64,000 nt of DNA from a virus. Of this stretch, positions 1 to 64,000 are shown one piece after another. The DNA lies in IMG/VR virus record IMGVR_UViG_3300044712_002668, positions 271,989 through 335,988 of that record; one strand, given 5' to 3'. Below the pieces are notes generated by a model. It searched no databases and had not been told where the DNA came from. It was given only the letters and a program-made list of their open reading frames with translations. Both the position numbers and the translations under genes were made by a program. The number at the start of each line of letters is the position of its first letter. Position 1 is the first letter of the stretch.

Positions 1-953
1 ATCTTGGTTCAACCAATGGTTATGGTCGTGGGTTTGAGCGGAATCGTGGGCGGGATTTCGAGAATGAATTGCCTACTGAACTAGAGTTCAAGAAGTATAA
101 TAAGCATCTTGAAATCAATGTTACTCACAACATCTATCACTTTCTGGAGGAGCGTTGTGAGATTTCAAAGCTTGATGAGATTTTCCATGGTCAGTATCTC
201 AAGGAGAAGGATCCTGATAATGACCGTAGTTGGATGAGTTTGATGGAGGAGTTTCCTCAGTGGCTCTGTGAGACTTTTCAGGAACCTTGTGAGGAATGTG
301 ATGGTTCTGAGAATGAGGATGAACCTTGTGAGTTCTGTAGTGGTACTGGCAAGGTTGGTTCCACTTATGGTGAGCCTGGTGGTATTTATGGTGAGGGTAA
401 GCCTATCTTCAATTATACTTACAATACCGATAACCTATTGAGTCAGAACATTCAGTATCTTTATTTCACTCTTGGCGGTAGGCATGACCGTGAAGAGTTT
501 GCTATCATTCAGATTCATAATGGTTGTGATGCCCGAGGTGGTATGACCACTCCTCATGTGTTTGAGGTTGGGCATTCTGGATCTGAGTATGACATTTTGG
601 AGGATAACCGAGCTACGATTTATTGTAGTGGTAAGAACCATCATCCTTCTGTGAAGGTAATTCCTGAGGAGCAGGAGAATCTTCCTGGTATTGATGTTGA
701 TCATAGTTGCCGTGGCAAGTATGGTCAGAATCGTTTTTGGGATATGGAGGGATACAATAGTTTCCCTGAGGGTGAGGACCACAAGGCTACTCACCTTGAA
801 GATTATGAAGTGAAGGTTTTGGATAGTAAGGAGGATCCGAATGCGGATAATCCCGAGCCTCATGTCTGGGAGGCTGGGAAGCTATGCATTGAGCATGAAA
901 CGGGGCTTGGATATTGTCCTTATTGCGGAGCAAGGTTGGAAGCCGGGCGTTAA
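1..953 (+). CDS. 5'-truncated zinc-binding hypothetical protein
   Basis: The frame is open to the left edge of the window, so the true start lies outside it. The ATG at 64 is in another frame and soon hits a stop. The first visible residues are Gly/Arg-rich. A DnaJ-type cysteine pair (CEECDG ... CEFCSGTG) lies in the first half, and the C-terminus has a second ribbon half-site, CPYCGARL. Such motifs normally bind zinc. I recognise no catalytic domain. Its stop overlaps the end of a small convergent gene. Confidence 0.75.
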   Translation, partial: LGSTNGYGRGFERNRGRDFENELPTELEFKKYNKHLEINVTHNIYHFLEERCEISKLDEIFHGQYLKEKDPDNDRSWMSLMEEFPQWLCETFQEPCEECDGSENEDEPCEFCSGTGKVGSTYGEPGGIYGEGKPIFNYTYNTDNLLSQNIQYLYFTLGGRHDREEFAIIQIHNGCDARGGMTTPHVFEVGHSGSEYDILEDNRATIYCSGKNHHPSVKVIPEEQENLPGIDVDHSCRGKYGQNRFWDMEGYNSFPEGEDHKATHLEDYEVKVLDSKEDPNADNPEPHVWEAGKLCIEHETGLGYCPYCGARLEAGR

Positions 954-1063
954 TCATCGCCTTCGTCTTCAAATCCTTCTTCCTCTGCTTCTCCTTCCTC
1001 TTCTTCGGAAGCTTTCTTAAGAAAAATATCAATCATCTCTTCTAGCTTAGCAAACTTTTCCAT
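950..1063 (-). CDS. small acidic protein (37 aa)
   Basis: The frame runs from an ATG at 1063 (minus strand) to a TAA at 950-952 and encodes 37 residues beginning MEKFAKLEEMIDIFLKK, followed by a Glu/Asp-rich tail. AGAGGG sits about 4 bases before the ATG, a good ribosome-binding site. The start resembles that of the next minus-strand gene (MDKMAKLEKIV), which supports it as real. It is convergent with the first gene. Function unknown. Confidence 0.55.
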   Translation of the reverse strand: MEKFAKLEEMIDIFLKKASEEEEGEAEEEGFEDEGDD

Positions 1064-1089
1064 AAACCCTCTAAATAAAATAGTGGAAA

Positions 1090-1311
1090 ATGCCTGGACA
1101 GAAATTCAACTTTGGAGAAATCTTTAAAAAAGAATTTGAAAGGTTTGGTAAAGGCAAGAATAGATTTAGATTGATGAATGATTATTCGATAGGGGCGGGA
1201 CAAATGGACTCTGCCTTTGAATCAAAAGGCAAAGTAAAAGTAGAAACTCTGGAAAAGTTCTGTGAGTATCTTGGTTTGGAACTGGAAATTATTGTAAAGA
1301 GAAGATCATGA
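1090..1311 (+). CDS. small HTH (XRE-like) DNA-binding protein
   Basis: The protein has 73 residues. The second half, with alternating helices and the segment VKVETLEKFCEYLGLELEI, matches the recognition-helix end of Cro/CI or antitoxin-type helix-turn-helix proteins (S/V..TL.K...aLG..L.I). It probably binds DNA as a small repressor. No toxin partner is adjacent; the neighbour on the other strand overlaps its last bases. The family call rests on pattern only. Confidence 0.55.
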   Translation: MPGQKFNFGEIFKKEFERFGKGKNRFRLMNDYSIGAGQMDSAFESKGKVKVETLEKFCEYLGLELEIIVKRRS

Positions 1312-1683
1312 ATCTTCATCCTCATCATACATTACATACTTATCATATAAGTTTTTAGCAATTGGATCTTCTAGATCAAATAATATTCCATCCTTTAGTT
1401 CTGGAACTATATTTGATGACCAATAATAGTGAGCTACTATATTTGAAAGGTAATTATGTTTTTCTTTATCACTTAAATCAAGTGAACTTATTTCTTGTTC
1501 TTTCTTGAAAAGAGCATCAATAATTATCTCTCTTAAATCTGAAAGGTTGTTTTTCAGATTATTACAAACTTTATCTAGAACGTGCATGGTTTTTTGAAGT
1601 TTCTCTTCAAGACCATGACTGCCTTTCTTAACAGTAAAGTAGAAGTTGTTGACAATTTTTTCCAGTTTAGCCATCTTATCCAT
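1306..1683 (-). CDS. coiled-coil hypothetical protein
   Basis: Lys/Glu-rich helical protein of about 125 residues. The start was set at MDKMAKLEKIV because the longer frame to 1731 begins with TTG and adds an unlikely hydrophobic stretch, and because this start resembles MEKFAKLEEMI of the gene at 950-1063. The C-terminus is acidic (YDEDEDS). Function unknown. Confidence 0.6.
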   Translation of the reverse strand: MDKMAKLEKIVNNFYFTVKKGSHGLEEKLQKTMHVLDKVCNNLKNNLSDLREIIIDALFKKEQEISSLDLSDKEKHNYLSNIVAHYYWSSNIVPELKDGILFDLEDPIAKNLYDKYVMYDEDEDS

Positions 1684-1745
1684 GTCTATATTTCTAAAAA
1701 TGCCTTGGATGGGATGACACATAAAAAACAAAAAGAGTTTGAGTC

Positions 1746-1967
1746 ATGAGCAAAGAAGACCTGATCGAGATCCGTGGCCGTATTATTGAAGCCCTTGGTG
1801 GTGGACAGTATTCAATCCAGGTGGATGGAAATGATACTGTTCTTCGTGCCAGATTGGGAGGCAAGATGAAGCAGAAACATATCAGGGTTATCCCTGGTGA
1901 CCTTGTTACTGTAGGCGTAAGCCCATATGATATGAGTCATGGTATTATTACTTGGCGTTTCAAGTAA
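1746..1967 (+). CDS. infA: translation initiation factor IF-1
   Basis: At 73 residues this is the standard IF-1 length. The protein is a single S1-type OB fold: a start of type MSKEDLIEIRGRIIEAL, the central GGKMKQKHIRVIPGDLVTV, and the end PYDMSHGIITWR, all aligning with bacterial IF-1 (GKMRKNYIRI..GDKVTV; PYDLSKGRI). IF-1 binds the 30S A site during initiation. A phage-borne copy may tune host ribosomes towards phage messages (inference). It sits among unknown small genes with no ribosomal neighbours. Confidence 0.95.
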   Translation: MSKEDLIEIRGRIIEALGGGQYSIQVDGNDTVLRARLGGKMKQKHIRVIPGDLVTVGVSPYDMSHGIITWRFK

Positions 1968-1978
1968 AGGTAAACACA

Positions 1979-2824
1979 ATGACCAACACCCAAGACATCC
2001 TCAGAATTTGTTCCAATGGTCCCAAGGTTGTTTTCAAGCCCGCCAAGGGTACAAAGCTTGGTGATTTTACTACCAAAACTTCTACACTGTATGGTGTAGA
2101 TAAGATTGTTGAAGCCTTCAAGGATTTCACCAAGGATAAGAATCCGGCAAAGTTTATCGGTAATATTTACGATGGCCGAGAGATTGTTGCCGTTGTTTCT
2201 TATAACGTCAAACAGGGAGTGATGATTTGTGATAAGGCACTTGAAACCCGCTATTGGTCTGAAACTGATGCTGTCATTGCTTCTGCCAAGCGTAATGAGT
2301 ATTACGCAAAGATAAAGCCCATCGTTACTCTTTATAATGAAACCTTCCTCAACTTTGTTTCAAATATTTATAACACTATGGTAATTGAAAATGTCAAGAC
2401 TGTTGTGGTTTTCAATTACCGTGAGAGTTTGATTGAGAGCTTTGAAGATTTGAAGAAGGCATTGTTTGATGGTGCAGATTTTGACAAGATCAATTCCACT
2501 GGAGTTTTGCTGAAGAATCCTTTTGTGATTGATGTTGGAAACAAGAGTGTGAATGTAAAGAAGAATAAGGGCATTCTTAGTTTCAGGTATGATGATTTCA
2601 CTGCCAGTGTGTCATTGTCTAATATCAAGATTGATACGGATGATGGGGCTGAGGTTTGGTTTGATTATGTAAAGAAGGTAGAGTTGATTCATGGTTATCT
2701 TTGCGAGGATAATCAGAATGATACTTCTACTGTGCTGAATGAGTTGAAGGCATTGTATGAGTCTTCCAAGGCTGAGATGTTGAAGATTCGTACTGAGCTT
2801 GGAGTAAAGACCCTCAATGACTGA
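1979..2824 (+). CDS. hypothetical protein (281 aa)
   Basis: Start taken at ATG 1979 (MTNTQDILRICSNG) because AAAGG lies about 10 bases upstream; the longer frame starts inside the infA end. The sequence is mixed alpha/beta, with a C-terminal helical segment (LNELKALYESSKAEMLKIRT) that may be a short coiled coil. No family recognised. It overlaps the next gene by 8 bases, so translation is probably coupled. Confidence 0.75.
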   Translation: MTNTQDILRICSNGPKVVFKPAKGTKLGDFTTKTSTLYGVDKIVEAFKDFTKDKNPAKFIGNIYDGREIVAVVSYNVKQGVMICDKALETRYWSETDAVIASAKRNEYYAKIKPIVTLYNETFLNFVSNIYNTMVIENVKTVVVFNYRESLIESFEDLKKALFDGADFDKINSTGVLLKNPFVIDVGNKSVNVKKNKGILSFRYDDFTASVSLSNIKIDTDDGAEVWFDYVKKVELIHGYLCEDNQNDTSTVLNELKALYESSKAEMLKIRTELGVKTLND

Positions 2825-3212
2825 TACCACAGAGGAAAGGCTTGACGATTATTGTAAGCGTATTGGATTGAAGATGAAGGTTGAATACATCGGACTAATA
2901 TCCGATGGATTGTTTTCCAAGAAGCATTATAAATGCAGGCTTGGTTTCAAGGGTAGGACTTTGACTACCGATTTTTATCAGGGTATGGGTTGCACAGAAG
3001 AACCGGTTATCCCTGATGTGATTTCAAGTTTGTGTTTGGATGCTTCTGCTGGAATGGAAGACTTTCCTTTTTTCTGTTCCAGCTTTGGATATGATACCGA
3101 TTCGATGAAGGCCAATAAGCTTTGGAAGGCATGCAAGGCTACCGTGCCCAAGTTGAAGAGGTTTCTTGGAGATGCATTCAATGAAACCTGTGAGAAGGGT
3201 AGTACTTGGTAA
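2817..3212 (+). CDS. hypothetical protein (131 aa)
   Basis: Begins MTDTTEERLDDYCKRIG inside the end of the previous gene and ends in a TAATG overlap with the next. It contains several Cys residues but no spaced zinc motif. The segment MEDFPFFCSSFGYDTDSMKA resembles small phage proteins that follow a primase- or recombinase-type gene, but I cannot assign a function. Confidence 0.7.
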   Translation: MTDTTEERLDDYCKRIGLKMKVEYIGLISDGLFSKKHYKCRLGFKGRTLTTDFYQGMGCTEEPVIPDVISSLCLDASAGMEDFPFFCSSFGYDTDSMKANKLWKACKATVPKLKRFLGDAFNETCEKGSTW

Positions 3213-3490
3213 TGGGACAGGATATTGATAACGCAAAACCAGGTGACATATTTGTAGCGGCTGATAATGGTATTTACGGTGTTATTGTATTGGCTGCTAA
3301 AAATAAAGTTGATGATGTAAATTTGTGTGCCTTTACATCCAAGGGTCCTGATATGAAAGGACCCTTTACCAATTACTTTATGGATGCATGGAAGCTTACT
3401 TATCGTTATAGAGTTCCTGATATAAAGGATTGGGATTGGATTCCTGAAAGTGTTAATGAATATGCTTGGGAAGTAAAAGAGAACTCGTAA
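3212..3490 (+). CDS. hypothetical protein (92 aa)
   Basis: Start set at ATG 3212 (MGQDIDNAKPGDIFVAADN), overlapping the preceding stop as TAATG. The opening KPGDIFVAADNGIYGVIVL is a beta-rich SH3-like pattern common in small phage proteins. No enzymatic motif. It ends in another TAATG overlap. Confidence 0.7.
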   Translation: MGQDIDNAKPGDIFVAADNGIYGVIVLAAKNKVDDVNLCAFTSKGPDMKGPFTNYFMDAWKLTYRYRVPDIKDWDWIPESVNEYAWEVKENS

Positions 3491-3822
3491 TGTCAAGGCA
3501 ATATACACAAGAAGAGATTCGAGATAAGTTTATGACTCATGTTGCTGCTCTTGTCAGGTATTGGCAGCGGCAAGTTGATTGTTCTTCTGATGAGAAAGTT
3601 GAGGGTATTACCCATTCTCTTCTTGTAGCTCTGGATGGTGGAGCAATGGCTCTTCCGGCTTTCAAGGTCATTGCGGATCCGCATCCTGCTGATAAGCAAT
3701 ATCATATTGAACATGATGAAAATTGGTATCCTGAGAGTCATGAGTTGAATCATCCTGGTGATATTACGGCAGATGGACTTCTTCATGAGGTTCTGTTCAA
3801 GTACCTGAAGGATGACGAATGA
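3490..3822 (+). CDS. hypothetical protein (110 aa)
   Basis: ATG 3490 (MSRQYTQEEIRDKFMTHVAAL) overlaps the previous stop and is preferred over the upstream in-frame start. A helical first half is followed by a conserved-looking His/Glu-rich end (HIEHDENWYPESHELNHPGD ... LLHEVLF). The pattern is familiar from phage accessory proteins, but no function is known to me. Overlaps the next gene by ATGA. Confidence 0.7.
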   Translation: MSRQYTQEEIRDKFMTHVAALVRYWQRQVDCSSDEKVEGITHSLLVALDGGAMALPAFKVIADPHPADKQYHIEHDENWYPESHELNHPGDITADGLLHEVLFKYLKDDE

Positions 3823-4376
3823 ACATCAACAACCTCAAGAGTTTTATTACTGGTAAGATTGATTCGATCAAGAATGTTGTATTGAATAAGTTTGGGGTTA
3901 GCGGAGAGCCGTTGTTTGTGGGTGGTAGTTGGGAAGTGTTTGTTGAGAAGATCCATGAAATCGTGGATGATTATGTTGAGAATAGTCACAGACGTTTTTT
4001 GGAATCATTGGTTACCAATGAGGTTGAGTTCAAGATTGGTGAGCTGGATCTTCCAACTGAGAATCGTATTAATGATTTGATTGATGAAGCGATGACTGAG
4101 AAGATTGATGAAGCTATCGATAAGGCTATTTCGGATGAGGGTAATGAACATTTGAGGACAGTTATTACTGAAATTGTTGAGGAGAACGCTGTAACTGAGG
4201 AGTATATTTCTGATATTGTTCGAACACAGTTGAGTGACCAAGGTGATGATTTTGAGGATTCTGTTATGAGTGTAGTCAAGACAAACAGTGATTTTGAGTT
4301 GTGTGTTCTGGATATTATCAAGGATAATCCCAGGGCTGTTCTCAAGGCATTGCTTGAGGGTTTGAATAACGAGTAG
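3819..4376 (+). CDS. acidic helical protein (185 aa)
   Basis: Rich in Asp, Glu, Ile and Val with repeating helical stretches such as LIDEAMTEKIDEAIDKAISD, suggesting coiled-coil assembly. There are no cysteines in a metal pattern and no catalytic motif. Unknown; a structural or adaptor role would fit the composition. Confidence 0.65.
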   Translation: MNINNLKSFITGKIDSIKNVVLNKFGVSGEPLFVGGSWEVFVEKIHEIVDDYVENSHRRFLESLVTNEVEFKIGELDLPTENRINDLIDEAMTEKIDEAIDKAISDEGNEHLRTVITEIVEENAVTEEYISDIVRTQLSDQGDDFEDSVMSVVKTNSDFELCVLDIIKDNPRAVLKALLEGLNNE

Positions 4377-4386
4377 TAGGTGAATA

Positions 4387-5478
4387 ATGGGACTATCTGA
4401 CGAAGAGAGAATCTCTAAGGTTTTTGCAGTATTCATTCGTTTGAATGATTACTTTGATACTAATACATCTCAGTATCATAAGTATGATTTGGAAATATAT
4501 AATAAGCTGAAGAAGATTGTAAAGAAGTTGTGGATTACTTATTATAGTGGTTCACGAAATGGTATGTTCTGGTTTTGTGGTGGCGAGATTGATAGCACTG
4601 ATTTGCCGCCCATGGGAACCATGGCATCATCATTCAGGTTGCTTGATAAGGAAGATGTTTTTTTTCCACCTCCCAAGGATGAGGAGGAGAAGAAAGATAG
4701 GGACTTCTGGAATTATGAGAAGCCTGAAAAGGAACAGACTTCTTATGACAAGCTTTGTTATTATATTCGTCAGTATTTCGATAAAATTGAATTCTTGCAT
4801 AAGAAGAATGAGCACGCTGTATGGAATGTGTTTCGTGAATGCGAAGCATATTTCTATGCAGCCAATCGATATGATGATAAGTTGTCAAAGCGTTTGGGCA
4901 AGGTTACCAAGTTGTTTGCTGAGATGATGGGTATTTGTACTCATGCATTTGCAAACAATCCTGTTTATTATAAAGCCTGGATGGCTGATAAGATTCTTGA
5001 GAAGTTCAAGGTTTATGATGGGAACGATCTTGTTATGCAATGGTTTATAAAGCATAACTTTCATCATAAGATTTCTTTGAAGTATTATGATAATGCTCAG
5101 CTTTATGCTGATTATAAGAAGTTCCGAGCGTTGTCAGCTCCATCCTTGATGGATAAGATAGAGGTATTGTTCAGGTTCATTGGGGGCGGGCTTGATGATT
5201 TTTATCATAAGCAATTGCTTGAATCATGTAAGAAGGCTAATTTTAGTGAAGGTGATATCAAGAAGGTTGAGGGTTGGTTGAATAATTGTAAGAAGCTTCG
5301 TGAGGAAAAGGAGGCTGAAACTAAAACTGATTATAATAAGAATCGTTTTGATTCTGTATGGTTTGAGAGTTATGATGTAAAGGATACTGAGGAGAAGCCT
5401 GAAGTAAAGAAGGAGGTCAAGAAGATTTCAGCTCCAAAGAAGAAGCCTGTTACAAAGAAGGCCAAGGTCAAGAAATGA
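4387..5478 (+). CDS. hypothetical protein with basic C-terminal tail (363 aa)
   Basis: A large mostly helical protein beginning MGLSDEERISKVFAVFIRL, rich in Tyr, Phe and Lys, ending in a Lys/Pro tail (SAPKKKPVTKKAKVKK). The tail resembles the basic extension of the 7.7 kb protein and may bind nucleic acid. No recognised domain. The stop overlaps the next start (ATGA). Confidence 0.7.
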   Translation: MGLSDEERISKVFAVFIRLNDYFDTNTSQYHKYDLEIYNKLKKIVKKLWITYYSGSRNGMFWFCGGEIDSTDLPPMGTMASSFRLLDKEDVFFPPPKDEEEKKDRDFWNYEKPEKEQTSYDKLCYYIRQYFDKIEFLHKKNEHAVWNVFRECEAYFYAANRYDDKLSKRLGKVTKLFAEMMGICTHAFANNPVYYKAWMADKILEKFKVYDGNDLVMQWFIKHNFHHKISLKYYDNAQLYADYKKFRALSAPSLMDKIEVLFRFIGGGLDDFYHKQLLESCKKANFSEGDIKKVEGWLNNCKKLREEKEAETKTDYNKNRFDSVWFESYDVKDTEEKPEVKKEVKKISAPKKKPVTKKAKVKK

Positions 5479-5672
5479 CCCTTTGGAATTTTTGGCATTC
5501 ACCATGGCAACGCAAGTTGCTATTTATTATCATATCTATCTTTGCTTTTATTGCTTATCTTAGAGGGGAATCTGTATTACTTGAACTGGCCTGGGATGGT
5601 GTTTGGATCTCCGGTGTAGAATTGATAACGGCAATATTGATGACGATGTTCTGCACAGAGCCAAAGAAATGA
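5475..5672 (+). CDS. small membrane protein (65 aa)
   Basis: Starts MTLWNFWHSPWQRK, then a clear hydrophobic helix (LLFIIISIFAFIAYL) and a second apolar stretch near residues 45-60 (VELITAILMTMF). Basic residues before helix 1 suggest an inside N-terminus. Probably a two-helix inner-membrane protein; the role is unknown. Coupled by overlap to both neighbours. Confidence 0.65.
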   Translation: MTLWNFWHSPWQRKLLFIIISIFAFIAYLRGESVLLELAWDGVWISGVELITAILMTMFCTEPKK

Positions 5673-5935
5673 CAATCGAAAAGGTATCAGTTTTGATTTA
5701 CTCTCACAGGCATGGAACTGATGTGAGTGTTTATAAGACTAATGAGGGGGCTATCAAGGCAGTCTTTGAAATTATGGCTGAATATAAACTTGAGCTTGAG
5801 GGTTCTGGTGATAAGGAGGCTATTGCAGAATTTGAGGAAGCTGTGAAGAATAATGATATCGGAACGGCTTCAGAGATTTGGGCTGAGATTGTTGGAGAAA
5901 CTTTCGAGATCAATGAGGTTCCTTTGAATGAATAA
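5669..5935 (+). CDS. hypothetical protein, paralog of next gene
   Basis: Start at ATG 5669 (MTIEKVSVLIYSHRHG), overlapping the previous stop. The opening pattern V..L..HRHG...SVY....EA is shared with the following gene, so these are tandem paralogs. The C-terminal half is acidic and helical. Unknown function. Confidence 0.7.
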   Translation: MTIEKVSVLIYSHRHGTDVSVYKTNEGAIKAVFEIMAEYKLELEGSGDKEAIAEFEEAVKNNDIGTASEIWAEIVGETFEINEVPLNE

Positions 5936-6230
5936 AGAAGTGGCATTGGTTTTATTGCATCGTAGACATGGCTATGTTGAAAGTGTTTATATTCTACCAG
6001 AACAAGAAGCTTATAGACAAGCTATAATTTATATAATTGGCAATCTTAATTGTACTACAAATCCTGAAGATATTCAGGTTATTAAAAATCTTATTCTTGA
6101 AAAGAAATATGAAGAAGCTTATGAGATATTGGATGCTGAGAATTATGTAGCAGTTATGCCGATAAATACTCTTGATGAGGAGGTTTCTGATACTGAGGTT
6201 ATCAAGTGGCTAACTGGAGATAATAAATAA
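5928..6230 (+). CDS. hypothetical protein, paralog of previous gene
   Basis: 100 residues. Begins MNKEVALVLLHRRHGYVESVY, matching the HRHG...SVY signature of the gene at 5669. Overlaps it by 8 bases. The helical C-terminal half resembles the paralog only in pattern. Unknown function. Confidence 0.7.
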   Translation: MNKEVALVLLHRRHGYVESVYILPEQEAYRQAIIYIIGNLNCTTNPEDIQVIKNLILEKKYEEAYEILDAENYVAVMPINTLDEEVSDTEVIKWLTGDNK

Positions 6231-6472
6231 TGTACGACAATGATGATGAGGATTATGACCCTTGTTATGATAATGATGACGATGATGATTTGATTGATGG
6301 GGTTGGGTTTGCACAAGAGGGCAGTGCTCTCCGGGCCGAAACCCCTGACAATCCCCGCATCTATCCTTGTCCTACTTGCGGTGCAGAAAATGTTCTTACC
6401 TTGATTGATAAGGCCCGTCATTACCAATGCGACCGCTGTGCAGATAGGGCAGAGCGTGGAGGTGATTGGTAA
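6230..6472 (+). CDS. zinc-ribbon protein (80 aa)
   Basis: The N-terminal third is a run of Asp with Tyr. The C-terminal half has a four-Cys ribbon (CPTCGAENVLTL ... YQCDRCADRAERGG), the classic spacing for one structural zinc in small phage ribbons. A role in protein or nucleic-acid contact is likely; the partner is unknown. Starts and stops overlap the neighbours. Confidence 0.7.
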   Translation: MYDNDDEDYDPCYDNDDDDDLIDGVGFAQEGSALRAETPDNPRIYPCPTCGAENVLTLIDKARHYQCDRCADRAERGGDW

Positions 6473-6732
6473 TGCTCAAAGACTGGGATGAGAAGATTGA
6501 CATCTCTGATTTGATTGATAATTATAATGACGATAAGATTAATGTGATAGCAGTTGCCAAGGGTTTGGCTGACAGGCTTGCCGCTTGCAAGTGGAGCAAG
6601 AAAGATTTTATCGTTGATTGTATTGCTAGACTTCGTGATGCTGTAGAAGACGAAGATGAGTTTGATGAGCTTCTTGAAGAGCTTTATGATTGGGGAGATA
6701 CTAATAAGCGTCTTTGGGTTCAGGCAATGTAA
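6472..6732 (+). CDS. hypothetical protein (86 aa)
   Basis: Start at ATG 6472 (MLKDWDEKIDISDLIDNY). Acidic and helical, with the end DEFDELLEELYDWGDTNKRLW. No family recognised. It is convergent with the minus-strand gene that follows directly. Confidence 0.7.
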   Translation: MLKDWDEKIDISDLIDNYNDDKINVIAVAKGLADRLAACKWSKKDFIVDCIARLRDAVEDEDEFDELLEELYDWGDTNKRLWVQAM

Positions 6733-7170
6733 TTAGTCTTTTGGAATATCCTTTCTTGAAGCTGGCTGCATAAGGAGATTCCTTGCACTAACAGGGGTGG
6801 CTATATCAGCCATCCCTTGGTATGGTTGTCCATGCTCTCTCATTAAAAATAATGCCAGCCTTCTTAAATTAGCTCTATATCTTTTTATAACTTGATACTT
6901 CTCATTGATTTTATTTTGCAATTTATTTATTTCATCTCTCTTCAATCTTCGCATAAACTCTGATGTTTGAATAAGAAGTTCTTCATTAACTTTATCTATA
7001 TTATTTTGTAGATAAGATATCTCCTCTTCCATAAGTTTTATTTTATCTATTTGATATTCTACTTTATCTCTTATTGTTTCATCAAGCAAGTGAAGATGGG
7101 CCTTGATTTCCTCAATGGCTATCTTGATAATCTTCATATCGCGAGCAATTTTTACCAATACGTTTTTCAT
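6733..7170 (-). CDS. coiled-coil protein (145 aa)
   Basis: Start set at MKNVLVKIARDMKIIK because the upstream extension begins with TTG and is a hydrophobic run unlike the rest. Nearly the whole chain is heptad-like (KIKLMEEEISYLQNNIDKV ... INKLQNKINEKYQVIKR). Minus-strand genes in this window often look virion-associated, and the ending (SARNLLMQPASRKDIPKD) could be an exposed tail. Function unknown. Confidence 0.6.
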   Translation of the reverse strand: MKNVLVKIARDMKIIKIAIEEIKAHLHLLDETIRDKVEYQIDKIKLMEEEISYLQNNIDKVNEELLIQTSEFMRRLKRDEINKLQNKINEKYQVIKRYRANLRRLALFLMREHGQPYQGMADIATPVSARNLLMQPASRKDIPKD

Positions 7171-7186
7171 ATTAGTATAAAAGAAT

Positions 7187-7366
7187 ATGACTATGAACAA
7201 ACCAAACAAATTAGTATTGACAATCAATATTGGAAATGATGATGTTCAAACCAGGGACGATGTTGCCAGGGTTATCAAGCAACATCTCACCAAGATTGCT
7301 AATAAAGATTCTGGTAAGATTATGGATGATAATGGAAACTCCATTGGTAAGTGGGAATATCAATGA
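7187..7366 (+). CDS. small hypothetical protein (59 aa)
   Basis: Frame from ATG 7187 (or 7193) to TGA at 7364-7366. The product reads M(TM)NKPNKLVLTINIGND, then DVARVIKQHLTKIANKD and the ending IMDDNGNSIGKWEYQ. That last pattern (DxNGNxVGxW) is common in small phage proteins of unknown role. Its stop overlaps the next ATG (ATGA), which supports it as a real gene. Confidence 0.6.
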   Translation: MTMNKPNKLVLTINIGNDDVQTRDDVARVIKQHLTKIANKDSGKIMDDNGNSIGKWEYQ

Positions 7367-7593
7367 GCGATGATGCTCCAAGAAAATTTTTCAAATGCAC
7401 TTTCACTGTCACTGTAATTTGTGAAGATGAGCCGATAGCTCCTGATACGAGTTTGGGGGATATTGAGTATGAGATTATGGAGGGAGAGTGTGTTGGGGAT
7501 GTGGAGTATGCAGAAGTGCAGGAGATAACTTATGAAGAGGCGAAGGTTGAGTGTGAGAAAATTGGAGCTGAGATTGAATTTTTCGGACCATAA
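7363..7593 (+). CDS. hypothetical protein (76 aa)
   Basis: Start at ATG 7363 (MSDDAPRKFFKCTFTVTVIC), coupled to the previous stop. A beta-rich opening is followed by an acidic middle and a short helix (YEEAKVECEKIG). No recognised family. It is the last gene before a promoter-bearing gap. Confidence 0.65.
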   Translation: MSDDAPRKFFKCTFTVTVICEDEPIAPDTSLGDIEYEIMEGECVGDVEYAEVQEITYEEAKVECEKIGAEIEFFGP

Positions 7594-7612
7594 ACTGCTT
7601 GATAAAAATCAT

Positions 7613-7640
7613 TTGACAATTGAAAACTCTGTGATATCTA
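7613..7640 (+). promoter_or_regulatory. sigma70-like promoter for the basic-tail protein
   Basis: TTGACA at 7613-7618 and TATCTA at 7635-7640 are separated by 16 bases. They lie about 35 bases before the A-rich leader and ATG at 7674. This is one of the clearest consensus-like promoters in the window. Confidence 0.6.
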
Positions 7641-7673
7641 ACTGATAACCCGGTACAAAAGGAAAAAAACAAC

Positions 7674-8384
7674 ATGGCCAAGACCACCGATACCAGCATT
7701 TCCGCCGCTTTCGCCACCAAGGCCGCTCGTCTGGTTGAGCTTGAGAAGGAGCTTGCTCTTCTGAAGAAGGAGCTTGCTGAGGATCTCAAGAGCATTTCAA
7801 CGAGTGAGCTTGCTCCTATTGTGAAGGATCTGGTTGCGGTGCAAAAGCAGGCACGCCCTGCCCGGACGAATGTTCGCGGCAGTGTTCGTTCCCCTGTGAC
7901 TGGCGAGACTCCCACGGAGTACGTCAGGCGTTGTGATCCGAACCTCTCCATCAAGGAGGTGATTGAGCTTGCCAAGGAAGAGGTCAAGCTTGATATTTCG
8001 TATGCCCTTGTTTATCAGACTCGTAAGAACGATTCTGCGAAGGGTGTTGTTGCTCCCCCTCCAAAGAAGGCTGTCAAGAAGGCTCCTGCAAAGGAGGAGC
8101 CGAAGCCTTCCAAGAAGGAAACTCCCAAGCCTGCTAAGAAGGAGGAACCTAAGCCCTCCAAGAAGCCGGCCAAGAAGGAGCCTGCCAAGGAGATTGCAAA
8201 GCCGACCAAGGAGGAGGCCAAGCCTTCCAAGAAGAAGTCGGTCATTGTCAAGAAGGGAGAGGTTGCCGCTGCCAAGCCGGCTGTGACGCCCTCCAAGCGT
8301 GTTGCTAAGAAGCCCCTTGCCCCTGCGCCCGAGGTTGTTGTCCCTGCCCTTGAGGCTGCTACGGAAGTTTCCGCTGCCAACTAA
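7674..8384 (+). CDS. histone H1-like / nucleoid-associated protein
   Basis: Three parts are visible: an N-terminal coiled coil (ARLVELEKELALLKKELAED), a folded core around residues 80-125 (EYVRRCDPNLSIKEVIELA), and a long low-complexity Lys/Ala/Pro tail with repeats of the type PKPSKKxxPKPAKKE. The architecture resembles bacterial H1-like proteins. The core is repeated in the paralog at 8966. It is preceded by its own promoter and the leader AAGGAAAAAAACAACATGG, suggesting high expression. DNA compaction is an inference. Confidence 0.6.
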   Translation: MAKTTDTSISAAFATKAARLVELEKELALLKKELAEDLKSISTSELAPIVKDLVAVQKQARPARTNVRGSVRSPVTGETPTEYVRRCDPNLSIKEVIELAKEEVKLDISYALVYQTRKNDSAKGVVAPPPKKAVKKAPAKEEPKPSKKETPKPAKKEEPKPSKKPAKKEPAKEIAKPTKEEAKPSKKKSVIVKKGEVAAAKPAVTPSKRVAKKPLAPAPEVVVPALEAATEVSAAN

Positions 8385-8436
8385 GGCCAAGAATTGAAAG
8401 CACTCTTCCTTAACTTAATCCTTATAAAGGGATTAT

Positions 8437-8871
8437 ATGACCAACAGAACCCTCGATAAAGCATTGACTCTCGTTGCATTGGCTCTCGAATCAATCCCTG
8501 GTACGGCCAGGGAATTGAATCGCAAGCGGCACGAAGCCCGTCTTCAAAAACGTTTGTTTGATTCGTTGAAAAACATTGTTAAGAAGAAGCCCTCCAAGGC
8601 TGAGGGTGAGGTTAAGAAGGAAGTCAAGCGAGAGAAGAACCTTGATTATTTGAATGCTCTTCAACTTGTAAAGTCTTATTTGAACAAGGTTGGTAAGAAG
8701 GAATTTATTGTTGAAGATGTTTGTAAATATGCAAATCAGTTTGATAAGAATGTTATCAGGGGCCGTATTGAATATTGTAAGCAGGCTGGGCTTGTAAAGA
8801 CCACTGGTAAGCGTGGTAAGAATTCTCGCGGTAAGAATGTTGAAATCCTTGCTGTTGTTGAAAAGAACTGA
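8437..8871 (+). CDS. basic DNA-binding-like protein (144 aa)
   Basis: A basic first half (KKKPSKAEGEVKKEVKREK) leads into a C-terminal domain with winged-helix character (FIVEDVCKYANQFDKNVIRG ... CKQAGLVKTTGKRGKN). It lies between the two H1-like paralogs, which supports a DNA-associated role. No named family recognised. Confidence 0.55.
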   Translation: MTNRTLDKALTLVALALESIPGTARELNRKRHEARLQKRLFDSLKNIVKKKPSKAEGEVKKEVKREKNLDYLNALQLVKSYLNKVGKKEFIVEDVCKYANQFDKNVIRGRIEYCKQAGLVKTTGKRGKNSRGKNVEILAVVEKN

Positions 8872-8900
8872 ACATTTTGTCAGATAACATATTTTTGAAC

Positions 8901-8928
8901 TTGCATCAATGAACATCAGCGCTATAAA
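8901..8928 (+). promoter_or_regulatory. possible promoter for second H1-like gene
   Basis: TTGCAT at 8901-8906 and TATAAA at 8923-8928, 16 bases apart, about 38 bases before the ATG at 8966. A moderate match to the sigma70 consensus. Confidence 0.35.
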
Positions 8929-8965
8929 TCAATCAAGCAACCGCAACAACAAGGAACAAAACAAC

Positions 8966-9421
8966 ATGGCCAAGACCACCACCACCAGTGTTTCCGCTAC
9001 CGCTTCTTCTTTCAGTGCCCAGCTCGCTCGCCTTGCTGAGCTTCAGCTTGAGACTGAGACTCTGAAGAAGAGCCTGCTTTCGCAGCTCGGACCTGATTAC
9101 GCCAAGGGTCAGGTTGCTGCTTCTTTCAAGCCGGTCAAGCGTGCTTCTCGTGGCCGTCCTTCTGGTGAGGATATCCGCGTGAACGGCATCACCCGCAGCG
9201 AGTTCATTCGCAATTGTGATCCCGCTCTCTCCATTAAGGAGGTGCAGGAGCTTGGCCGTAACGCCGGGTTCGGAGAGATTGGTTACCACCTTGTTTATCA
9301 GGTGCGCCTGAACGCTGCCGCCAAGGCCGAGGCCGAGCGGGAAGCCAAGGCGCTTGCCAAGGCCGAGCGTGCCAAGGCCAAGGCTGCTTCTGAGAAGAAG
9401 GCTGCCAAGGGTAAGAAGTAA
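8966..9421 (+). CDS. H1-like protein, paralog of 7674 gene
   Basis: Start at ATG 8966 (MAKTTTTSVSATASSF), which matches MAKTTDTSISAAF of the paralog and has the same leader (AAGGAACAAAACAACATGG). It has the same order of coiled coil, core (SEFIRNCDPALSIKEVQELG ... YHLVYQVRL) and a basic tail, here Ala/Lys (AKAERAKAKAASEKKAAKGKK is its end). It is followed by a strong terminator, so this is the end of a transcription unit. Confidence 0.65.
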   Translation: MAKTTTTSVSATASSFSAQLARLAELQLETETLKKSLLSQLGPDYAKGQVAASFKPVKRASRGRPSGEDIRVNGITRSEFIRNCDPALSIKEVQELGRNAGFGEIGYHLVYQVRLNAAAKAEAEREAKALAKAERAKAKAASEKKAAKGKK

Positions 9422-9443
9422 CCTTTTTTGAAAAAAATTGTTG

Positions 9444-9484
9444 GCCCAGGGAGAGGGAAACCTCTCCTTGGGCTTCTTTTTTTG
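9444..9484 (+). terminator. intrinsic terminator
   Basis: A 13-base hairpin arm pair (GCCCAGGGAGAGG / CCTCTCCTTGGGC, one G.T) around a GAAA loop is followed by TTCTTTTTTT. This is a textbook Rho-independent terminator after the H1-like gene. Confidence 0.9.
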
Positions 9485-9543
9485 ATATATCTATCAATCA
9501 TAGATTATTTCTTTAAAGAAAGTTTGAATCGAAGCGAGCAAAA

Positions 9544-9768
9544 ATGGATCAATTATTGATAGAAACCATGGAGCTGGCAACACGTAGATTCAAAAACAAT
9601 AAGATAAGAGTTTGGTATATAAAAGTTGGACCTAAAAATTGGAGAGCGATTATCTTCAATACTCAAAACAGAATTGTTTATCTGCGTGGGCCAGCAAAGA
9701 AATCACCCAAATCCGCATTGAATGCAATCGGTGCGTTACTTATTACTGCAATGCAGAAAATTTCTTAA
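9544..9768 (+). CDS. small basic protein (74 aa)
   Basis: Begins MDQLLIETMELATRRFKNN, then beta-like segments (RVWYIKVGPKNWRAIIF) and a basic end. No family recognised. It is the first gene after the terminator. Confidence 0.6.
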   Translation: MDQLLIETMELATRRFKNNKIRVWYIKVGPKNWRAIIFNTQNRIVYLRGPAKKSPKSALNAIGALLITAMQKIS

Positions 9769-9782
9769 GGAAGAAAAAAGAA

Positions 9783-9881
9783 ATGCTAATCAAACTGTTA
9801 TTTGTTTGTAGCAAGTGTGGTAGAATCAAAGCACCTTTTGAGAAGTGTATGTGTTTCTTTTATAGGAAACTACACGTATGA
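9783..9881 (+). CDS. tiny Cys-rich protein (32 aa)
   Basis: The frame from ATG 9783 gives MLIKLLFVCSKCGRIKAPF and ends FYRKLHV. It has CSKC and CMC half-sites that could hold one zinc. The upstream AAGGAAGAAAAAAGA is a good ribosome-binding site, and its TGA overlaps the next ATG. Short but well placed. Confidence 0.5.
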   Translation: MLIKLLFVCSKCGRIKAPFEKCMCFFYRKLHV

Positions 9882-10126
9882 AAGTTATAATTCTGAAAAA
9901 GAATGATTGGTATGGATCAGAGTATGGTTTTGGTGCTACCAGAGATTATATTTATGGTTTCGGTGCCACCAGAGATTATTTTCATGGCTGTGGTTATGGG
10001 GTTAGCGATGTGGATGGCGGTGGTTGGGGTGTTGGTGCTGGTTATGGAGGCGGTTGTGGTTTTGGAGATGGAGATGGTTATGGTGATATTAGATGGAAAA
10101 ATACAAAAGGTGTTTGCGAGTATTGA
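9878..10126 (+). CDS. Gly-rich family protein 1 (82 aa)
   Basis: First of 13 paralogs with an N-terminal strand-plus-Trp signature (here MKVIILKKNDW) and a Gly/Tyr/Asp-rich body made of G[YF]G and GDG steps. This copy carries an internal duplication, YGFGATRDY twice in tandem. The Gly body is low complexity and probably disordered or forms Gly-rich loops. Other copies lie at 10114, 31675-32587 and 42968-44657. Function unknown; no family known to me. Confidence 0.7.
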   Translation: MKVIILKKNDWYGSEYGFGATRDYIYGFGATRDYFHGCGYGVSDVDGGGWGVGAGYGGGCGFGDGDGYGDIRWKNTKGVCEY

Positions 10127-10371
10127 TCCTGAATAAACATAATTGGATGAGAGAAGAGGATGGCGCTGGCTATGGTCATGGCGATGGTCATGGCGATGGT
10201 TGTGGCGATGGTAATGGTTGCAATAGTGACTCCAGTAGTCATTATTATTATCGTCATGGCCGTGGTTATGCTGATGGATTTGGTTTTGGAACAGGTATTG
10301 GCGAAGGAAGTGGCCGTAATCCTGGTTGTGGTTATAATGGTTATGGCGATGGAATTTTATATGAAAGATGA
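10114..10371 (+). CDS. Gly-rich family protein 2 (85 aa), TTG start
   Basis: The family signature appears as LRVLILNKHNW, which places the start at TTG 10114, with AAAAGG just upstream, inside the end of the previous gene; the ATG at 10093 would add non-family residues. The body has GYGHGDGHGDGCGDGNGC, an SSS/YYY break, and HGRGYADGFGFG. It overlaps the following gene. Confidence 0.65.
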   Translation: MRVLILNKHNWMREEDGAGYGHGDGHGDGCGDGNGCNSDSSSHYYYRHGRGYADGFGFGTGIGEGSGRNPGCGYNGYGDGILYER

Positions 10372-10528
10372 CATCGTAACAATACAGATGACTCGTGCTC
10401 AGGCCGAGTACGTTGAAAAATGCGTTGATGCAAGAAGGATAAAAGGTTCAAAAGGTAGAGAGTTCGCTGCTTGGAGAGCTATAAAGAAAGCCCTTGGCAC
10501 TTGGAAAGAAGAAAATAAAACCAAATGA
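10361..10528 (+). CDS. small basic protein (55 aa)
   Basis: ATG 10361 gives MKDDIVTIQMTRAQAEYVEK, then a basic helical segment with KGREFAAWRAIKKALG. Chosen over the longer frame because that frame is merely the other reading of the Gly-rich repeat. Overlaps both neighbours. Unknown; possibly nucleic-acid binding by charge. Confidence 0.6.
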   Translation: MKDDIVTIQMTRAQAEYVEKCVDARRIKGSKGREFAAWRAIKKALGTWKEENKTK

Positions 10529-10890
10529 CAAGAGAACAAACAATAGGTTTGGCTGTTTCATATTTGATTATCGATGGTCTACGAGATCATACTCAGATCT
10601 TTCACACCATCCAACGTGCCTGTGAATTGGCTCGCACCAAAACTCCAGACGTTATCATTACAAGAGACCATGCCGTTGCTCTAAGAAATCTCTCCGGCCT
10701 TGAATATGAACTTCTTAAAATAAAAGATGTTTCATTGGAAGAAGTTTGTAATGCTTTTGTTCTTCGTAGAACTAATATGATAGAGGATTATAAGAATCTT
10801 CTTGATGCTTCCGATGGAGATGAAAATGATAGTCTCCTGGTTTGGTTGAGGGAACAAGCAAAGATTCTAGGTCTGGAAATAGAAAGATAA
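10525..10890 (+). CDS. hypothetical helical protein (121 aa)
   Basis: Begins MTREQTIGLAVSYLIIDGLR; all-helical in appearance with no metal or catalytic motif. Coupled to the previous gene by ATGA and placed just before the helicase gene. Function unknown. Confidence 0.65.
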   Translation: MTREQTIGLAVSYLIIDGLRDHTQIFHTIQRACELARTKTPDVIITRDHAVALRNLSGLEYELLKIKDVSLEEVCNAFVLRRTNMIEDYKNLLDASDGDENDSLLVWLREQAKILGLEIER

Positions 10891-10900
10891 TGGTGCTGCC

Positions 10901-13156
10901 ATGATGCAGAATCGCTATCCAGGTAAGTGTCAGAGTTGTAATGTTCCCTTGGCTGCTGGAGAAGGTTTCGCTTACAAGAACGGTTATCGTTGGCTTCAAT
11001 GTTGTAACTCAACCGCTTGTATCAATCGTCTGGGTTTGAAAGCCCCCGCTTCCGCTGATATTCGCGGAGAACGAAAGATTACCGAGATTGGTGAGATTAT
11101 CATGGGATTTGATAGGGATGCCGTTCCTCTTATCAAATCTCTTCCTGGGGCTCGTTGGAACCCTGACAATAAGCTTTGGACTGTCTCTGTTATTCCTCGT
11201 GACCTTCCCCGTGTCATTGAGGTTTGCGATCAGTTGAAGCTGGATATTCCAGAATCTCTCAGGGCTTCTTTGAATGCCGGAACCGTGGACAGCAACAAGG
11301 CCCGAGCGAGAGCCGAAGCTGCTCGCCGCCATGATGGCAAAACTTTGTTCGAGTTCCAAAAGGATGGCGTTGTTTTCTTGGCTCTGCACGATCATGCACT
11401 CCTAGCGGACGATATGGGACTTGGAAAGAGCGTGCAGGCTCTTGTTGCTCTCCCTGATAATGCTCAGGTGCTTCTAATCTGCCCGGCTGCTGTAAAGTAT
11501 AACTGGCAGAACGAAGCCAAGATGTGGCGTCCCGAATTTGAAACCATCGTTTGTGAAGGCAAGGATTCCTTTGTTCTTCCCAAGCCTAATCAAATTGTTA
11601 TCATCAATTATGAAATCCTTCCCGCCTTTCTGGTTCCCAAAGAAGTTGAAGGTAAACTCACCAAGAGTGGTAAGCCATATAAGGAAGCTCCCATTCCTGA
11701 TGATATCAGAAAGGAATTGAAGAATGTTATTTTGATTGGGGATGAGTTCCATAAGGTAAAGAATTATAAGAGCATGATGTCCCAGAAGATTGGGGCTATG
11801 ACCAAACTCTGCAAGGTTGTTTGGGCTCTTACCGGTACTCCTCTTATGACTCGCCCTCAGGATTTGTTTGGGATGTTGGCATCTGGCAACATGTATCCAT
11901 TTGGTTCATGGGACAAGTTTGTTGAGAGGTTCAACGGATATAGAGGGCAGTATGGAATAGTATTTGGGAATCCCAAGCCGGAAGTTCCGGAGATGTTGAA
12001 GCGAGTATCTATTCGCCGTTTGAAGACTGAGGTTTTGAAGGATCTTCCCACGAAGATTTATAAGGATATCCTTGTTGATATTGATAAGACTTTGAAGAAG
12101 TATCTTGATAAGGTTACATTGGAGATTGCAATCAATCAGGGACATGTAATTACTGATGAAGAGATTGCTGATGCCAAAAAGAATATGGATGATGTGGCTT
12201 TGAAGATTAATATGAATGACCTTCCTAACTTCAAGGAGTTCTCCACTATCAGGCGTATGTTGGCTGAGGCCAGAATCCCTGCCATGATGGAGATTGTTGA
12301 GAGTTATGAGGATAGCGAAACTCCTCTGGTTGTTTTCTCCGCTCATACCAAGCCTCTTGAGGAACTTGGTAAGCGTGATGGTTGGGGTATTATTACTGGT
12401 GATACTCCCGCTGTTACTCGTGAAAAGGCCAAGCAGGATTTCCAAGCCGGTAAGTTGAAGGGTATCGCTGTTGCTATCAAGGCAGGTGGTGTGGGTATTA
12501 CACTCACACATGCTAGTCATGCATTGTTTGTGGATTTGGATTGGACGCCTGGATTGAATATACAGGCTGAGGATCGTATTTGCCGGATTGGAGCAACAAC
12601 CGAGAATGTATTGATTCAGAGGATGACATCAAATCATCCAATGGATCAGCATATTAATAAGTTGATTTGCAAGAAGATAGCATTGATGTATGAGGCATTG
12701 GACAAGTCAATCAAGGTCAAGCCGTTGAAGAAGCGGCCTGAGAAGATTGAATTGGTAGAGGAGACTGAGGCTGATATGTTGGCGCGAATTGAAGCGGCCG
12801 GCAAGGAAGCTGAAAAGCAATTTTACAAGGATAAGGTTCATGGAATTTTGGGAAGGGAGTTGGCAAGGGCAGAAGGAATACCGGAACCCAAGCTTACACC
12901 CAAGCGCAAGGAATTGATATTGAGGGCTTTGGATTATATGGCATCTCGTTGTGATGGAGCTGAGAGCCGGGATTATATGGGTTTCAATAAGCCCGATGCG
13001 GCGATTGCTCAATGGTTGTATGGAGCTGAGTTTGCAGAGGATGAAGTAATCTGGAGGGTTACCGAAAGAATTTTGAGTAGGTATTATAGGCAGCTTGTTA
13101 CCATTGGTAAGGAGTTTGGAGAGGACTTTACTGCTATCTGGAAGCCAGATGTATAA
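10901..13156 (+). CDS. SNF2-family helicase with HARP-like N-terminus
   Basis: The 751-residue protein begins with a Cys cluster (CQSCNVPLAAGEGF, then QCCNSTAC) that looks like a small zinc finger. Next is a HARP-like segment around residues 60-125 (LIKSLPGARWNPDNKLWTV), as in SMARCAL1-type annealing helicases. The SNF2 core follows: motif I LLADDMGLGKS near 170, DEFH as motif II near 280, ALTGTP as motif III, and the C-terminal lobe AGGVGITLTHA with QAEDRICRIG (motif VI) near 530-560. It is a dsDNA translocase, probably for fork or branched-DNA remodelling in repair. Confidence 0.9.
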   Translation: MMQNRYPGKCQSCNVPLAAGEGFAYKNGYRWLQCCNSTACINRLGLKAPASADIRGERKITEIGEIIMGFDRDAVPLIKSLPGARWNPDNKLWTVSVIPRDLPRVIEVCDQLKLDIPESLRASLNAGTVDSNKARARAEAARRHDGKTLFEFQKDGVVFLALHDHALLADDMGLGKSVQALVALPDNAQVLLICPAAVKYNWQNEAKMWRPEFETIVCEGKDSFVLPKPNQIVIINYEILPAFLVPKEVEGKLTKSGKPYKEAPIPDDIRKELKNVILIGDEFHKVKNYKSMMSQKIGAMTKLCKVVWALTGTPLMTRPQDLFGMLASGNMYPFGSWDKFVERFNGYRGQYGIVFGNPKPEVPEMLKRVSIRRLKTEVLKDLPTKIYKDILVDIDKTLKKYLDKVTLEIAINQGHVITDEEIADAKKNMDDVALKINMNDLPNFKEFSTIRRMLAEARIPAMMEIVESYEDSETPLVVFSAHTKPLEELGKRDGWGIITGDTPAVTREKAKQDFQAGKLKGIAVAIKAGGVGITLTHASHALFVDLDWTPGLNIQAEDRICRIGATTENVLIQRMTSNHPMDQHINKLICKKIALMYEALDKSIKVKPLKKRPEKIELVEETEADMLARIEAAGKEAEKQFYKDKVHGILGRELARAEGIPEPKLTPKRKELILRALDYMASRCDGAESRDYMGFNKPDAAIAQWLYGAEFAEDEVIWRVTERILSRYYRQLVTIGKEFGEDFTAIWKPDV

Positions 13157-13158
13157 AT

Positions 13159-13722
13159 ATGTTAAAGTCTAACACCAAGATTTCTGGTATTTATTTCCTT
13201 TCGGATCATGCCGGAGATATATGCCTGGTTAAAGAAGATACATATACTCCCGATGAAAAGTATTTGGACAATTATTATGTCACTGTAATCAAGGAAGATA
13301 AAGAAGAAAAGGTATTGATACTGGATAATTATGGCGATGAATGGTTGACTGGAAAGATAAGGAAGAGACTATTTGGAACCAAGAATCATACGATTGGATT
13401 GAATACTTCCGATGGTCATATTTATCTGGTGAGTGCATCTGCTGAACCTGGAAGCGATGTATATGATTTGTTCTTGTCTGATTTTGCCAATGACACACCT
13501 ATCTTCCTACCTAAGGGATATCTATCAAAACTTGATGAGTTGAAGAGTTGTAAGAGGCCATATGTTCTTTACATAGCTCCATGGGCAATGATGCATTTCA
13601 TGGATAGGGATTTTGGTTATGACAAGTTGATTGAGCATTTGATTATTCAATTTGATTTCGATCCTTATCTTGAAGTTTACAATGATAGTTATCGTACTGT
13701 AACGGCATGGAATAAAACCTGA
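13159..13722 (+). CDS. hypothetical protein (187 aa)
   Basis: Starts MLKSNTKISGIYFLSDHAGD, three bases after the helicase stop. Beta-rich first half (ICLVKEDTYTPDEKYLDNYY) and an aromatic-rich C-terminal half. No family recognised. TGATG overlap with the next gene. Confidence 0.7.
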   Translation: MLKSNTKISGIYFLSDHAGDICLVKEDTYTPDEKYLDNYYVTVIKEDKEEKVLILDNYGDEWLTGKIRKRLFGTKNHTIGLNTSDGHIYLVSASAEPGSDVYDLFLSDFANDTPIFLPKGYLSKLDELKSCKRPYVLYIAPWAMMHFMDRDFGYDKLIEHLIIQFDFDPYLEVYNDSYRTVTAWNKT

Positions 13723-14024
13723 TGAGTGATATGTTTGAAAGATTTACCAATGGTGAAGACCCTGTTACGGCAGATCTTTTGGAGAAACTAAAGCAAGGCA
13801 AGGATCTAAGGCTTGCTCTTATTCGTCATCTTCAAACTCTCAGCGTTGGTTCGGAAGAGAACCTAAGAGTTCAAGCTATCTCTCTTCTGTATCTGGCCGC
13901 TCATGCCTTTATCGGCAAGCCATCCGATAAAGAGATGTTGAGCTTGGCTTTTGGAATTGCTTCCGAAAAGATGTTTGAGATTGTTTATAAGGTAAAAACA
14001 AATGGCCCTGGCAATCTCTCTTGA
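13722..14024 (+). CDS. hypothetical helical protein (100 aa)
   Basis: Begins MSDMFERFTNGEDPVTADLL; all-helical with a hydrophobic middle (AISLLYLAAHAFIG). The general layout resembles the 17792 gene (MLTPDTIQILNDT ... LITLAVSVAR), so the two may be distant relatives. Unknown role. Confidence 0.65.
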   Translation: MSDMFERFTNGEDPVTADLLEKLKQGKDLRLALIRHLQTLSVGSEENLRVQAISLLYLAAHAFIGKPSDKEMLSLAFGIASEKMFEIVYKVKTNGPGNLS

Positions 14025-14211
14025 AAAATTATTCTTTCTCTTAAGAAATCTTTTTGAGATGATAATTATAAATCTTTTTCCTAAACTATACCAAAGAAAG
14101 TTTTATTCTTCTTCAATGCCATTGCCTTTATTTACTGCAGTATCAAGCAATCATTGGTCTGTAAGGTACTTCAATCTTTTTCCAAGTGCTATAGTTCGAA
14201 GATTCAAGATT

Positions 14212-14364
14212 ATGACCAAGGAAGAATTTATGAAGTTCATGGATGAATGTATAGATTATGCTCCTGATTATAAATCTCAATTCATGCTTAATAAACATAA
14301 GAAAAATTTCGAGGAGCTGACCAGAGATTCTGACTTGACAAACAAAGCTTTTCTGTCAAAATGA
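14212..14364 (+). CDS. small hypothetical protein (50 aa)
   Basis: Start at ATG 14212 (MTKEEFMKFMDECIDYAPDY), giving a normal acidic/basic helical protein. The in-frame upstream extension to 14002 is a run of hydrophobic and aromatic residues overlapping another gene and looks non-coding. No strong ribosome-binding site is seen, so this call is tentative. Bases 14025-14211 then hold no clear gene. Confidence 0.4.
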   Translation: MTKEEFMKFMDECIDYAPDYKSQFMLNKHKKNFEELTRDSDLTNKAFLSK

Positions 14365-14377
14365 CCTTTGGTCATTT
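14359..14377. promoter_or_regulatory. inverted repeat before ku fragment
   Basis: AAATGACC and GGTCATTT are perfect inverted arms separated by TTT, straddling the stop of the upstream gene and 32 bases before the duplicated ku start. It could be a protein-binding site or a short RNA hairpin; no T-run follows, so it is not a terminator. Confidence 0.35.
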
Positions 14378-14409
14378 CGTAAACCAGCACAAAACAAGGA
14401 AACACAACC

Positions 14410-14448
14410 ATGGCATCTCACTCCACCGGTAGTTTTACGATTGGTTTT
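14410..14448 (+). pseudogene. duplicated 5' end of ku (fragment)
   Basis: The sequence encodes MASHSTGSFTIGF, almost identical to the start of the intact Ku (MASHSTGSFVIGF) at 15400, with several silent differences, and it has a similar A-rich leader. After 13 codons the similarity ends and the frame stops at 14484. The fragment overlaps the 3' end of the minus-strand endonuclease gene, whose stop codon lies inside it. Confidence 0.8.
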
Positions 14449-15340
14449 GTAGTTTATTCCAATCAGATTCCCAAATTGATTTAATTGTGTACCCGGCTTC
14501 TATTAATATCTTCTCTTTAAGAATTGTGTTATCGTAAAGAGCACCATAAGTTATTTTATTTTTTGGATTTATATCTGTAGGTTTGTATAGTTTAGGGTTA
14601 CCATGCCAAGAATCACCGTTGAATTCGTATACCGTTTTTGTTTCTGGATCATAACCATCAGCCTTAAATCTTTTTTCTCCAATATGAATGGTTACCTCTC
14701 TGTGTAATGGGTCATCTGGAATGCCTAGAGAATCCAACCATTTGTTTTGTTTGTATGTATTTAGACATTTAGGACATCCATTACCAGCTAAATGATTACT
14801 TGGACTTTGTTTAAAGCCTCCGTGTTTGTGACATGTTATTGTTATTTTTATTCTGTTATTTGTGTATACTACATTTTCATATGAATATTTTCCATTATGA
14901 ATCTTATTAGCTTTAATGATAAATGATTCTTTATCCATGTTTGTAGTACCTCCACATTTTTGACATCCTTTACCAACCAAATGATTATGTGGTGTTTGTT
15001 CAAACTCTCCATGCTCTTGACATACTATAATTACTTTTTTGTAATTTCCTATATATACAACTTTGTTGTATGAGTATTTTTCTCCATGAACTTTATTAGC
15101 CTTTTTAATAAACTCTTCTGTATTTGAGCGCTTAGCGTTACCAATTTTATTTGGCATACATTTTGGACACCCCTGACCACGAAAATGACCGTCTGGTGTT
15201 TGCTCAAAGTTTCCATGTTTTTTACATGTTATTGTTATTTTTATTCTGTTATTTATGTATTTAGCGTTTTCATATGAGTATTCTCCGTCATGAATATTTG
15301 TCGCTTTTGTTATAAATTCTTTTGTTGTAAGTCGTTTCAT
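14435..15340 (-). CDS. homing-endonuclease-like protein, Vsr-type nuclease
   Basis: A 301-residue protein. Residues 1-180 are three repeats of about 60 residues, each with a [KE]HG.F.Q[TS]P..H..G.GCPKC module that should hold zinc and contact DNA. Residues from about 190 form a Vsr/EDxHD-type nuclease: FKADGYDPETKTVYEFNGDSWHG carries the D..E and WHG features, ending in IKSIWESDWNKL. Phage proteins of this kind are mobile endonucleases. It sits in opposite orientation between a ku fragment and intact ku, and its last codons are read from the ku-like sequence. Confidence 0.85.
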   Translation of the reverse strand: MKRLTTKEFITKATNIHDGEYSYENAKYINNRIKITITCKKHGNFEQTPDGHFRGQGCPKCMPNKIGNAKRSNTEEFIKKANKVHGEKYSYNKVVYIGNYKKVIIVCQEHGEFEQTPHNHLVGKGCQKCGGTTNMDKESFIIKANKIHNGKYSYENVVYTNNRIKITITCHKHGGFKQSPSNHLAGNGCPKCLNTYKQNKWLDSLGIPDDPLHREVTIHIGEKRFKADGYDPETKTVYEFNGDSWHGNPKLYKPTDINPKNKITYGALYDNTILKEKILIEAGYTIKSIWESDWNKLQNQS

Positions 15341-15399
15341 ATAATAATTTATTATGAAACAACAGAAAACCTACTCGACACAAAAAGAAAGAAAAAACA

Positions 15400-16272
15400 A
15401 TGGCATCTCACTCCACTGGTAGCTTTGTAATTGGTTTCGGACCTCTCACGTGTATGGTAAAGACCTACGTTTCAGCATCACCAACTCGTATTGGGTTCAA
15501 GTGGATCAATAAGAAGACGGGTAATCTTGTTGGTCAGAAGAAGTTTGACAAGGTAACTAACGAGGAAGTTCAGCAAGCAGATATTATTAATGGATATGAA
15601 TATTCCAAGGATAAGTATCTACACTTTACTGATGTAGAGGTAGATAATATGCAGGCTACGAAGAAGGATACGATGGAGATTGCGGAGTTCGTTCCGATCA
15701 GTTCCATTGATCCGTTGCAGGTAGAGAAGACGTTTTACCTACAGCCTGATAAGGGTCAGGATGGTAATTACAAGTTGTTCTCTGTTGTTCTAGCCAAGTG
15801 TGGCAGGGCTGCTGTTGGTAAGTGGGTATCACGAGGCAAGGAACATCTTGTTGTGATTCGTGCTTATCAGCATGGAATTATTATGCACCAGATGTTCTAT
15901 CATAATGAGGTGCGTGGTTTTGAGGATAAGTGTTCTGCTGTTCCGCTCAATGAGAGGAACGTAAAGATTGCTGAGGAAATGATTTCTTATGGTTTGAGTG
16001 AGACGTTTGATTCCAAGAAGTATGCAGATATGTTTGTTGATAAGTTGAATGCTGCCGTGGCAAAGAAGTTGGCCAATCCTGATGAGCCGATTACTGCTGA
16101 TACCGGAGCTGCTTTGAAGGTTATTGATCAGGGCGATGCAATGCTCGCTTGGCTTGATGCAAAGCGTAAGGAGAAGGCCCAGCCTGTTGCCGAGCCTGTT
16201 GTTGAGAAGCCTGAGCCTCTCAAGTTGACCTCCAAGCCTGCCAAGAAGGCCAGGGCAAAGAAGGCTTCTTAA
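15400..16272 (+). CDS. ku: Ku DNA end-binding protein
   Basis: The 290 residues are of the length and layout of bacterial Ku: an opening strand set (IGFGPLTCMVKTYVSA), the KGYEY-like IINGYEYSKDKYLHFTD, then EFVPISSIDPLQVEKTFYL, YKLFSVVLAKCGRAAVGKW and HGIIMHQMFYHNEVR. The C-terminus is a Lys/Pro/Ala tail (TSKPAKKARAKKAS). Ku homodimers thread onto double-strand ends and recruit a ligase; a ligase gene lies at 33706. The leader AAAAGAAAGAAAAAACAATGG is of the same A-rich type as the H1-like genes. Converges with a minus-strand gene, overlapping 4 bases. Confidence 0.93.
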   Translation: MASHSTGSFVIGFGPLTCMVKTYVSASPTRIGFKWINKKTGNLVGQKKFDKVTNEEVQQADIINGYEYSKDKYLHFTDVEVDNMQATKKDTMEIAEFVPISSIDPLQVEKTFYLQPDKGQDGNYKLFSVVLAKCGRAAVGKWVSRGKEHLVVIRAYQHGIIMHQMFYHNEVRGFEDKCSAVPLNERNVKIAEEMISYGLSETFDSKKYADMFVDKLNAAVAKKLANPDEPITADTGAALKVIDQGDAMLAWLDAKRKEKAQPVAEPVVEKPEPLKLTSKPAKKARAKKAS

Positions 16273-17075
16273 AGATCCCACTCTTCTAGATCAGTAGGTA
16301 TCTCAGGTTTCTGTCCTTCTTGACTCATCATTTCTTCGTAATGAGCTCTTAACCCTCTAAGACCGTGTATTTTTACTCTTCTATTAGTAATACTTTCCAT
16401 AAGTAATTTTTTGTTATGTGCGGCTGCTTGAATAGCAATGCTATCTTTTTCTAGATAACCTTCCATTTTATCATGTCTTTTCCATTCTGCTTCATCTTCT
16501 AGATTCAATTGTCTTAGTTTATGTATGCGATTATCTATCTCTTCTATTTTCTTAGCCCAAATACTTGCTTGCTTTACAATAGATCTATATGTTTCGATGG
16601 CACCTGTGCTATTCATACCTGGATTACATTTGTAAGCTGGTGCTACTAATCTACCACCAGGCGTATAAATATCCCAATATACACCAGCAGTATCCATATA
16701 TCGGTTATATTTCTTGAAGCTAGTGTTTTTGGAAATAGCATCATTTCTTTGAATTGTTTCAACAAATCTTTGGTTTTCTGGAGTATTAACAAACCCCTGA
16801 TCAAGGATTTGTTTAATGTGATCATTGTCTATGTTACGTTTCTTATCAGAAGCACGTTCTGCGTTTAGTTCTTGCTGAGCCTTCTGTTGTTGAGCTTGTT
16901 GTTTAGCCTGCTGAAAAGTCTGAACTTGCTGTTGAGCCTGCTGAGTAGCTGGACCAATTTTTGGTTGCAAAGTTTTTGCTTGTTCCCATGGCCAAGCAGC
17001 TTGCTTTACAATAGATCTATACGTTTCGATGGCAACTTTCTTCGCGGCAGCTAATGCAATTTTCTTGGTGTTCAT
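16269..17075 (-). CDS. Gln-rich protein with duplicated IETYR motif
   Basis: 268 residues. The N-terminus (AAAKKVAIETYRSIVKQAAW) is repeated inside the chain (AIETYRSIVKQASIWAKK) near residue 160. Between them lies a Gln/Ala coiled-coil stretch and a segment YWDIYTPGGRLVAP. The C-terminal part is helical. The same motif heads the small minus-strand protein at 33431. A virion or prohead protein with an N-terminal targeting or cleaved helix is my best guess, but it is an inference. Confidence 0.65.
   Translation of the reverse strand: MNTKKIALAAAKKVAIETYRSIVKQAAWPWEQAKTLQPKIGPATQQAQQQVQTFQQAKQQAQQQKAQQELNAERASDKKRNIDNDHIKQILDQGFVNTPENQRFVETIQRNDAISKNTSFKKYNRYMDTAGVYWDIYTPGGRLVAPAYKCNPGMNSTGAIETYRSIVKQASIWAKKIEEIDNRIHKLRQLNLEDEAEWKRHDKMEGYLEKDSIAIQAAAHNKKLLMESITNRRVKIHGLRGLRAHYEEMMSQEGQKPEIPTDLEEWDL
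16567..16602. repeat. direct repeat copy A (36 bp) encoding IETYRSIVKQA
   Basis: Identical over 35 of 36 bases to 16999-17034, in the same gene and frame. Both copies encode the IETYRSIVKQA helix on the minus strand. Such near-perfect DNA identity within otherwise unrelated flanks points to recent duplication or gene conversion. Confidence 0.85.
16999..17034. repeat. direct repeat copy B (36 bp) encoding IETYRSIVKQA
   Basis: Partner of the repeat at 16567-16602 with one C/T difference. This copy encodes the N-terminal motif of the protein. Confidence 0.85.
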
Positions 17076-17122
17076 GTTTTTATGTGTAAGTATGTATATA
17101 CAAAAACAAAATCAAAAAGTAT

Positions 17123-17587
17123 ATGAGAAACACCCTCCTGATTAGTTTTATAGTTCTACTTTTTCCTCTCTCTGCAAGTGGAGATTCAAATGATTTCAAT
17201 CAGAACATTGGAGGAAGATGGAGCACTCCACAGGGAGGAACCATGATTATCTCTCAATGTCGTGGTTGTGATATCATTACTGTTACTTATCGTTCTTCAG
17301 ATATTCCGGTTGGTAGTTTGACCTTTAAAACAGATTTGTATGGAATTGACAATACCACCTTCCGGTTGGCTGGAAGGTCTCAGGATGAGGCTTTCCGTGC
17401 CAAGGATGGGTGGATTTGCACCATGAGGGGGCTCACCCTCTCGGTTCGTGGTAAGCTCCTGGGCAAGTGGCCTACTCGCGAAATCGAGGCTTCCACTTGC
17501 TTCGCCTCCGGTTCTATCGGCTGCGAAAAAGGAGATAAACTTAATACCAAATTCTTCAGGTCTGAATGTGATGGTACCTGGAAATGA
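17123..17587 (+). CDS. secreted Cys-containing protein (154 aa)
   Basis: A typical Sec signal peptide (MRNTLLISFIVLLFPLSASG) is followed by a beta-rich domain with four or more cysteines (QCRGCDIITVTYR; GWICTMRG; TCFASG; GCEKGDK). Probably periplasmic or secreted with disulfides. Family not recognised. Divergent from the minus-strand gene before it and coupled to the next gene by ATGA. Confidence 0.75.
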   Translation: MRNTLLISFIVLLFPLSASGDSNDFNQNIGGRWSTPQGGTMIISQCRGCDIITVTYRSSDIPVGSLTFKTDLYGIDNTTFRLAGRSQDEAFRAKDGWICTMRGLTLSVRGKLLGKWPTREIEASTCFASGSIGCEKGDKLNTKFFRSECDGTWK

Positions 17588-17805
17588 AAATGTACCATAT
17601 AAGAGTTTTCGATCCTGAAGAAGGTTTCGTTACCAAAGCTACCGTTCCTTTCGATAATATTTATCCTTCTGTATACAAAATGTTTCCTGATTCTAAAGTT
17701 GTTTGGCTAGATGATTTCAATGAGGCTGAAATTATAGATGAGAATAATTTGATTCTAGCAGAATTGTTTGTAGTATATACAGAGGACAATCATGCTGACT
17801 CCTGA
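17584..17805 (+). CDS. hypothetical protein (73 aa)
   Basis: Begins MKMYHIRVFDPEEGFVTKAT; beta-strand opening, acidic C-terminus. Overlaps the secreted-protein gene before it and the gene after it by 14 bases. No family recognised. Confidence 0.65.
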   Translation: MKMYHIRVFDPEEGFVTKATVPFDNIYPSVYKMFPDSKVVWLDDFNEAEIIDENNLILAELFVVYTEDNHADS

Positions 17806-18052
17806 TACCATCCAGATTTTGAATGATACTATTGAAGATACCGAATCTCTAACTCTAAGAAACAAGATTGTAAGTATCCTTACTTCCAATCATATTAGTT
17901 ATCATCAAGCTGTAATTAATTTGATTACCTTGGCTGTATCTGTTGCAAGGAGTGATGGTCTAAGTAAAGAAGGTTTTGTAGATATCGCAAAACATATTTA
18001 TGACAATATCCAGTTTGTAAATAATCCTGATAGTGAGAAAGGCAGCAACTAA
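17792..18052 (+). CDS. hypothetical helical protein (86 aa)
   Basis: Starts MLTPDTIQILNDTIEDTESL; helical with a hydrophobic middle (VINLITLAVSVARSDG). The stop abuts the next ATG. Possible distant similarity to the 13722 gene. Unknown role. Confidence 0.65.
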   Translation: MLTPDTIQILNDTIEDTESLTLRNKIVSILTSNHISYHQAVINLITLAVSVARSDGLSKEGFVDIAKHIYDNIQFVNNPDSEKGSN

Positions 18053-18703
18053 ATGAACAACCAAATAAGACTTATAAAGTTGACTCCGCAGCTTGAAGCT
18101 CTACAGAAATTTGTCAATGATAATATCATTACTCCTCGTAATGGAGCAATGACTGCTCAGGAAATCTATAACAAATTCGGCAAGCATAATACTTCATTGG
18201 ACAAGGATGATTTCATCCAGGCATTCCGGTTTGCAATTCATGAGGGAAAGATTACTGGAATTGCAGGAAGCGGAAAGGGAGGTTACAAGAGAGCGGATCT
18301 TGTAAAGCCTCGTAAGAACCGTTCTCCTCGTACCCCTGTGTTTGAACCTGTTGCTGAAGCCTCTTCCGATTCTTCTGTAGAAGAGGAAGAGGTTGTTGAG
18401 GATGATAAGGTTGGTATTGATATCCGTATCGGTTCCTATCGTTTGGTTCCCCTTGATAAGAGAAATTGGGGATTGCAGAAGAAGAATGGTAACGATTGGA
18501 TTACGCAGGGATATTATAGCAAGCTTCGTGAAGCATTGACTGGGGTTGCCAGTAAGTTGATTGATAAGCAGCTAAAGAGTTCTCCCAAGACTATCAAGGA
18601 ACTTGGTGAACTTGTTAGCCTTATCAAGGTTGCTGAAAAGAATTTGATCTCAAATATGGAGAAGATGGTTTATGAGCATAAGCAGGAGCAGGACAATGCG
18701 TAG
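18053..18703 (+). CDS. two-domain hypothetical protein (216 aa)
   Basis: The N-terminal ~85 residues have a winged-helix look (MTAQEIYNKFGKHNTSLDKD ... GKGGYKRADLV). An acidic linker (VEEEEVVEDD) follows, then a domain of the type IGSYRLVPLDKRNWGLQKK, which in other phages forms a small beta-hairpin/helix module of unknown role. Possibly DNA-binding. Confidence 0.65.
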   Translation: MNNQIRLIKLTPQLEALQKFVNDNIITPRNGAMTAQEIYNKFGKHNTSLDKDDFIQAFRFAIHEGKITGIAGSGKGGYKRADLVKPRKNRSPRTPVFEPVAEASSDSSVEEEEVVEDDKVGIDIRIGSYRLVPLDKRNWGLQKKNGNDWITQGYYSKLREALTGVASKLIDKQLKSSPKTIKELGELVSLIKVAEKNLISNMEKMVYEHKQEQDNA

Positions 18704-18890
18704 CACTAAAACCTTCTCGGTTGTTGATAAAGATGGTAATGTTCTTTATCAGTTGAAAGACCTTCCTATCAATCATCCTTCCCTGATTCTAGTTACTCTA
18801 CCCATCGCTCTTGAGAGTTTTGAACTCAACCAGCGTGTAAAGGGTACTGATTTGGTGCGTAATATCATATACATCGAAAGAACTCGATGA
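18696..18890 (+). CDS. hypothetical protein (64 aa)
   Basis: ATG 18696 gives MRSTKTFSVVDKDGNVLYQL, starting inside the end of the previous gene. Compact beta-rich protein; unknown. Ends in ATGA overlap with the next gene. Confidence 0.6.
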   Translation: MRSTKTFSVVDKDGNVLYQLKDLPINHPSLILVTLPIALESFELNQRVKGTDLVRNIIYIERTR

Positions 18891-19681
18891 CTACTGAGAA
18901 CAACATTACAGTGTTGATGAGCGTTTCAAAGGAATGGGTTGAGCAGAATAGAGATAAGTATTTCTTTTCGGTAGAGCGTGATAGTTATGATAGTGTTGAT
19001 ATCCGTATTAGTACAAAGATTAGTGTAGAAGATTTTCTTAAGAATGAGGAAGTTTTTTATAAGCAACCTGAGAGAGCTTCTGATGAGGAGTTCTGGAAGG
19101 TTATAGAGGGTTGTGATTGGGCAAAGGATTTTGATTTCAAGAGAGTCAAGAAGTTCTTGATTTCTAAGTATAGAGATGATGTAGATGGTTTGGATAAGTT
19201 CAGGGAGGCATATACCAAGAAGCGTGGAAAGTTGGGCAAGGTTGCCAGGAATCTTAAATTGGGACTTGGCGATGATAGCTACGGTGATTTGCTTGCCCAT
19301 ATCATTGGTCTTGGTCAGGATGAGTTTGATAAGTGTATTGATAATCCTAAGCTCATTGAAATTCGTGCCAGGAAGAATGCTTTCGTAGAGAGTTTTGCAT
19401 ATAGCATTCCATATGCTAGTGATTTCAAGTGTATGGAATTGTCCTACTATAAAGAACAAGCTCAAAGGATTATTGATGATTTGGAGGGGCTGGATTGTAA
19501 AGCAGCCAAGGATACCATCAAGTTGTGTGGTTTGTTGTTGGAGGGAGATATTGAGGGATTCCTCAGGTATGAGGAAGGTTTGAGGGATAACGCTACGGTG
19601 CTTCGCAGTGATTGTAGTTTGGGATGGTTGATAGAGAATACCATTAGTGATTTGAGATTGTATGGAGAATTCATCCGTTGA
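18887..19681 (+). CDS. hypothetical protein (264 aa)
   Basis: Begins MTTENNITVLMSVSKEWVEQ; a helical protein with many Asp, Glu and Lys. No recognised motif. The C-terminus overlaps the next gene by 20 bases. Confidence 0.7.
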   Translation: MTTENNITVLMSVSKEWVEQNRDKYFFSVERDSYDSVDIRISTKISVEDFLKNEEVFYKQPERASDEEFWKVIEGCDWAKDFDFKRVKKFLISKYRDDVDGLDKFREAYTKKRGKLGKVARNLKLGLGDDSYGDLLAHIIGLGQDEFDKCIDNPKLIEIRARKNAFVESFAYSIPYASDFKCMELSYYKEQAQRIIDDLEGLDCKAAKDTIKLCGLLLEGDIEGFLRYEEGLRDNATVLRSDCSLGWLIENTISDLRLYGEFIR

Positions 19682-19853
19682 TGAATTGATTCTGGATATT
19701 GCAGAAAAATTTCATGTACCACAAAATAAAGTAGGGTTATCCAGAGTTTCTCATGGATGGTTGGCCGATATCAGGGTTGGCGGACATACCTATGAGTATG
19801 AGGCCAGCTCTGATATCGAAGCTTTGAAGGGATTGTTATCACATCCTATTTGA
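19662..19853 (+). CDS. hypothetical protein (63 aa)
   Basis: Starts MENSSVDELILDIAEKFHVP inside the previous gene. The segment VSHGWLADIRVGGHTYEYEA is beta-rich and reminiscent of small phage proteins with a Gly turn. Convergent with the next, minus-strand gene, overlapping by 8 bases. Confidence 0.65.
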   Translation: MENSSVDELILDIAEKFHVPQNKVGLSRVSHGWLADIRVGGHTYEYEASSDIEALKGLLSHPI

Positions 19854-20805
19854 TTTGATTATAAACATCTTTAAATAATCTTGCTATCTTTACAAGCTCA
19901 CTTATATGTGAGCTTTTTTTATTCTTACCAAACACACCAGAGATATACTTTTCTGCTTCTTGCAGGGTTTTCAATGGTTCCTTCCTTAATACGGATTCGT
20001 GTTTGGTTGCTTTACCATGAGCCTTTTCATAATTATCCCCATCATAAATCATATGTTCACACTCTATGATTTCATGAATGAGTATAGGGATGAGTTCTTT
20101 CTTTTCATAGTGTGATTCAATCCATATCGTATTGTTTGGTACATAGGAATACCTTCCAGGGTTTCCTCCCATAACAAAATCAGTATCAAACTTCTGACGT
20201 ACCAAATTACCATCTACAAGATTTACTTTATAACCGTATACTTCGCCAATTTCTTTTGTAACAACATCTTTATCAGAGATGTTTTTATGTTTTTTATATT
20301 TATCCATTCTCTTTTCTGGAGAATCTTTCTCTTTCCATAAAACAATTATACGTTTATCTACGGGTTTTTTATGGTTATCCTTTGGAAATGTAAACCATAT
20401 CGGAGCGAATTCTTTTTGTGTGATGATTTTATATTCACCAACTGAAGGATCCATTATCTCTATCTCTGTATCGTTGATGTCAGATACTACAGAATAATGA
20501 GAATCATCATTGCTAAACCACTCTACAATGATTTGATAATTCTCTTTCAATAATTTCTCTACTTCTTTAAAAGAAGAATTGTTTTTTATATAACCTTTAA
20601 GATTATATTTCTTGGCACCGCTTAAAAGATCTTCAGCTTCTATACCATGCTCTTCAGTGGCACCGATATTCTTGGCAATATCTTCCAACTCTTCATGGGT
20701 ATTATAGAAATGCAGGATGCTTTTCAGACATGCCGGTCCACAGAAACCTGGGGTCTGATCAATCGCTATAGGTTTTTTATAAAACTTTTCTTCAGCTTTC
20801 GTCAT
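19846..20805 (-). CDS. C39-like cysteine peptidase fused to zincin-like domain
   Basis: 319 residues. The N-terminal domain has the papain-type triad of C39 peptidases: Gln17 and Cys22 in QTPGFCGPACLKSIL, His in DSHYSVV, and Asp in MDPSVG. C39 enzymes cut double-Gly leader peptides. From about residue 205, YSYVPNNTIWIESH then ILIHEIIECEHM and YEKAHGKATKHE form an HExxE..H-type site shared with the gene at 27744. The end (ISELVKIARLF) is a short amphipathic helix. Likely a virion or maturation protease (inference). Confidence 0.7.
   Translation of the reverse strand: MTKAEEKFYKKPIAIDQTPGFCGPACLKSILHFYNTHEELEDIAKNIGATEEHGIEAEDLLSGAKKYNLKGYIKNNSSFKEVEKLLKENYQIIVEWFSNDDSHYSVVSDINDTEIEIMDPSVGEYKIITQKEFAPIWFTFPKDNHKKPVDKRIIVLWKEKDSPEKRMDKYKKHKNISDKDVVTKEIGEVYGYKVNLVDGNLVRQKFDTDFVMGGNPGRYSYVPNNTIWIESHYEKKELIPILIHEIIECEHMIYDGDNYEKAHGKATKHESVLRKEPLKTLQEAEKYISGVFGKNKKSSHISELVKIARLFKDVYNQIK
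19894..19920 (+). terminator. intrinsic terminator for rightward genes
   Basis: AAGCTCAC and GTGAGCTT form an 8-base hairpin with a TTATAT loop followed by seven T. It lies within the 3' part of the minus-strand peptidase gene and would stop transcripts coming from the left. Confidence 0.7.
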
Positions 20806-20845
20806 ACATTAAATTCTGTAATATGCGATGACTAAGGTGCAGTAA

Positions 20846-23281
20846 ATGAAAGCAAACAAAGAACAGAATTTAAACAAGCATTTGTACTGTGTGATGCTTA
20901 TGGCCATGCATTGTGCTGAATATCTTGGCGTCAATGATACGGCTCTCAAAGAGGTCATCGGGCTTTCTGCTTTCCTTCATGACGTAGGTAAGGCTACCAA
21001 ATATTTTCAAAACATCTCCCTCAGGGAAGAGAAGACCAGCACCAAAAAGTTTTTCGATCTTATTCGTGAACAGTATCCCCAATTTTCCGGAGAGGATGGT
21101 AAGGATTGGTATCCGAGGCATAACGAAATCTCATGGTTGTGGGCGGCTCTACACGCTACCGGTAAGTCTCTGTTCAAGAAGGTTGGCCTCCAAGCTATCT
21201 ATTGGCATCACGGAACCTTTGATATCAACCCTATCCGAGATACTGATACCAAATCCCTTGTAGAAGAATTGACCAAGTTCTCTCCCGATGAATGGAAAAC
21301 CATTGACCAAACAATCAAATCCCTTATTGATAATACAAACTTTCCTTTTGATATTACAAAGTATCTTGATGATAACATTGAACATTGTAAGATGTCACCT
21401 TTGTTTGATATTGAAGATAAGGCTGCCAATAATGGCATGATTGAAAACGCTCAGCGTTGGGTTATTCGTAGTTGTGTGATGTATGCTGATGCTACTGTTT
21501 CAAGGATGTCTTCCGATGAATTGAATGATCTAATTCTCAATAGAAATCCAGCTACTTATTTCAAGCCTTATTATCTCTCTGTGAAGCCTGAGTTTGTTTG
21601 TCCTGAAGGTTACGATCCGGAACGTTTCAGGATTCAGAGTGAGATTTATAAGAGTTGTAATCATACTACGGTTGTAAAGGCTCCTGCTGGTTTCGGTAAG
21701 ACCTTGATTGGTTTGATGTGGGGCCTGCTACATGGACAACAGTTCTATTGGGTTTGCCCTCGTAATGATGTTGCCCAAGGCGTTTTCGAAAACATCAAGG
21801 AAGAACTCCGTAGACTTAACATCAATATCAATGTTGAATTGTTCCTGACATCGGAACGTCAAGACTCATTTGGACCGAATGTACCGCATGTACATGGTAC
21901 GTGTGACATTGTGGTAACGAACATTGATATGTTGATGGCTCCATTGCAGAGTCACAAGCATGCATGCAGGGTTTTTGATATCAATGCTCGTAACATTATC
22001 ATGGATGAGTTCCATGAGTTGATTGGTGATGAAGGAATGTTTTCGGCCTTTATCAATTATATGAGGGCTCGCAATTTGATTTGCTCAAATACGAGAACCT
22101 TGCTCTTGTCAGCTACTCCTTCCGTCCTGAATGAACTTTGGGATAGCGATACAAAGCAAACCAGGCTTCTTCCAGATGATGAACATCATTATAAGGCTCA
22201 GCATGATAAGCCTTATTACTTCAAGTTCGCTACTGCAATGCCCACCAAGCCGTTGCCTGGCTCGTTGAGTATGTATTGCAGCATTTCCACTGTCATTGTA
22301 AATTACAATCCAAGAGTTCATACGGCAATTATTCACAGTCATTATCCAACGAATTACAAGAAGGACATTTTGAATGGAATTTTCAAGACCTTTGGAAAGG
22401 GAGGGGATAAGAATGGGACTGTGATATCAGCGCCTATTCTACAGGCTGCATTTGATATTTCATTCAGGAGTATGTATAAGGCAGTTGAATCTCCTGAGGG
22501 AGACATTCAGCCACTTGGGCGTGTGAATCGTTGGGGAGAGTTGGAGAGTGCAGAGGTTGTGTTGGTACCTTTGGCGGCTTCTAATCCTAGTGAACGGGGA
22601 GCAATCAATACCCGATATGATTTGGACCTGCACCGGGATTGGTTGAAGTATTTGAAGAACAATATAAAGTCAAAGGCTACGTTGGATGAGGTTTATTCTT
22701 TGTATAATGCTTACAATAATGTTGCCAAGCCGAAGTTGATATCTTATTATTACAGGTGTTTGGATAAGGCAACTGAGAGATTGTCAAAGTTCTTCCCCAA
22801 GGACTTCGGAGTTTCCCGGCCTTCTCGTGATAATATCAAATCGGTTTCAAATCTGAGAAGTTATTCTCCATCATTCTTTATTGTAGTAAGGAATTTGAAG
22901 ACCAAGGATTGGCATCCATTTGCTTTCAATATTCAGAACTATGATTTGGATGAGTGCATAAGTGAAAACCGGGAGAAGTTGGAAGCGTATACAATTAAAA
23001 CTGTTATGGAGCATTTGAATGAATTGAAGTTTGAGGATGGCGAATGTCATTTTGATTATAGTAAGATTTTGAATAGGTTCTTCAATCCAAAGAGGAAGAG
23101 TGAGAAGAAGATTGGTGGCAAGCTTGTAAAGATAACTTCCAAGGTTCGTAAGAATTATAAGGCAGAAGATTTTATTGATTATATCAGGGAAACAAAAACG
23201 CCATTGCCGGTGTTTGATAGGTTCTTTGATCCTGTTCGTGGTTTGGTTAAGGAAGAGTTTTTGTACGCAATCAATTATTGA
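20846..23281 (+). CDS. cas3: Cas3 HD nuclease-helicase
   Basis: 811 residues with HD nuclease then SF2 helicase. HD side: early His, FLHDVGKATKYF near residue 41, RHNEISWLWAA, and YWHHGTF. Helicase: Walker A APAGFGKT near 278, motif II MDEFHE near 386 (DEFH instead of DEAH), motif III LLSATPS near 421, motif VI QPLGRVNRWG near 555. Cas3 nicks, unwinds and degrades DNA marked by Cascade. It is not fused to Cas2, unlike type I-F Cas3. First gene of a cas3-cas7-cas5-cas6 operon with 4-base overlaps or short gaps. Transcribed away from the minus-strand peptidase gene. Confidence 0.95.
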   Translation: MKANKEQNLNKHLYCVMLMAMHCAEYLGVNDTALKEVIGLSAFLHDVGKATKYFQNISLREEKTSTKKFFDLIREQYPQFSGEDGKDWYPRHNEISWLWAALHATGKSLFKKVGLQAIYWHHGTFDINPIRDTDTKSLVEELTKFSPDEWKTIDQTIKSLIDNTNFPFDITKYLDDNIEHCKMSPLFDIEDKAANNGMIENAQRWVIRSCVMYADATVSRMSSDELNDLILNRNPATYFKPYYLSVKPEFVCPEGYDPERFRIQSEIYKSCNHTTVVKAPAGFGKTLIGLMWGLLHGQQFYWVCPRNDVAQGVFENIKEELRRLNININVELFLTSERQDSFGPNVPHVHGTCDIVVTNIDMLMAPLQSHKHACRVFDINARNIIMDEFHELIGDEGMFSAFINYMRARNLICSNTRTLLLSATPSVLNELWDSDTKQTRLLPDDEHHYKAQHDKPYYFKFATAMPTKPLPGSLSMYCSISTVIVNYNPRVHTAIIHSHYPTNYKKDILNGIFKTFGKGGDKNGTVISAPILQAAFDISFRSMYKAVESPEGDIQPLGRVNRWGELESAEVVLVPLAASNPSERGAINTRYDLDLHRDWLKYLKNNIKSKATLDEVYSLYNAYNNVAKPKLISYYYRCLDKATERLSKFFPKDFGVSRPSRDNIKSVSNLRSYSPSFFIVVRNLKTKDWHPFAFNIQNYDLDECISENREKLEAYTIKTVMEHLNELKFEDGECHFDYSKILNRFFNPKRKSEKKIGGKLVKITSKVRKNYKAEDFIDYIRETKTPLPVFDRFFDPVRGLVKEEFLYAINY

Positions 23282-23316
23282 AGTTCAATCAACCAACCAA
23301 CAAGGAAAAAAACAGC

Positions 23317-24429
23317 ATGTCAATCGCCAAGTCTCTGCTTCTTCGTGTCCTTTTCAATGGTGATGGAATCGTCAATTTTGATTCTCCGGATCAAAAGTAT
23401 CTTTGGAACAAGTTGGAGGGGGCAGGTTTTATCAGGCACAATAATACCATGGTTGGAAAGGCCAGGTATGAGTCAAAAAAGGTAACTCGTCAGAATCAGG
23501 ATAAAGAGGATTATGAGAAGGAGGTTTATACACGGGTTCCAATCAATTCTGCAGACTGCATTCGTCATACCATGTATGAAGATGTGATGCGAACGCATCT
23601 TCCCAATGTTCAGCATGATGATGATTGGTTGATTCGTACCATTGCAAACCCTGCTTTCATCCAGCGTGGGTATATGTTCCCCCGTGCCAACAAGGAATCT
23701 TGGAAGCGCAAGTCTTCATTGGCTTTCGGTTATGCCAAGGGTATTACGCCAAGTGTTCCGGCAATTGAAACGTTTTCAAATTCTCAAGAAAGGGATAATG
23801 TTGAGAAGAGCGAGAGTGGTTCTGAGACATCTTTCTTCTCTCGTGAGGTTCGAGGACAAGTAAATTATGAAATGACTGGAGTAATTGATTTGGCTGAGCT
23901 TGGGTTTATCTCCTTGAGTGATGTTCATGATCGTTTGGGATTCCATCCCGATCTTGATGGTGAGTTTATTGAGATGTTCAAGAAGCATTTCAAGTTTGAG
24001 GATACGATTACTTCTGGGTATTTTGTTCGTGAAGGTGATGCTTATGAGATTCCTGAGCAGGGTATTCTGCTTGGGGACAAGTATGTTATCGCCATGGTTG
24101 AGGATATCCTGAAGCGTTTGGCCAGGTTCAATTTGGTTCGTACCACTACTGGTTTTCTTCAGACTGCCAAGGTTGAGGTTATGGTTGTCAAGGATCCTTT
24201 GACTGACCGTGTTACCAATACTGATGGTTGGATTAATGTTTTTGATAATGGTAAGTTTTCTGTTGACTTTTTGAAGGGTCTCAAGATTGAGCGTGTTTAT
24301 AATGAGACCTCTATTGAGGAGGCTATTGAGAAGGTTCGGCATTATAAGGAACTGAAGAATGTTGATGAGCCGGTTGTGGAAGCCAAGCCCCCGAAGAAGC
24401 CGCGTGGCAAGAAAGAGGCGGCGGCATGA
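23317..24429 (+). CDS. cas7: Cas7-like Cascade backbone protein
   Basis: Start at ATG 23317 (MSIAKSLLLRVLFNG), preceded by CAAGGAAAAAAACAGCATG; the upstream in-frame ATG has no such site. 370 residues. The region RGYMFPRANKESWKRKSSLA, followed by AIETFSNS, TSFFSREVRGQVNYEMTGVI and DLAELGFISL, recalls Cas7 of the I-F2 (I-Fv) variant rather than Cas7e. It would coat the crRNA spacer as a helical filament. The C-terminus is a Lys/Pro/Ala tail (KPPKKPRGKKEAAA), unusual for Cas7 but like other basic tails here. Subtype assignment is from pattern memory. Confidence 0.7.
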   Translation: MSIAKSLLLRVLFNGDGIVNFDSPDQKYLWNKLEGAGFIRHNNTMVGKARYESKKVTRQNQDKEDYEKEVYTRVPINSADCIRHTMYEDVMRTHLPNVQHDDDWLIRTIANPAFIQRGYMFPRANKESWKRKSSLAFGYAKGITPSVPAIETFSNSQERDNVEKSESGSETSFFSREVRGQVNYEMTGVIDLAELGFISLSDVHDRLGFHPDLDGEFIEMFKKHFKFEDTITSGYFVREGDAYEIPEQGILLGDKYVIAMVEDILKRLARFNLVRTTTGFLQTAKVEVMVVKDPLTDRVTNTDGWINVFDNGKFSVDFLKGLKIERVYNETSIEEAIEKVRHYKELKNVDEPVVEAKPPKKPRGKKEAAA

Positions 24430-25328
24430 GCAAGTATATTCTGCTTCTGGATTTTCAAAACGCAGGAATCTTTAAAAAGTATTGGCATAAAACAGAGCCT
24501 CGCTCTGCTTCCGGTGATGACCGTATTTTTGATGGAAAGAATTCCGATTATCGTCGTAAGGATCAATGGATTGAACCTTCTACGGTAACCTTTCATTATA
24601 GTTTTATTGAGAATGTTTTGAGAGTTCTTGCCGGGCGTAGACCCGTTCCTAAGTATCGCTCATCCTGTGTTGAACATGATGATGATATAATCAGGTTGGC
24701 TAAAAATAGTTATGTAAAAATTGATGCATTGGTCAGGCATTGGGAGGGGAAGCCTGACACATTTGCCACAGAGACCATGACAGTCAGGAAGGCGTCATGG
24801 AATGCATGGAATCAGGGTTGTATAGTTGGTTGGAAAAGGTTGGAGAATTTGTTGCCTGAGGATTTGTTCAATGAATTCTGTAGATTGGTTGAGAATATTT
24901 TTGGAATTGATTATTATAGAAAGGTTACGTTGAGTAAGGTTATTGAGAAGATTCATACGATGAAGAATGATAAGAGGATCATATCATTGTGTGACAGGGC
25001 GGTAGCCGTTTCGTGTACAAATTTCAAGCATCTATTGTTGGAAACTGGGCAGCCAACATTTTTTCAAGCCAGTTATAAGAAGTATGGGGATTCAACGGAA
25101 GCGAATGTTTGTATGAGAACCTTGACTGTGAAGGGAATTGCTGATGTAAGCAGATTGGATGGTATGATTGGAGTACCTGTAACGGCTGAAGAGTTGGAGA
25201 TGTTCCGCAAGGGTCGTGGATTTGCCACATTGTTTGATGGGGGTTTGGTAACTATAAACAAGGTTGTAGATTTGGAGTATTCAAACACTGGTGTAGTTTT
25301 GAATGGGTATACGCAAGCACTACAATGA
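24426..25328 (+). CDS. cas5: Cas5-like Cascade subunit with internal insertion
   Basis: 300 residues, between cas7 and cas6 with ATGA overlaps. It opens with a strand (SKYILLLDFQNAGIFKKYW) as in Cas5, and has SFIENVLRVLAGRRPVPKYR, a helical middle (residues ~120-190), and a C-terminal strand-helix part. This order resembles Cas5 of I-F2, whose inserted helical domain reads the PAM in place of Cas8. No cas8 or cas11 is present, so this protein probably caps the crRNA 5' handle and senses the PAM (inference). Assignment rests on position plus layout. Confidence 0.6.
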   Translation: MSKYILLLDFQNAGIFKKYWHKTEPRSASGDDRIFDGKNSDYRRKDQWIEPSTVTFHYSFIENVLRVLAGRRPVPKYRSSCVEHDDDIIRLAKNSYVKIDALVRHWEGKPDTFATETMTVRKASWNAWNQGCIVGWKRLENLLPEDLFNEFCRLVENIFGIDYYRKVTLSKVIEKIHTMKNDKRIISLCDRAVAVSCTNFKHLLLETGQPTFFQASYKKYGDSTEANVCMRTLTVKGIADVSRLDGMIGVPVTAEELEMFRKGRGFATLFDGGLVTINKVVDLEYSNTGVVLNGYTQALQ

Positions 25329-25846
25329 ACCTGTATAAAATCCACAAGGCATTTGCGAATCCTTATCAGAACCACCAGGCATTGAAGAACTTGTTTCTGG
25401 GAGAGGGGCGGGTTCTTTTCCAGAACTTGGGTTCTTCTTTATTGGTGCTTTCTCAAATAAAGTTGAGCGATGAATACCGGAATAACTTTTTGATTGATTT
25501 TCTTGATATTGATAATTGTTTGAATGGTGACATTATGAATTTTTCTATCAGGTTGAATGCTTGCAAGGGCAGTCAGGGCAAGCGATATACGTTGAAGGAG
25601 GATGAATTTGAGAGGTGGGTTGATTGGAAGATGGGACAAGCTGGAGTTTCATTGGTTAAGAAGAGCATTCATAATGAGGGAGTTATTGTTAGTGACAGGC
25701 AGGGTGGGCATTGTTATCATGCTTCATTGTTTGTATCTGGTATATTGAAGGTTGAGGATAGGGTTTTGTTCAGCAAATCGGTTGAGCTTGGCATTGGACA
25801 TGGCAAAGCTTTCGGGTTCGGGTTGTTGAATGTGTTTACGTGTTAG
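25325..25846 (+). CDS. cas6: Cas6 crRNA endonuclease, Cas6e-like
   Basis: 173 residues. Features of CasE/Cas6e are visible: YQNHQALKNLFLGEGRVLFQ near the start (compare YQLHQGLWHLF), a middle FSIRLNACKGSQGKRYTL, WVDWKMGQAGVSL, and the Gly-rich loop GIGHGKAFGFGLL near the end. His18 in NHQ is the likely catalytic His by analogy. It should cut the 3' side of each repeat hairpin, leaving an 8-base handle AUUGAAAY. The stop is only a few bases before the first repeat, so gene and array share one transcript. Confidence 0.85.
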   Translation: MNLYKIHKAFANPYQNHQALKNLFLGEGRVLFQNLGSSLLVLSQIKLSDEYRNNFLIDFLDIDNCLNGDIMNFSIRLNACKGSQGKRYTLKEDEFERWVDWKMGQAGVSLVKKSIHNEGVIVSDRQGGHCYHASLFVSGILKVEDRVLFSKSVELGIGHGKAFGFGLLNVFTC

Positions 25847-25849
25847 AGT

Positions 25850-27477
25850 TCTCTACTGGTTTTTGTAGGGATTGAAATAAATCTGTCGCTCAGCGCTCCT
25901 TTGCCTCGTTGAATTGAATTCCCTACTATATTATGTAGGGGTTGAAATGAGCAATTGGCCATAGCTTTCAGGGAACAATACGATCATTGAATTCCCTACT
26001 ATATTATGTAGGGGTTGAAATCCCCCAACGACCTGGAGTTTTTACAGATCCAATTAAATTCCCTACTATATGTAGGGATTGAAACCGAATCAGGATATGT
26101 CGTCGTGGTTGTGTATCGGTATAATTGAATTCCCTATTATATAGGGATTGAAAAGTCGCATTCGAAGTCAAGACCGCTATTGGTAAAGTATTCCTACTAT
26201 ATGTAGGGATTGAAACACCCTGCGTTGGGCCCGAAAGAGACCGGCGGTTGTCCGATTGAATTTCCTACTGTATGTAGGGATTGAAATATAGGAGGCTCCC
26301 TCGGGGATGTGTCAGTGCGAACATTGAATTCCCTGCTATGTGTAGGGATTGAAATGATGTGGTCGGTGCCATATTCCTACCGCGTGACTGAATTTCCTAC
26401 TGTATGTAGGGATTGAAACTCCGTTGGTTCCCGCGAGATGGTTATCGTGGAGGTATTGATTCCCTATTATATAGGGATTGAAATAACGTTTTTGAAGGTC
26501 CGTCGCGTATAGCTTAGTTTAGTTTCCTACTATATGTAGGGATTGAAACGTGCGTATGACATAGAAGTGTGTTGCCGTGATGGTTCCCTGCTGTATGTAG
26601 GGATTGAAATCTTAGTTTCACCGGAATTCAGGTGATGACATTTATTTCCCTGCTTTATGTAGGGATTGAAATGCGAGCAGTCTAAATTCTTCGGCAGTCA
26701 GTTTGGAGTCGGTTTTCCTACCAAGGTAGGGATTGAAATGGTGGACATAACCAGAATAGTCGTGGACTTGTAGTTAATCCCTAATAAAATAGGGGTTGAA
26801 ATGTAGTTGGCGGATTTAAAGGAGACCAACTAAATCTCCCTACAATATGTAGGGGTTGAAACTTTCTCTCTTTTCCGCGTCCATCAGTCTTTATGATTCC
26901 CCGCTATATGCAGGGATTGAAATCCGCAACCACCGTTTAGTCCTGCTAACATTACGTAGTTCTCCGCTATATGCGGAGGTTGAAACCCTACTCCGTCTTT
27001 CAGTGACGCTACCGTTTTTATTCCCTATTTATGTAGGGGTTGAAATAAGGATGGATCCAATCATTGGGATGTTCTATTGTCTCCCTATTTATGTAGGGAT
27101 TGAAACAGCGGAAGAACTCAATCTTTCCAAGTTTGATTGATAGTTTCCCTACTAAATATAGGGATTGAAATGCTATTTATGATATGATTCAGCGTGTCAA
27201 AATAGTTTTCCTACTGTAGTGTAGGGATTGAAACTCCACTGCATCTAGTACAGCGAATGATTCTTAATGTCCCTGCTAATAAGCAGGGGTTGAAACTACC
27301 CTGATAGACTGCCTTCTATTGATTATGATGATTCCCTACAATATGTAGGGATTGAAATCGTCAGGCTATTGATGAGAATGCCATTGTTCAATGTCCCTGC
27401 TGATGTAGGGGTTGAAATCAAAGCACGCCTTCGGGCAGTACAATTAGAATCATCTCCCTACACCATGTAGGGACTCG
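25850..27477 (+). CRISPR. CRISPR array, 26 degenerate repeats
   Basis: 25 repeats end in ATTGAAA[TC] or GTTGAAA[TC] (one has ATTGAAAA); the TTGAAA blocks start from 25872 to 27412, 60-73 bases apart. A 26th at 27453-27477 keeps the hairpin (CTCCCTAC/GTAGGG) but has lost the handle. Consensus is about GAATTCCCTACTATATGTAG plus GGATTGAAAY. Early repeats have longer loops (TATATTAT) and a conserved ATTGAATT before the stem; later ones keep only the stem. Few repeats are identical, yet nearly all fold through CCCTAC/GTAGGG or paired variants. Orientation matches the cas operon, with no leader between cas6 and the first repeat and no cas1, cas2 or cas4. Confidence 0.95.
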
Positions 27478-27486
27478 GAGAATACA

Positions 27487-27723
27487 ATGAAAGATAAAGA
27501 TACTCTAAAGCCTTTATACATCTGGCTCTCCTGCACCCATGCACGAGGCGATTCCTACGAGGAGGCTTTCCAAGAAGCCTTGACCAAGAAGCCGGAAATT
27601 GCTAACCTTACTTGGAAGGGTGTCCCTCTAGGTCATTACGAAGCAACAAATTCTTTCTATAATCAAACTTATAATTTCATCCCTAACGGAAAGTTCTCAG
27701 AATTTGTTTTTGAGGCTCAATGA
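27487..27723 (+). CDS. hypothetical protein (78 aa)
   Basis: Begins MKDKDTLKPLYIWLSCTHAR ten bases after the last repeat. Contains YEEAFQEALTKKPEIANLTW. No recognised motif. Its closeness to the array makes it a candidate Cas-linked accessory gene, for instance an inhibitor or small subunit, but only by position. Confidence 0.6.
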   Translation: MKDKDTLKPLYIWLSCTHARGDSYEEAFQEALTKKPEIANLTWKGVPLGHYEATNSFYNQTYNFIPNGKFSEFVFEAQ

Positions 27724-27743
27724 TAATATTTCAGTATTGATTT

Positions 27744-28280
27744 ATGAATATTGAGGCCATAGAAAATATTGTTTCTATGTATTGTATAGCGGCTGAAGAG
27801 GAAGATAAACATCGTCGTCATTTGGACTGGGATGATTTAAGAGCTGATGTACAATCCAGAGGGAAAAAGAAAGATCCAAAGTTGAAGCTGTCCGGTAAAT
27901 GGAAGGTCTTTGTACGTAAAGAAGGACCATTCAAAATATATGCTGTTGATGGAAAATGGATTAGAAACAATCTTTCCGTGATATTCAATCATGGGGGACA
28001 TGGTTTTGTACATGAGTTTATTCCAGCAGATGAAATATGGATTGCAACAAATCATCATGATGAAGGAAAGAATAGCTCCTGTGGGTGTGGTAAAGGAAAT
28101 AGTAAAGTATCAAAAGAATATTTTGATAGTTGTGTAGAACATGAAATTGAAGAATTCAAGCATATGAAAAAAGGAAAGCCTTATAAACCAGCTCATCAAA
28201 AAGCCTTGGATGCTGAGAAAAATCTCGGTCTATTGAAGAGTATGGTTGGTGATAGCGGTTCCACACCATTGAAACTCTAA
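27744..28280 (+). CDS. zincin-like domain protein (178 aa)
   Basis: The N-terminus is a short helix (MNIEAIENIVSMYCIAAEEE). The core reads HGGHGFVHEFIPADEIWIAT and CVEHEIEEFKHMKKGKPYKPA, then AHQKALDAEK. The HEIEE...HM...Y..AH pattern matches the C-terminal domain of the 19846 protein, so they share a metallopeptidase-like fold with HExxE...H ligands. Likely virion-associated; substrate unknown. Confidence 0.6.
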   Translation: MNIEAIENIVSMYCIAAEEEDKHRRHLDWDDLRADVQSRGKKKDPKLKLSGKWKVFVRKEGPFKIYAVDGKWIRNNLSVIFNHGGHGFVHEFIPADEIWIATNHHDEGKNSSCGCGKGNSKVSKEYFDSCVEHEIEEFKHMKKGKPYKPAHQKALDAEKNLGLLKSMVGDSGSTPLKL

Positions 28281-28294
28281 CAAATGGTATCAAA

Positions 28295-28621
28295 ATGAGC
28301 TACGAAGGTCACATCCAGAATATCTGTAAGAATGGTCATTTGTTTGAATGTGATTCCTATATACCCAAAACAACTTGCCCAGTATGTCTAGCTTCAATTG
28401 CTTGGTCAAATGAAGTGGATGATACAAATGGCGAAGAATATGGTCATGTTGATCTGGATCCTTTCCGTAGAAAAGCTGGTTCAAGAGTGACTGAACAAAC
28501 CAGTAAGGGTTGGAGAACAATAGAATACCATGCCGAATACAATATTCCTCCTAAAGATGTAGAGAAAACCTTCCGTGATGAAGATGGTCATGTTCTTTCT
28601 ATAAAGAATTATCCAGAATAA
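28295..28621 (+). CDS. small zinc-ribbon-like protein (108 aa)
   Basis: Starts MSYEGHIQNICKNGHLFECD and has CKNGHLFECDSYIPKTTCPV with CLAS, a His/Cys ribbon common in phage small proteins. The remainder is polar. Unknown partner. Confidence 0.65.
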   Translation: MSYEGHIQNICKNGHLFECDSYIPKTTCPVCLASIAWSNEVDDTNGEEYGHVDLDPFRRKAGSRVTEQTSKGWRTIEYHAEYNIPPKDVEKTFRDEDGHVLSIKNYPE

Positions 28622-28622
28622 T

Positions 28623-29018
28623 ATGCAAACTTTTCTTCCCTACCCAGATTTCAAGAAGTCTGCAAAGATTCTGGATTTCCGTAGGCTTGGAAAACAAAGA
28701 CTGGAATGCGTTACCATTCTAAGAGGTAAATGGCCAAATCATTCAGTTTCCAAGATGTGGCTTGACTATCACTACCAATTGTGCGAATATGCTAAAGAGA
28801 TCTGTTTAGAGTGGAGAAGAAGAGGCTATAAGGATGTTCAGTATGATGTTGTTTGTGAGATGCAAAAACATCTTATAGATACAGGGCTTCCTCCCTGGTT
28901 CGGTAATAAAACTTTTCATCGTGCTCATAAAAGTAATCTTGTCCGTAAGAAGCCTGATTATTATAGAAAATACTTCCCTGATGTTCCCGATAATCTCCCC
29001 TATCTATATCCGAAGTAA
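28623..29018 (+). CDS. MSMEG_6728/pyrimidine-dimer-glycosylase-like protein
   Basis: 131 residues closely following the family pattern MQTFLPYPDF..SA..LD.RRLGKQR.E, then NHSVSKMWLDYHYQLCEYA, LEWRRRGYKD, LPPWFGNKTFHRAHKSNLVR and YYRKYFPDVPDNLPYLYP. The family is annotated as MSMEG_6728-like with distant similarity to T4 endonuclease V (pyrimidine-dimer DNA glycosylase). A repair role is plausible but unproven. Confidence 0.85.
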   Translation: MQTFLPYPDFKKSAKILDFRRLGKQRLECVTILRGKWPNHSVSKMWLDYHYQLCEYAKEICLEWRRRGYKDVQYDVVCEMQKHLIDTGLPPWFGNKTFHRAHKSNLVRKKPDYYRKYFPDVPDNLPYLYPK

Positions 29019-29027
29019 GGTAAACAT

Positions 29028-30071
29028 ATGCACGAGAAAATGAATAAGGTTTTGGCTGGCCTTGGTATCAATGGTAAGTGCATCCTCGCTAACCAACACC
29101 GTCATCTTGCTTATTTCGATATATCTCTTGAACCGCGTACTTCTATTCGTACCCTGGAAAGGAATGCCCGAGAGATAGCCTTGGGCATTCGTAGCAAGAC
29201 CACACCTATTGTTAAGGTGATTCCCGAGGAGGGAGTTGTAAGGCTTCAGGTAGCAATGGAGGATGCCAAGCCTATTCTTCATAAATCTATTTACAATCGT
29301 ACATTTCAGGTAAAGGAGATTCTTCCATTTATCCTTGGCGAGGATGAAACGGGCAACAAGCTTGTTATGGATATGGTAAAGAATCCTCATCTTCTTATTG
29401 CGGGTGGTACAGGTTCTGGCAAGTCCGTTCTACTACATAATCTTATTGCGAATGCTATTTATCTTCGAGCAATCAAGTTCACCAATACCGATTTGATTCT
29501 GGTTGATCCCAAGCGTGTGGAGTTCAACTTCTATAATGATCCTTTGTTTCCGTTTATTCATATTGAGAACACGTATGAAGGTTGTGTAGAGATGCTTGAG
29601 GAGATGGTGTTGGTCATGGAGCGAAGGTATGCTCATATGGCTAGTATCAATGTCCGTAGTGTTGAGGATGATCCTGGTTTGTTTGTATTCAAGATGATTG
29701 TGATTGATGAGGTTTCCGACCTTATTCTGCAGGATAAGGAGAAGCATCTTCATGATTTGTTGATTACTCTGGCTCAGAAGGGCCGAGCTGCTGGTATCTA
29801 TATTGTTCTGGCTACTCAGCGTCCCAGTGTGGATATTATTACTGGTACTATCAAGGCTAATTTCCCTGGCCGGATTGCTTGTAAGACTGCTTCCCGTATT
29901 GATTCAAAGGTTATTCTTGATGAAATTGGAGCCGAGAGTTTGCTGGGCCGAGGCGATGCCATCCTGAAGAACATGGAACATGATAGGGTCAGGTTTCAGG
30001 TTGCCTATACGGATGAGAATCAGATTAAATCTACCTATAAGTTCTTTACTGAATACTACAGGGCAGCATGA
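29028..30071 (+). CDS. FtsK/SpoIIIE-like DNA translocase
   Basis: 347 residues, the FtsK motor without membrane or gamma domains. Walker A LLIAGGTGSGKS lies near residue 125, the DPKR signature in LILVDPKRVEFNFY, Walker B MIVIDEVSDLI near 224, and the LATQRPSVDIITGTIKANFP sensor region follows, then RIDSKVILDEIGAESLLGRGD. It pumps dsDNA as a hexamer. In a phage this may serve packaging-related or host-chromosome transactions (inference). Confidence 0.93.
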   Translation: MHEKMNKVLAGLGINGKCILANQHRHLAYFDISLEPRTSIRTLERNAREIALGIRSKTTPIVKVIPEEGVVRLQVAMEDAKPILHKSIYNRTFQVKEILPFILGEDETGNKLVMDMVKNPHLLIAGGTGSGKSVLLHNLIANAIYLRAIKFTNTDLILVDPKRVEFNFYNDPLFPFIHIENTYEGCVEMLEEMVLVMERRYAHMASINVRSVEDDPGLFVFKMIVIDEVSDLILQDKEKHLHDLLITLAQKGRAAGIYIVLATQRPSVDIITGTIKANFPGRIACKTASRIDSKVILDEIGAESLLGRGDAILKNMEHDRVRFQVAYTDENQIKSTYKFFTEYYRAA

Positions 30072-30295
30072 AACGTCTTGCCAAGACATTACTTTGGAAT
30101 GGAATAAAGCTTGAACGTACTAATGCTTTTTCAAATACCTGTTGGGTAGGTAGTGATGATAGATATAATTACTTTGTATATCGTTCTGGAAGTGGGTTTA
30201 CGGCAAAAATACAGGATCATTCTGGAAAGATAATTGCGCAGGCATCTAATGATGATTATAGAATAGCTATTGAGGAGGCATTGAAAGATATATGA
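30068..30295 (+). CDS. hypothetical protein (75 aa)
   Basis: Begins MKRLAKTLLWNGIKLERTNA; beta-rich with SGSGFTAKIQDHSGK. ATGA overlaps on both sides place it in the FtsK transcription unit. Unknown. Confidence 0.65.
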   Translation: MKRLAKTLLWNGIKLERTNAFSNTCWVGSDDRYNYFVYRSGSGFTAKIQDHSGKIIAQASNDDYRIAIEEALKDI

Positions 30296-30582
30296 GTGGT
30301 GTACATGTAGCGCGTGTTTATTATAGATTAGAGAAGTTATTGGAATATCAACTGGAGGGTTTGGACCCTGAAACTCATCTTTACAATAAGATCAAGAGAT
30401 ACTGGATTCGTAGATGGAAGATTCATAATGCAAAGAATCCAGGAGATCCTTTGGTTTTGAAGTGTGCTGTTTGTAGTGGGCAAGAACGTGCATTTGATAT
30501 AAAGAGTGGTAAATTCAAGATATCCACAAGAGCTGAGCAAGATAATTTGAAAGAAGTGTTAGAGGAAAGAGATGACAACTAA
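30292..30582 (+). CDS. hypothetical protein with CxxC (96 aa)
   Basis: Basic helical protein (MSGVHVARVYYRLEKLLEYQ) with a single CAVC pair, insufficient for a zinc site alone. Overlaps neighbours. Unknown. Confidence 0.6.
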   Translation: MSGVHVARVYYRLEKLLEYQLEGLDPETHLYNKIKRYWIRRWKIHNAKNPGDPLVLKCAVCSGQERAFDIKSGKFKISTRAEQDNLKEVLEERDDN

Positions 30583-30994
30583 GCAAGATATCAAAGAATG
30601 GCTTGACGAAGCAAAGGCAAAGAACGCAACTCATATGCTAGTTGTTTGTGATACTTTTGATTATGAGGATTATCCGGTATATGTTTTATCAGGACAGGAT
30701 GTAAATAAGCAGATTCTTTTTTATTCAAAGGATATGCAAAAAGTTATGGAAGTCTATAACTTGAATATGAATATTGATTATCAGCTTAATGAACAACGAT
30801 CTTATAATATTGAAACAGTTTCAATTACTAAAAATACTTCAAGTATAGAAAAGCCTTTGAGGGGTCAATTGAAAAAAGCTTTAGTACTTGATGATCATCA
30901 GGAATCTCTTTCTCAAGAAGTTGAAATTCTTAAAAAAGAACTTGCAAAGGCAAAAGAGGATATTGCACAATTGCAAAGGGAGAAAATAAAATGA
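30572..30994 (+). CDS. hypothetical protein with C-terminal coiled coil (140 aa)
   Basis: The first half (TKQDIKEWLDEAKAKNATHM) has the layout of small phage proteins that open D..EWL..AK..GATHM and continue VCDTFDYEDYPVY. The C-terminus is a coiled coil (SQEVEILKKELAKAKEDIAQ). Function unknown. Confidence 0.65.
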   Translation: MTTKQDIKEWLDEAKAKNATHMLVVCDTFDYEDYPVYVLSGQDVNKQILFYSKDMQKVMEVYNLNMNIDYQLNEQRSYNIETVSITKNTSSIEKPLRGQLKKALVLDDHQESLSQEVEILKKELAKAKEDIAQLQREKIK

Positions 30995-31431
30995 AGAAAA
31001 CAAATGATTACATTCCTGTAGATGAATGTCAGGACCGTAGGTTATACCGTATTCATTCTCGTAACCTGAATATTGTTGGTGTTTATAACGCAGAGCATCA
31101 AGGTTTTATAGGTATCAGGGAGAAGTTTGGTTCTAGATATTTGTTTATGGAGTTTCATTGGGATACAGGTATGCCTTTTGGAACAGTTCAACCTGATGAA
31201 TCAACTCCTGAAATTCTTCCTGATGATATTCTATTGGCAGAAAGACTAGAAGGTTCTATATGTCAATGTGGAGTTGATGTAGATTTCATACAGGATGATC
31301 CTAAAAGTTCTGCAGGACATTGGGAGCATTTGCAGCCAAGTCCAAAATGCAATAACATCAGAGCATATACAAAGACAAATAAAGAATTGTTTAAATGGTT
31401 AGAGGAAATGGAGGAGAAGTATCCAAGATGA
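30991..31431 (+). CDS. hypothetical protein (146 aa)
   Basis: Begins MKKTNDYIPVDECQDRRLYR, a pattern seen in several phage proteins (V....C..R.LYRI.SRNL..GV). A CQCG stretch is present. Unknown role; coupled to both neighbours. Confidence 0.65.
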   Translation: MKKTNDYIPVDECQDRRLYRIHSRNLNIVGVYNAEHQGFIGIREKFGSRYLFMEFHWDTGMPFGTVQPDESTPEILPDDILLAERLEGSICQCGVDVDFIQDDPKSSAGHWEHLQPSPKCNNIRAYTKTNKELFKWLEEMEEKYPR

Positions 31432-31673
31432 AAGATATGCTTGATCAGAACTTAATAATTACGGTTGATGGTTTGGTGGATGGAGAAGGGAAAATCCACC
31501 AAACCGTTTTCAAGGCCAAGCGGATTCGTACGCAAACCATTGGTTTGGATGATGGATGCGGGCTTGTTACCATTGTCTTTGTGGATGAGAGTACCAAATG
31601 GGATGTACCTGAGGATCTCAAAAGCATGTTGGTGAAACGTGAACATGCAGACCGTAAGGTAAATGGGTTGTAA
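31428..31673 (+). CDS. hypothetical protein (81 aa)
   Basis: Start at ATG 31428 (MKDMLDQNLIITVDGLVDGE), overlapping the previous stop. Beta-rich. Directly precedes four Gly-rich paralogs and ends one base before the first of them. Confidence 0.65.
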   Translation: MKDMLDQNLIITVDGLVDGEGKIHQTVFKAKRIRTQTIGLDDGCGLVTIVFVDESTKWDVPEDLKSMLVKREHADRKVNGL

Positions 31674-31674
31674 A

Positions 31675-31872
31675 ATGAAAGTCTTAATTCTTAAGAAAGA
31701 AGATTGGAAATTGCCAGAGAATGATTCCAAATCAGATACTGGAGATGGTTTTGGAAAAGGGTTTGGAGGTGGATGCCGTCGCCCAACTTTTTACAGTAAC
31801 GGTAAAGGAGAAGTAGTTGGTCATGGAGATGGTAATGGTAAGGGAGAGGGTTGTGGTATTAATTGGGTTTGA
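31675..31872 (+). CDS. Gly-rich family protein 3 (65 aa)
   Basis: Start at ATG 31675, giving MKVLILKKEDWKLPEND; four residues of upstream frame do not belong to the family. Short body with GDGFGKGFGGGC and HGDGNGKGEGCG. First of a four-gene tandem. Confidence 0.75.
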   Translation: MKVLILKKEDWKLPENDSKSDTGDGFGKGFGGGCRRPTFYSNGKGEVVGHGDGNGKGEGCGINWV

Positions 31873-31875
31873 TAA

Positions 31876-32109
31876 ATGAAAGTCTTGATTCTTAATAAAG
31901 AAGATTGGCAGATACCCGAACATTGTCCGGTTAATACTGTTGCAACATATGCTAGAACGAGTGATGGGGCTGGTGCTTGTAGTAACGATATGGCCACGGG
32001 TTATGGGGGTGGTTGTACTCGTTCTTTTCCACATAGGAATAATGATGGATTCGGAAGTGTAGTAGGTAATGGTTATGGCGATGGTAGAGGGTATGGTTTT
32101 CCTATATGA
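31876..32109 (+). CDS. Gly-rich family protein 4 (77 aa)
   Basis: MKVLILNKEDWQIPEHCPVN opens the protein; body SDGAGACSNDMATGYGGGC and GNGYGDGRGYG. The HCPVNxxA segment after the signature is shared with copy 5, showing these two are closest relatives. Confidence 0.75.
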   Translation: MKVLILNKEDWQIPEHCPVNTVATYARTSDGAGACSNDMATGYGGGCTRSFPHRNNDGFGSVVGNGYGDGRGYGFPI

Positions 32110-32354
32110 AAGTCCTTATCCTTAAAAAGGAACATTGGCAGATACCTGAAAAGTGTCCGGTTAATTTTATTGCTGCTTTTGAACGTTATACTGGTGGGGG
32201 TGGTCGAGCAGGTGGATGTTGCCCAGGAGGTGTAGGTTGGGGAGGAGGTTGCAATTGTGGCGATTCACCACATATTAATTTTGGATTTGGAGATATGGTA
32301 GGTAGTGGGCGTGGTGATGGTAGGGGGCACGGTAATTGTAAGGTAATTATATGA
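32106..32354 (+). CDS. Gly-rich family protein 5 (82 aa)
   Basis: MKVLILKKEHWQIPEKCPVN, then a Gly/Cys body (GGGGRAGGCCPGGVGWGGGC) and GSGRGDGRGHG. ATGA overlap with copies 4 and 6. Confidence 0.75.
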   Translation: MKVLILKKEHWQIPEKCPVNFIAAFERYTGGGGRAGGCCPGGVGWGGGCNCGDSPHINFGFGDMVGSGRGDGRGHGNCKVII

Positions 32355-32587
32355 AGGTATTAATTCTTGATAAAGAAGATTGGCAAACACCTGAGGATAC
32401 CGGTAGAGGATCCTATCCTAAAATGTTTAAAGATATGGAACTAGGAAGAGGAAATGGTGAAGGTTTAGGTGGCGGATCTGGTTGTTATACCAGAAGTATG
32501 GGTTGTGGTTTTTATGGTTATGGACAAGTATGCGGTCAGGGTAATGGTAATGGTACGGGCAGCGGAATACATATAAGGACATACTAA
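32351..32587 (+). CDS. Gly-rich family protein 6 (78 aa)
   Basis: MKVLILDKEDWQTPEDTGRG, body GRGNGEGLGGGSGCY and GQGNGNGTGSG. Last of the first tandem; its stop overlaps the start of the phosphoesterase gene. Confidence 0.75.
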   Translation: MKVLILDKEDWQTPEDTGRGSYPKMFKDMELGRGNGEGLGGGSGCYTRSMGCGFYGYGQVCGQGNGNGTGSGIHIRTY

Positions 32588-33438
32588 TGAAACTACTTTG
32601 GATAACAGATTCTCATTTTGATTTTGTACCTGGCAAAGCTGGCATGTTAGGTAAATACATGGCAGCAGATTATCCGGATACGGATGGTTTATTGATTACT
32701 GGAGATATCTCTAACGGTAATTATGGCAAAAGAGATTTGAAAGATATCTCTGTAGCATTGGGTAAGCCTGTTTATTTTATAAACGGAAACCATGACTACT
32801 ACCATTCCTCTTTTGAGCGTACAGATAAGAGATCAAGGGACGCTGTTAAAGAGGTTGCAGAGCATGTAAAAACTACACCATCAAATGCTAGCTTGCATTT
32901 TCTTGATGATGGATTTGTAAAGATTGATGATAACACTGTAATAGCCGGAAATTCCAACTGGTATGATTGCCGTCATGGCAATGTCTTTGGTACGCCAGTG
33001 GATCTTACAGATTTCCAGGTCAATAAAGACCTAAGACAATACGCTTTCAGGGAGCAAAAGATTGATGCTTCCAAAGCTTATGCAGATAAAAAAGCATCTC
33101 AAATGTTCGAGATGCTTTCAAGTATTCCTGATGATATTTCCAGGATTATTTTGTTGCTTCATGTGCCGCCATATCCTCAAGCGGCTTGGCATCAAGGTCA
33201 ACCTTCAAATTCAGATTGGCAACCTTGGATGGTTTCCAAAGTATCAGGAGAAAAACTGCTCGACTTTCGTGAGCAGTTTCCTGATAAGAAGTTGTTGGTC
33301 CTTTGTGGTCATACCCATTCTTCTGGTTATTTCAAAGTTGATGATAACCTTGAAATATATACTGGCAAAGCAGTATATGGTAGCCCAAAGGAATGTGGGA
33401 TTTTAGATACAGATAAATGGGAAGTTACGTTTATTTAA
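32587..33438 (+). CDS. calcineurin-like metallophosphoesterase
   Basis: 283 residues with the full metal-site set: Asp8 and His10 in WITDSHFD, GLLITGDIS, INGNHDYYHSS, LLLHVPPYP, and CGHTHSSG near residue 240. The family hydrolyses phosphodiesters or phosphomonoesters with two metal ions. Phage members may act on nucleotides or DNA ends; the substrate here is not readable from sequence. Confidence 0.9.
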   Translation: MKLLWITDSHFDFVPGKAGMLGKYMAADYPDTDGLLITGDISNGNYGKRDLKDISVALGKPVYFINGNHDYYHSSFERTDKRSRDAVKEVAEHVKTTPSNASLHFLDDGFVKIDDNTVIAGNSNWYDCRHGNVFGTPVDLTDFQVNKDLRQYAFREQKIDASKAYADKKASQMFEMLSSIPDDISRIILLLHVPPYPQAAWHQGQPSNSDWQPWMVSKVSGEKLLDFREQFPDKKLLVLCGHTHSSGYFKVDDNLEIYTGKAVYGSPKECGILDTDKWEVTFI

Positions 33439-33673
33439 CGTAAACAACATACCATTTATTGTTGGCAACATAGTATTCTGCTTTGCCGTCTTGACCTTTG
33501 CCTTTTGCTTCCGCTCCGGCTGGAAGTAAAAATCTATTGGCAACAACTATAGCGCGTTCCCAGTTCTCTCCTGTTTGGGCGCTATCATCAGCTTGCTTCA
33601 TAATAGCACGATATGTTTCAATAGCAGCTTGTTTAGCCGCAGCCTTTGCAATCTTTTTGATATCCTGTTTCAT
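33431..33673 (-). CDS. small protein with N-terminal IETYR motif (80 aa)
   Basis: Starts MKQDIKKIAKAAAKQAAIET followed by YRAIMKQAD, the same helix as in the 16269 protein. The rest is a short beta-like domain (AEYYVANNKWYVVYVK at the end). Convergent with the phosphoesterase gene. Probable virion or prohead-associated protein by analogy only. Confidence 0.65.
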   Translation of the reverse strand: MKQDIKKIAKAAAKQAAIETYRAIMKQADDSAQTGENWERAIVVANRFLLPAGAEAKGKGQDGKAEYYVANNKWYVVYVK

Positions 33674-33705
33674 ACTTTCTATACAAACATAATGGCAGGA
33701 TCGCT

Positions 33706-34437
33706 ATGAAAAATTTCATGCTGGCCCAGTATTATGATTGGTCATTCGATCCTAAAGGATGGTTTATGTCCGAAAAACTTAATGGGCATAGGGCTGTTTT
33801 CAATAAACACTTCATAAAACGTGGTAATACAATCGTTACTCCCCCATCATGGTTTATGAAGGATTTTCCTGATGTAACCCTTGATGGTGAAATATATGCA
33901 GGAAGAGGCAATCTTCGTTTGGTTCAATCCCTTGGCCCAAGAGAACTTGATTGGAAAAATATAGTCTTTGCTGTTTTTGACGCCCCGGAATACCAAGGCC
34001 CCTTCAAAACAAGGTACTCATATATCTCTAATCTTCTAAAAAATAGACAGTATATACTTACCGTTCCTCATGTCATTTGCGAAGGCAAGGATGACCTACA
34101 GGAGCGTTTGGATGCCGTTATCGATATCAAGGGTGAAGGGTTGATGCTCCGTCATCCTGACTCATTGTACGAGCATAAACGTAGTAATAAACTTCTTAAG
34201 GTAAAGAAGTGGTATTATGATACGGCTGTAATTATTGGGCATCTTGAAAAGAATAGACCTGGGATGATTGGTTCTTTTCTATGCCGGGATGATAACGGGT
34301 ATGAATTCAAGGTAACGGGATTGAATGATGCGTTGGCAAGCAATCCATATCCAATTGGAACAAGATTGGAGTATAGGTATTATGAGAAGAATAAGGGAAA
34401 GCCAAAGCCTGCCACATTATTCAGGGTTATAAATTGA
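33706..34437 (+). CDS. ATP-dependent DNA ligase
   Basis: 243 residues, the small nucleotidyltransferase-plus-OB type. The adenylated lysine is Lys24 in SEKLNGHRA (motif I). Motif III is in VTLDGEIYAG, motif IV in GEGLMLRHP, and motif V in NKLLKVKKWY. The OB part ends LEYRYYEKNKGKPKPATLFR. It seals nicks or breaks in DNA; with Ku at 15400 it could form a phage end-joining pair. RNA ligation cannot be excluded from sequence alone. Confidence 0.9.
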   Translation: MKNFMLAQYYDWSFDPKGWFMSEKLNGHRAVFNKHFIKRGNTIVTPPSWFMKDFPDVTLDGEIYAGRGNLRLVQSLGPRELDWKNIVFAVFDAPEYQGPFKTRYSYISNLLKNRQYILTVPHVICEGKDDLQERLDAVIDIKGEGLMLRHPDSLYEHKRSNKLLKVKKWYYDTAVIIGHLEKNRPGMIGSFLCRDDNGYEFKVTGLNDALASNPYPIGTRLEYRYYEKNKGKPKPATLFRVIN

Positions 34438-34443
34438 CATTTA

Positions 34444-34683
34444 ATGGTGGCACACTGGACTCTTAAATACAAGTTTCTAACAGACAATCCTGTTACAGAA
34501 CATCACGATTGTAGCTTCGATGATTTTTGTTATATCTTAAGGGCCAAGTATGTAGAAACAAATGACTATGTACTTGGAATGAGCGATAAACATTATCTAT
34601 GGATTGACAGTCCAAGTTTGACTATATTCGTTTCAGAGAATATAGATGAAAAACCAATAGAGATTGTGGTAGATGAATGTTGA
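34444..34683 (+). CDS. hypothetical protein (79 aa)
   Basis: Begins MVAHWTLKYKFLTDNPVTEH. Small alpha/beta protein, unknown. Convergent and immediately adjacent to the next minus-strand gene. Confidence 0.6.
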   Translation: MVAHWTLKYKFLTDNPVTEHHDCSFDDFCYILRAKYVETNDYVLGMSDKHYLWIDSPSLTIFVSENIDEKPIEIVVDEC

Positions 34684-34962
34684 TTATTCTCTAACTTTGG
34701 CATTGAATAATCTACCCAACCATGAAGCATGTTGGTGTTCTTTTTCGAGATATATCTCGCCTATTCTTTGTATGATTTGATAGCGATCAGAGGCACCAAG
34801 ATTCAATAGATGATGGTGTATAGTGGGCCAGGAATGGCTCGCTAATTGTTTTGCTAGGGTTTCATTATCAATTGTCTTTGGCATAGCCTTACTCTCTGCA
34901 AAAGAACAGAGAGAATAGTATTTATTAGCCGCTATAATGATATTATCAGGTGAATAGGCCAT
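34684..34962 (-). CDS. hypothetical helical protein (92 aa)
   Basis: Starts MAYSPDNIIIAANKYYSLCS; short amphipathic N-terminal helix followed by a helical body (DNETLAKQLASHSWPTIHHH). One of three minus-strand genes in a row that look virion-related. Unknown. Confidence 0.65.
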   Translation of the reverse strand: MAYSPDNIIIAANKYYSLCSFAESKAMPKTIDNETLAKQLASHSWPTIHHHLLNLGASDRYQIIQRIGEIYLEKEHQHASWLGRLFNAKVRE

Positions 34963-34963
34963 A

Positions 34964-35188
34964 TCAACCTCTGCTTAAAGCTTCTTCAAACAAAGAAGCT
35001 AACCTTACGATCTCATCAATACTAAACCCTAGACGCTCTGCGCGGGCTTTTTTCTTGGGCTTTTTCTTCTTTTTGACCCTTTCAGGCAGGGCTTTGATGT
35101 TAGGGGTTTCGTGAGCCCATTCTTTTGCCATTTCAGGCTTGAACTTGAACATCCATTTCTGTTGTTTTTTCGATTTGAAGGGGGACAT
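34964..35188 (-). CDS. basic FKSKKQQKWMF protein (74 aa)
   Basis: The opening MSPFKSKKQQKWMFKFKPEM plus AKEWAHETPNIKALPERVKK is a widespread phage/bacterial motif (FKSKAQ..FM....P..A..WA......LPE+VK+K) of unknown function. A very basic middle is followed by the helix FSIDEIVRLASLFEEALS. Possibly nucleic-acid binding inside virions. Confidence 0.75.
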   Translation of the reverse strand: MSPFKSKKQQKWMFKFKPEMAKEWAHETPNIKALPERVKKKKKPKKKARAERLGFSIDEIVRLASLFEEALSRG

Positions 35189-35787
35189 TATTTTCCTGGG
35201 GTAATATATTCAATAGCAAGTTCAATATTTTTTATAAGATGGGTTATTTTGTTTTGTTGTTCTATACTTCTAAGCTCACCTTTAAGTTGCTTGGCTGATC
35301 TGAGACCGCTTTGCAGGGTATGGTGTAATAATTTTATGTTTGGCTTGAAAGAAGGAGGTTCTGATACCGGACTTGGCTTGACTTCTACATGAGGTTTGCT
35401 TTCTACTGGTAGTATAGCTGGTTTATGAGCTATTTCTGTCTGTAATTGATGCAAACTTCTCATGGTAGGGCTTTCTCTGGCTGTCCAGGTATTTACTGAT
35501 TGAGGTTCAACATAAGGTGGCATAGGCGGCCTATGCTCTCTATGTGTTACGGGCTCTTCCGCCTCTTCTAAACCAAGCTCATGGGGGTGAACCGGGGTAT
35601 AGGACTGTTCCGGGGAGGTATCCAATCCCTCAAAACCACTGGGCCTACCATACTGACGGTATTGATCTCTTATTGCTCTGCGCAAATGAGGGTGAATCTC
35701 ATCCCAAGATACAGTTCCTTCTGTACGTCTGGGATCTTGTGTGCTTTTTTTATAAACTTCAGCAAATTTTAATATGTCAGCCCTCAT
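35188..35787 (-). CDS. hypothetical Pro-rich protein (199 aa)
   Basis: Starts MRADILKFAEVYKKSTQDPR; a long polar, Pro/Glu-rich linker (PSPVSEPPSFKP) precedes a C-terminal coiled coil (KQLKGELRSIEQQNKITHLI). The N-terminal helix of about 13 residues is like those on other minus-strand proteins here. Probably structural. Confidence 0.65.
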   Translation of the reverse strand: MRADILKFAEVYKKSTQDPRRTEGTVSWDEIHPHLRRAIRDQYRQYGRPSGFEGLDTSPEQSYTPVHPHELGLEEAEEPVTHREHRPPMPPYVEPQSVNTWTARESPTMRSLHQLQTEIAHKPAILPVESKPHVEVKPSPVSEPPSFKPNIKLLHHTLQSGLRSAKQLKGELRSIEQQNKITHLIKNIELAIEYITPGK

Positions 35788-35822
35788 ATTTCCTCTTTAT
35801 AAAATATATAAATATTGCCATC

Positions 35823-35848
35823 GCGGGCCTTGTGCCCGCTTTTTTTTG
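35823..35848 (+). terminator. intrinsic terminator
   Basis: GCGGGC and GCCCGC with a CTTGT loop, followed by eight T. It lies upstream of the minus-strand gene cluster and would end rightward transcription before the 35989 gene. Confidence 0.75.
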
Positions 35849-35855
35849 GCCTTGT

Positions 35856-35876
35856 GATTACAGTGACACTGTAATC
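35856..35876. promoter_or_regulatory. 21-bp palindrome, operator candidate
   Basis: GATTACAGTG, a central A, and CACTGTAATC form a perfect palindrome between divergent genes. A half-site ACTGTAATC follows at 35884-35892. The same palindrome with one change occurs at 55375-55394. Looks like a dimeric repressor site. The rest of 35788-35988 shows no gene. Confidence 0.6.
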
Positions 35877-35988
35877 CAGCCATACTGTAATCTAACTACA
35901 TGTAGGAGGATATTGGTTCAGGTAACTGGACGCATGGCAATGACGGGGTAGGGTTGGTCATTCCTGGCTATAAAGCAGCATAGGGAAT

Positions 35989-36849
35989 ATGGATCTCTAT
36001 TATTGTGCAGCAGCTTATTCACATTTTGCGAGGATGATTAATCCTGATGTAGTAAATAGATTGAACAAGTTATTTGAAGATAAGTTCAATGGAGTATTTG
36101 TTATCGTTAATCGTGACGGCAAATGGAAATTCGAGACTGCCAAGAGAGCAGAGTATGAGCGCGCCATACGTGAGGTATTGAAGACAGAGGGTTTGGACTG
36201 GGATGGTGGAAGAAGAATAGGTTATCTGAACCCTGATTCTTTCTATATAGATTATTTAGATAATGTAGAATTCAAGTCTGAGATTGTTCCATGTAAAACT
36301 GATAAGACTAAAAAGGCTGTAGCTCATAAGATAGTGATTACCAAAGAGCAAAAGAAAGGTCCTTCAAAGTTTCATCAGGCTTTAATGCATGGTGGTAACT
36401 TTACCAGACCTTTGAAAGACAGTAATGATGCTGAAGATATCGATGATACGGTTAACGTAGGTGATATTTTCATACAGCACAATCAAGACCTATCAAACCA
36501 ACCGGATCAAGAGCCAATAAAAGTACAAGTCTTTAAACTTAAAGAATCAAATGGTGAGATTTGGGTTTGTTTTCAGCCGATAAGTCCATTTACTGGAAAG
36601 ATTACTACTGATATTTGGTGGGATGATCAGGGTTGGATTCCTGGTCGTCATGATCCTGAATATACTAGAGAATGGTTTATCTTGAATAGAGATTTTCATC
36701 CAAAAACAAAAGACTTTTTAGATGATTATTCTTTTGATCTTGTAAACAATAAGCGCAAAAGAATAAATAAAATATCAAATAGAGTAGTACCTTTAAATCT
36801 CTTTAAAGAAAAATGGAGAAAGGTAAAAAAGCCTGAGTCCATGTCGTAA
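35989..36849 (+). CDS. hypothetical protein (286 aa)
   Basis: Starts MDLYYCAAAYSHFARMINPD, again an N-terminal helix before the folded part. Middle segment LDWDGGRRIGYLNPDSFYID and a C-terminal region (IWVCFQPISPFTGKITTDIW) that looks like a small beta domain. Not recognised. First rightward gene after the palindrome. Confidence 0.7.
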   Translation: MDLYYCAAAYSHFARMINPDVVNRLNKLFEDKFNGVFVIVNRDGKWKFETAKRAEYERAIREVLKTEGLDWDGGRRIGYLNPDSFYIDYLDNVEFKSEIVPCKTDKTKKAVAHKIVITKEQKKGPSKFHQALMHGGNFTRPLKDSNDAEDIDDTVNVGDIFIQHNQDLSNQPDQEPIKVQVFKLKESNGEIWVCFQPISPFTGKITTDIWWDDQGWIPGRHDPEYTREWFILNRDFHPKTKDFLDDYSFDLVNNKRKRINKISNRVVPLNLFKEKWRKVKKPESMS

Positions 36850-36890
36850 TGTGTGCGACAATGTATGCGTAAATTTGTACGCATCGGGGC

Positions 36891-36918
36891 TTGACGGTGG
36901 CAGATGATCGGGTAGTAT
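36891..36918 (+). promoter_or_regulatory. sigma70-like promoter in structured gap
   Basis: TTGACG at 36891-36896 and TAGTAT at 36913-36918, 16 bases apart. The 36850-37039 gap also holds two small hairpins before it: TGTCG/CGACA (36842-36860) and ATGCGT/ACGCAT (36865-36884). The promoter would drive the zinc-ribbon, DUF7873-type, groES and RNA genes with a leader of roughly 115 bases. Confidence 0.45.
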
Positions 36919-37039
36919 CGGCCTTCCCAGGGATGGGATTCAGATAGTGATTCTGGGGGATCGCATATTGGAACGGTTCGAGGGGGAAGATAGACTGTTT
37001 GCTTAATCGTTTTATTGTCTAGTCGTTTTGCGGGAGAAA

Positions 37040-37297
37040 ATGATGGATCAGCAATTAGCGTTAGCGGTTAGCAAACAGGATCTATATCGTTATGGTTGTC
37101 CGCATTGTGGGGGCCATAATTGCAGCCAGTTTCTGAAGATGGGGACTTGTGACGTATGGGTATGTGAGCAGTGCGGCAAGGATTGTCTGACGGTTGCAGA
37201 GTCCATATCTGAGCTGGACAATATTGAATTCCGCAATACCGATATTCGGGACCTGACTCGTGCCCATCCGGCCAAGACGAATTTTCTTGTTCACTGA
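37040..37297 (+). CDS. zinc-ribbon protein (85 aa)
   Basis: Start at ATG 37040 with GGGAG a few bases before; the frame also has an upstream TTG. CPHCGGHNC and CEQCGKDC form a four-Cys ribbon in the middle. N-terminal helix MMDQQLALAVSKQDLYRYG. Unknown partner. Confidence 0.7.
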   Translation: MMDQQLALAVSKQDLYRYGCPHCGGHNCSQFLKMGTCDVWVCEQCGKDCLTVAESISELDNIEFRNTDIRDLTRAHPAKTNFLVH

Positions 37298-37344
37298 AGT
37301 ATCCTGATGAATCAATCCATTAAGGATTGTTAAGGAAAGTAAAA

Positions 37345-38076
37345 ATGAAGCTCAATCAAGTTCTGGCAATTGAAGAGTCCGTAAAGAAGCAACCTTTGGC
37401 GGATCTGACTCAGGCTTACCACATTGCGCAGAAGCCGGATCTTTTTACTGGTTTCAATCGTACATGGCATCCTCGTTTTGAGGATGGAGTAAAGTATCCT
37501 GAAGAGAGTAAGATTGTTCAACAGAATACTCTTGAGTTGATCAAGAGTGTTACTGCTCAAATGAGCGAGATGTTTAACATTGTTGCTACAAAGGATATTG
37601 CCAATTGTTCGGCCAAGGCTGATATCATTGTGGATGAGGTGGTGCTGGTGGCAGCGGTGCCGGTTACCTACCTGATTTTCCTTGAGAAGAAGCTGGTTGA
37701 TCTGCGGACTTTCGTTTCCAAGCTTCCTGTACTTGACCCGAGCAAGAAGTGGAGCTATAACGCTCAGGACGGGCTGTATAGGTCTGAGCCTGAGGAACGG
37801 CTCAAGACAAAGAAGACAGTTCGTCCTATTGTGAAATATGATGCTACTAAAGAGCATCCTGCACAAACAGAGTTGATTTCAGAAGATATTGTAGAGGGGA
37901 GCTGGAAGGAGACTCATCTTTCCGGTGCATTGGCAAGAGATACTGTCAAGTTCATGTTGGATAAGATTTCCAAGTTGGAGCAAGCTGTAAAGGTTGCTCG
38001 TGAGAAGGCCAATTCGATTGATGTAGAGAGATCGAAGATTGGTGAAGTGGTTTTGAACTACCTCTTTTCGGTATAA
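37345..38076 (+). CDS. DUF7873-type protein
   Basis: Start at ATG 37345 after TTAAGGAAAGTAAAA. 243 residues following a pattern I know from phage and actinobacterial proteins annotated as a domain of unknown function: MKLNQVLAIEESVK, LTQAYHIAQKPDLFTGFNRT, NCSAKADIIVD, VPVTYLIFLEKKLVDLRTFV, KLPVLDPS, LSGALARDTVKFMLDKISKL and the end LNYLF. Length is full. The reaction, if any, is unknown. Confidence 0.8.
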   Translation: MKLNQVLAIEESVKKQPLADLTQAYHIAQKPDLFTGFNRTWHPRFEDGVKYPEESKIVQQNTLELIKSVTAQMSEMFNIVATKDIANCSAKADIIVDEVVLVAAVPVTYLIFLEKKLVDLRTFVSKLPVLDPSKKWSYNAQDGLYRSEPEERLKTKKTVRPIVKYDATKEHPAQTELISEDIVEGSWKETHLSGALARDTVKFMLDKISKLEQAVKVAREKANSIDVERSKIGEVVLNYLFSV

Positions 38077-38083
38077 GGCGAAT

Positions 38084-38344
38084 ATGATTCCGTTGAATGG
38101 ATATGTTCTAGTACGTACTACTGCCACTGATACCAAGTCAAGTGGTGGTTTGTATATCCCTCCATCTGAAAATAACAGTGAAGGGATCGTAGAAAGAATT
38201 GCAGAAGGTATGGAAGTACCTTTTGAGGTTGGAGATACAGTGTTCTTCAAGCCTGCTGCCGGTCTGGTTTTCACCAAAGAAAATGTGAAATACAGAGTGG
38301 TGAAGTTTGAGGATGACATTGTAGGGATGATCAAGAAATCTTGA
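38084..38344 (+). CDS. groES: GroES-type co-chaperonin
   Basis: 86 residues with Cpn10 features: MIPLNGYVLVRTTATDTKSS, GGLYIPPS just after the mobile-loop region, EGIVERIAEGMEVPFEVGD, and the end KYRVVKFEDDIVGMI. It would cap a GroEL ring; no groEL is in the window, so it may pair with host GroEL, as T4 gp31 does. The mobile loop (TDTKSSGGLYIP) is short. Lies directly upstream of the RNA region. Confidence 0.88.
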   Translation: MIPLNGYVLVRTTATDTKSSGGLYIPPSENNSEGIVERIAEGMEVPFEVGDTVFFKPAAGLVFTKENVKYRVVKFEDDIVGMIKKS

Positions 38345-38351
38345 TCAAAAA

Positions 38352-38400
38352 CCTTTCCAGAGCTTGAAATGTTCTGGAAAGGGCGGCCCCTTTGTTGGGG
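38352..38400 (+). other. two stable hairpins upstream of tRNA half
   Basis: CCTTTCCAGA/TCTGGAAAGG forms a 10-base stem, followed by GCCCC/GGGGC with a TTTGTT loop. Neither is followed by a T-run, so they are not classic terminators. They may stabilise or process the RNA transcribed from the permuted tRNA region. Confidence 0.5.
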
Positions 38401-38445
38401 CTAATGGCAGACAATCTTAAGTTTAAGTTGAAAACTGAAGTTCAA

Positions 38446-38500
38446 ATCGAAAGCCGTTGATGGTAACATCGTGAAGGTTCGAATCCTTCCCTCCCCACCA
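38446..38500 (+). tRNA. 3' half of permuted class II tRNA, unit 1 (possibly Ser-CGA)
   Basis: Contains TCGAAA (anticodon-loop like), stem strand CCGTT (38454-38458), a long variable arm GATG/CATC, a T arm GAAGG-TTCGAAT-CCTTC (38473-38489), acceptor strand CCTCCCC (38490-38496), A73 and an encoded CCA. No matching 5' half exists upstream. GGGGAGG at 38727 pairs 7/7 with the acceptor, and AACGG at 38754-38758 pairs 5/5 with the stem. If the loop is A-TCGAAA the anticodon is CGA (Ser), fitting a class II arm; the exact junction is uncertain. Confidence 0.7.
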
Positions 38501-38726
38501 TCCACAGCACAGGTAGTCCTTTGAAACGTATACTCCAAGGTATTCATTCTACCTAGAAAGAATGATTCTGGTTGTCTTGTGTTCCTGCTTTCCCGTTCTC
38601 TCTCATCCATCCTCCAAGTTTGTTGGTGAGTATATAAAGTAAGAGTGCGATGGTTCAAGTCCATCGGCTGTGTCTGAAGCTGACTTATCAAAATCCTGGT
38701 AATTTTGGAGTTAGCTTCGCCTACCT
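38501..38726 (+). other. intervening sequence of unit 1 with orphan T-arm element
   Basis: Between the halves of unit 1. AGGTAG (38511-38516) can pair with CTACCT (38721-38726), extending the acceptor helix. Inside is a perfect T arm, GATGG-TTCAAGT-CCATC (38649-38665), followed by GGCTGTG, whose complement CACAGC occurs at 38503-38508; the two pairings are mutually exclusive unless a pseudoknot forms. TATACTC/GAGTATA also pair (38529, 38628). Another hairpin, GAAGCTGAC/GTTAGCTTC, lies at 38675-38718. It may hide a third, unusual tRNA or tRNA-like RNA. Confidence 0.5.
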
Positions 38727-38760
38727 GGGGAGGTAGCCGAATTGGCACAGGCAAACGGTA
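38727..38760 (+). tRNA. 5' half of permuted tRNA, unit 1
   Basis: GGGGAGG acceptor strand, TA, D arm GCC-GAATTGGCACA-GGC with the conserved A14, GG and A21-type positions, then AACGG anticodon-stem strand. The downstream T arm at 38843 does not fit it: the acceptor would have one mismatch and two G.U pairs and the anticodon stem fails. It fits the upstream half at 38446 perfectly. Confidence 0.7.
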
Positions 38761-38820
38761 ATTAGAGAATCAAGCTATTCTGCCAAGTTCTTAAAGAATA
38801 ACGTTTTATCCTAATCAAGG

Positions 38821-38867
38821 TGTTGTGACAAATTGCCGAGGTATTGGTTCAATTCCAATCCCCTTCT
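38821..38867 (+). tRNA. 3' half of permuted tRNA, unit 2
   Basis: Stem strand TTGCC (38833-38837), a five-base variable loop, T arm ATTGG-TTCAATT-CCAAT (38843-38859), acceptor CCCCTTC (38860-38866) and T73; no CCA is encoded. The partner 5' strand GAAGGGG lies downstream at 38985. TGTTGTGA (38821-38828), just before the anticodon-loop part, can pair with TCATAACA at 39027-39034 downstream of the 5' half. Confidence 0.7.
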
Positions 38868-38984
38868 CTAAGAGCTTTAGTGATTCCGTATAGCGTTGTA
38901 CCATAGAACTCTAACGCCCCCATCATCCCTCAGAAACAACGCAGAGTTTTTTGGTATGGAGTTATTCTTATTAAAGCTCTTAGT
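38868..38984 (+). other. intervening sequence of unit 2
   Basis: CTAAGAGCTTTA (38868-38879) and TAAAGCTCTTAG (38972-38983) are perfect 12-base complements. They directly continue the acceptor stem CCCCTTC/GAAGGGG with a T-T mismatch between, so the transcript would form one long rod closing the acceptor end. This is what a permuted pre-tRNA needs before end processing. Confidence 0.7.
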
Positions 38985-39020
38985 GAAGGGGTAGCCTAAT
39001 CGTAGGGCGCGGTAAATAAA
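38985..39020 (+). tRNA. 5' half of permuted tRNA, unit 2
   Basis: GAAGGGG acceptor strand, TA, D arm GCC-TAATCGTAG-GGC, then CGGTAA. GGTAA pairs with TTGCC of the upstream 3' half (one G.U). The D loop has CG where GG is usual. No T arm follows downstream before the terminator and next gene, so a conventional tRNA is excluded. The anticodon cannot be set because the join lies in the loop. Confidence 0.65.
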
Positions 39021-39062
39021 GCCTAATCATAACATTAAACGTCGTGGGATAAATAGACGTAT

Positions 39063-39106
39063 GGGCCAGGTGGATGACAGGGTATCGTCTTTCTACCTGG
39101 CCCTTC
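39063..39106 (+). terminator. hairpin terminator after RNA region
   Basis: GGGCCAGGT and ACCTGGCCC form a 9-base stem around a partly paired interior; a T-rich stretch follows about 15 bases later. Likely end of the tRNA-region transcript. Confidence 0.55.
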
Positions 39107-39124
39107 CTATTTAAGGATTTTTTC

Positions 39125-39448
39125 ATGTTAGGTAATTCTGTAATTCGTTTAACTATTCATACTGTCAAGGAGCTGGCCACTAAATGTATCGCTAAAGTTG
39201 ATAGCGAACGATTTGAAGCTGTAAAGGTGGCCAGAAATAATTTTATGTATAAAGAAGCTTTGAAAAGCATGCCGGAAGAGGAAAGAGAAAAATTGTTTAT
39301 ACGTACTTATGAGTATAGCAGGGCAAGAAATGTTTATTCTGAATCGTATAAACTAGCTAACAAGATTCTTAGGTCAGAAGATTTCCTGTGTAATGCGTTT
39401 ATTTATATGACACTAAATGATTTGGATGCTTTGACAAACATTCTTTGA
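39125..39448 (+). CDS. hypothetical helical protein (107 aa)
   Basis: Start at ATG 39125 (MLGNSVIRLTIHTVKELATK), because the longer frame lies in the terminator hairpin; AAGGATTTTTTC precedes it. Charged helical protein with an N-terminal apolar helix. Unknown. Confidence 0.65.
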   Translation: MLGNSVIRLTIHTVKELATKCIAKVDSERFEAVKVARNNFMYKEALKSMPEEEREKLFIRTYEYSRARNVYSESYKLANKILRSEDFLCNAFIYMTLNDLDALTNIL

Positions 39449-39455
39449 GGGTGAT

Positions 39456-40166
39456 ATGAATAATAGATTTTCATGGATTGTTCCTGGCAGACAAATTCTT
39501 TGTCAAAACGAATTGATTATAGATGATATTGTTGTGTGTAAAGGGGATGTTTGTAAAATCTTAAATGTTGAAGGTCATTCATATCCAGATAACGTTATCT
39601 TTTCAACAAAAGATAATTCCATTAAAATGTTTCTTGGAGATTTTATTTATTATTTCCGGGATCATACAACAAAAGAGGATATTAAAAGAGCTATCCAGCC
39701 TGTTTTGAATACTAAAGGTATTGGACAGGTTATATCACATGAACATCCTTCTACAAATAAAGATGCTGGAAAATATAAGTTTATTGGTTTTTGGGCACAA
39801 TCTCAAGCAGAAATGCTTCTTCAACTTGGTGTAAAGATTATTTTTCCATGGCCTGCTGATTTGGTAGATGAAACATGGACTAATGATTTGAACGGCAAAC
39901 GAGAGAAGCATAAAATTCTATATTATATGAAAATGCAGCCAAAGGTAGAGCATTGGTTGGGGTACTCTTGGTGTAGGATATGTGATAAACACAACAATGG
40001 AGCATCAGATCAATCAGATGGTGTATATTATTGGCCCGAGGGTTATATTCATTATATTGAAGAGCATAATGTAAAACCACCTCAAGAATTTATTGATCAT
40101 GTAATACAGAAGCTTGGTCCAGATGATCACGATGAACATAGTGGAATGCCATTGGATTTGGAATAA
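39456..40166 (+). CDS. hypothetical protein (236 aa)
   Basis: Begins MNNRFSWIVPGRQILCQNEL. A beta-rich N-terminal part and a C-terminal part with WPADLVDETW, CRICDKHNNGASDQ and YWPEGYIHYIEEHNVKPP. The last segment resembles phage proteins that carry a C..C..H plus WPEG..HYI..H motif, perhaps a metal site. Unknown role. Confidence 0.7.
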   Translation: MNNRFSWIVPGRQILCQNELIIDDIVVCKGDVCKILNVEGHSYPDNVIFSTKDNSIKMFLGDFIYYFRDHTTKEDIKRAIQPVLNTKGIGQVISHEHPSTNKDAGKYKFIGFWAQSQAEMLLQLGVKIIFPWPADLVDETWTNDLNGKREKHKILYYMKMQPKVEHWLGYSWCRICDKHNNGASDQSDGVYYWPEGYIHYIEEHNVKPPQEFIDHVIQKLGPDDHDEHSGMPLDLE

Positions 40167-40175
40167 AGGTGTTAT

Positions 40176-40826
40176 ATGAAGTTGAATTCAGTTATAAACA
40201 GGTACATTAGTGGTGATGGTAGTGATACCATTTGGTATAATGATTTCGCTTTAGAAATTTATTATGCAAATAATACGCATCCCATTCATGAAGTTATTAA
40301 AAAAGGGTTTGCCGGTACTGTAAACAAACATACTCTGACATTTGTTGATCATGATGAAAAAGAATATAAAATCTTAAAACATGATAAGCAAATGATTATT
40401 TTAGATGATAATCTTTATCATAACTTTTCATTCATGACTCTTGACGGTACAGATATCGATTTTGATTTTAAGAAGTTTCCTTCTTTTAGAGCGCCTCATT
40501 ATCTATTCAAAGTAGATAACGAGGATATTGTTGTTTATGTCAGCATGGATAAGCACAAGTTTGATTACAATACCTGTCATATGTATGTTGGAAATATTGG
40601 TGGTACATTTGTACATGTACCAATCAAAGAGTTTACAAGATATAGGGATGGTGGAACTACCTATATAAAGACAGATATGGGTGTTTTATTTGCTCCAACT
40701 CCGTTTGAAAAAGATAAGAAAGCCTCTTTCAATAAGAAGAATTTAGAATCTTTAAATCCAGAAGATTTTACTATTATAGAAGATCATGGTAAGGATGTAA
40801 CTATAAACCTTGTGAGTAGAAAATGA
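40176..40826 (+). CDS. hypothetical beta-rich protein (216 aa)
   Basis: Starts MKLNSVINRYISGDGSDTIW; many aromatic and Asp residues, no metal pattern. Follows a GGTG-containing gap. Unknown. Overlaps the next gene by ATGA. Confidence 0.65.
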   Translation: MKLNSVINRYISGDGSDTIWYNDFALEIYYANNTHPIHEVIKKGFAGTVNKHTLTFVDHDEKEYKILKHDKQMIILDDNLYHNFSFMTLDGTDIDFDFKKFPSFRAPHYLFKVDNEDIVVYVSMDKHKFDYNTCHMYVGNIGGTFVHVPIKEFTRYRDGGTTYIKTDMGVLFAPTPFEKDKKASFNKKNLESLNPEDFTIIEDHGKDVTINLVSRK

Positions 40827-41371
40827 CAGACGATAAAGGTTATTGGTCCGGACCATGTCCGATACACGTTCTTTCAGCGGCAGAGGCTATAAGGAAAAGG
40901 CCAAAGCTATATTTTGGTGAGAATAATTTTGAGCCAGTATTAAAATCCATTATATGTTTTTTAAAAACATATGGTGAGATTGCTTCAGTTGTTGTTGGTT
41001 ACGAATCAATAGTAACTGCATTTTTGAATAATCCAATAGAGAATTTTGATATTTTTAGTCAGTTGTATGCTCCAGGTGGTCCAGAAGAATTCCAACCTGT
41101 AGTAGTTATAGCTTCAACCTCTTCAGCAAAAATACAGTATGAGTATAATGATGAGTTTTATGAGTTCAATTTTAAGAATGGTGAGTTTGTAGATAAGTGT
41201 GTGCCCAGTGTTCCTAAATACGATAGGAATTTAATTAAATTGTATTTGACATGGGATGAAAAATTAACACCAATTGATGATAAGATTATAAATAATGTAT
41301 TGGAGAATTTGGAACACGAAGGATATTGTGTTTATTCAGAGCGAGATATAGATAAGATTTTAGGATATTAA
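40823..41371 (+). CDS. GyrB-N-terminus-like fragment protein (182 aa)
   Basis: The start (IHVLSAAEAIRKRPKLYFGE) matches the opening of type IIA topoisomerase B subunits (VL.GLEAVRKRPGMYIG), but the following GHKL ATPase motifs (E...N, DNGRGIP, G.G) are absent. The remainder is acidic and unrecognised. It could be a decoy or regulator of host gyrase, or coincidental similarity of one helix. Confidence 0.55.
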   Translation: MTDDKGYWSGPCPIHVLSAAEAIRKRPKLYFGENNFEPVLKSIICFLKTYGEIASVVVGYESIVTAFLNNPIENFDIFSQLYAPGGPEEFQPVVVIASTSSAKIQYEYNDEFYEFNFKNGEFVDKCVPSVPKYDRNLIKLYLTWDEKLTPIDDKIINNVLENLEHEGYCVYSERDIDKILGY

Positions 41372-41391
41372 AAGGGTAAAGGTATACGAGT

Positions 41392-42012
41392 ATGACTGAT
41401 GATCTTTATGATAGGCCAGAAGATTATTACGATTCAATTCCACGCCCATTATGTTGTGAGCTTCAGAGGAAGTTTCCTACCATAATAGCGAATGTTGATA
41501 TTTATAATGAGGGTGATTCTTATTTGGTGGAAGCCAAATGGACCCTGCAGCCAATTGAATATATAGCTCGTGATACCCAATACAAAATGGGTACTAAATA
41601 CTTTGAGGTCGAAAAGACTCCAAAGTTCTGCCCATATTGTGGCAAGAGATTGCCAAAGCTTGTAAGGAAAAAGAACCCTCCAAAAAATGTTTGTAGGGTT
41701 GTTGATACGGGATATTATTGCGATACATGTAAAGAAAGATTGATGGCATGTACTTGCTATCATCCAACAGCTTTATGGGAGGTTAAGCAGTCAAAACCCG
41801 AAGAACCAAACTTCATCAAAGCAGATTTGGTTGAAGGTTTGACTGATAATGAATTCAATGAGCGTGACAAGTTTATGATGGATCATCATCGGTGTAAGAA
41901 TGCTGAGTTCTATATTAATCTATCACGTGCATCTGGTATTGGTCAAGCTGTAGATATAATGTGTTCTGTCTGTAAAGAAGTCAAAAACATTACAGATTAT
42001 GATTGTTGGTAA
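41392..42012 (+). CDS. multi-ribbon zinc-binding protein (206 aa)
   Basis: A Cys-containing protein with CPYCGKRLPKL, then CDTCKERLMACTCYH and a C-terminal CKN...CSVCKEVKN. At least two zinc sites are likely. No enzyme domain. Unknown partner. Confidence 0.65.
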   Translation: MTDDLYDRPEDYYDSIPRPLCCELQRKFPTIIANVDIYNEGDSYLVEAKWTLQPIEYIARDTQYKMGTKYFEVEKTPKFCPYCGKRLPKLVRKKNPPKNVCRVVDTGYYCDTCKERLMACTCYHPTALWEVKQSKPEEPNFIKADLVEGLTDNEFNERDKFMMDHHRCKNAEFYINLSRASGIGQAVDIMCSVCKEVKNITDYDCW

Positions 42013-42013
42013 G

Positions 42014-42232
42014 ATGATTACGCTAAATACAGTAGGTTTTTGTTTTGTTTTATCATCAATCATATCATTGTTTCATTTATTTGTAAACAGAGGAAATTCT
42101 TATGGAATTGAAACTTATACGTTGATATTTTTCATGAATGCATTAACGGCAGCAATCCTTTTCTATATGCATTATCATATGGAAAATGGTAAAGAAGAAA
42201 AGAAACCCAGATCAGGACCGCAGTGGTTGTAA
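42014..42232 (+). CDS. small membrane protein (72 aa)
   Basis: Start at ATG 42014 (MITLNTVGFCFVLSSIISLF). Two hydrophobic helices (VGFCFVLSSIISLFHLFV and LIFFMNALTAAILFYM) with a basic C-terminus. Inner-membrane protein of unknown role, just before tsf. Confidence 0.65.
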   Translation: MITLNTVGFCFVLSSIISLFHLFVNRGNSYGIETYTLIFFMNALTAAILFYMHYHMENGKEEKKPRSGPQWL

Positions 42233-42243
42233 GGAGAAAAGAA

Positions 42244-42708
42244 ATGACAACAGAATCAATGGTACTTAGTGAGATTGAAACAATCAAGAAGCTCCGAAAG
42301 GAAACGTCAGCTCCGTTGGCTATCTGCAAAGAAGCCGTACAAAAACTTGGAACACATGATTTTGATAATCTTCTTCAGTATATCAAGAATTTTTCAGGGT
42401 ATAGTGTCAAGAGTAAAGAGAATGCAAATCGTTGTTATGTGATTAGATCTTATGTACATCATACCAATCAGCTTGGTGTGTTGGTCAGGATCTCTGTTGA
42501 TACCGATTTTGCAGCTAAAAGTCAGGAAGTTATTGATTTTACAGATGGTTTGGCAATGACAATTGCTGCAAATAACCCAACGGATTTTTCTGTAAAGATT
42601 CCTTGGGTTATGGATGAAAACTTTACAGTTGAGCAGCAAAAAAATAAACTGGAAGCACAGATAAAAGAATCAATTCAGATTCATGATTGGCATTTTATGA
42701 GGTCGTAA
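42244..42708 (+). CDS. tsf: elongation factor Ts, short form
   Basis: Start at ATG 42244 (MTTESMVLSEIETIKKLRKE) after AAGGAGAAAAGAA, the best ribosome-binding site nearby. 154 residues against about 280 in bacteria. The N-terminal UBA-like helix set (KKLRKETSAPLAICKEAVQKL) and the core with GVLVRISVDTDFAAKSQEVI match EF-Ts; the key EF-Tu-contacting TDFVAK appears as TDFAAK at 87-92. The second half of the core and dimerisation region are missing. Acts as the guanine-nucleotide exchange factor for EF-Tu, presumably the host's. Confidence 0.9.
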   Translation: MTTESMVLSEIETIKKLRKETSAPLAICKEAVQKLGTHDFDNLLQYIKNFSGYSVKSKENANRCYVIRSYVHHTNQLGVLVRISVDTDFAAKSQEVIDFTDGLAMTIAANNPTDFSVKIPWVMDENFTVEQQKNKLEAQIKESIQIHDWHFMRS

Positions 42709-42971
42709 TGGTAAGTAATATATCTAAAGAAGAGTGGGCTTTAATTATAGCTCACAAAATGTTAATAGAATTGGTAGATGAGGCTGTTAAGCTTAATGAT
42801 TACTCTCATGTACTAAATTATATCGCTATTGTAGTAAGCCCTATATTGGATAATTTTTTTAAAGAGGTAAGGGTTAATGATGGAGATCCTGATCTTAGAA
42901 TGAATAGATTAAGACTTATGAAATCAATAAGTAAACAGTGTTTAAGAATTGCGGACTTTTCCAAATTATGA
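42708..42971 (+). CDS. hypothetical helical protein (87 aa)
   Basis: ATG 42708 (MVSNISKEEWALIIAHKMLI) overlaps the tsf stop (TAATG). All-helical. Its stop overlaps the first gene of the seven-member Gly-rich tandem. Unknown. Confidence 0.65.
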   Translation: MVSNISKEEWALIIAHKMLIELVDEAVKLNDYSHVLNYIAIVVSPILDNFFKEVRVNDGDPDLRMNRLRLMKSISKQCLRIADFSKL

Positions 42972-43201
42972 AAGTCTTAATCCTTAACAATAGAGATTGG
43001 ATGATAGAAGAAAAATGTTATGGGTATGGTTGTTGTAATTATGGCAATGGAGGTGGTGATGGGTGCGGTGACGGAAATATAGTATCTGGATGTGGTTTTG
43101 GGGTTGGTTATGCAGATGCTCGTCAAGGGTTTTTTGGTGGCACCGGGGCTGGATGTGTTTTTGGACATGGCGATGGATCTGGAATCGGATATGGAAAATG
43201 A
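42968..43201 (+). CDS. Gly-rich family protein 7 (77 aa)
   Basis: ATG 42968 gives MKVLILNNRDWMIEEKCYGY; body GNGGGDGCGDG and FGHGDGSGIGYG. First of seven tandem copies, overlapping its neighbours by ATGA. Confidence 0.75.
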   Translation: MKVLILNNRDWMIEEKCYGYGCCNYGNGGGDGCGDGNIVSGCGFGVGYADARQGFFGGTGAGCVFGHGDGSGIGYGK

Positions 43202-43428
43202 AAGTCATTATTCTTAACAAAAAAGAATGGCAAAAACCAGAAACTGGTTTTAGTTGTGGTGATAATTTATATCTTATGAACGGTTCTGGTTATGCAGATG
43301 GTTTTGGTGGTATGATGGGTAACGCTTCTGGTGGTGGACTTTCAGATTTGGGGAATTGTTATAAAGGATTTGGATGTGGTATAGCTTGGGGTCATGGTCA
43401 GGGTGATGGGACAGGCGAACGTGAATGA
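43198..43428 (+). CDS. Gly-rich family protein 8 (76 aa)
   Basis: ATG 43198 gives MKVIILNKKEWQKPETGFSC; body with SGYADGFGGMMG and WGHGQGDGTGE. The start is set by the family signature and ATGA overlap rather than the longer frame. Confidence 0.75.
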   Translation: MKVIILNKKEWQKPETGFSCGDNLYLMNGSGYADGFGGMMGNASGGGLSDLGNCYKGFGCGIAWGHGQGDGTGERE

Positions 43429-43679
43429 AGGTCATTATATTTAATCATAATGATTGGAAAACATTAGAGCATGGTCCTGGGCGTGGTGCTCATACAGACG
43501 GTGAGGGTCGTGCTGATGGTTGTAAATGTTATGGTGCTTATAATGTAGTTTGTAGAAGTGTTTCTGGAGGCGGTTATGCAGAGGGGGTTTGTTGTTTTTG
43601 GTGTCCGCCACAAGGTTATTTCAGGGGACATGGATTTGGTGCGGCGCCTGGTTGTGGCCAAGGTAATGGAACAGGATAA
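43425..43679 (+). CDS. Gly-rich family protein 9 (84 aa)
   Basis: MKVIIFNHNDWKTLEHGPGR, Cys-containing middle (CKCYGAYNVVC; VCCFWCPPQG) and GHGFGAAPGCGQGNGTG. The highest Cys content in the tandem. Confidence 0.75.
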   Translation: MKVIIFNHNDWKTLEHGPGRGAHTDGEGRADGCKCYGAYNVVCRSVSGGGYAEGVCCFWCPPQGYFRGHGFGAAPGCGQGNGTG

Positions 43680-43921
43680 TGAGGGTCATTATACTTAATC
43701 ATAATGACTGGCAGATACCAGAAGATAGTTGTGGGTGGGGAGCTTCAGCAACTACTGAATTTGGTAATGGTCTTGCTGATATAAGCCGTAATGATGTGGT
43801 AATTGGTATTGGTGATGGTTATGCAGATGGCCCTTGCGGTATTTTTCGTGGATTCGGATATGGCAGAACATATGGTTGTGGTTCGGGAAATGGTACAGGT
43901 TATGGACATGGAAGAGAATGA
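43679..43921 (+). CDS. Gly-rich family protein 10 (80 aa)
   Basis: MRVIILNHNDWQIPEDSCGW; body FGNGLADISR, GIGDGYADG and GCGSGNGTGYGHG. TAATG overlap with copy 9. Confidence 0.75.
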   Translation: MRVIILNHNDWQIPEDSCGWGASATTEFGNGLADISRNDVVIGIGDGYADGPCGIFRGFGYGRTYGCGSGNGTGYGHGRE

Positions 43922-44181
43922 AAGTATTAATTCTTAATAAAAAAGATTGGCAAACACCAGAGGGAACCGGACTTGCTTTAACTGGTTGTGGTCGTGCAGA
44001 TGGAGCTGGCCCAACAGGATTTCCGATACGTGATGGTGGGGTTGGTTATGGTTATGGAGATGGTCGTCAGTGTATTTCACAAGGACAAGTAGATGAAGAT
44101 GGCCATTTTATTTTTTTTCAAGGATATGGAATTGGCTCGGTACCTGGTTATGGCCAAGGTAATGGTACTGGAACAGGATAA
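43918..44181 (+). CDS. Gly-rich family protein 11 (87 aa)
   Basis: MKVLILNKKDWQTPEGTGLA; body GYGYGDGRQC and PGYGQGNGTGTG. The start is chosen by family signature at ATG 43918. Confidence 0.75.
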   Translation: MKVLILNKKDWQTPEGTGLALTGCGRADGAGPTGFPIRDGGVGYGYGDGRQCISQGQVDEDGHFIFFQGYGIGSVPGYGQGNGTGTG

Positions 44182-44417
44182 TGAAGGTTCTTATTCTTAA
44201 TAAAGAACATTGGCAGATACAGGAATATGATGGCTGTGGTAGTGGACTTGCTCTTTGGGGTTGTGGCTGTGCAGAAGGTGCCGGTCTAATAAACAAAAAA
44301 GGTGGAGATGGTTATGGTTATGGAGATGGCTACTGTGGCTATCGTTGGATTTCACAAGGATGTGGAATTGGTGCAGCTCCTGGTTACGGTCAAGGTAATG
44401 GCAATGGAACAAGTTAA
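44181..44417 (+). CDS. Gly-rich family protein 12 (78 aa)
   Basis: MKVLILNKEHWQIQEYDGCG; body GGDGYGYGDGYCGYRWISQG and APGYGQGNGNGTS. Very similar in its end to copies 9 and 11 (APG[CY]GQGNG), pointing to recent duplication. Confidence 0.75.
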   Translation: MKVLILNKEHWQIQEYDGCGSGLALWGCGCAEGAGLINKKGGDGYGYGDGYCGYRWISQGCGIGAAPGYGQGNGNGTS

Positions 44418-44657
44418 ATGAAAGTACTTATCCTTAACAAGGAACATTGGCAGATACAAGAAAATGGTATTGGATATGGTAACACATATACCGTAAAGGG
44501 ACTTGGTGGTGGGCGGGCTGATATCTATACTATTAATAAAGGAAGGAATTTCGGAGAAGGTTATGCAGATGGTTATAGGGGTGATCAGGTTAATGTAGAT
44601 AATAAATTTAAAATTGCTAATGGTTGTGGTCGTGCTTCTGGATGCGTATCAATATGA
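44418..44657 (+). CDS. Gly-rich family protein 13 (79 aa)
   Basis: MKVLILNKEHWQIQENGIGY; Gly body shorter, ending ANGCGRASGCVSI. Last copy of the tandem; its stop overlaps the next gene. Confidence 0.75.
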   Translation: MKVLILNKEHWQIQENGIGYGNTYTVKGLGGGRADIYTINKGRNFGEGYADGYRGDQVNVDNKFKIANGCGRASGCVSI

Positions 44658-45073
44658 ATGATACTCTGAACCAAATCAAAGTCTTTAACGAAAAGATAAT
44701 GTCTTGGACAAATGAAGTTGAAAAATACTTAACTCCAAGCATGTATGAAGTATATAATTTATTAAAGAAGTTTGAAGAAGAGAGTAAGTATAAAGCTAAA
44801 GTATGTCATATCCAAGAGATGACATTAAGAAAATACGGATTTTTTGATGCTGCCGATTTCTGGCGGCAACGTGCAGATTGTTTTAAGAAAAACAACCCAA
44901 AACCTCTTATCAGTAAAGAGTTTTGGTTTTATCTTATGGAATGTCAAGAGAAGGTTTGCAGGGCCGAAGGGCTTTTTGATGAGGCTGATTATTATCGTCA
45001 GATGAAACACAGCATAGAATCAAGCGTTCACATTGCTCCTTGGAAAATAATTATCAACATTAATGAAATATGA
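44654..45073 (+). CDS. hypothetical helical protein (139 aa)
   Basis: Start at ATG 44654 (MNDTLNQIKVFNEKIMSWTN). Charged, with segment DAADFWRQRADCF repeated in spirit later as DEADYYRQMKHS, which suggests helical repeats. Unknown. Confidence 0.65.
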   Translation: MNDTLNQIKVFNEKIMSWTNEVEKYLTPSMYEVYNLLKKFEEESKYKAKVCHIQEMTLRKYGFFDAADFWRQRADCFKKNNPKPLISKEFWFYLMECQEKVCRAEGLFDEADYYRQMKHSIESSVHIAPWKIIININEI

Positions 45074-45438
45074 CATCATTAGAGCGTAAACTAATTGTTT
45101 ATTTTCTCAACCTTGCAGCCGATGAATTCAGCAATCATGGGTGCAATGATTTCAGAGCCAAAGATGCTGACCTTACCAAACAGGAAATCAAATCTCTTCA
45201 AGAACTTCTTAAGACAGAGGGGTTTTATGGAGATGATGAGGTACCTGATTCAGACATATTTTATGATTGGATGATAATGAATTTGATGGCAGAGAGGCTT
45301 GAGAAGAATATTACATTAAAAAATGGTCCAAAAGAATATGTAGTTGATAAAGATTTGGTTTGCTCACAGTGTAATAATGTAATGGAACCCAAAGAGGGTT
45401 GTTTGGTGTGTAGGAATTGTGGGTTTAATCGCGGTTGA
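45070..45438 (+). CDS. helical protein with C-terminal zinc ribbon (122 aa)
   Basis: The N-terminal helical part (MTSLERKLIVYFLNLAADEF) resembles small phage proteins with an F.NHGCND pattern. The C-terminal ribbon is CSQCNNVMEPKEGCLVCRNC. Unknown role. Confidence 0.65.
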   Translation: MTSLERKLIVYFLNLAADEFSNHGCNDFRAKDADLTKQEIKSLQELLKTEGFYGDDEVPDSDIFYDWMIMNLMAERLEKNITLKNGPKEYVVDKDLVCSQCNNVMEPKEGCLVCRNCGFNRG

Positions 45439-45441
45439 ATT

Positions 45442-45675
45442 ATGAAAACTATTTACGAAGATAACCTTATTAAAATCCAAGGTTACGAAAACAATGGCAA
45501 ATGGTTTGGTAGACTGTTTATCTGTTATAACGGAAGTGTGTACACTGGATTTGCAGAAGTCATTACCAAGTCAAAAGAAGATGGTATTAAAAAGTTTATT
45601 GAGATGTTGGTAAGTTTATCAAGCTTTGAATTCAAAAGCTCAATAAAAGAAAGTATTATGAGGATACCGTTTTGA
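45442..45675 (+). CDS. hypothetical protein (77 aa)
   Basis: Begins MKTIYEDNLIKIQGYENNGK; beta-rich first half, helical end. Its stop TGA overlaps a TTG start of the next small gene. Confidence 0.65.
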   Translation: MKTIYEDNLIKIQGYENNGKWFGRLFICYNGSVYTGFAEVITKSKEDGIKKFIEMLVSLSSFEFKSSIKESIMRIPF

Positions 45676-45794
45676 TAAATGAAGAAGATAAAAATGCAGG
45701 CTGCGGCTGTTGTGGCTGTATAGTTTACATTTCCATATTCGTTGCCATGGTCTGGGTTTCAATTCAAATTCTCAAGTACATAGGCGCTTTGTAA
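45672..45794 (+). CDS. tiny Cys-rich membrane protein (40 aa), TTG start
   Basis: Frame from TTG 45672 to TAA 45792-45794: MINEEDKNAGCGCCGCIVYI then SIFVAMVWVSIQILKYIGAL. A CGCCGC cluster precedes one transmembrane helix. The start overlaps the previous stop, and the stop forms TAATG with the next start, a placement typical of real genes here. Confidence 0.5.
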   Translation: MINEEDKNAGCGCCGCIVYISIFVAMVWVSIQILKYIGAL

Positions 45795-46348
45795 TGATCT
45801 CGCTCATTTCCAAACTAAAAAACATACCCACTACTTATCCTATGTTTGATGCTTTCAACTATGGAGAGTTGATAGCCAAATATGATAATGGTATGGTTTC
45901 CAGATGGCATAAGAATAAAGATTGTAAACCGATTGGTATTTCAATAGATCATGTATATCATAATGGTATTTATACCAAAGCAAATACGGGTTATGTTTTG
46001 GTAATTGAAGAACAATGTGTATTCTCCACCAATCTATTTGATGATCTACTTGAGTATAGACCTGGAGATTATTTGGGTATCGGGCATTGTATGAAGTCTG
46101 ATAATGTCTGGATTCCAAGTAGATTGTTAGGTTCTGATGAATATTTTGCTCAGGTAGTATGTATGGATGCTAAAAACTTACAACTGGAGTTCTCTCCAGT
46201 GTTATTGGCCGCAGCTCTGGGTGGTTCTGCTACAACTGAGGCTTACGGCGCTACCTGCGGCGATTGTCATGAATATTATGAATATGCTGTGAAAGTTAAT
46301 AGTTTTATTTGCAAGGGCTGCCAACTAAGAAGAGAAGTATTTGGCTGA
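45794..46348 (+). CDS. hypothetical protein with C-terminal zinc ribbon (184 aa)
   Basis: Start at ATG 45794 (MISLISKLKNIPTTYPMFDA). Beta-rich body and a C-terminal CGDCHEYYEYAVKVNSFICK ribbon. Unknown. Confidence 0.65.
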   Translation: MISLISKLKNIPTTYPMFDAFNYGELIAKYDNGMVSRWHKNKDCKPIGISIDHVYHNGIYTKANTGYVLVIEEQCVFSTNLFDDLLEYRPGDYLGIGHCMKSDNVWIPSRLLGSDEYFAQVVCMDAKNLQLEFSPVLLAAALGGSATTEAYGATCGDCHEYYEYAVKVNSFICKGCQLRREVFG

Positions 46349-46686
46349 TGTCTTCTGAACAAATCATAATAAACTCAATTGAGATTGCTCAAGAAAAGGG
46401 TATCAAGATAAAAAGAGGAGCCCTGTTTTCATGGCATGGCTGTAAGCTGATATCTTGTGATTGTTCCGGGGCGGTATTGGTAGCATATGCAGAACCATTT
46501 CAATCCTTTCCAAAAGGATGGTTGAAGGTTTTGTTTACAATATTGGAATGTGATCATTTCTGGTGGCGCAGATTTGATTATGGTTTCAACCAGCAGAACA
46601 TAATGTATAAGCGTATCAGTGATACGGAATACGAAGAAGATAGTGTTAGTAAATTTGCTATGCAATTGTCAAAGAGGGTGATATAA
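46348..46686 (+). CDS. hypothetical protein (112 aa)
   Basis: Start at ATG 46348 (MSSEQIIINSIEIAQEKGIK), overlapping the previous stop (TGATG). The pattern LFSWHGCKLISCDCSGAVL is seen in other phage proteins of unknown role. Acidic end. Confidence 0.65.
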   Translation: MSSEQIIINSIEIAQEKGIKIKRGALFSWHGCKLISCDCSGAVLVAYAEPFQSFPKGWLKVLFTILECDHFWWRRFDYGFNQQNIMYKRISDTEYEEDSVSKFAMQLSKRVI

Positions 46687-46687
46687 T

Positions 46688-47116
46688 ATGGCCGCTAAAA
46701 AGAAGAAAATTAAACTATCCACTACTGAGCAGAAGATTCGTGAGCTACAGGCCGAGGCTAGTAAACTAAAACAAGCCGAGGATAAAAAAAAGACAGATAA
46801 GGTTCTTGCGAAACTTGATGATCGTGCAAAGATAGTTTGGGATCTGATCAAGGATGAGCTTGGCTATCTAGATGATAGTTACCTTAAACTTTTGATGAAA
46901 GGTACAGGTAAAAATGTCAAGCTAAACCTAACACATAACACGCATAAACCATATTTTGTGTGTCAGTTTTTTAATAGCCCAATTGGAAACTTTTTATCAG
47001 AAAACGAAGCTATCGATTGTGTAAATGGTATAATTCATTGTGGAACAAGATATTTAGTTATTGATGTGGATAACCAAAGGCAAGTTGAAGTAAAAATAAG
47101 AATAGAGTTTCAATGA
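46688..47116 (+). CDS. coiled-coil protein (142 aa)
   Basis: Lys-rich N-terminus (MAAKKKKIKLSTTEQKIREL) leads into a coiled coil (QAEASKLKQAEDKKKTDKVL) and a small C-terminal beta region. Unknown. Confidence 0.6.
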   Translation: MAAKKKKIKLSTTEQKIRELQAEASKLKQAEDKKKTDKVLAKLDDRAKIVWDLIKDELGYLDDSYLKLLMKGTGKNVKLNLTHNTHKPYFVCQFFNSPIGNFLSENEAIDCVNGIIHCGTRYLVIDVDNQRQVEVKIRIEFQ

Positions 47117-47316
47117 CCAATAACGTTTCCCAACTTCAGGATAAAGTAAACCGTCTTGAGCGGCGTATCGAAACTCTTGAAAGAGAGATTGGCGGCAAAG
47201 AGATTGAGATTGAACGCAAGGATCGTGAGATTGCCCGTCTCAAAGAACAGCTTGAGCAAATGACAGCTAACTATGAAGAAGCTCAGGCTTTTATAGACAA
47301 TGGAAATTTCTCTTGA
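47113..47316 (+). CDS. short coiled-coil protein (67 aa)
   Basis: Nearly the whole protein is one heptad helix (LQDKVNRLERRIETLEREIG; ERKDREIARLKEQLEQMTAN). Likely an oligomerising adaptor. Coupled to the previous gene by ATGA. Confidence 0.65.
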   Translation: MTNNVSQLQDKVNRLERRIETLEREIGGKEIEIERKDREIARLKEQLEQMTANYEEAQAFIDNGNFS

Positions 47317-47325
47317 GGAGTAAAT

Positions 47326-47703
47326 ATGGACAGAGCTCTTCGCTATGGTGTTCCTTTGAAGCCTGCCAAAGTTGACGTAGATCTGGAAAAGTCATTTGTT
47401 AAGTATCTGACAGAAAAGAATTATACTGTATATCCTCCAGGTCATTCTGATAATGAAGAAATTGTCAAACTTAAAAATGAAATAGAACGCTTAAATAAAG
47501 AAAGAGAAAGCGGTCTGGATATGATATCTAGACTTAGAGATGAACGGCGTCAGTTCAATAATGAGCTTGTGGAGGCTCTTGATCTTAATCAAGATACCTT
47601 TGATACTATGACTGACTATGAAGGTCAAGAAGATATCATAAAGGCAATCAAGGAAAAATCTAGAGATAAAATTTCTTTAAGAAAACTATTAAGAAATTTA
47701 TGA
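47326..47703 (+). CDS. coiled-coil hypothetical protein (125 aa)
   Basis: Begins MDRALRYGVPLKPAKVDVDL; central coiled coil (EEIVKLKNEIERLNKERESG). Unknown; probably interacts with the previous coiled-coil protein. Confidence 0.6.
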   Translation: MDRALRYGVPLKPAKVDVDLEKSFVKYLTEKNYTVYPPGHSDNEEIVKLKNEIERLNKERESGLDMISRLRDERRQFNNELVEALDLNQDTFDTMTDYEGQEDIIKAIKEKSRDKISLRKLLRNL

Positions 47704-47948
47704 AAAAATATTTACTTTTAGCCGGAAGTTGTTACTATCCACGAAGAGGAATAGGAGATTGGCAAGGCTGTTTTGAAACAATTGAATTGGCTGAGAAGCA
47801 AATAGAAACAACTGTAGAGTATGATTATTTTACAAAAGGCCCAAGAAAGGGGGAAATTAAAGAAGGATCCGCAAGACATTATTACAAAATTGGTCGTGAT
47901 ACATATGATTGGTATGAAATTGTAGATCTTGATGATTGGATCGGTTGA
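47700..47948 (+). CDS. hypothetical protein (82 aa)
   Basis: Starts MKKYLLLAGSCYYPRRGIGD and ends DTYDWYEIVDLDDW, a pattern common in phage and cyanobacterial small proteins (YLLL.G..YYP..G..D). Function unknown. Confidence 0.7.
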   Translation: MKKYLLLAGSCYYPRRGIGDWQGCFETIELAEKQIETTVEYDYFTKGPRKGEIKEGSARHYYKIGRDTYDWYEIVDLDDWIG

Positions 47949-47949
47949 T

Positions 47950-48351
47950 ATGAAGAAGTTTTTATTGGTAGAACGGCAAAGTGGTGGTTGTGATTATACT
48001 ATAGGATGTGGAATAAGGGTAACTACTATCACTGCGGAATCTTTGGAAGATGCCATCAAACAATGTGGTGGAAATTTAACCGAAGAAGATTTGCGTAAAG
48101 ATGAGGATGAGGATGATGAAGATGAAGACTATGATGATGAATATTCATTGATTAGTGACTATCAAGCCAAGAATGAACATGGTATTAATAGCGCGTTTTT
48201 ATATGAAATTGCTTCTTCAACAAACCTTGAAAAGCCAATTTTATCTTCAAGATCTGTTTTGAACAAACTAAAGAAAGAGGCCAAAGAAAAAGAACAAGAA
48301 AAAAAAGAGCTTGAAGAACTTAAGCGTCTCAAGAAAAAGTATAATAAATAG
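47950..48351 (+). CDS. acidic hypothetical protein (133 aa)
   Basis: Start at ATG 47950 (MKKFLLVERQSGGCDYTIGC). The start strand motif is like the previous gene (KK[YF]LL). Acidic middle (DEDEDDEDEDYDDEYS) and charged coiled-coil end. Unknown. Confidence 0.65.
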   Translation: MKKFLLVERQSGGCDYTIGCGIRVTTITAESLEDAIKQCGGNLTEEDLRKDEDEDDEDEDYDDEYSLISDYQAKNEHGINSAFLYEIASSTNLEKPILSSRSVLNKLKKEAKEKEQEKKELEELKRLKKKYNK

Positions 48352-48359
48352 GAACCTAT

Positions 48360-49406
48360 ATGATAGTAAGAACTGACGGGCTCATCAAAACCGTAACCTC
48401 TCCCGATTACAATTACAAGTTTGATTTACGAAACGGAAACTTTTGTAGATGGGGAAAAACTCTTGATGACGATCCTGTTCAGGCTCCTCATCCTGAGATT
48501 GCTGATATAGAAGTAACTACCATTTGCTCTGGTTTGAATGGTAAGGTTTGTGCCCATTGTTATAAATCAAATACACCAATGGGTTTCAATATGTCTCTGG
48601 ATTTATATAGAAAAATACTTTACAAGATATCTGCATCAGGCTTACTTACCCAAGTAGCTTTCGGTGCGGATAGTACCGGATATTCCAATCCAGAACTCAT
48701 AGACATGATGGAGTTTACCCGTAGTCAAGGAGTGATTCCTAATATTACGGTAGCTGACATTGATACTTTTATGGCTAAAAAACTGGCCGGTGTTTGCGGT
48801 GCAGTTGCTGTCAGCCGATATGAGAACAAAGAGTATTGTTATAACTCCATTGCCAGATTGGCAGAGGCCGGGTTACAACAAATCAATATTCATTTAATGA
48901 TTAGCAAGGAAACATATCACCTTGCAGAAGAAACAATCAAGGATATCCAAACAGATCCTAGATTGAAAAGCCTTAAGGCTTTGGTTATGTTGTCTCTTAA
49001 ACAAAAGGGTAGAGGAACAAAGTATACCCCTCTTACTCAGAAAGAGTTTCACTCCCTGGTAAAACAAGGAGTGGATGCCGGAGTGTCTCTTGGATTCGAT
49101 TCCTGTAGCGCAATCAAGTTCCTCAATACTCTCAAAAAAGGAAAAGAATACTTAAAAATCAAACAACAGGTTGAACCATGTGAAAGTACTTTGTTCTCTA
49201 TATTTATCAATTATAGAGGAGAGGCTTTCCCTTGTTCATTTGCTGATGGTATCCCTGGGTGGGAAAGAGGCATTCCTGTTATTGGGTATACACACTTTTA
49301 CGATGTATGGCATCATGAAAGAATGATTGAGTTCAGGAACAAGTTATTGGAAACAAGCAAACAAAATTCCCATGATTGCAGGGAATGTCCTTTGTTCAAG
49401 GTATAA
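48360..49406 (+). CDS. radical SAM protein with unusual Cys spacing
   Basis: 348 residues. Cys56, Cys64 and Cys67 in TTICSGLNGKVCAHCYKSN replace the usual CxxxCxxC with C-x7-C-x2-C. TQVAFGADSTGYSNPEL fits the TIM-barrel GGE-like SAM motif. The C-terminus has four Cys (VEPCESTLF; FPCSFADG; CRECPLFK) as in SPASM-type auxiliary clusters. It should cleave SAM to a 5'-deoxyadenosyl radical; the substrate is unknown. Neighbours do not reveal a pathway. Confidence 0.8.
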   Translation: MIVRTDGLIKTVTSPDYNYKFDLRNGNFCRWGKTLDDDPVQAPHPEIADIEVTTICSGLNGKVCAHCYKSNTPMGFNMSLDLYRKILYKISASGLLTQVAFGADSTGYSNPELIDMMEFTRSQGVIPNITVADIDTFMAKKLAGVCGAVAVSRYENKEYCYNSIARLAEAGLQQINIHLMISKETYHLAEETIKDIQTDPRLKSLKALVMLSLKQKGRGTKYTPLTQKEFHSLVKQGVDAGVSLGFDSCSAIKFLNTLKKGKEYLKIKQQVEPCESTLFSIFINYRGEAFPCSFADGIPGWERGIPVIGYTHFYDVWHHERMIEFRNKLLETSKQNSHDCRECPLFKV

Positions 49407-49409
49407 TAT

Positions 49410-49799
49410 ATGGAACCTTTAAGTTGTATCAGGTGTACTAAACCTCTTTATTATAAGAGTGATAAGCCTATCTCTGTAGAAGATGGTATAGCACAAGGAT
49501 GGAATAAATACGTTATAACTTCTGGGTTTCATACCAGTGGTTGGTATTGTCCTCGTTGTTCAGTTGGTTATCTTGACTATAAAGTCAAAGAAGTTAAAAC
49601 TTATTTAAACATATGTTTATCTACTTGTTTTGGTGCTTCGGTTTTTTATATTATATCCTTAATATTTTTAGGGTTTTCTTTTATTGGGTTTTTAGCTAAT
49701 GCTACATGGATATCAATTGTATTAGCGTTAGCATATTATTTTAGAAAACAATATCTTTCAAGAAAAAATGATCTTGAAATACAAATGGGAAAGATTTGA
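49410..49799 (+). CDS. zinc-ribbon membrane protein (129 aa)
   Basis: CIRCTKPLYYK and later CPRC form the ribbon at the N-terminus. Two transmembrane helices follow (ICLSTCFGASVFYIISLIFL and FIGFLANATWISIVLALAYY) and a basic tail. Inner-membrane protein; unknown role. Confidence 0.7.
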   Translation: MEPLSCIRCTKPLYYKSDKPISVEDGIAQGWNKYVITSGFHTSGWYCPRCSVGYLDYKVKEVKTYLNICLSTCFGASVFYIISLIFLGFSFIGFLANATWISIVLALAYYFRKQYLSRKNDLEIQMGKI

Positions 49800-49802
49800 A
49801 TT

Positions 49803-50114
49803 ATGACTGAAGAATTAGAAATGACTGAGCAAGAAGAAAAAGAAATGGCAGATGCTTTTGCAGAATACTTTGCACCATTATGTTATGATGATCCTTGGGT
49901 TGAAAATTTAAAAATAGGAGATAAAGTTAAGATTTCTACCAAGGGAGATGTTATTTTTAATGTAATAATGCATGAGCTTTCAGGTACTGGTCAACCTTTT
50001 GGTATTTTATACAGGTTGAGGTTGGAAAACTCTAAAACAAAAGAGTTTCATGATGATATTGTGAAGCCTGATGGTGTCAGTGTATATTATGTTCGTCACC
50101 TCATAAAGGAGTAA
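49803..50114 (+). CDS. hypothetical protein with SH3-like part (103 aa)
   Basis: An acidic helical N-terminus (MTEELEMTEQEEKEMADAFA) is followed by a KIGDKVKISTKGDVIFNVIM beta part. Unknown. Confidence 0.6.
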   Translation: MTEELEMTEQEEKEMADAFAEYFAPLCYDDPWVENLKIGDKVKISTKGDVIFNVIMHELSGTGQPFGILYRLRLENSKTKEFHDDIVKPDGVSVYYVRHLIKE

Positions 50115-50136
50115 ATCTAATGATATATACCGCTGC

Positions 50137-51156
50137 ATGTCGAAAAGAATTTTACTTACTGGTGCTTCTGGTTTCGTTGGCTCTCATGTCCTTCGCCATG
50201 TTCTGAAAAATACAGATTGGTTTGTAGTTTGTCCGGTTACATTTACCTACAAGGGACTACAGGACAGAATAAGATCGGCTATAAGTGGAATAGATGAAGA
50301 ATGTAAGAGGATAAAGTTAGTCAAGTGTGATTTAACTGCTCCGATATCATCTGTTACAGCGCATGAGTTTGGAAAGATAGATTATGTTTTAAATGTTGCA
50401 AGTAATAGTCATGTGGATAGAAGTATAACACATCCATCTGAATTTATAATCCATAATGTATCTTTGATTTGTTATCTTTTAGATTGGGCAAAAAGTGTTC
50501 AAATTGAAAAGTTCATACAAATATCAACTGATGAAGTATACGGTCCTGCTGCTGTAGGACATGATCATAGGGAATGGGAGGATTTGCATTTACCTAGCAA
50601 TCCATATTCTGCTTCCAAGGCAGCACAAGAGGATATTTGTTTTTCATATTGGAGAACTTATGGAATACCATTGGCTATTACCAATACGATGAACATAATA
50701 GGGGAAATGCAAGATCCTGAAAAGTATGTACCCATGACAATAAAGAAGATCTTGAATGAGGAAGAAGTTATCATTCACGGATCGGCTGATGGTAAGACTA
50801 TTGGTAGCAGGTATTATTTACATGCTAGAAATCAAGCCGATGGATTGTTGCATGTTTTGAAAATGCCATTTGTGTTTTATGGAGCCGGTGTGGATAGACC
50901 TATGAGGTTTCATATTGCCGGTGAGAAAGAGATAAATAATCTTGAGTTAGCACAAATGATAGCGGATATAATTGGCAAGAAATTACGATATAAGATTGTT
51001 GATTTCCATTCTTCGCGTCCTGGGCACGATTTGCGATACGCCCTGAACTGTGATAAAATCACAGCCTCCGGTTGGCGAGCCCCATTTGGATTGGAGGAAA
51101 GTTTAAGAAGAACCATTGAATGGACATTGAAGCATCCTGAATGGTTGCGTATATAA
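50137..51156 (+). CDS. NAD-dependent sugar epimerase/dehydratase
   Basis: 339 residues, extended short-chain dehydrogenase type. N-terminal Rossmann GASGFVGSHV, then NVASNSHVDRS, ISTDEVYGPA with the TDE typical of dTDP-glucose 4,6-dehydratases, and catalytic YSASK. The end IADIIGKKLRYKIVDFHSSR matches the RmlB-like C-terminal region. Probably makes or modifies a nucleotide sugar, perhaps for surface or nucleic-acid glycosylation (inference). Confidence 0.88.
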   Translation: MSKRILLTGASGFVGSHVLRHVLKNTDWFVVCPVTFTYKGLQDRIRSAISGIDEECKRIKLVKCDLTAPISSVTAHEFGKIDYVLNVASNSHVDRSITHPSEFIIHNVSLICYLLDWAKSVQIEKFIQISTDEVYGPAAVGHDHREWEDLHLPSNPYSASKAAQEDICFSYWRTYGIPLAITNTMNIIGEMQDPEKYVPMTIKKILNEEEVIIHGSADGKTIGSRYYLHARNQADGLLHVLKMPFVFYGAGVDRPMRFHIAGEKEINNLELAQMIADIIGKKLRYKIVDFHSSRPGHDLRYALNCDKITASGWRAPFGLEESLRRTIEWTLKHPEWLRI

Positions 51157-51170
51157 TTCAACATATATGC

Positions 51171-51422
51171 ATGAAAACAATATATGCAATTCTGGCATTT
51201 CTAACTGTAACAACTATTACAACAACGGCATTTGCTGATGTAAAGACAACTGTTTGGAAGGATAGTTATGGGTATACATTCGATGACGATCCTTTGTCAG
51301 CCGGTGGCTTTGGTCCAAATGATACTGTAATCAAAGTCAGGGCCAAAGCTGCCAAGACTACATTGATTCGTCCAAGAATATCATTTGTTACTGAGCTTAT
51401 AAAGTCAGTAGAGTATATCTGA
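51171..51422 (+). CDS. small secreted protein (83 aa)
   Basis: Start at ATG 51171: signal peptide MKTIYAILAFLTVTTITTTA then FADVK. Mature part about 60 residues, polar. Unknown. Confidence 0.65.
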   Translation: MKTIYAILAFLTVTTITTTAFADVKTTVWKDSYGYTFDDDPLSAGGFGPNDTVIKVRAKAAKTTLIRPRISFVTELIKSVEYI

Positions 51423-51434
51423 AAGTCAATAGAA

Positions 51435-51644
51435 ATGGGCTGTGGTAGTTATTCCGGGCAGCATGTTGGGCTTTATTATGGAGCGGATCCTTCTGGAAAA
51501 GGAAGGATCCCTCCCTATGTCCATAAGAACTATGGCGATCTCTATGAGGTTATCATCAAGAAAGATGATAAGCATTTCGTAATAGCTACATGTATATACG
51601 AAGAGGATGCTTACTCTGTACTAAAACCATATCAACATGCATAG
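51435..51644 (+). CDS. hypothetical protein (69 aa)
   Basis: Begins MGCGSYSGQHVGLYYGADPS; Gly/Tyr-rich start, then beta segments and EEDAYSVLKPYQ. Unknown. Overlaps the next gene by 8 bases. Confidence 0.6.
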   Translation: MGCGSYSGQHVGLYYGADPSGKGRIPPYVHKNYGDLYEVIIKKDDKHFVIATCIYEEDAYSVLKPYQHA

Positions 51645-52101
51645 ATTATTTCCTGTAGAATTTATAAGGCAATGTATAGAAATTTATATCAAGGATCATG
51701 GTAAACCACCAAAGATACTTGTTGTAAGTAATATTGATATGGTTGATTACACTATCACATGTTCAATGCAACAGGTGAAAAGTTTACTTGATATAGCACC
51801 AGATTTAAAAATAACAACTGGTTATTATCTTGAAAGAGGCGAAATAGATTTAGCCATGGTAGATATTAATGATTGTGATAGAGAAAAACTAAACTCTATC
51901 ATGTATGATCTCATCCTGAACGATCCTTATATTGAAGAGGATGAGTTGGCAGATGATGCTTTTGTCATTATGTTTCCAGAAGCAGACTCTGATACTCCAG
52001 ATATTTTTAATGAGTTTGCCCACATGTGGATCAGGATGTTGATAGATTCCGATCCTGGTTATAGATGTAGTTGTGGAAGTGGATTCCATAAAGAAAGATA
52101 G
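51637..52101 (+). CDS. hypothetical protein (154 aa)
   Basis: Starts MHRLFPVEFIRQCIEIYIKD. A strand-helix layout with acidic C-terminal half and a final CSCGSGFHK. Unknown. Confidence 0.65.
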   Translation: MHRLFPVEFIRQCIEIYIKDHGKPPKILVVSNIDMVDYTITCSMQQVKSLLDIAPDLKITTGYYLERGEIDLAMVDINDCDREKLNSIMYDLILNDPYIEEDELADDAFVIMFPEADSDTPDIFNEFAHMWIRMLIDSDPGYRCSCGSGFHKER

Positions 52102-52102
52102 T

Positions 52103-52852
52103 ATGATTCTTATTACTCAGCCAAGAGCTGGCTCATCTCATAATGAAATAATCGCTCTGCAAATGACAGCCAGGGAAATGGGTTGGGATGTGTTCCCCGC
52201 TCCTACTAGCTGGAGAATGACAGATGAGTTTATTGCAACAAAACCTGTAGGGGTTCCTTACGGGTCACAGATATTTTGTGAAACTATTTGTCAACAACTT
52301 GATTGGGGTTTGATAGCTAATCCATTTGATTGGTTGGCCAGTGTCCCACCTGCTTTTCTTAAAAGAAAAGTTGAGTTTATGACATTGGTTGAGGCCAAGA
52401 AAAATACCGAACGTAAGTTCATAAAACCCGCTGATGATAAATGTTTTGACGCCAAGGTGTATGAGATTGGTGAGTTCAATCCTCCTCCGGTTCTTCCAGA
52501 TGAAATACCAGTTCTAGTATCTGATGTTGTAAAGTTTACTGAAGAATACCGTTGTGTTGTTAGGGATAATAAGGTTGTAACACATTCTTGTTATGTTCTT
52601 GGGGATGAGATTTGTAATCCTAAGAACTATCATATCTCAGAAGCTCCAGCAGCATTCTTGAACTCTCTGTTAGAGGTTTACAAGTCTGAGAACGCTGTGA
52701 TTGATGTTGGGATTATGGAGCAAGGATTTGCCGTAATTGAAACAAACCCAATCTGGGCATCTGGAATTTATGGCGGGGATTCTACCGAGATATTGAAGAC
52801 TATGGAAACAACTTGTTATAGGAGTATAGAATGGGCAGAGTTGAAGAAATAA
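52103..52852 (+). CDS. ATP-grasp domain protein (DUF4343-like)
   Basis: Start at ATG 52103 (MILITQPRAGSSHNEIIALQ). 249 residues. KFIKPADDKCFDAKVYE and VVKFTEEYRCVVRDNKVVTH give the ATP-grasp nucleotide face, and VIDVGIMEQGFAVIETNPIW the C-terminal metal-binding E.N. ATP-grasp enzymes join a carboxylate to an amine or thiol using ATP. The substrate is unknown. Confidence 0.8.
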   Translation: MILITQPRAGSSHNEIIALQMTAREMGWDVFPAPTSWRMTDEFIATKPVGVPYGSQIFCETICQQLDWGLIANPFDWLASVPPAFLKRKVEFMTLVEAKKNTERKFIKPADDKCFDAKVYEIGEFNPPPVLPDEIPVLVSDVVKFTEEYRCVVRDNKVVTHSCYVLGDEICNPKNYHISEAPAAFLNSLLEVYKSENAVIDVGIMEQGFAVIETNPIWASGIYGGDSTEILKTMETTCYRSIEWAELKK

Positions 52853-53082
52853 AAGCCGAGATACATAAACTTAGACAAGAATTGGAATTGATTCAGTCCG
52901 AGTGTTGTCATCCGGTATCCAGTATGACAGGTAAAGCACATGCCAATACTGGAAATTGGGATCCTGATGACGATAGGTATTGGTACTCTTTCACATGTGG
53001 TTTATGTGAAAAACACTGGACAGAAGACCAATCAAAATCATTATATTCAATTTCCAACGGAAAAGTATCCAAGAGAAAATAA
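52831..53082 (+). CDS. hypothetical protein with Cys pairs (83 aa)
   Basis: A short coiled coil (MGRVEEIKAEIHKLRQELEL) precedes CCHPVSSMTGKAHA and FTCGLCEKHW, forming a likely zinc site. Overlaps the end of the ATP-grasp gene. Unknown. Confidence 0.65.
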   Translation: MGRVEEIKAEIHKLRQELELIQSECCHPVSSMTGKAHANTGNWDPDDDRYWYSFTCGLCEKHWTEDQSKSLYSISNGKVSKRK

Positions 53083-53375
53083 TGCGCAAGAAGATATTTA
53101 TAAACGATAAACATGTTGGATTTTGTTTAAAGCCCACCATAGAGAATGGGTTTGTGGTTTGCGATCTGGCAATGTTTACCGGGATTGACATGAAGATGTT
53201 ACATCCACTTTTCAAACATTTGGGGCGTTTGAAATTGAAGATAGAGTCCATAGAAGGGGAGTGGTATTTCCATAGTAGCCCGGCTTTTTTCCATCAGCCA
53301 GGCTTGGTAGTTGTCTCTAATTATGGCCCGGCCTCTCCCATCAGTGAGGGAATGGTCCAATTTGAAGCGGCCTGA
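53082..53375 (+). CDS. hypothetical protein (97 aa)
   Basis: Begins MRKKIFINDKHVGFCLKPTI; alpha/beta with a GPASPISEGMVQ ending. TAATG overlap with the previous gene. Unknown. Confidence 0.6.
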   Translation: MRKKIFINDKHVGFCLKPTIENGFVVCDLAMFTGIDMKMLHPLFKHLGRLKLKIESIEGEWYFHSSPAFFHQPGLVVVSNYGPASPISEGMVQFEAA

Positions 53376-53378
53376 ATC

Positions 53379-53579
53379 ATGTCCAAAGTAGAACTAGAAA
53401 ACTTCTTTAATAAAATGATTGATGAAATTGACCTTCAAAAGTTATTAACGGATATGATAATTGAAGAAGTTTATGGTTTTATTCCTGCTATTCCACAGGT
53501 GAATGACAAACTTTTTGACAATAAAACAACAGCTATTGTAAAACGTCAAAGTACAGCGATTGTAAAATACAATGCATAA
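53379..53579 (+). CDS. small helical protein (66 aa)
   Basis: Starts MSKVELENFFNKMIDEIDLQ. The tail has a short internal repeat (TAIVKRQSTAIVKYNA). Overlaps the kinase gene by 8 bases. Unknown. Confidence 0.6.
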   Translation: MSKVELENFFNKMIDEIDLQKLLTDMIIEEVYGFIPAIPQVNDKLFDNKTTAIVKRQSTAIVKYNA

Positions 53580-54114
53580 GAAAGTTATTTGTTTTTATGG
53601 TGGTCCGGGTACTGGAAAATCTACTATCAGTGCCCAATTATTCGCCCTTCTCAAGATAAAAGGGTTGAATGTAGAGCTTGTAAGGGAATATGTAAAGGAT
53701 TGGGTATGGGAGAAACGTGCAATTCTTCCTGGTGACCAATTGTATATCTTTGCAAAACAATGTCGAAAAGAAAGGATATTGTTTCAAGATGTAGATGTCA
53801 TTATTACAGATTCTCCTATCTGGTTATCTGCTATTTATGAAAGAAAAGTAGATCCAGATCCTATGATTATTCCTTTGGCCATAGATAAACAGGTTAGAGT
53901 GGCCAAAAGTTTCGGGTTTCAATATGTACACATCTTTTTACAAAGAGATGATAAGATAAAATACCAAACAGAAGGAAGATTTCAGTCTCTGGAAGAGGCA
54001 AAAAAAATAGATGATGAGATTTCAAGCTATATGGATAGGAATTATCCGTTCGATTTGAAGATCAGCGCATCAATTCAGGTTGAAGACCTGTTGCCTTTGG
54101 TATTTCCAACATGA
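53572..54114 (+). CDS. P-loop nucleotide kinase (AAA_28/NadR-like)
   Basis: 180 residues. Walker A GGPGTGKSTISAQL lies at the start, followed by VELVREYVKDWVWEKRAILP, which resembles the (E)YAR/E..W segment of NadR-type kinases, then VDVIITDSPIW as Walker B. HIFLQRDDKIKYQTEGRFQS is the lid region. Family members phosphorylate nicotinamide riboside or nucleosides, and some act on RNA ends. The substrate is not readable. Confidence 0.8.
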   Translation: MHKKVICFYGGPGTGKSTISAQLFALLKIKGLNVELVREYVKDWVWEKRAILPGDQLYIFAKQCRKERILFQDVDVIITDSPIWLSAIYERKVDPDPMIIPLAIDKQVRVAKSFGFQYVHIFLQRDDKIKYQTEGRFQSLEEAKKIDDEISSYMDRNYPFDLKISASIQVEDLLPLVFPT

Positions 54115-54371
54115 TCCAGTCTCAAAAATTAAAAGAATTGCTCGATGAGAACATTGATTATGCTGGTTATGTAGATTACATGAGTAATAATGACAAAGAT
54201 ACGGCTGATAATGTGTTTTTAGGGTATGATTTAGCAAAAGAATCTGCCAAAAAGCACTATAAAGTGTTCTATTGCTTTATAGACAATGATACAATGGCTT
54301 TCATGATCGATAAGAATGAAACTACGGCTATCAGAAGGCTGAAGCGAGAGTTTAAAGAAAGCAATGGCTGA
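54111..54371 (+). CDS. hypothetical protein (86 aa)
   Basis: Begins MIQSQKLKELLDENIDYAGY; charged helical with a beta segment FYCFIDNDTMAFMI. Coupled to the kinase gene by ATGA. Unknown. Confidence 0.6.
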   Translation: MIQSQKLKELLDENIDYAGYVDYMSNNDKDTADNVFLGYDLAKESAKKHYKVFYCFIDNDTMAFMIDKNETTAIRRLKREFKESNG

Positions 54372-54813
54372 ATCTTCCAAGAAAACTTTCAAGGGTACTT
54401 GTCTTGTAATCCGTAATATGGTTCCCAATTGGGATAAAGCTTTAAAGCTTATAGATGAAACTCCAACAGAAGATATCTCAAAGCATATCATTGCTGCTCT
54501 GGGATTGACCGTTAGAGAGCCTTTGCCATCGGAAAAGGAAAACTACCCGTTGGTAAAACTAACGCAAGGAGCGTTGTTTGCGAGGCATCAGAAGAGATAC
54601 CCACATGATGTAAAAACTATTGCCATCAATGCTTTGCGTGAATGTGAAGCAATGTATCAAGGCAATAGTGATGTTGGGTGCGTACAACACGATACAGAGT
54701 GTTCAGTTCTTTTTGCTGGGGACTGTACAACAGGCAACAAGATACCGTTTGGTATGGATTGCATTTTGATTTTTAAGAGTTTGGGAGCCAGTGTTGCTGG
54801 TTTCGATGTATAA
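54364..54813 (+). CDS. hypothetical protein (149 aa)
   Basis: Starts MAESSKKTFKGTCLVIRNMV. Contains a conserved-looking stretch CSVLFAGDCTTGNKIPFGMD. No family recognised. Confidence 0.65.
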   Translation: MAESSKKTFKGTCLVIRNMVPNWDKALKLIDETPTEDISKHIIAALGLTVREPLPSEKENYPLVKLTQGALFARHQKRYPHDVKTIAINALRECEAMYQGNSDVGCVQHDTECSVLFAGDCTTGNKIPFGMDCILIFKSLGASVAGFDV

Positions 54814-54824
54814 AGGAAAGTAAA

Positions 54825-55295
54825 ATGAAAATTCGTAATGGTTTTGTAAGCAATAGTTCAGCTTCAAGTTTTCTTTGTCAGATTAGTTTAGAGCATCTAG
54901 CTGGTTCCGATTCTGACTATGAGGAGGGAACTTGTAGATGCCGTGATTGTCATTCACAGTTTTTATCTGAGTATTTAAGAAAGGTAGATATCAAAACCCT
55001 TTCCAAGGAAGAGGTTTCGAAAGCTTTGAAATCTTTATATGTTACAATAAATCCAGAGGATTCCGAGGAGGATCTGAAGGAGATGTTGCAAGATAAAGTT
55101 GAGCTTTGGCAGGGTTGTTCATATACAATTCATGTAACCAGTGTATTCTGTCCCATTTGCAACATGGAGCAATTCAAGGTTGTTGATTTATTGGCCTTTG
55201 CCTTGAAGCAACTTGGTAAGACCGAGGAAGAGTTGACTAAGGATATTGCTGCCAATTACAAAAACTATGCGGACTTTAAAAAGTATTTAGGATAA
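54825..55295 (+). CDS. NGFVSNSS family protein 1 (156 aa)
   Basis: The N-terminus MKIRNGFVSNSSASSFLCQI carries a Ser-rich motif shared with the genes at 56326 and 57187 and with many phage and bacterial proteins of otherwise different content. The body has CRCRDCHSQF and CPICNMEQFK, giving a probable zinc site, and ends in a helical NYKNYADFKKYLG. Function unknown. Confidence 0.7.
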   Translation: MKIRNGFVSNSSASSFLCQISLEHLAGSDSDYEEGTCRCRDCHSQFLSEYLRKVDIKTLSKEEVSKALKSLYVTINPEDSEEDLKEMLQDKVELWQGCSYTIHVTSVFCPICNMEQFKVVDLLAFALKQLGKTEEELTKDIAANYKNYADFKKYLG

Positions 55296-55296
55296 T

Positions 55297-55536
55297 ATGC
55301 TGGATGTAAAAACTATTGTTTCCAATCCGCAGGAAACAAAAGACGCTCTGGCTCGTCGTAAACCTGATGACCGTGATTACAGTGATACTGTAATTGATTA
55401 CATTTGTGTTTTATATGACTATGTGAAGAAGGAGAAGCAGGAGTTGGAGCAATTGAGGCATATACAGAAGCAAATGGAGCAGGACTATATTCGTTGGAAG
55501 AGGGTAGCCAAAGAGAATGGCTTTGATATAGATTGA
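55297..55536 (+). CDS. hypothetical coiled-coil protein (79 aa)
   Basis: Begins MLDVKTIVSNPQETKDALAR, like the N-terminus of seryl-tRNA synthetase (MLD.K.I..NPE.VK..LA.R), followed by a coiled coil (YDYVKKEKQELEQLRHIQKQ). No catalytic domain follows, so it is only an arm-like piece. The palindrome at 55375-55394 lies inside this gene. Confidence 0.65.
   Translation: MLDVKTIVSNPQETKDALARRKPDDRDYSDTVIDYICVLYDYVKKEKQELEQLRHIQKQMEQDYIRWKRVAKENGFDID
55375..55394. promoter_or_regulatory. second copy of ATTACAGTG palindrome
   Basis: GATTACAGTGATACTGTAAT, identical in 19 of 20 positions to the palindrome at 35856-35876. Here it lies within a coding sequence, so it might be chance, but the match length makes that unlikely. 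Confidence 0.45.
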
Positions 55537-55543
55537 GGATTTT

Positions 55544-56026
55544 ATGGGAATTGATATAAGTGCAAGATTGGTTGTTGCAATCCCGGTAAGCGGCCCTTTA
55601 TTGTTTACCAATAAGGAAGGAAATCCATGTTGTGAAAAATGTGGACATATTGGGAAGAAAGATAAATTCTGTGAAGAGTGTGGTGGTAGGATTAAATGTA
55701 ATCATCAGGAAGTAATTAATGATAAGGTTTATAAATGGATGATTGAACATGCCAAAGAGGATGCTGAGGGCTGGGATATTGTGGAGTATACAGATTGTTT
55801 TCGTGATTTATATTATCATGATATAAATGAGGTTACAGATAATAACCGTAATGCTATTGGTGTTATAATTGGAAGGACTGGAAGTCATAGAAGCCCAAGT
55901 ACAAGACCATATGATATACATAGGGAAGAAATACTTGAAGCAATATCTTTTGTTAGTAATATGGCTACAGCTATTGGGTTGTATAATGTGAACCCAAAAG
56001 TTTATTTATCTATGGAAATTGGGTAG
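55544..56026 (+). CDS. zinc-ribbon protein (160 aa)
   Basis: CCEKCGHIGKKDKFCEECGG is a double CxxC ribbon near residue 30. The rest is alpha/beta without recognised motifs. The opening MGIDISARLVVAIPVSGPLL is shared by phage proteins of unknown role. Confidence 0.65.
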   Translation: MGIDISARLVVAIPVSGPLLFTNKEGNPCCEKCGHIGKKDKFCEECGGRIKCNHQEVINDKVYKWMIEHAKEDAEGWDIVEYTDCFRDLYYHDINEVTDNNRNAIGVIIGRTGSHRSPSTRPYDIHREEILEAISFVSNMATAIGLYNVNPKVYLSMEIG

Positions 56027-56028
56027 AG

Positions 56029-56319
56029 ATGAAAGCTTACATAGAAATAAATAATAAACACTATCATTCAGATGGAACTCTTTCATTAAAGAATGGAAAG
56101 CTTTATGTGAATGGTAAGTTTATAGATTCAATTGAGAATCATTCTCCGGGAACTGTATTATACTTGAGTGAGGATGGTAAGATACTTCCTGATTCAAAAA
56201 TAACATTGGATATGGTTCCACCTGAGTCTGGCTATAACGATCAAGTCCCATACACTATGATTATTGCTTTTATTGTTCTTATGTTTGTATTTGTGGTGGT
56301 GTTTTTCTCCGTTCTTTGA
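56029..56319 (+). CDS. membrane-anchored small protein (96 aa)
   Basis: A polar beta-rich N-terminal region (MKAYIEINNKHYHSDGTLSL) and one C-terminal transmembrane helix (MIIAFIVLMFVFVVVFFSVL). A tail-anchored protein of unknown role. Confidence 0.65.
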   Translation: MKAYIEINNKHYHSDGTLSLKNGKLYVNGKFIDSIENHSPGTVLYLSEDGKILPDSKITLDMVPPESGYNDQVPYTMIIAFIVLMFVFVVVFFSVL

Positions 56320-56325
56320 GGTCAT

Positions 56326-56787
56326 ATGAAAATTCGTAACGGTTTTGTAAGCAACAGTTCATCATCAAGTTTTGTTTGTGACATCAGTGGTATGATTCTG
56401 ACTGATGGAGATGATCAGTATTACTCAGCCTATTGTAGTTGTACTGATTGCAAATCAAGATTTGATGGGCAATTTATTCTCAACCTGACCGAAAAACAGA
56501 TCTCAAAAATTTCAAAAGAAGATATTGATGATTTGATTTCAAGTAATGCTGATAGTAGAATAAAATCAATTAGGGATTTGATTTCTGAAGCAAACAATGG
56601 TGATGGTGCCAAGTATATCAATCATGTTCTATGTCCTATCTGTCAATTGAAAGAGGTAAAGAATGATGATGTGGTGGCATTCTTGTTGGCTGAAAAGCAA
56701 GAAACAGTGGCAACAATAAAGGCAGAAATAAAAAAGAAGTTTAAAAATTATCAAGAGTTTAAGGCCGCTATTACGGTTAAGGATTAA
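56326..56787 (+). CDS. NGFVSNSS family protein 2 (153 aa)
   Basis: MKIRNGFVSNSSSSSFVCDI followed by a body with CSCTDCKSRF and CPICQLKEVK, the same Cys order as paralogs 1 and 3, and the ending KKFKNYQEFKAAI. Unknown. Confidence 0.7.
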   Translation: MKIRNGFVSNSSSSSFVCDISGMILTDGDDQYYSAYCSCTDCKSRFDGQFILNLTEKQISKISKEDIDDLISSNADSRIKSIRDLISEANNGDGAKYINHVLCPICQLKEVKNDDVVAFLLAEKQETVATIKAEIKKKFKNYQEFKAAITVKD

Positions 56788-56792
56788 GTAAT

Positions 56793-57185
56793 ATGGGAAT
56801 TTATAGTGAAGCTTTGCAGCGTGGGCTTGAAAACGAAAACAAGCATCGTATGTGTTTGGAGAATATTCGAAAACATTTAAAGGAAGCATCAGATGAGGTA
56901 ACCAAAGAACTTGGTTATTGTTGTAGATTTAAGCTTGAGAAATCAAAGTATCAGCACATATACCAGATCAGAGCTTATCGTGCAGGTTTTGCTGATGAAA
57001 ATGATTTTGAGGGGCCTTATCAATTTCTAGGTGAAATTGAAATAGATGCTGGTGGGAGTTATTTCTGTGAGTATAAAGTTGGTCTAAAAAAAGATCCAAA
57101 AGATTTTGATGTTTGGTTGGTTTCAAAACTATCCAATCCAAATGTAGCTGATTCTTTGGTACGTTTAGGTGAAGGAAAGATTTGA
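56793..57185 (+). CDS. hypothetical protein (130 aa)
   Basis: Starts MGIYSEALQRGLENENKHRM; helical opening, then alpha/beta (YQFLGEIEIDAGGSYFCEYK). It lies between two NGFVSNSS paralogs. Unknown. Confidence 0.65.
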   Translation: MGIYSEALQRGLENENKHRMCLENIRKHLKEASDEVTKELGYCCRFKLEKSKYQHIYQIRAYRAGFADENDFEGPYQFLGEIEIDAGGSYFCEYKVGLKKDPKDFDVWLVSKLSNPNVADSLVRLGEGKI

Positions 57186-57186
57186 T

Positions 57187-57696
57187 ATGAAAACAAGAAA
57201 TGGTTTTGTAAGCAATAGTTCTACTTCTAGCTTTATATGTGATATTTCTGGCTGTGTCATTGTGAGTGATCATGGCGGCAATATGGATGGAGATATTGCT
57301 GAGTGTTTAAAGTGTAGCAGTTCATTTTTATTGAAATATATTGTAACACCAGATATCAAAACACTTTCTGACGAAGATATCAAAGATATCATTTCAGAAG
57401 ATCGTTTCGTTGATCAGGCTGATTTTGATCCGGATGAAATAAATGACAGGGCTGAGCTTGAAAGGCTATTTGGTGAGTTCATAGCTCATATTAATAATGA
57501 ATATAGTGATGGTCATTATTATTCTTTAAGTCATCATTTATGTCCTGTTTGTGCAATGAAAAAGCTTCCAAAAGAGTTATTATTTAGTTATTTGTTAAAG
57601 AAAGCAGGACTTACAAATAAAGCATTGACTAAACAAATCAAGTTGGAATTTGGAACCTTTGAAAAGTTCAAGGAGTTTCTTGATGCTAGTGAATAA
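57187..57696 (+). CDS. NGFVSNSS family protein 3 (169 aa)
   Basis: Start at ATG 57187 (MKTRNGFVSNSSTSSFICDI). Same family order with CLKCSSSFL and CPVCAMKKLP, and the end LEFGTFEKFKEFL. Completes three copies within 3 kb. Confidence 0.7.
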   Translation: MKTRNGFVSNSSTSSFICDISGCVIVSDHGGNMDGDIAECLKCSSSFLLKYIVTPDIKTLSDEDIKDIISEDRFVDQADFDPDEINDRAELERLFGEFIAHINNEYSDGHYYSLSHHLCPVCAMKKLPKELLFSYLLKKAGLTNKALTKQIKLEFGTFEKFKEFLDASE

Positions 57697-58234
57697 TCCT
57701 CAGGTTTGTACGTCTGAAAAGTATCCATTAAGACTTGATTGGGTAGATCAATCTGTAGCTTTGACCATAGCGCCTGGTAAAAAAGCCCCATCTGTTATGC
57801 ACGATATCCAATGGGATCGTGATATGGATATGGACTTGAAGGTTATTCAGGATGCTGGCATCTCTGTAGTTGTAACTTTGATGAAACTTAATGAGATGCT
57901 AATGTATGGTATTGGAGATTTGGGCCATAGGATTAAAGCTTTAGGTTGGGATTGGTATCATTTTCCTATTGAGGATGGTGGAATACCCAGTTCTATGATG
58001 GATGTTTTTCCTTTGGTGCAAGATATTCTTGTGGAGGTTTCTCAGGGCAAGAAGGTTCTCATTCATTGCCGTGGTGGTTTGGGTAGGACTGGCACCATTG
58101 CTGGTTGTTATCTGGTAGCCAAGGGAATGTCAGTAGAAGATACTTTGAAGAAATTGGTAGAAACCAGAGGGGAGTTTTGTCCTGAAAATGATATGCAAAA
58201 AGATTTCATTAGAAATTTTGTAAAGATGTTATGA
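57683..58234 (+). CDS. dual-specificity/tyrosine phosphatase-like protein
   Basis: Start at ATG 57683 (MLVNNPQVCTSEKYPLRLDW), overlapping the previous gene. 183 residues. The signature HCRGGLGRTGTIAGCYLVA near residue 126 has catalytic Cys and Arg, the general acid is probably in FPIEDGGIPS, and the whole resembles the CDKN3/KAP type. Removes phosphates from Tyr/Ser/Thr or similar substrates; the target is unknown, perhaps host proteins. Confidence 0.88.
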   Translation: MLVNNPQVCTSEKYPLRLDWVDQSVALTIAPGKKAPSVMHDIQWDRDMDMDLKVIQDAGISVVVTLMKLNEMLMYGIGDLGHRIKALGWDWYHFPIEDGGIPSSMMDVFPLVQDILVEVSQGKKVLIHCRGGLGRTGTIAGCYLVAKGMSVEDTLKKLVETRGEFCPENDMQKDFIRNFVKML

Positions 58235-58452
58235 AAACAGCTATCATTGGCGATAGTGATGGCAGGTATTTTATGGGGTGGTGTGCAATGTCAACTCCAA
58301 AATATGAGAGTGATGATGAGTCATATATAATAATTCCAAGTTTTGTTTGTGATGTAAAAAATGCCAAGGTGTTTGATTCTGAGGCTCACGCCAACAGAAC
58401 TTTGAAGAATATTGTTGGTAGGCATCATGTGCGTTGTGCTATAATTAGCTGA
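58231..58452 (+). CDS. hypothetical protein (73 aa)
   Basis: Begins MKTAIIGDSDGRYFMGWCAM. Coupled to the phosphatase gene by ATGA. No recognised motif. Confidence 0.65.
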   Translation: MKTAIIGDSDGRYFMGWCAMSTPKYESDDESYIIIPSFVCDVKNAKVFDSEAHANRTLKNIVGRHHVRCAIIS

Positions 58453-58463
58453 AAGGTTTTACT

Positions 58464-58961
58464 ATGCAAATTCATGAGATTTGTGGAGAAGCGGCTCTTA
58501 GATTATTGGTAATGGATCCGGATGTTACAGATGGTGTAGGTTATGATCTTCATAATCATGCCAACATTTTTATGTTGGATGCCGAATCTCCTGTTGGATT
58601 TTTTCAGGTACCAGAGTCATCCAAAGTGACCATGAAAATGTTTGATATTGATCGTTACAATCCAGTAGAGGCAATGGATAGATTCTTCAGTACAATATTT
58701 GGATTAGCTATTGGAAATACCAAATTCACAGTAAGAGATGCCCCTCACCACCATAGACGTTTGGTTTGCAATTCTAAATTCAAAGAGAAACATTTAAAAA
58801 ATATGTGTGATTGCACTACAATTGTAACTCTTGATTATCTTGGCGATAATGATTTGATTGGCTGTATGGATCAAGAATATACCGGTGTATTTGCTACCCA
58901 GAAAAATACATTTGGAGCCTTTGTGTTATTTTCTTCTTTTAGTCCTTATGTAATTAAATAA
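58464..58961 (+). CDS. hypothetical protein (165 aa)
   Basis: Starts MQIHEICGEAALRLLVMDPD. Contains a His cluster (DAPHHHRRL) and the end FVLFSSFSPYVIK. Unknown. Followed by a promoter-like gap. Confidence 0.65.
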   Translation: MQIHEICGEAALRLLVMDPDVTDGVGYDLHNHANIFMLDAESPVGFFQVPESSKVTMKMFDIDRYNPVEAMDRFFSTIFGLAIGNTKFTVRDAPHHHRRLVCNSKFKEKHLKNMCDCTTIVTLDYLGDNDLIGCMDQEYTGVFATQKNTFGAFVLFSSFSPYVIK

Positions 58962-58967
58962 ATTAAC

Positions 58968-59035
58968 TTGCACCGTTACTGAACCGTGCTATGCTCGGCT
59001 GATTTCTCAATAGTTCTGTTGGGCGGAACCAACAG
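58968..59035 (+). promoter_or_regulatory. promoter and hairpin before papain-like gene
   Basis: TTGCAC (58968-58973) and TATGCT (58990-58995), 16 bases apart, make a promoter candidate. CTGTTGG/CCAACAG (59016-59035) forms a perfect 7-base hairpin in the leader, just before the 59064 gene. Confidence 0.4.
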
Positions 59036-59063
59036 ATAAACATCAATAAGTTGTCATATAGAT

Positions 59064-59555
59064 ATGATGACATTGATGTTTTTTACCAGTGATACATTGA
59101 TTAGCAGGGTGATAAAGTTTTTTACCAAAGGAACTGTAACACATGTTGCTATAGGTGGGTTTGAGATAGCTGGTATAAAGCTATGTCTTCACTCTGACAT
59201 AAAAGGGGTAAGATTTGCTACACGAGATAGTCTTACTTCCAATATGACATTGGTATCTGAATGGAATATTCTTGCTGATGATGTAGAAGAACAACTACCA
59301 ACCATAATAAAAAAGATAGGATCTTCATATGATTTTGGTGGCGTCTTTGGTATCGGTATAGTTCAGATATTGAAGTGGATTAACATCAAAGCAAAAAATC
59401 CATTCCATGATACAAATTCATATTTTTGTTCTGAACTTGTATTGGGTTTGAGTAAAAAAGTTCCTGAATGGAATGGGCTTGATCCTGTAGAAACTACTCC
59501 AGAAGATTTACTTGACATCTGTAAAAGAAGTTCTTCTTTTCTAAAAGTTTTATGA
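59064..59555 (+). CDS. NlpC/P60 papain-like hydrolase (YiiX type)
   Basis: 163 residues. His27 in VTHVAIG comes first and the nucleophile Cys near residue 121 in YFCSELV comes later, which is the permuted order of the YiiX/CwlO-like family. Could cut peptides or acyl chains in the envelope. It precedes a lipoprotein gene by overlap, suggesting an envelope or lysis module. Confidence 0.8.
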   Translation: MMTLMFFTSDTLISRVIKFFTKGTVTHVAIGGFEIAGIKLCLHSDIKGVRFATRDSLTSNMTLVSEWNILADDVEEQLPTIIKKIGSSYDFGGVFGIGIVQILKWINIKAKNPFHDTNSYFCSELVLGLSKKVPEWNGLDPVETTPEDLLDICKRSSSFLKVL

Positions 59556-59794
59556 AATACATAATACCATTATTGTTTTGTATATCATGTGGAAATGGTC
59601 ATACACAGAACATTGACATTACACCGAATCCAAATGGTGGAGCTCCACAGAATACAATAAATCCTAATCGTTGTGTTGACGGTCAAAAAGTAAGCTGTCA
59701 GGTTTCTTATGTTATAGATTCTAGTGGTCAAACCGTTATAGTTTATGGCACTAGAGTTTGTCTGAACAATCAATACAGTGAATGTGCAAAATGA
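59552..59794 (+). CDS. small lipoprotein (80 aa)
   Basis: MKYIIPLLFCISCGNG carries a lipobox-like stretch, with Cys13 (or Cys10) the likely lipidated residue. The mature part is polar with an extra Cys pair. Coupled to the papain-like gene; similar placement to a spanin outer-membrane partner, but the sequence does not prove it. Confidence 0.7.
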   Translation: MKYIIPLLFCISCGNGHTQNIDITPNPNGGAPQNTINPNRCVDGQKVSCQVSYVIDSSGQTVIVYGTRVCLNNQYSECAK

Positions 59795-59979
59795 AAATTG
59801 GTGACAAGGTAAAAATCAAATCTGATAAAATGAAACAGATTATTGAACAGCATCCTGAATACAAATCTCTTAAGGATGCTGAGTGTGTAATACATCATAT
59901 AGAAACCACTTATGTAATTGTATTACCGCCAAATAATAATTATATGATGTTTTTGAAAACACAGGTAGAAGTTGTATGA
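59791..59979 (+). CDS. small SH3-like protein (62 aa)
   Basis: Start at ATG 59791 (MKIGDKVKIKSDKMKQIIEQ). Beta-rich KIGDKVKIK opening typical of small SH3-like phage proteins. Unknown. Confidence 0.65.
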   Translation: MKIGDKVKIKSDKMKQIIEQHPEYKSLKDAECVIHHIETTYVIVLPPNNNYMMFLKTQVEVV

Positions 59980-60194
59980 CAAAACCCAATGAACATTTTT
60001 TGATGCGTGCAGTAAAAGTGCATTATGGTGATTCTTGTCCTAAATGTAAAGATAACGGCGTTTATTCTAAAGTAAACTGGGAACTTCACCCATGGGATAA
60101 GGACAATATCACCATGGAAGATCAGGTTCATGGATTCTGTGATAAGTGTGGTGTGATTATATTTGAAGCAGATTTGTTATTCAGGGTGGTTTGA
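59976..60194 (+). CDS. zinc-ribbon protein (72 aa)
   Basis: CPKCKDNGVYSKVN and FCDKCGVIIF form a four-Cys site. ATGA overlap with the previous gene. Unknown. Confidence 0.65.
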   Translation: MTKPNEHFLMRAVKVHYGDSCPKCKDNGVYSKVNWELHPWDKDNITMEDQVHGFCDKCGVIIFEADLLFRVV

Positions 60195-60464
60195 ATGTCA
60201 AAACCTCAACGTGATTTCCCTATAATAGGTGAATCTTTCTACGGTGTTACCAAAGCAGTATGTAAGAAATGCCACTATGCTTTTGCGGATAGCGAGCCAG
60301 CCTCTCAGAGAGGTGAGTATTGGCATCCAATAAGGGATCAAAACAATAAAGAGATTGTTTGCCCTAATGCTGGTAAATGTTTTCATATGGATTCAAATGA
60401 AGTTGAACCTTTCATGAAGAAATCCATGAGACGAAGAAATAAAAGGAACAAGGTAAAGGCATGA
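60195..60464 (+). CDS. zinc-binding basic protein (89 aa)
   Basis: CKKCHYAF and CPNAGKCF give a likely zinc site; the C-terminus is strongly basic (KKSMRRRNKRNKVKA), so nucleic-acid binding is plausible. Confidence 0.65.
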   Translation: MSKPQRDFPIIGESFYGVTKAVCKKCHYAFADSEPASQRGEYWHPIRDQNNKEIVCPNAGKCFHMDSNEVEPFMKKSMRRRNKRNKVKA

Positions 60465-60979
60465 AGATTATCAATGGTATTTGTTTTTTCTGGAAGGAAT
60501 TTCTTTCAAATTGGCAGGAGTCTCCGTTCCAGGTAAATCATAATGGACTTGTTCAACAATATAATTGCGTTGAACAATATATGATGGCTGAAAAGGCCAG
60601 AACCTTTAATGATACTGAAACTTTAAATAAAATTCTTTCCACTAAAATTCCAAAAGAACAAAAAGATTTTGGACGTAATGTCAAAAATTACAATGATGAA
60701 GTGTGGGCAAATGTAAGATACAAGGCTGTATTATTTGCTACAGTAGCGAAGTATGATCAGAATAAAGATTTGCTTGATAAGTTATTGGCGATAGAGTGTT
60801 ACAGTTTTTGTGAAGCCAGCCCATATGATAAGGTATGGGGAATCGGGATGGATGAGAATCACCCTGACATTGGTGATCCTGACAAGTGGCAAGGGCAGAA
60901 TCTTCTTGGTAAAGTAATTACAGGGGCCAGGGATATCTTGAAACAAAACAAAGATACTGGTATTATTTCTGCTCTGTAA
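60461..60979 (+). CDS. NADAR (YbiA-like) N-glycosidase
   Basis: 172 residues matching the NADAR pattern: FFWKEFLSNWQESPFQV, CVEQYMMAEKARTF, WANVRYKAVLFATVAKY, FCEASPYDKVWGIGM and LLGKVITGARDIL, with the conserved EQYMMAxKA and S.D..WGIG residues. NADAR enzymes remove ADP-ribose from modified bases or cleave the N-glycosidic bond of ADP-ribose compounds. In phages they may counter ADP-ribosyl-based or NAD-dependent defence (inference). Confidence 0.9.
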   Translation: MKIINGICFFWKEFLSNWQESPFQVNHNGLVQQYNCVEQYMMAEKARTFNDTETLNKILSTKIPKEQKDFGRNVKNYNDEVWANVRYKAVLFATVAKYDQNKDLLDKLLAIECYSFCEASPYDKVWGIGMDENHPDIGDPDKWQGQNLLGKVITGARDILKQNKDTGIISAL

Positions 60980-60997
60980 ACTGGTAAACCCTATCAA

Positions 60998-61183
60998 ATG
61001 ATAAATTTTTTGATATGGTTGAAGCAATTGTTTTGTGAACACCAATTTGAATATGAAAGGGTCTGTGTTGAAACGTATAGCTATTTTGATTATGGTTATG
61101 GAAGAGACAGGTTGAAAATAGAGACTAGAATCATACGCACCTGTAAAGTTTGTGGACATCATACGAATTACAAAGAGATATGA
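60998..61183 (+). CDS. small zinc-ribbon protein (61 aa)
   Basis: CEHQFEYERVCVETYS and CKVCGHH make a CxH...CxxC-type ribbon of a kind often seen as a stand-alone phage protein. Coupled to the next gene. Unknown. Confidence 0.65.
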   Translation: MINFLIWLKQLFCEHQFEYERVCVETYSYFDYGYGRDRLKIETRIIRTCKVCGHHTNYKEI

Positions 61184-61530
61184 GAACAATAACGAAACAA
61201 GATTTCCCTTTGTGGTTCAAGATACTGGTGCCAATTGTTTGTATCTGTATATCCTTGGCAGCATACAACGCCAAAGACTGTAAGTGTTCTTTGCCTGTTG
61301 ATACACCTCAGACGAAGGTAAAGCGTAAGTGGAATGATTGCCTTGAGGTGTGTACTGATAGTGAGTATCAGTGCCGACGAGATTGTTGGGGTGACGGTAC
61401 ATGTAAAGCAAAGTGTATTATCACTATGAATAGTTGTATGTCATTATGCGATCAGACTTGGAGTCCTAGATATGATAAAATAGCAGCACCAGCAGGTTCC
61501 ACACAACAAGGCTCAAATAATGACCACTGA
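61180..61530 (+). CDS. Cys-rich exported protein (116 aa)
   Basis: Start at ATG 61180 (MRTITKQDFPLWFKILVPIV). One N-terminal transmembrane or signal helix, then a dense Cys region (CLEVCTDSEYQCRRDCWGDG; CKAKCIITMNSCMSLCDQ) with regular pairs that likely form disulfides outside the membrane. Small exported or surface protein; unknown partner. Confidence 0.7.
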   Translation: MRTITKQDFPLWFKILVPIVCICISLAAYNAKDCKCSLPVDTPQTKVKRKWNDCLEVCTDSEYQCRRDCWGDGTCKAKCIITMNSCMSLCDQTWSPRYDKIAAPAGSTQQGSNNDH

Positions 61531-61828
61531 TAAGTTCAAGAAGTTCGAAGATTGGTTCTGTGAGAATATCTATGAACCAGATGATGATAACTTCCTCATT
61601 GATCTCTGGGAAAAGATCAAAGCATGTAAATGCTTTGCCTATATGAACTATGGTGGTGATGCTTTCTCAGTTACTGAGGGTCAGGAAAAATTCCTGTATG
61701 GGACAGAAGTTCAGGTTAGAAATTTGATAAATATTCAAATAAAGCAAATCATTTCTGATTACGTAACATTGGAAGTGTTTGACATTGTGACTTGTACTCC
61801 TATCCAATTGAAGATTGATTTCAAATGA
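61520..61828 (+). CDS. hypothetical protein (102 aa)
   Basis: Begins MTTDKFKKFEDWFCENIYEP; acidic helical start, beta-like end. Overlaps neighbours. Unknown. Confidence 0.65.
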   Translation: MTTDKFKKFEDWFCENIYEPDDDNFLIDLWEKIKACKCFAYMNYGGDAFSVTEGQEKFLYGTEVQVRNLINIQIKQIISDYVTLEVFDIVTCTPIQLKIDFK

Positions 61829-62229
61829 AAACAATCGAAAAAGATAATCATATAAAAGTATGTTCTGTTACATACAAATGTGAGCATTGTGATTTTGAAG
61901 ATAGTAACTCATGGAGTGTTATAAGACATGAGGTTACCCATCTTGATATCATAGAAAGAACTCATGGTAGTTTTGTATTCTACCGCGCTCTTGATGAAGA
62001 AACTCTTAAAAAATACATTAATGGAAGGCATTATGATTCCGCTGTAATAATTGAATGGGATGGTCCAGGTTGGTATTCTATATGTTCTAGCAGTGAAGAT
62101 CCTTATCAAGAGGTTACATTTAGTCTGGAGAAATCCAAAATATATCTGGAAAAGATGTCGGCTAATGCTCGTCAAACTTTAAAAGAGATTGATGAGATTA
62201 ATGAAAATTATGATCTTAACATATGGTAA
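61825..62229 (+). CDS. C2H2-like zinc-finger protein, tandem paralog 1 (134 aa)
   Basis: YKCEHCDFEDSNSWSVIRHE then VTHLDI gives C-x2-C-x12-H-x3-H, a C2H2 finger like that of eukaryotic factors. The C-terminal half contains IEWDGPGWYSIC and a helix. Same order in the next gene, so they are tandem duplicates. DNA or protein binding expected; target unknown. Confidence 0.75.
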   Translation: MKTIEKDNHIKVCSVTYKCEHCDFEDSNSWSVIRHEVTHLDIIERTHGSFVFYRALDEETLKKYINGRHYDSAVIIEWDGPGWYSICSSSEDPYQEVTFSLEKSKIYLEKMSANARQTLKEIDEINENYDLNIW

Positions 62230-62233
62230 ATAA

Positions 62234-62665
62234 ATGAAAACTTCATTTAAAACAGAAACAACACAAACTGTACAACATAAACAGATAAGTATTTTTCATT
62301 GCGATTATTGTGATTTTCAATCGCCCAGTATAAGTGATACCGTAAGACATGAAGCTTCACATCTTGATGTCAAAGAGCTTATTATTAATGGCCATACTTT
62401 CTATAAAGCAAAAGACGCTTCAACCCTTAAAAAATATATAAATGCCATTAAGAATAGCGATGATGCAGTTGTAGCATGGGATGGAGAGGGGTGGTATGGT
62501 ATTCAGTTCTTTTATGATGATCCTATATTTGTAGTTAAAGCAGAAAGGTATATAAAAGAAATTAAAGAAAACGCCATCAAAGAGAGAGATGAAGCTATAC
62601 AAGATTATAATAATGCCGAAAAGCTTGAGAAAGAGTTCTTTAAAAGGGTAAAAGAAAATGAGTGA
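62234..62665 (+). CDS. C2H2-like zinc-finger protein, tandem paralog 2 (143 aa)
   Basis: FHCDYCDFQSPSISDTVRHE then ASHLDV repeats the finger of the previous gene, with YKAKDASTLKKYINAI and VAWDGEGWYGI in matching positions. C-terminal coiled coil (KERDEAIQDYNNAEKLEKEF). Confidence 0.75.
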   Translation: MKTSFKTETTQTVQHKQISIFHCDYCDFQSPSISDTVRHEASHLDVKELIINGHTFYKAKDASTLKKYINAIKNSDDAVVAWDGEGWYGIQFFYDDPIFVVKAERYIKEIKENAIKERDEAIQDYNNAEKLEKEFFKRVKENE

Positions 62666-62855
62666 CGAACCTGCACGTTGGATGGAAGCTTTGAAGTTGG
62701 GTTATCTGACCAAATCTGAATTGCGTTTATTGCGATGTGGATTGGGTTATAAAATTGGATCTGAACATGGAGCGGCTGGTGCCATTGTCATGTTTGGACA
62801 AAAACTAGAAGAATGCGCTCGTAATCTGGATTCTCCAGAAATAGCTAAGAAATGA
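62658..62855 (+). CDS. hypothetical protein (65 aa)
   Basis: Starts MSDEPARWMEALKLGYLTKS; small helical protein, unknown. Overlaps both neighbours. Confidence 0.6.
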   Translation: MSDEPARWMEALKLGYLTKSELRLLRCGLGYKIGSEHGAAGAIVMFGQKLEECARNLDSPEIAKK

Positions 62856-63223
62856 AAAGAATAGCTATATTTACTATAGATGAAGTTTTTCCTTTTGTTT
62901 CCAATGAACTACACAAAACAAAGCATGGCTTTACGGTTGGTGATAAAGTATACAAAGTAAAAATGACATCTCAAAGATTGAGAGTTTTCAAATTAAACCC
63001 TAAGTGTGTAGGGTGTGGTTTGGAAGGATCATTCTTTGCATTGGAATATTCCAAAGACGAGAACCCTCATATGAATTTCTATGCCATAAAGGATGGCGAA
63101 GAAATACTTATGACAAAAGATCATATAATCCCTGTAAGTAAGGGTGGTCAAGATTCTATGTCAAATTATCAGACTATGTGCTTTATATGTAATAATAAAA
63201 AGAGTAACAATGACATATTATGA
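62852..63223 (+). CDS. HNH endonuclease
   Basis: 123 residues. The HNH core reads MTKDHIIPVSKGGQDSMSNY with the Asn, and zinc-binding CVGCGLEGS before it and CFICNNKKS after it. Likely a free-standing nicking or homing nuclease. Overlaps the next nuclease gene. Confidence 0.85.
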   Translation: MKRIAIFTIDEVFPFVSNELHKTKHGFTVGDKVYKVKMTSQRLRVFKLNPKCVGCGLEGSFFALEYSKDENPHMNFYAIKDGEEILMTKDHIIPVSKGGQDSMSNYQTMCFICNNKKSNNDIL

Positions 63224-63671
63224 TAGAAGTAAAACTACATTTATAGATGGTACTCCGATATTCAAAACAGAAGAAGATGAAAGAAATGAAGATGAGATAT
63301 CCAAGATAATAGAAAAGAAATGGGAGTGTACTCTTCATAGCTTTGGAAGGTTATCCCCTATTGATTGGTATGCCATTAGAGATGGTAGAATGCTTGGGGT
63401 ACTGGAACTAAAATCCAGAACCCATGCAAGTGATAAATTCAAAACTGTATTTCTTAATGTTCGCAAATGGTTGGCGTTGCAGCTTGCCAGCACCGGCATG
63501 GGCGTTCCCGCTGCCTTTGTGGTAAAGTTCACCGATTGCACCAAGTACATTTATATACAGAATATAAACGCTAATAAAGTTAAAATCGGCGGCCTCACCT
63601 CTATAGTGAAAAGCCGGAACGATATCGAGCCACTGATTGAAGTGGATGTTTCTAAAATGGAGACAATATGA
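63210..63671 (+). CDS. PD-(D/E)XK nuclease-like protein (153 aa)
   Basis: Start at ATG 63210 (MTYYDRSKTTFIDGTPIFKT). DWYAIRDGRMLGVLELKSRT provides the D ... ExK core on adjacent strands, followed by LNVRKWLALQLA. Similar phage proteins are annotated as holliday-junction resolvase-like or DNA-degrading. Function likely DNA cleavage; substrate unknown. Confidence 0.75.
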   Translation: MTYYDRSKTTFIDGTPIFKTEEDERNEDEISKIIEKKWECTLHSFGRLSPIDWYAIRDGRMLGVLELKSRTHASDKFKTVFLNVRKWLALQLASTGMGVPAAFVVKFTDCTKYIYIQNINANKVKIGGLTSIVKSRNDIEPLIEVDVSKMETI

Positions 63672-64000
63672 ATTTTGAGATATGTGATAAGTGTGATAAA
63701 CATGCCATCTGGTTTTACCCAGGTGGTACAGAAGAAAACAAAGCTCCACAATATTGCGATGATTGTGTGCCAAGAGGCTGTTCCTGTAATGTATTATCTT
63801 GTGGTGTAGAAGCCGTAGATGATGATGGAAGACTTCTTCCATGCTGCGATTATATGTATTTTGAGAATGGAATTGATAAAGATGTTCCATTAATGACGGA
63901 TGAACAGGTTCAACAACTTGATGATCTGTATGCTAAACTCAGTGCTGGTACCATAACTGAAGACCAATATAATGAAGAGTTTGATAAGATAATTGGCTGA
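63668..64000 (+). CDS. zinc-binding hypothetical protein (110 aa)
   Basis: CDKCDKHAIWF and CDDCVPRGCSC with a later CCDYM form one or two zinc sites. The stop codon TGA is the last three bases of the window, so the gene is complete. Unknown role. Confidence 0.65.
   Translation: MNFEICDKCDKHAIWFYPGGTEENKAPQYCDDCVPRGCSCNVLSCGVEAVDDDGRLLPCCDYMYFENGIDKDVPLMTDEQVQQLDDLYAKLSAGTITEDQYNEEFDKIIG

What the first reader, a model, noticed from the sequence alone, without database searches (positions are those of the whole stretch)
38446..39034. Two permuted tRNA genes in tandem (3' half upstream of 5' half)
The T arm plus acceptor CCTCCCC-A-CCA at 38473-38500 has no conventional 5' partner upstream, but GGGGAGG with a D arm 230 bases downstream (38727) pairs 7/7, and the anticodon stems AACGG/CCGTT pair 5/5. 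The same holds for CCCCTTC (38860) and GAAGGGG (38985), 7/7, with GGTAA/TTGCC. In unit 2 the spacer arms CTAAGAGCTTTA/TAAAGCTCTTAG continue the acceptor helix for 12 pairs, and TGTTGTGA/TCATAACA closes the anticodon side. Circularly permuted tRNA genes are known from some algae and archaea; I know of none in phages.
Basis: partly seen in the sequence, partly recalled or inferred. Interest (0 to 1): 0.93.

Follow-up and report, generated by a model that had tools for sequence, protein, structure and literature searches.

The report
Twin permuted tRNA-like RNAs in phages
Next to one gene of unknown function, many unrelated bacterial viruses encode a pair of RNAs shaped like transfer RNAs but written back to front and lacking an anticodon, so they probably imitate tRNA rather than decode; the RNA family catalogue searched here (Rfam 15) does not hold them.

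Summary
Window 38405-39054 holds two tandem tRNA-like units in 3'-half-then-5'-half order, downstream of a DUF7873 gene (37345-38076) and a GroES-like gene. Of 96 DUF7873 loci examined, 89 carry at least one such unit and 60 carry two, about 250 times the control rate. They occur in cultured Gordonia, Arthrobacter, Rhodococcus, Klebsiella, Rhizobium, Vibrio and Pseudanabaena phages, unannotated.

Acceptor, T, D and anticodon-like stems are kept despite near-total sequence turnover. Both basal helices of unit 2, and one of unit 1, covary although the finder did not impose them.

They are probably not tRNA genes spliced into decoding tRNAs: no anticodon loop, no U33 enrichment, window unit 2 seals its acceptor inside a longer helix, and the contig shows no RNA ligase or tRNA-splicing endonuclease.

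Best reading: a new phage RNA family of two tRNA mimics on basal stems, working like bacterial Y RNAs, with DUF7873 as likely partner. It fails membership tests of YrlA, tmRNA and algal/archaeal permuted tRNAs. Structure, conservation and linkage are shown; function and partnership are inferred, and no expression data were available.

The parts
37345..38076 (+). DUF7873 (PF25283) protein gene, likely partner
   Evidence: Pfam E 7e-92; upstream of the RNA pair in 89 of 96 loci
38084..38344 (+). GroES-like gene between DUF7873 and the RNAs; absent from that place in the relatives read
   Evidence: ORF; identification from its sequence by own knowledge, no family search run
38406..38412 (+). unit 1 basal helix, 5' strand TGGCAGA
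   Evidence: pairs 7/7 with 38779-38785; covaries in relatives
38413..38436 (+). leader with period-6 ARRYTN repeats
   Evidence: A at position 1 in 92%, T at position 5 in 87% of repeats
38453..38458 (+). unit 1 anticodon-like stem, 3' strand GCCGTT
   Evidence: pairs with 38754-38759
38459..38472 (+). unit 1 long variable region GATGGTAACATCGT
   Evidence: sequence
38473..38500 (+). unit 1 T arm, acceptor 3' strand, discriminator A and CCA
38501..38726 (+). unit 1 acceptor loop, 226 nt (6-88 nt in relatives), holding a further T arm at 38649-38665
38727..38759 (+). unit 1 acceptor 5' strand, D arm, anticodon-like stem 5' strand
   Evidence: 7/7 acceptor, GG in D loop
38766..38795 (+). between the units: basal helix 3' strand TCTGCCA 38779-38785 and conserved motif region (AGAYTATYGCTCYAA in relatives)
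38805..38813 (+). unit 2 helix P1, 5' strand TTTATCCTA
38820..38828 (+). unit 2 helix P2, 5' strand GTGTTGTGA, after AATCAAGG (AATCGACC in relatives)
38833..38867 (+). unit 2 anticodon-like stem 3' strand, variable loop, T arm, acceptor 3' strand, discriminator T
38868..38983 (+). unit 2 acceptor extension: 12-bp helix and structured loop
   Evidence: comparable extensions in L196 and L199
38985..39015 (+). unit 2 acceptor 5' strand, D arm, anticodon-like stem 5' strand
39027..39041 (+). unit 2 helix P2 3' strand TCATAACAT and conserved TTAAACG
39045..39053 (+). unit 2 helix P1 3' strand TGGGATAAA
39063..39104 (+). strong hairpin GGGCCAGGT...ACCTGGCCC, possible transcript end
   Evidence: sequence; the terminator scan did not call it

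Best explanation
The locus encodes two tandem structured non-coding RNA units. In each, a tRNA-like domain (T arm, 7-bp acceptor hairpin, D arm, in that 5'-to-3' order) sits on an anticodon-like stem that has no anticodon loop and instead continues into basal helices with conserved internal-loop motifs. Shown: structure, permuted order, conservation, tight linkage to DUF7873. Inferred: the RNAs are made together with DUF7873 and form a ribonucleoprotein with it, the protein holding the basal stems or the 6-nt ARRYTN repeats and leaving the tRNA-like elbow free to bind or occupy tRNA-handling factors of the host (for example PNPase, RNase P, tRNA-modifying or tRNA-attacking enzymes). That is how bacterial Y RNAs (YrlA with Rsr) are described, and there too two Y RNA genes lie beside the protein gene. 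It works like a Y RNA but is not a member of that family.
For: 89/96 DUF7873 loci carry permuted units, 250 times control. Started from the RNA side, all 7 testable loci with permuted units have DUF7873. Not imposed by the finder: D-loop GG 55/55 and 52/55; anticodon-like stems; P1 and P2 of unit 2; basal helix of unit 1. RNAalifold: 19 of 21 pairs with compensatory changes. No U33. RNA-level, not coding, constraint on the repeats. A model from 11 loci finds most of 75 others. Weak YrlA hits reflect the shared T-acceptor-D order. YrlA biology: PMC8394870, PMC7790460.
Against: No expression, binding or target data. DUF7873 has no recognisable RNA-binding fold. CCA is encoded next to the acceptor in 25/55 (unit 1) and 21/55 (unit 2), more than a pure mimic would need. 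The unit 2 model scores the window only E=0.16.
Confidence: 0.55

Rival explanations
1. Two-piece, chargeable tRNA-like RNAs: RNase P and 3'-end processing open the short acceptor loop, exposing CCA and leaving nicked tRNA-like domains held by base pairing, as in permuted tmRNA. They could be aminoacylated and used in ribosome rescue, or sequester synthetases or EF-Tu.
For: Many units have a 7-nt acceptor loop such as ACCACAT or TCCACGT; discriminator is A in 40/55 (unit 1) and T in 37/55 (unit 2), CCA in 25/55 and 21/55. Permuted tmRNA matures to two pieces held by base pairing (PMC11915505).
Against: Unit 2 in the window, L196 and L199 seals the acceptor in a 19-22 bp helix. Many units encode no CCA. 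No conserved tag reading frame: the repeats are constrained as RNA.
Confidence: 0.2
2. Decoys: the RNAs are sacrificial or inhibitory tRNA look-alikes that protect the phage's tRNAs from host nucleases that attack tRNA. A more specific form of the mimic model, with or without DUF7873.
For: The DUF7873 genes of several phages lie within tRNA arrays; tRNA elbow conserved while both functional ends are not. A decoy role has been proposed for YrlA against an anticodon nuclease (PMC7790460).
Against: No anticodon arm for an anticodon nuclease to attack; conserved basal motifs and a dedicated gene are not needed for a decoy; nothing tested.
Confidence: 0.13
3. Permuted tRNA genes in the algal or archaeal sense: the precursor is cut at the anticodon side, circularised, and trimmed to a decoding tRNA.
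For: Near-canonical acceptor, T and D arms, CCA in some; anticodon-like stems pair.
Against: No U33 or 7-nt loop; helix often extended; no bulge-helix-bulge at the window junctions by inspection; no splicing endonuclease or RNA ligase on the contig; sealed acceptors.
Confidence: 0.05
4. Decayed tRNA-array debris: remnants of tRNA genes rearranged by recombination, without function.
For: tRNA arrays recombine; the window's unit 1 has a large insertion.
Against: Compensatory changes in nearly all helices, conserved motifs and linkage to DUF7873 over wide divergence.
Confidence: 0.02

Closest known systems
YrlA bacterial Y RNA (Rfam RF02553) with Rsr/Ro60
   Same: T-acceptor-D order, tRNA elbow, basal stem with conserved internal loop instead of an anticodon arm, RNA genes beside one protein gene.
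   Different: Below the Rfam cut-off (best 42.5 bits against 69); basal motifs differ (AATCGACC/TTAAACG); no TROVE protein on the contig; partner gene is DUF7873.
Permuted (two-piece) tmRNA (RF04321 and related)
   Same: Permuted gene order; tRNA-like domain with CCA beside a short acceptor loop.
   Different: Full D stem; no tag reading frame; two tRNA-like units; only weak partial tmRNA-model matches.
Circularly permuted tRNA genes of algae and Thermofilum
   Same: 3' half encoded upstream of the 5' half with a spacer between the acceptor strands.
   Different: Those carry a bulge-helix-bulge junction and a real anticodon and are spliced to functional tRNA (PMC3978253); these show neither.
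ACGCG...TTTCATC...TTTTCGT element family of the same phage's tRNA array (found here)
   Same: Permuted tRNA-like domains on a two-helix basal stem, in phages.
   Different: Different basal motifs; often a complete anticodon arm; many copies directly after tRNA genes.

Membership tests
YrlA Y RNA | matches RF02553 at its gathering score (69 bits) | tested here: not met
   No YrlA match in the window region; DUF7873 relatives up to 37.9 bits; array element 33.1
YrlA Y RNA | tRNA-like T, acceptor and D arms in permuted order on a basal stem | tested here: met
YrlA Y RNA | Rsr/Ro60 (TROVE) partner encoded nearby | tested here: not met
   No PF05731 on the 336-kb contig, control rings in Deinobacterium; contig may be incomplete
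tmRNA (permuted) | match to the tmRNA models | tested here: not met
   None in the window; partial sub-threshold matches in relatives
tmRNA (permuted) | tag reading frame with conserved stop | tested here: not met
   Repeats constrained as RNA: AGR 49, CGN 1, against 74 and 715 in the DUF7873 genes; stops not conserved
tmRNA (permuted) | two-piece mature RNA with charged CCA end | not testable with these tools
   needs RNA from infected cells
Circularly permuted tRNA gene | 3' half before 5' half, acceptor and anticodon stems complementary | tested here: met
Circularly permuted tRNA gene | anticodon loop with U33 after joining | tested here: not met
   T33 in 8/26 or 4/26 (unit 1) and 9/31 or 6/31 (unit 2)
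Circularly permuted tRNA gene | bulge-helix-bulge motif at the junction | tested here: inconclusive
   Not seen at the window junctions by inspection of the fold; not searched systematically in relatives
Circularly permuted tRNA gene | splicing endonuclease and ligase available | tested here: inconclusive
   None on the contig; host enzymes unknown

The most novel reading that the evidence does not exclude
A new class of phage ribonucleoprotein: a DUF7873 assembly that binds the 6-nt repeats and basal stems of a double tRNA-mimic RNA and redirects or blocks a central host tRNA-binding machine, present in phages of several bacterial phyla and unrelated by sequence to Ro60/Y RNA.
Probability: 0.45. 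Interest if true: 0.93.

Novelty: categorically new. Interest (0 to 1): 0.88.

Why it matters
A tRNA-shaped, back-to-front RNA pair with its own linked protein gene, kept across phages of actinobacteria, proteobacteria and cyanobacteria, must do something these phages need. It lies in cultured phages (Phendrix, Racecar, NiceHouse, vB_KpM_Centimanus), so it can be tested now. If the mimic model holds, phages have a Y RNA-like system with their own partner protein, which bears on why so many carry tRNA arrays. It also shows that tRNA finders and Rfam miss or misname such loci: ARAGORN calls a 'tRNA-Stop' inside it in Centimanus.

Tried and rejected
Coding or tmRNA-tag reading of the (K/R)L repeats: rejected by Arg codon use. 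Spliced decoding tRNA: no U33. Group I intron or known ribozyme: nothing at gathering in Rfam, and nothing in lax searches of the window region and ten relatives. Conventional intron-containing tRNA (GGGGAGG 38727 with CCCCTTC 38860): ARAGORN's intron mode offers it with an acceptor mismatch, but relatives keep 7/7 in permuted order. YrlA membership: sub-threshold. DUF7873 as a Cas7-like repeat binder: Foldseek E 0.04 with TM-scores near 0.1, not used. GroES-based search for relatives found nothing; exact T-arm search nothing; a short frame pattern gave mostly chance-like hits. Caveats: the finder requires 7/7 acceptor pairing and a D stem, so those pairs are not independent evidence; D-loop GG, anticodon-like stems, basal helices and the RNA-first test are. 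The unit 2 model does not score the window well and its E-values are rough. Paper searches covered open-licence PubMed Central only; Wolin-lab YrlA papers were not held.

Full report
Observation. ARAGORN and Rfam see nothing at their cut-offs. The window is the right end (271989-335988) of a 336-kb virus record with about 38 ordinary tRNAs at 184-215 kb.

Relatives. DUF7873, one gene upstream, led to L166, an IMG/VR contig with the same two permuted units directly after DUF7873. The same pair, unannotated, follows DUF7873 in Arthrobacter phages Racecar and Mimi, Gordonia phages Phendrix and Keelan, Rhodococcus phage NiceHouse, Klebsiella phage vB_KpM_Centimanus, both Pseudanabaena phages and a Spirochaetales MAG contig; Gordonia phage Ziko, two Rhizobium phages and a Vibrio phage gave one unit with the finder; a Microcoleus phage gave none. 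In 96 DUF7873 loci the finder gave 149 hits, 1.77 per kb, against 0.007 per kb upstream or shuffled; 89 loci have one or more, 60 have two. Started from the RNA side, the motif AGAYTATYGCTCYARRYTYAG gave 13 loci: 8 have permuted units, 7 of these have DUF7873 upstream and the eighth has only 350 nt of sequence upstream of the motif; the 5 without units lack DUF7873 too.

Structure. Acceptor and D stems are conditions of the finder. Independent of it: GG in the D loop in 55/55 and 52/55; anticodon-like stems of at least 5 bp in 38/55 and 39/55, against 26% and 33% with mismatched partners; a 9-bp helix of unit 2 found by mutual information and by RNAalifold, where 19 of 21 pairs (helix, T stem, acceptor) show compensatory change; P1 and P2 of unit 2 with own-partner means of 6.3 and 6.5 bp against 4.5 and 4.0; a basal helix of unit 1, 28/55 with at least 5 bp against 21%, TGGCAGA/TCTGCCA in the window. 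A model of unit 2 from 11 loci finds most of 75 others. The window scores only E=0.16, which I attribute to its 118-nt acceptor loop; the relatives L199 (identical acceptors) and L196 score 4e-12 and 7e-10.

What it is not. There is no anticodon loop: position 33 is T at background frequency whichever side supplies it. In L199 and L196 unit 2's acceptor continues as a 21-22 bp helix, and in the window as 7+12 bp around a T-T mismatch. The leader repeats ARRYTN look like (K/R)L codons but avoid CGN almost completely (AGR 49, CGN 1), while the DUF7873 genes of the same loci prefer CGN (715 to 74), so the constraint is on RNA. No TROVE, RtcB, RNA ligase, T4 RNA ligase 1 or tRNA intron endonuclease was found on the contig.

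How it may work. The architecture, a tRNA-like T-acceptor-D domain on a basal stem with conserved internal loops, and two such RNAs beside a protein gene, is that of YrlA Y RNAs and Rsr, where the basal stem holds the protein and the tRNA-like part meets PNPase. By analogy DUF7873 would hold these RNAs. It folds confidently (pLDDT 92) but matches no solved structure, so binding is inference.

A second family. The same phage's tRNA array holds 11-12 elements of the form P1-ACGCG...TTTCATC...TTTTCGT-P1', often a few bases after a tRNA gene; at least five carry permuted tRNA-like domains by pairing, some with a complete anticodon arm. Two other huge-phage contigs hold more: 30 in all, of which 11 pass the permuted finder. 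I regard it as related in kind but distinct in motif. Here splicing is less easily excluded: in at least four elements the anticodon stem is perfect only if the 5' part supplies positions 27-28/29 and the 3' part the rest (inspection).

Status. Shown: structure, conservation, linkage, absence from Rfam 15. Inferred: partnership with DUF7873, tRNA mimicry as function. Open: expression, processing, target.

Noticed in passing
G000:C1 184347, 184503, 184826 (+) and 202345, 212733, 213032, 213243, 213423, 214104, 214344, 214542, 214781 (-); L050, L158, L161, L162, L164: A second phage RNA family in tRNA arrays: P1-ACGCG-P2-TTTCATC-insert-P2'-TTTTCGT-P1'. Inserts are permuted tRNA-like domains, lone anticodon arms, or tRNA bodies without acceptor. 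30 elements in three phages, P1 5-9 bp with changing sequence.
   Followed up: partly
window 38503-38676: A third T arm (GATGG-TTCAAGT-CCATC) with GGCTGTG lies inside unit 1's acceptor loop; CACAGC at 38503 could pair with it in conventional order (6/7), perhaps an inserted, degenerate tRNA.
   Followed up: partly
window 20846-25846: Phage-encoded type I CRISPR-Cas genes: Cas3-like HD helicase and a Cas7 (DevR/Csa2) homologue.
   Followed up: no
window 38084-38344: A GroES-like gene has been inserted between DUF7873 and its RNA pair, unlike in the relatives read.
   Followed up: no
L182 about 4120-4155, L183 about 4187-4225, L184 about 4222-4260, L193 about 3185-3212: Downstream of unit 2 several phages have a strong hairpin with a similar GGATAY-type loop (CGGATATG, AGGATACG), perhaps a shared 3' element.
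   Followed up: no
L189 3007-3090 (Klebsiella phage vB_KpM_Centimanus): Annotated as tRNA-Stop(tta) by ARAGORN; it overlaps permuted unit 2 and is probably a misannotation.
   Followed up: no
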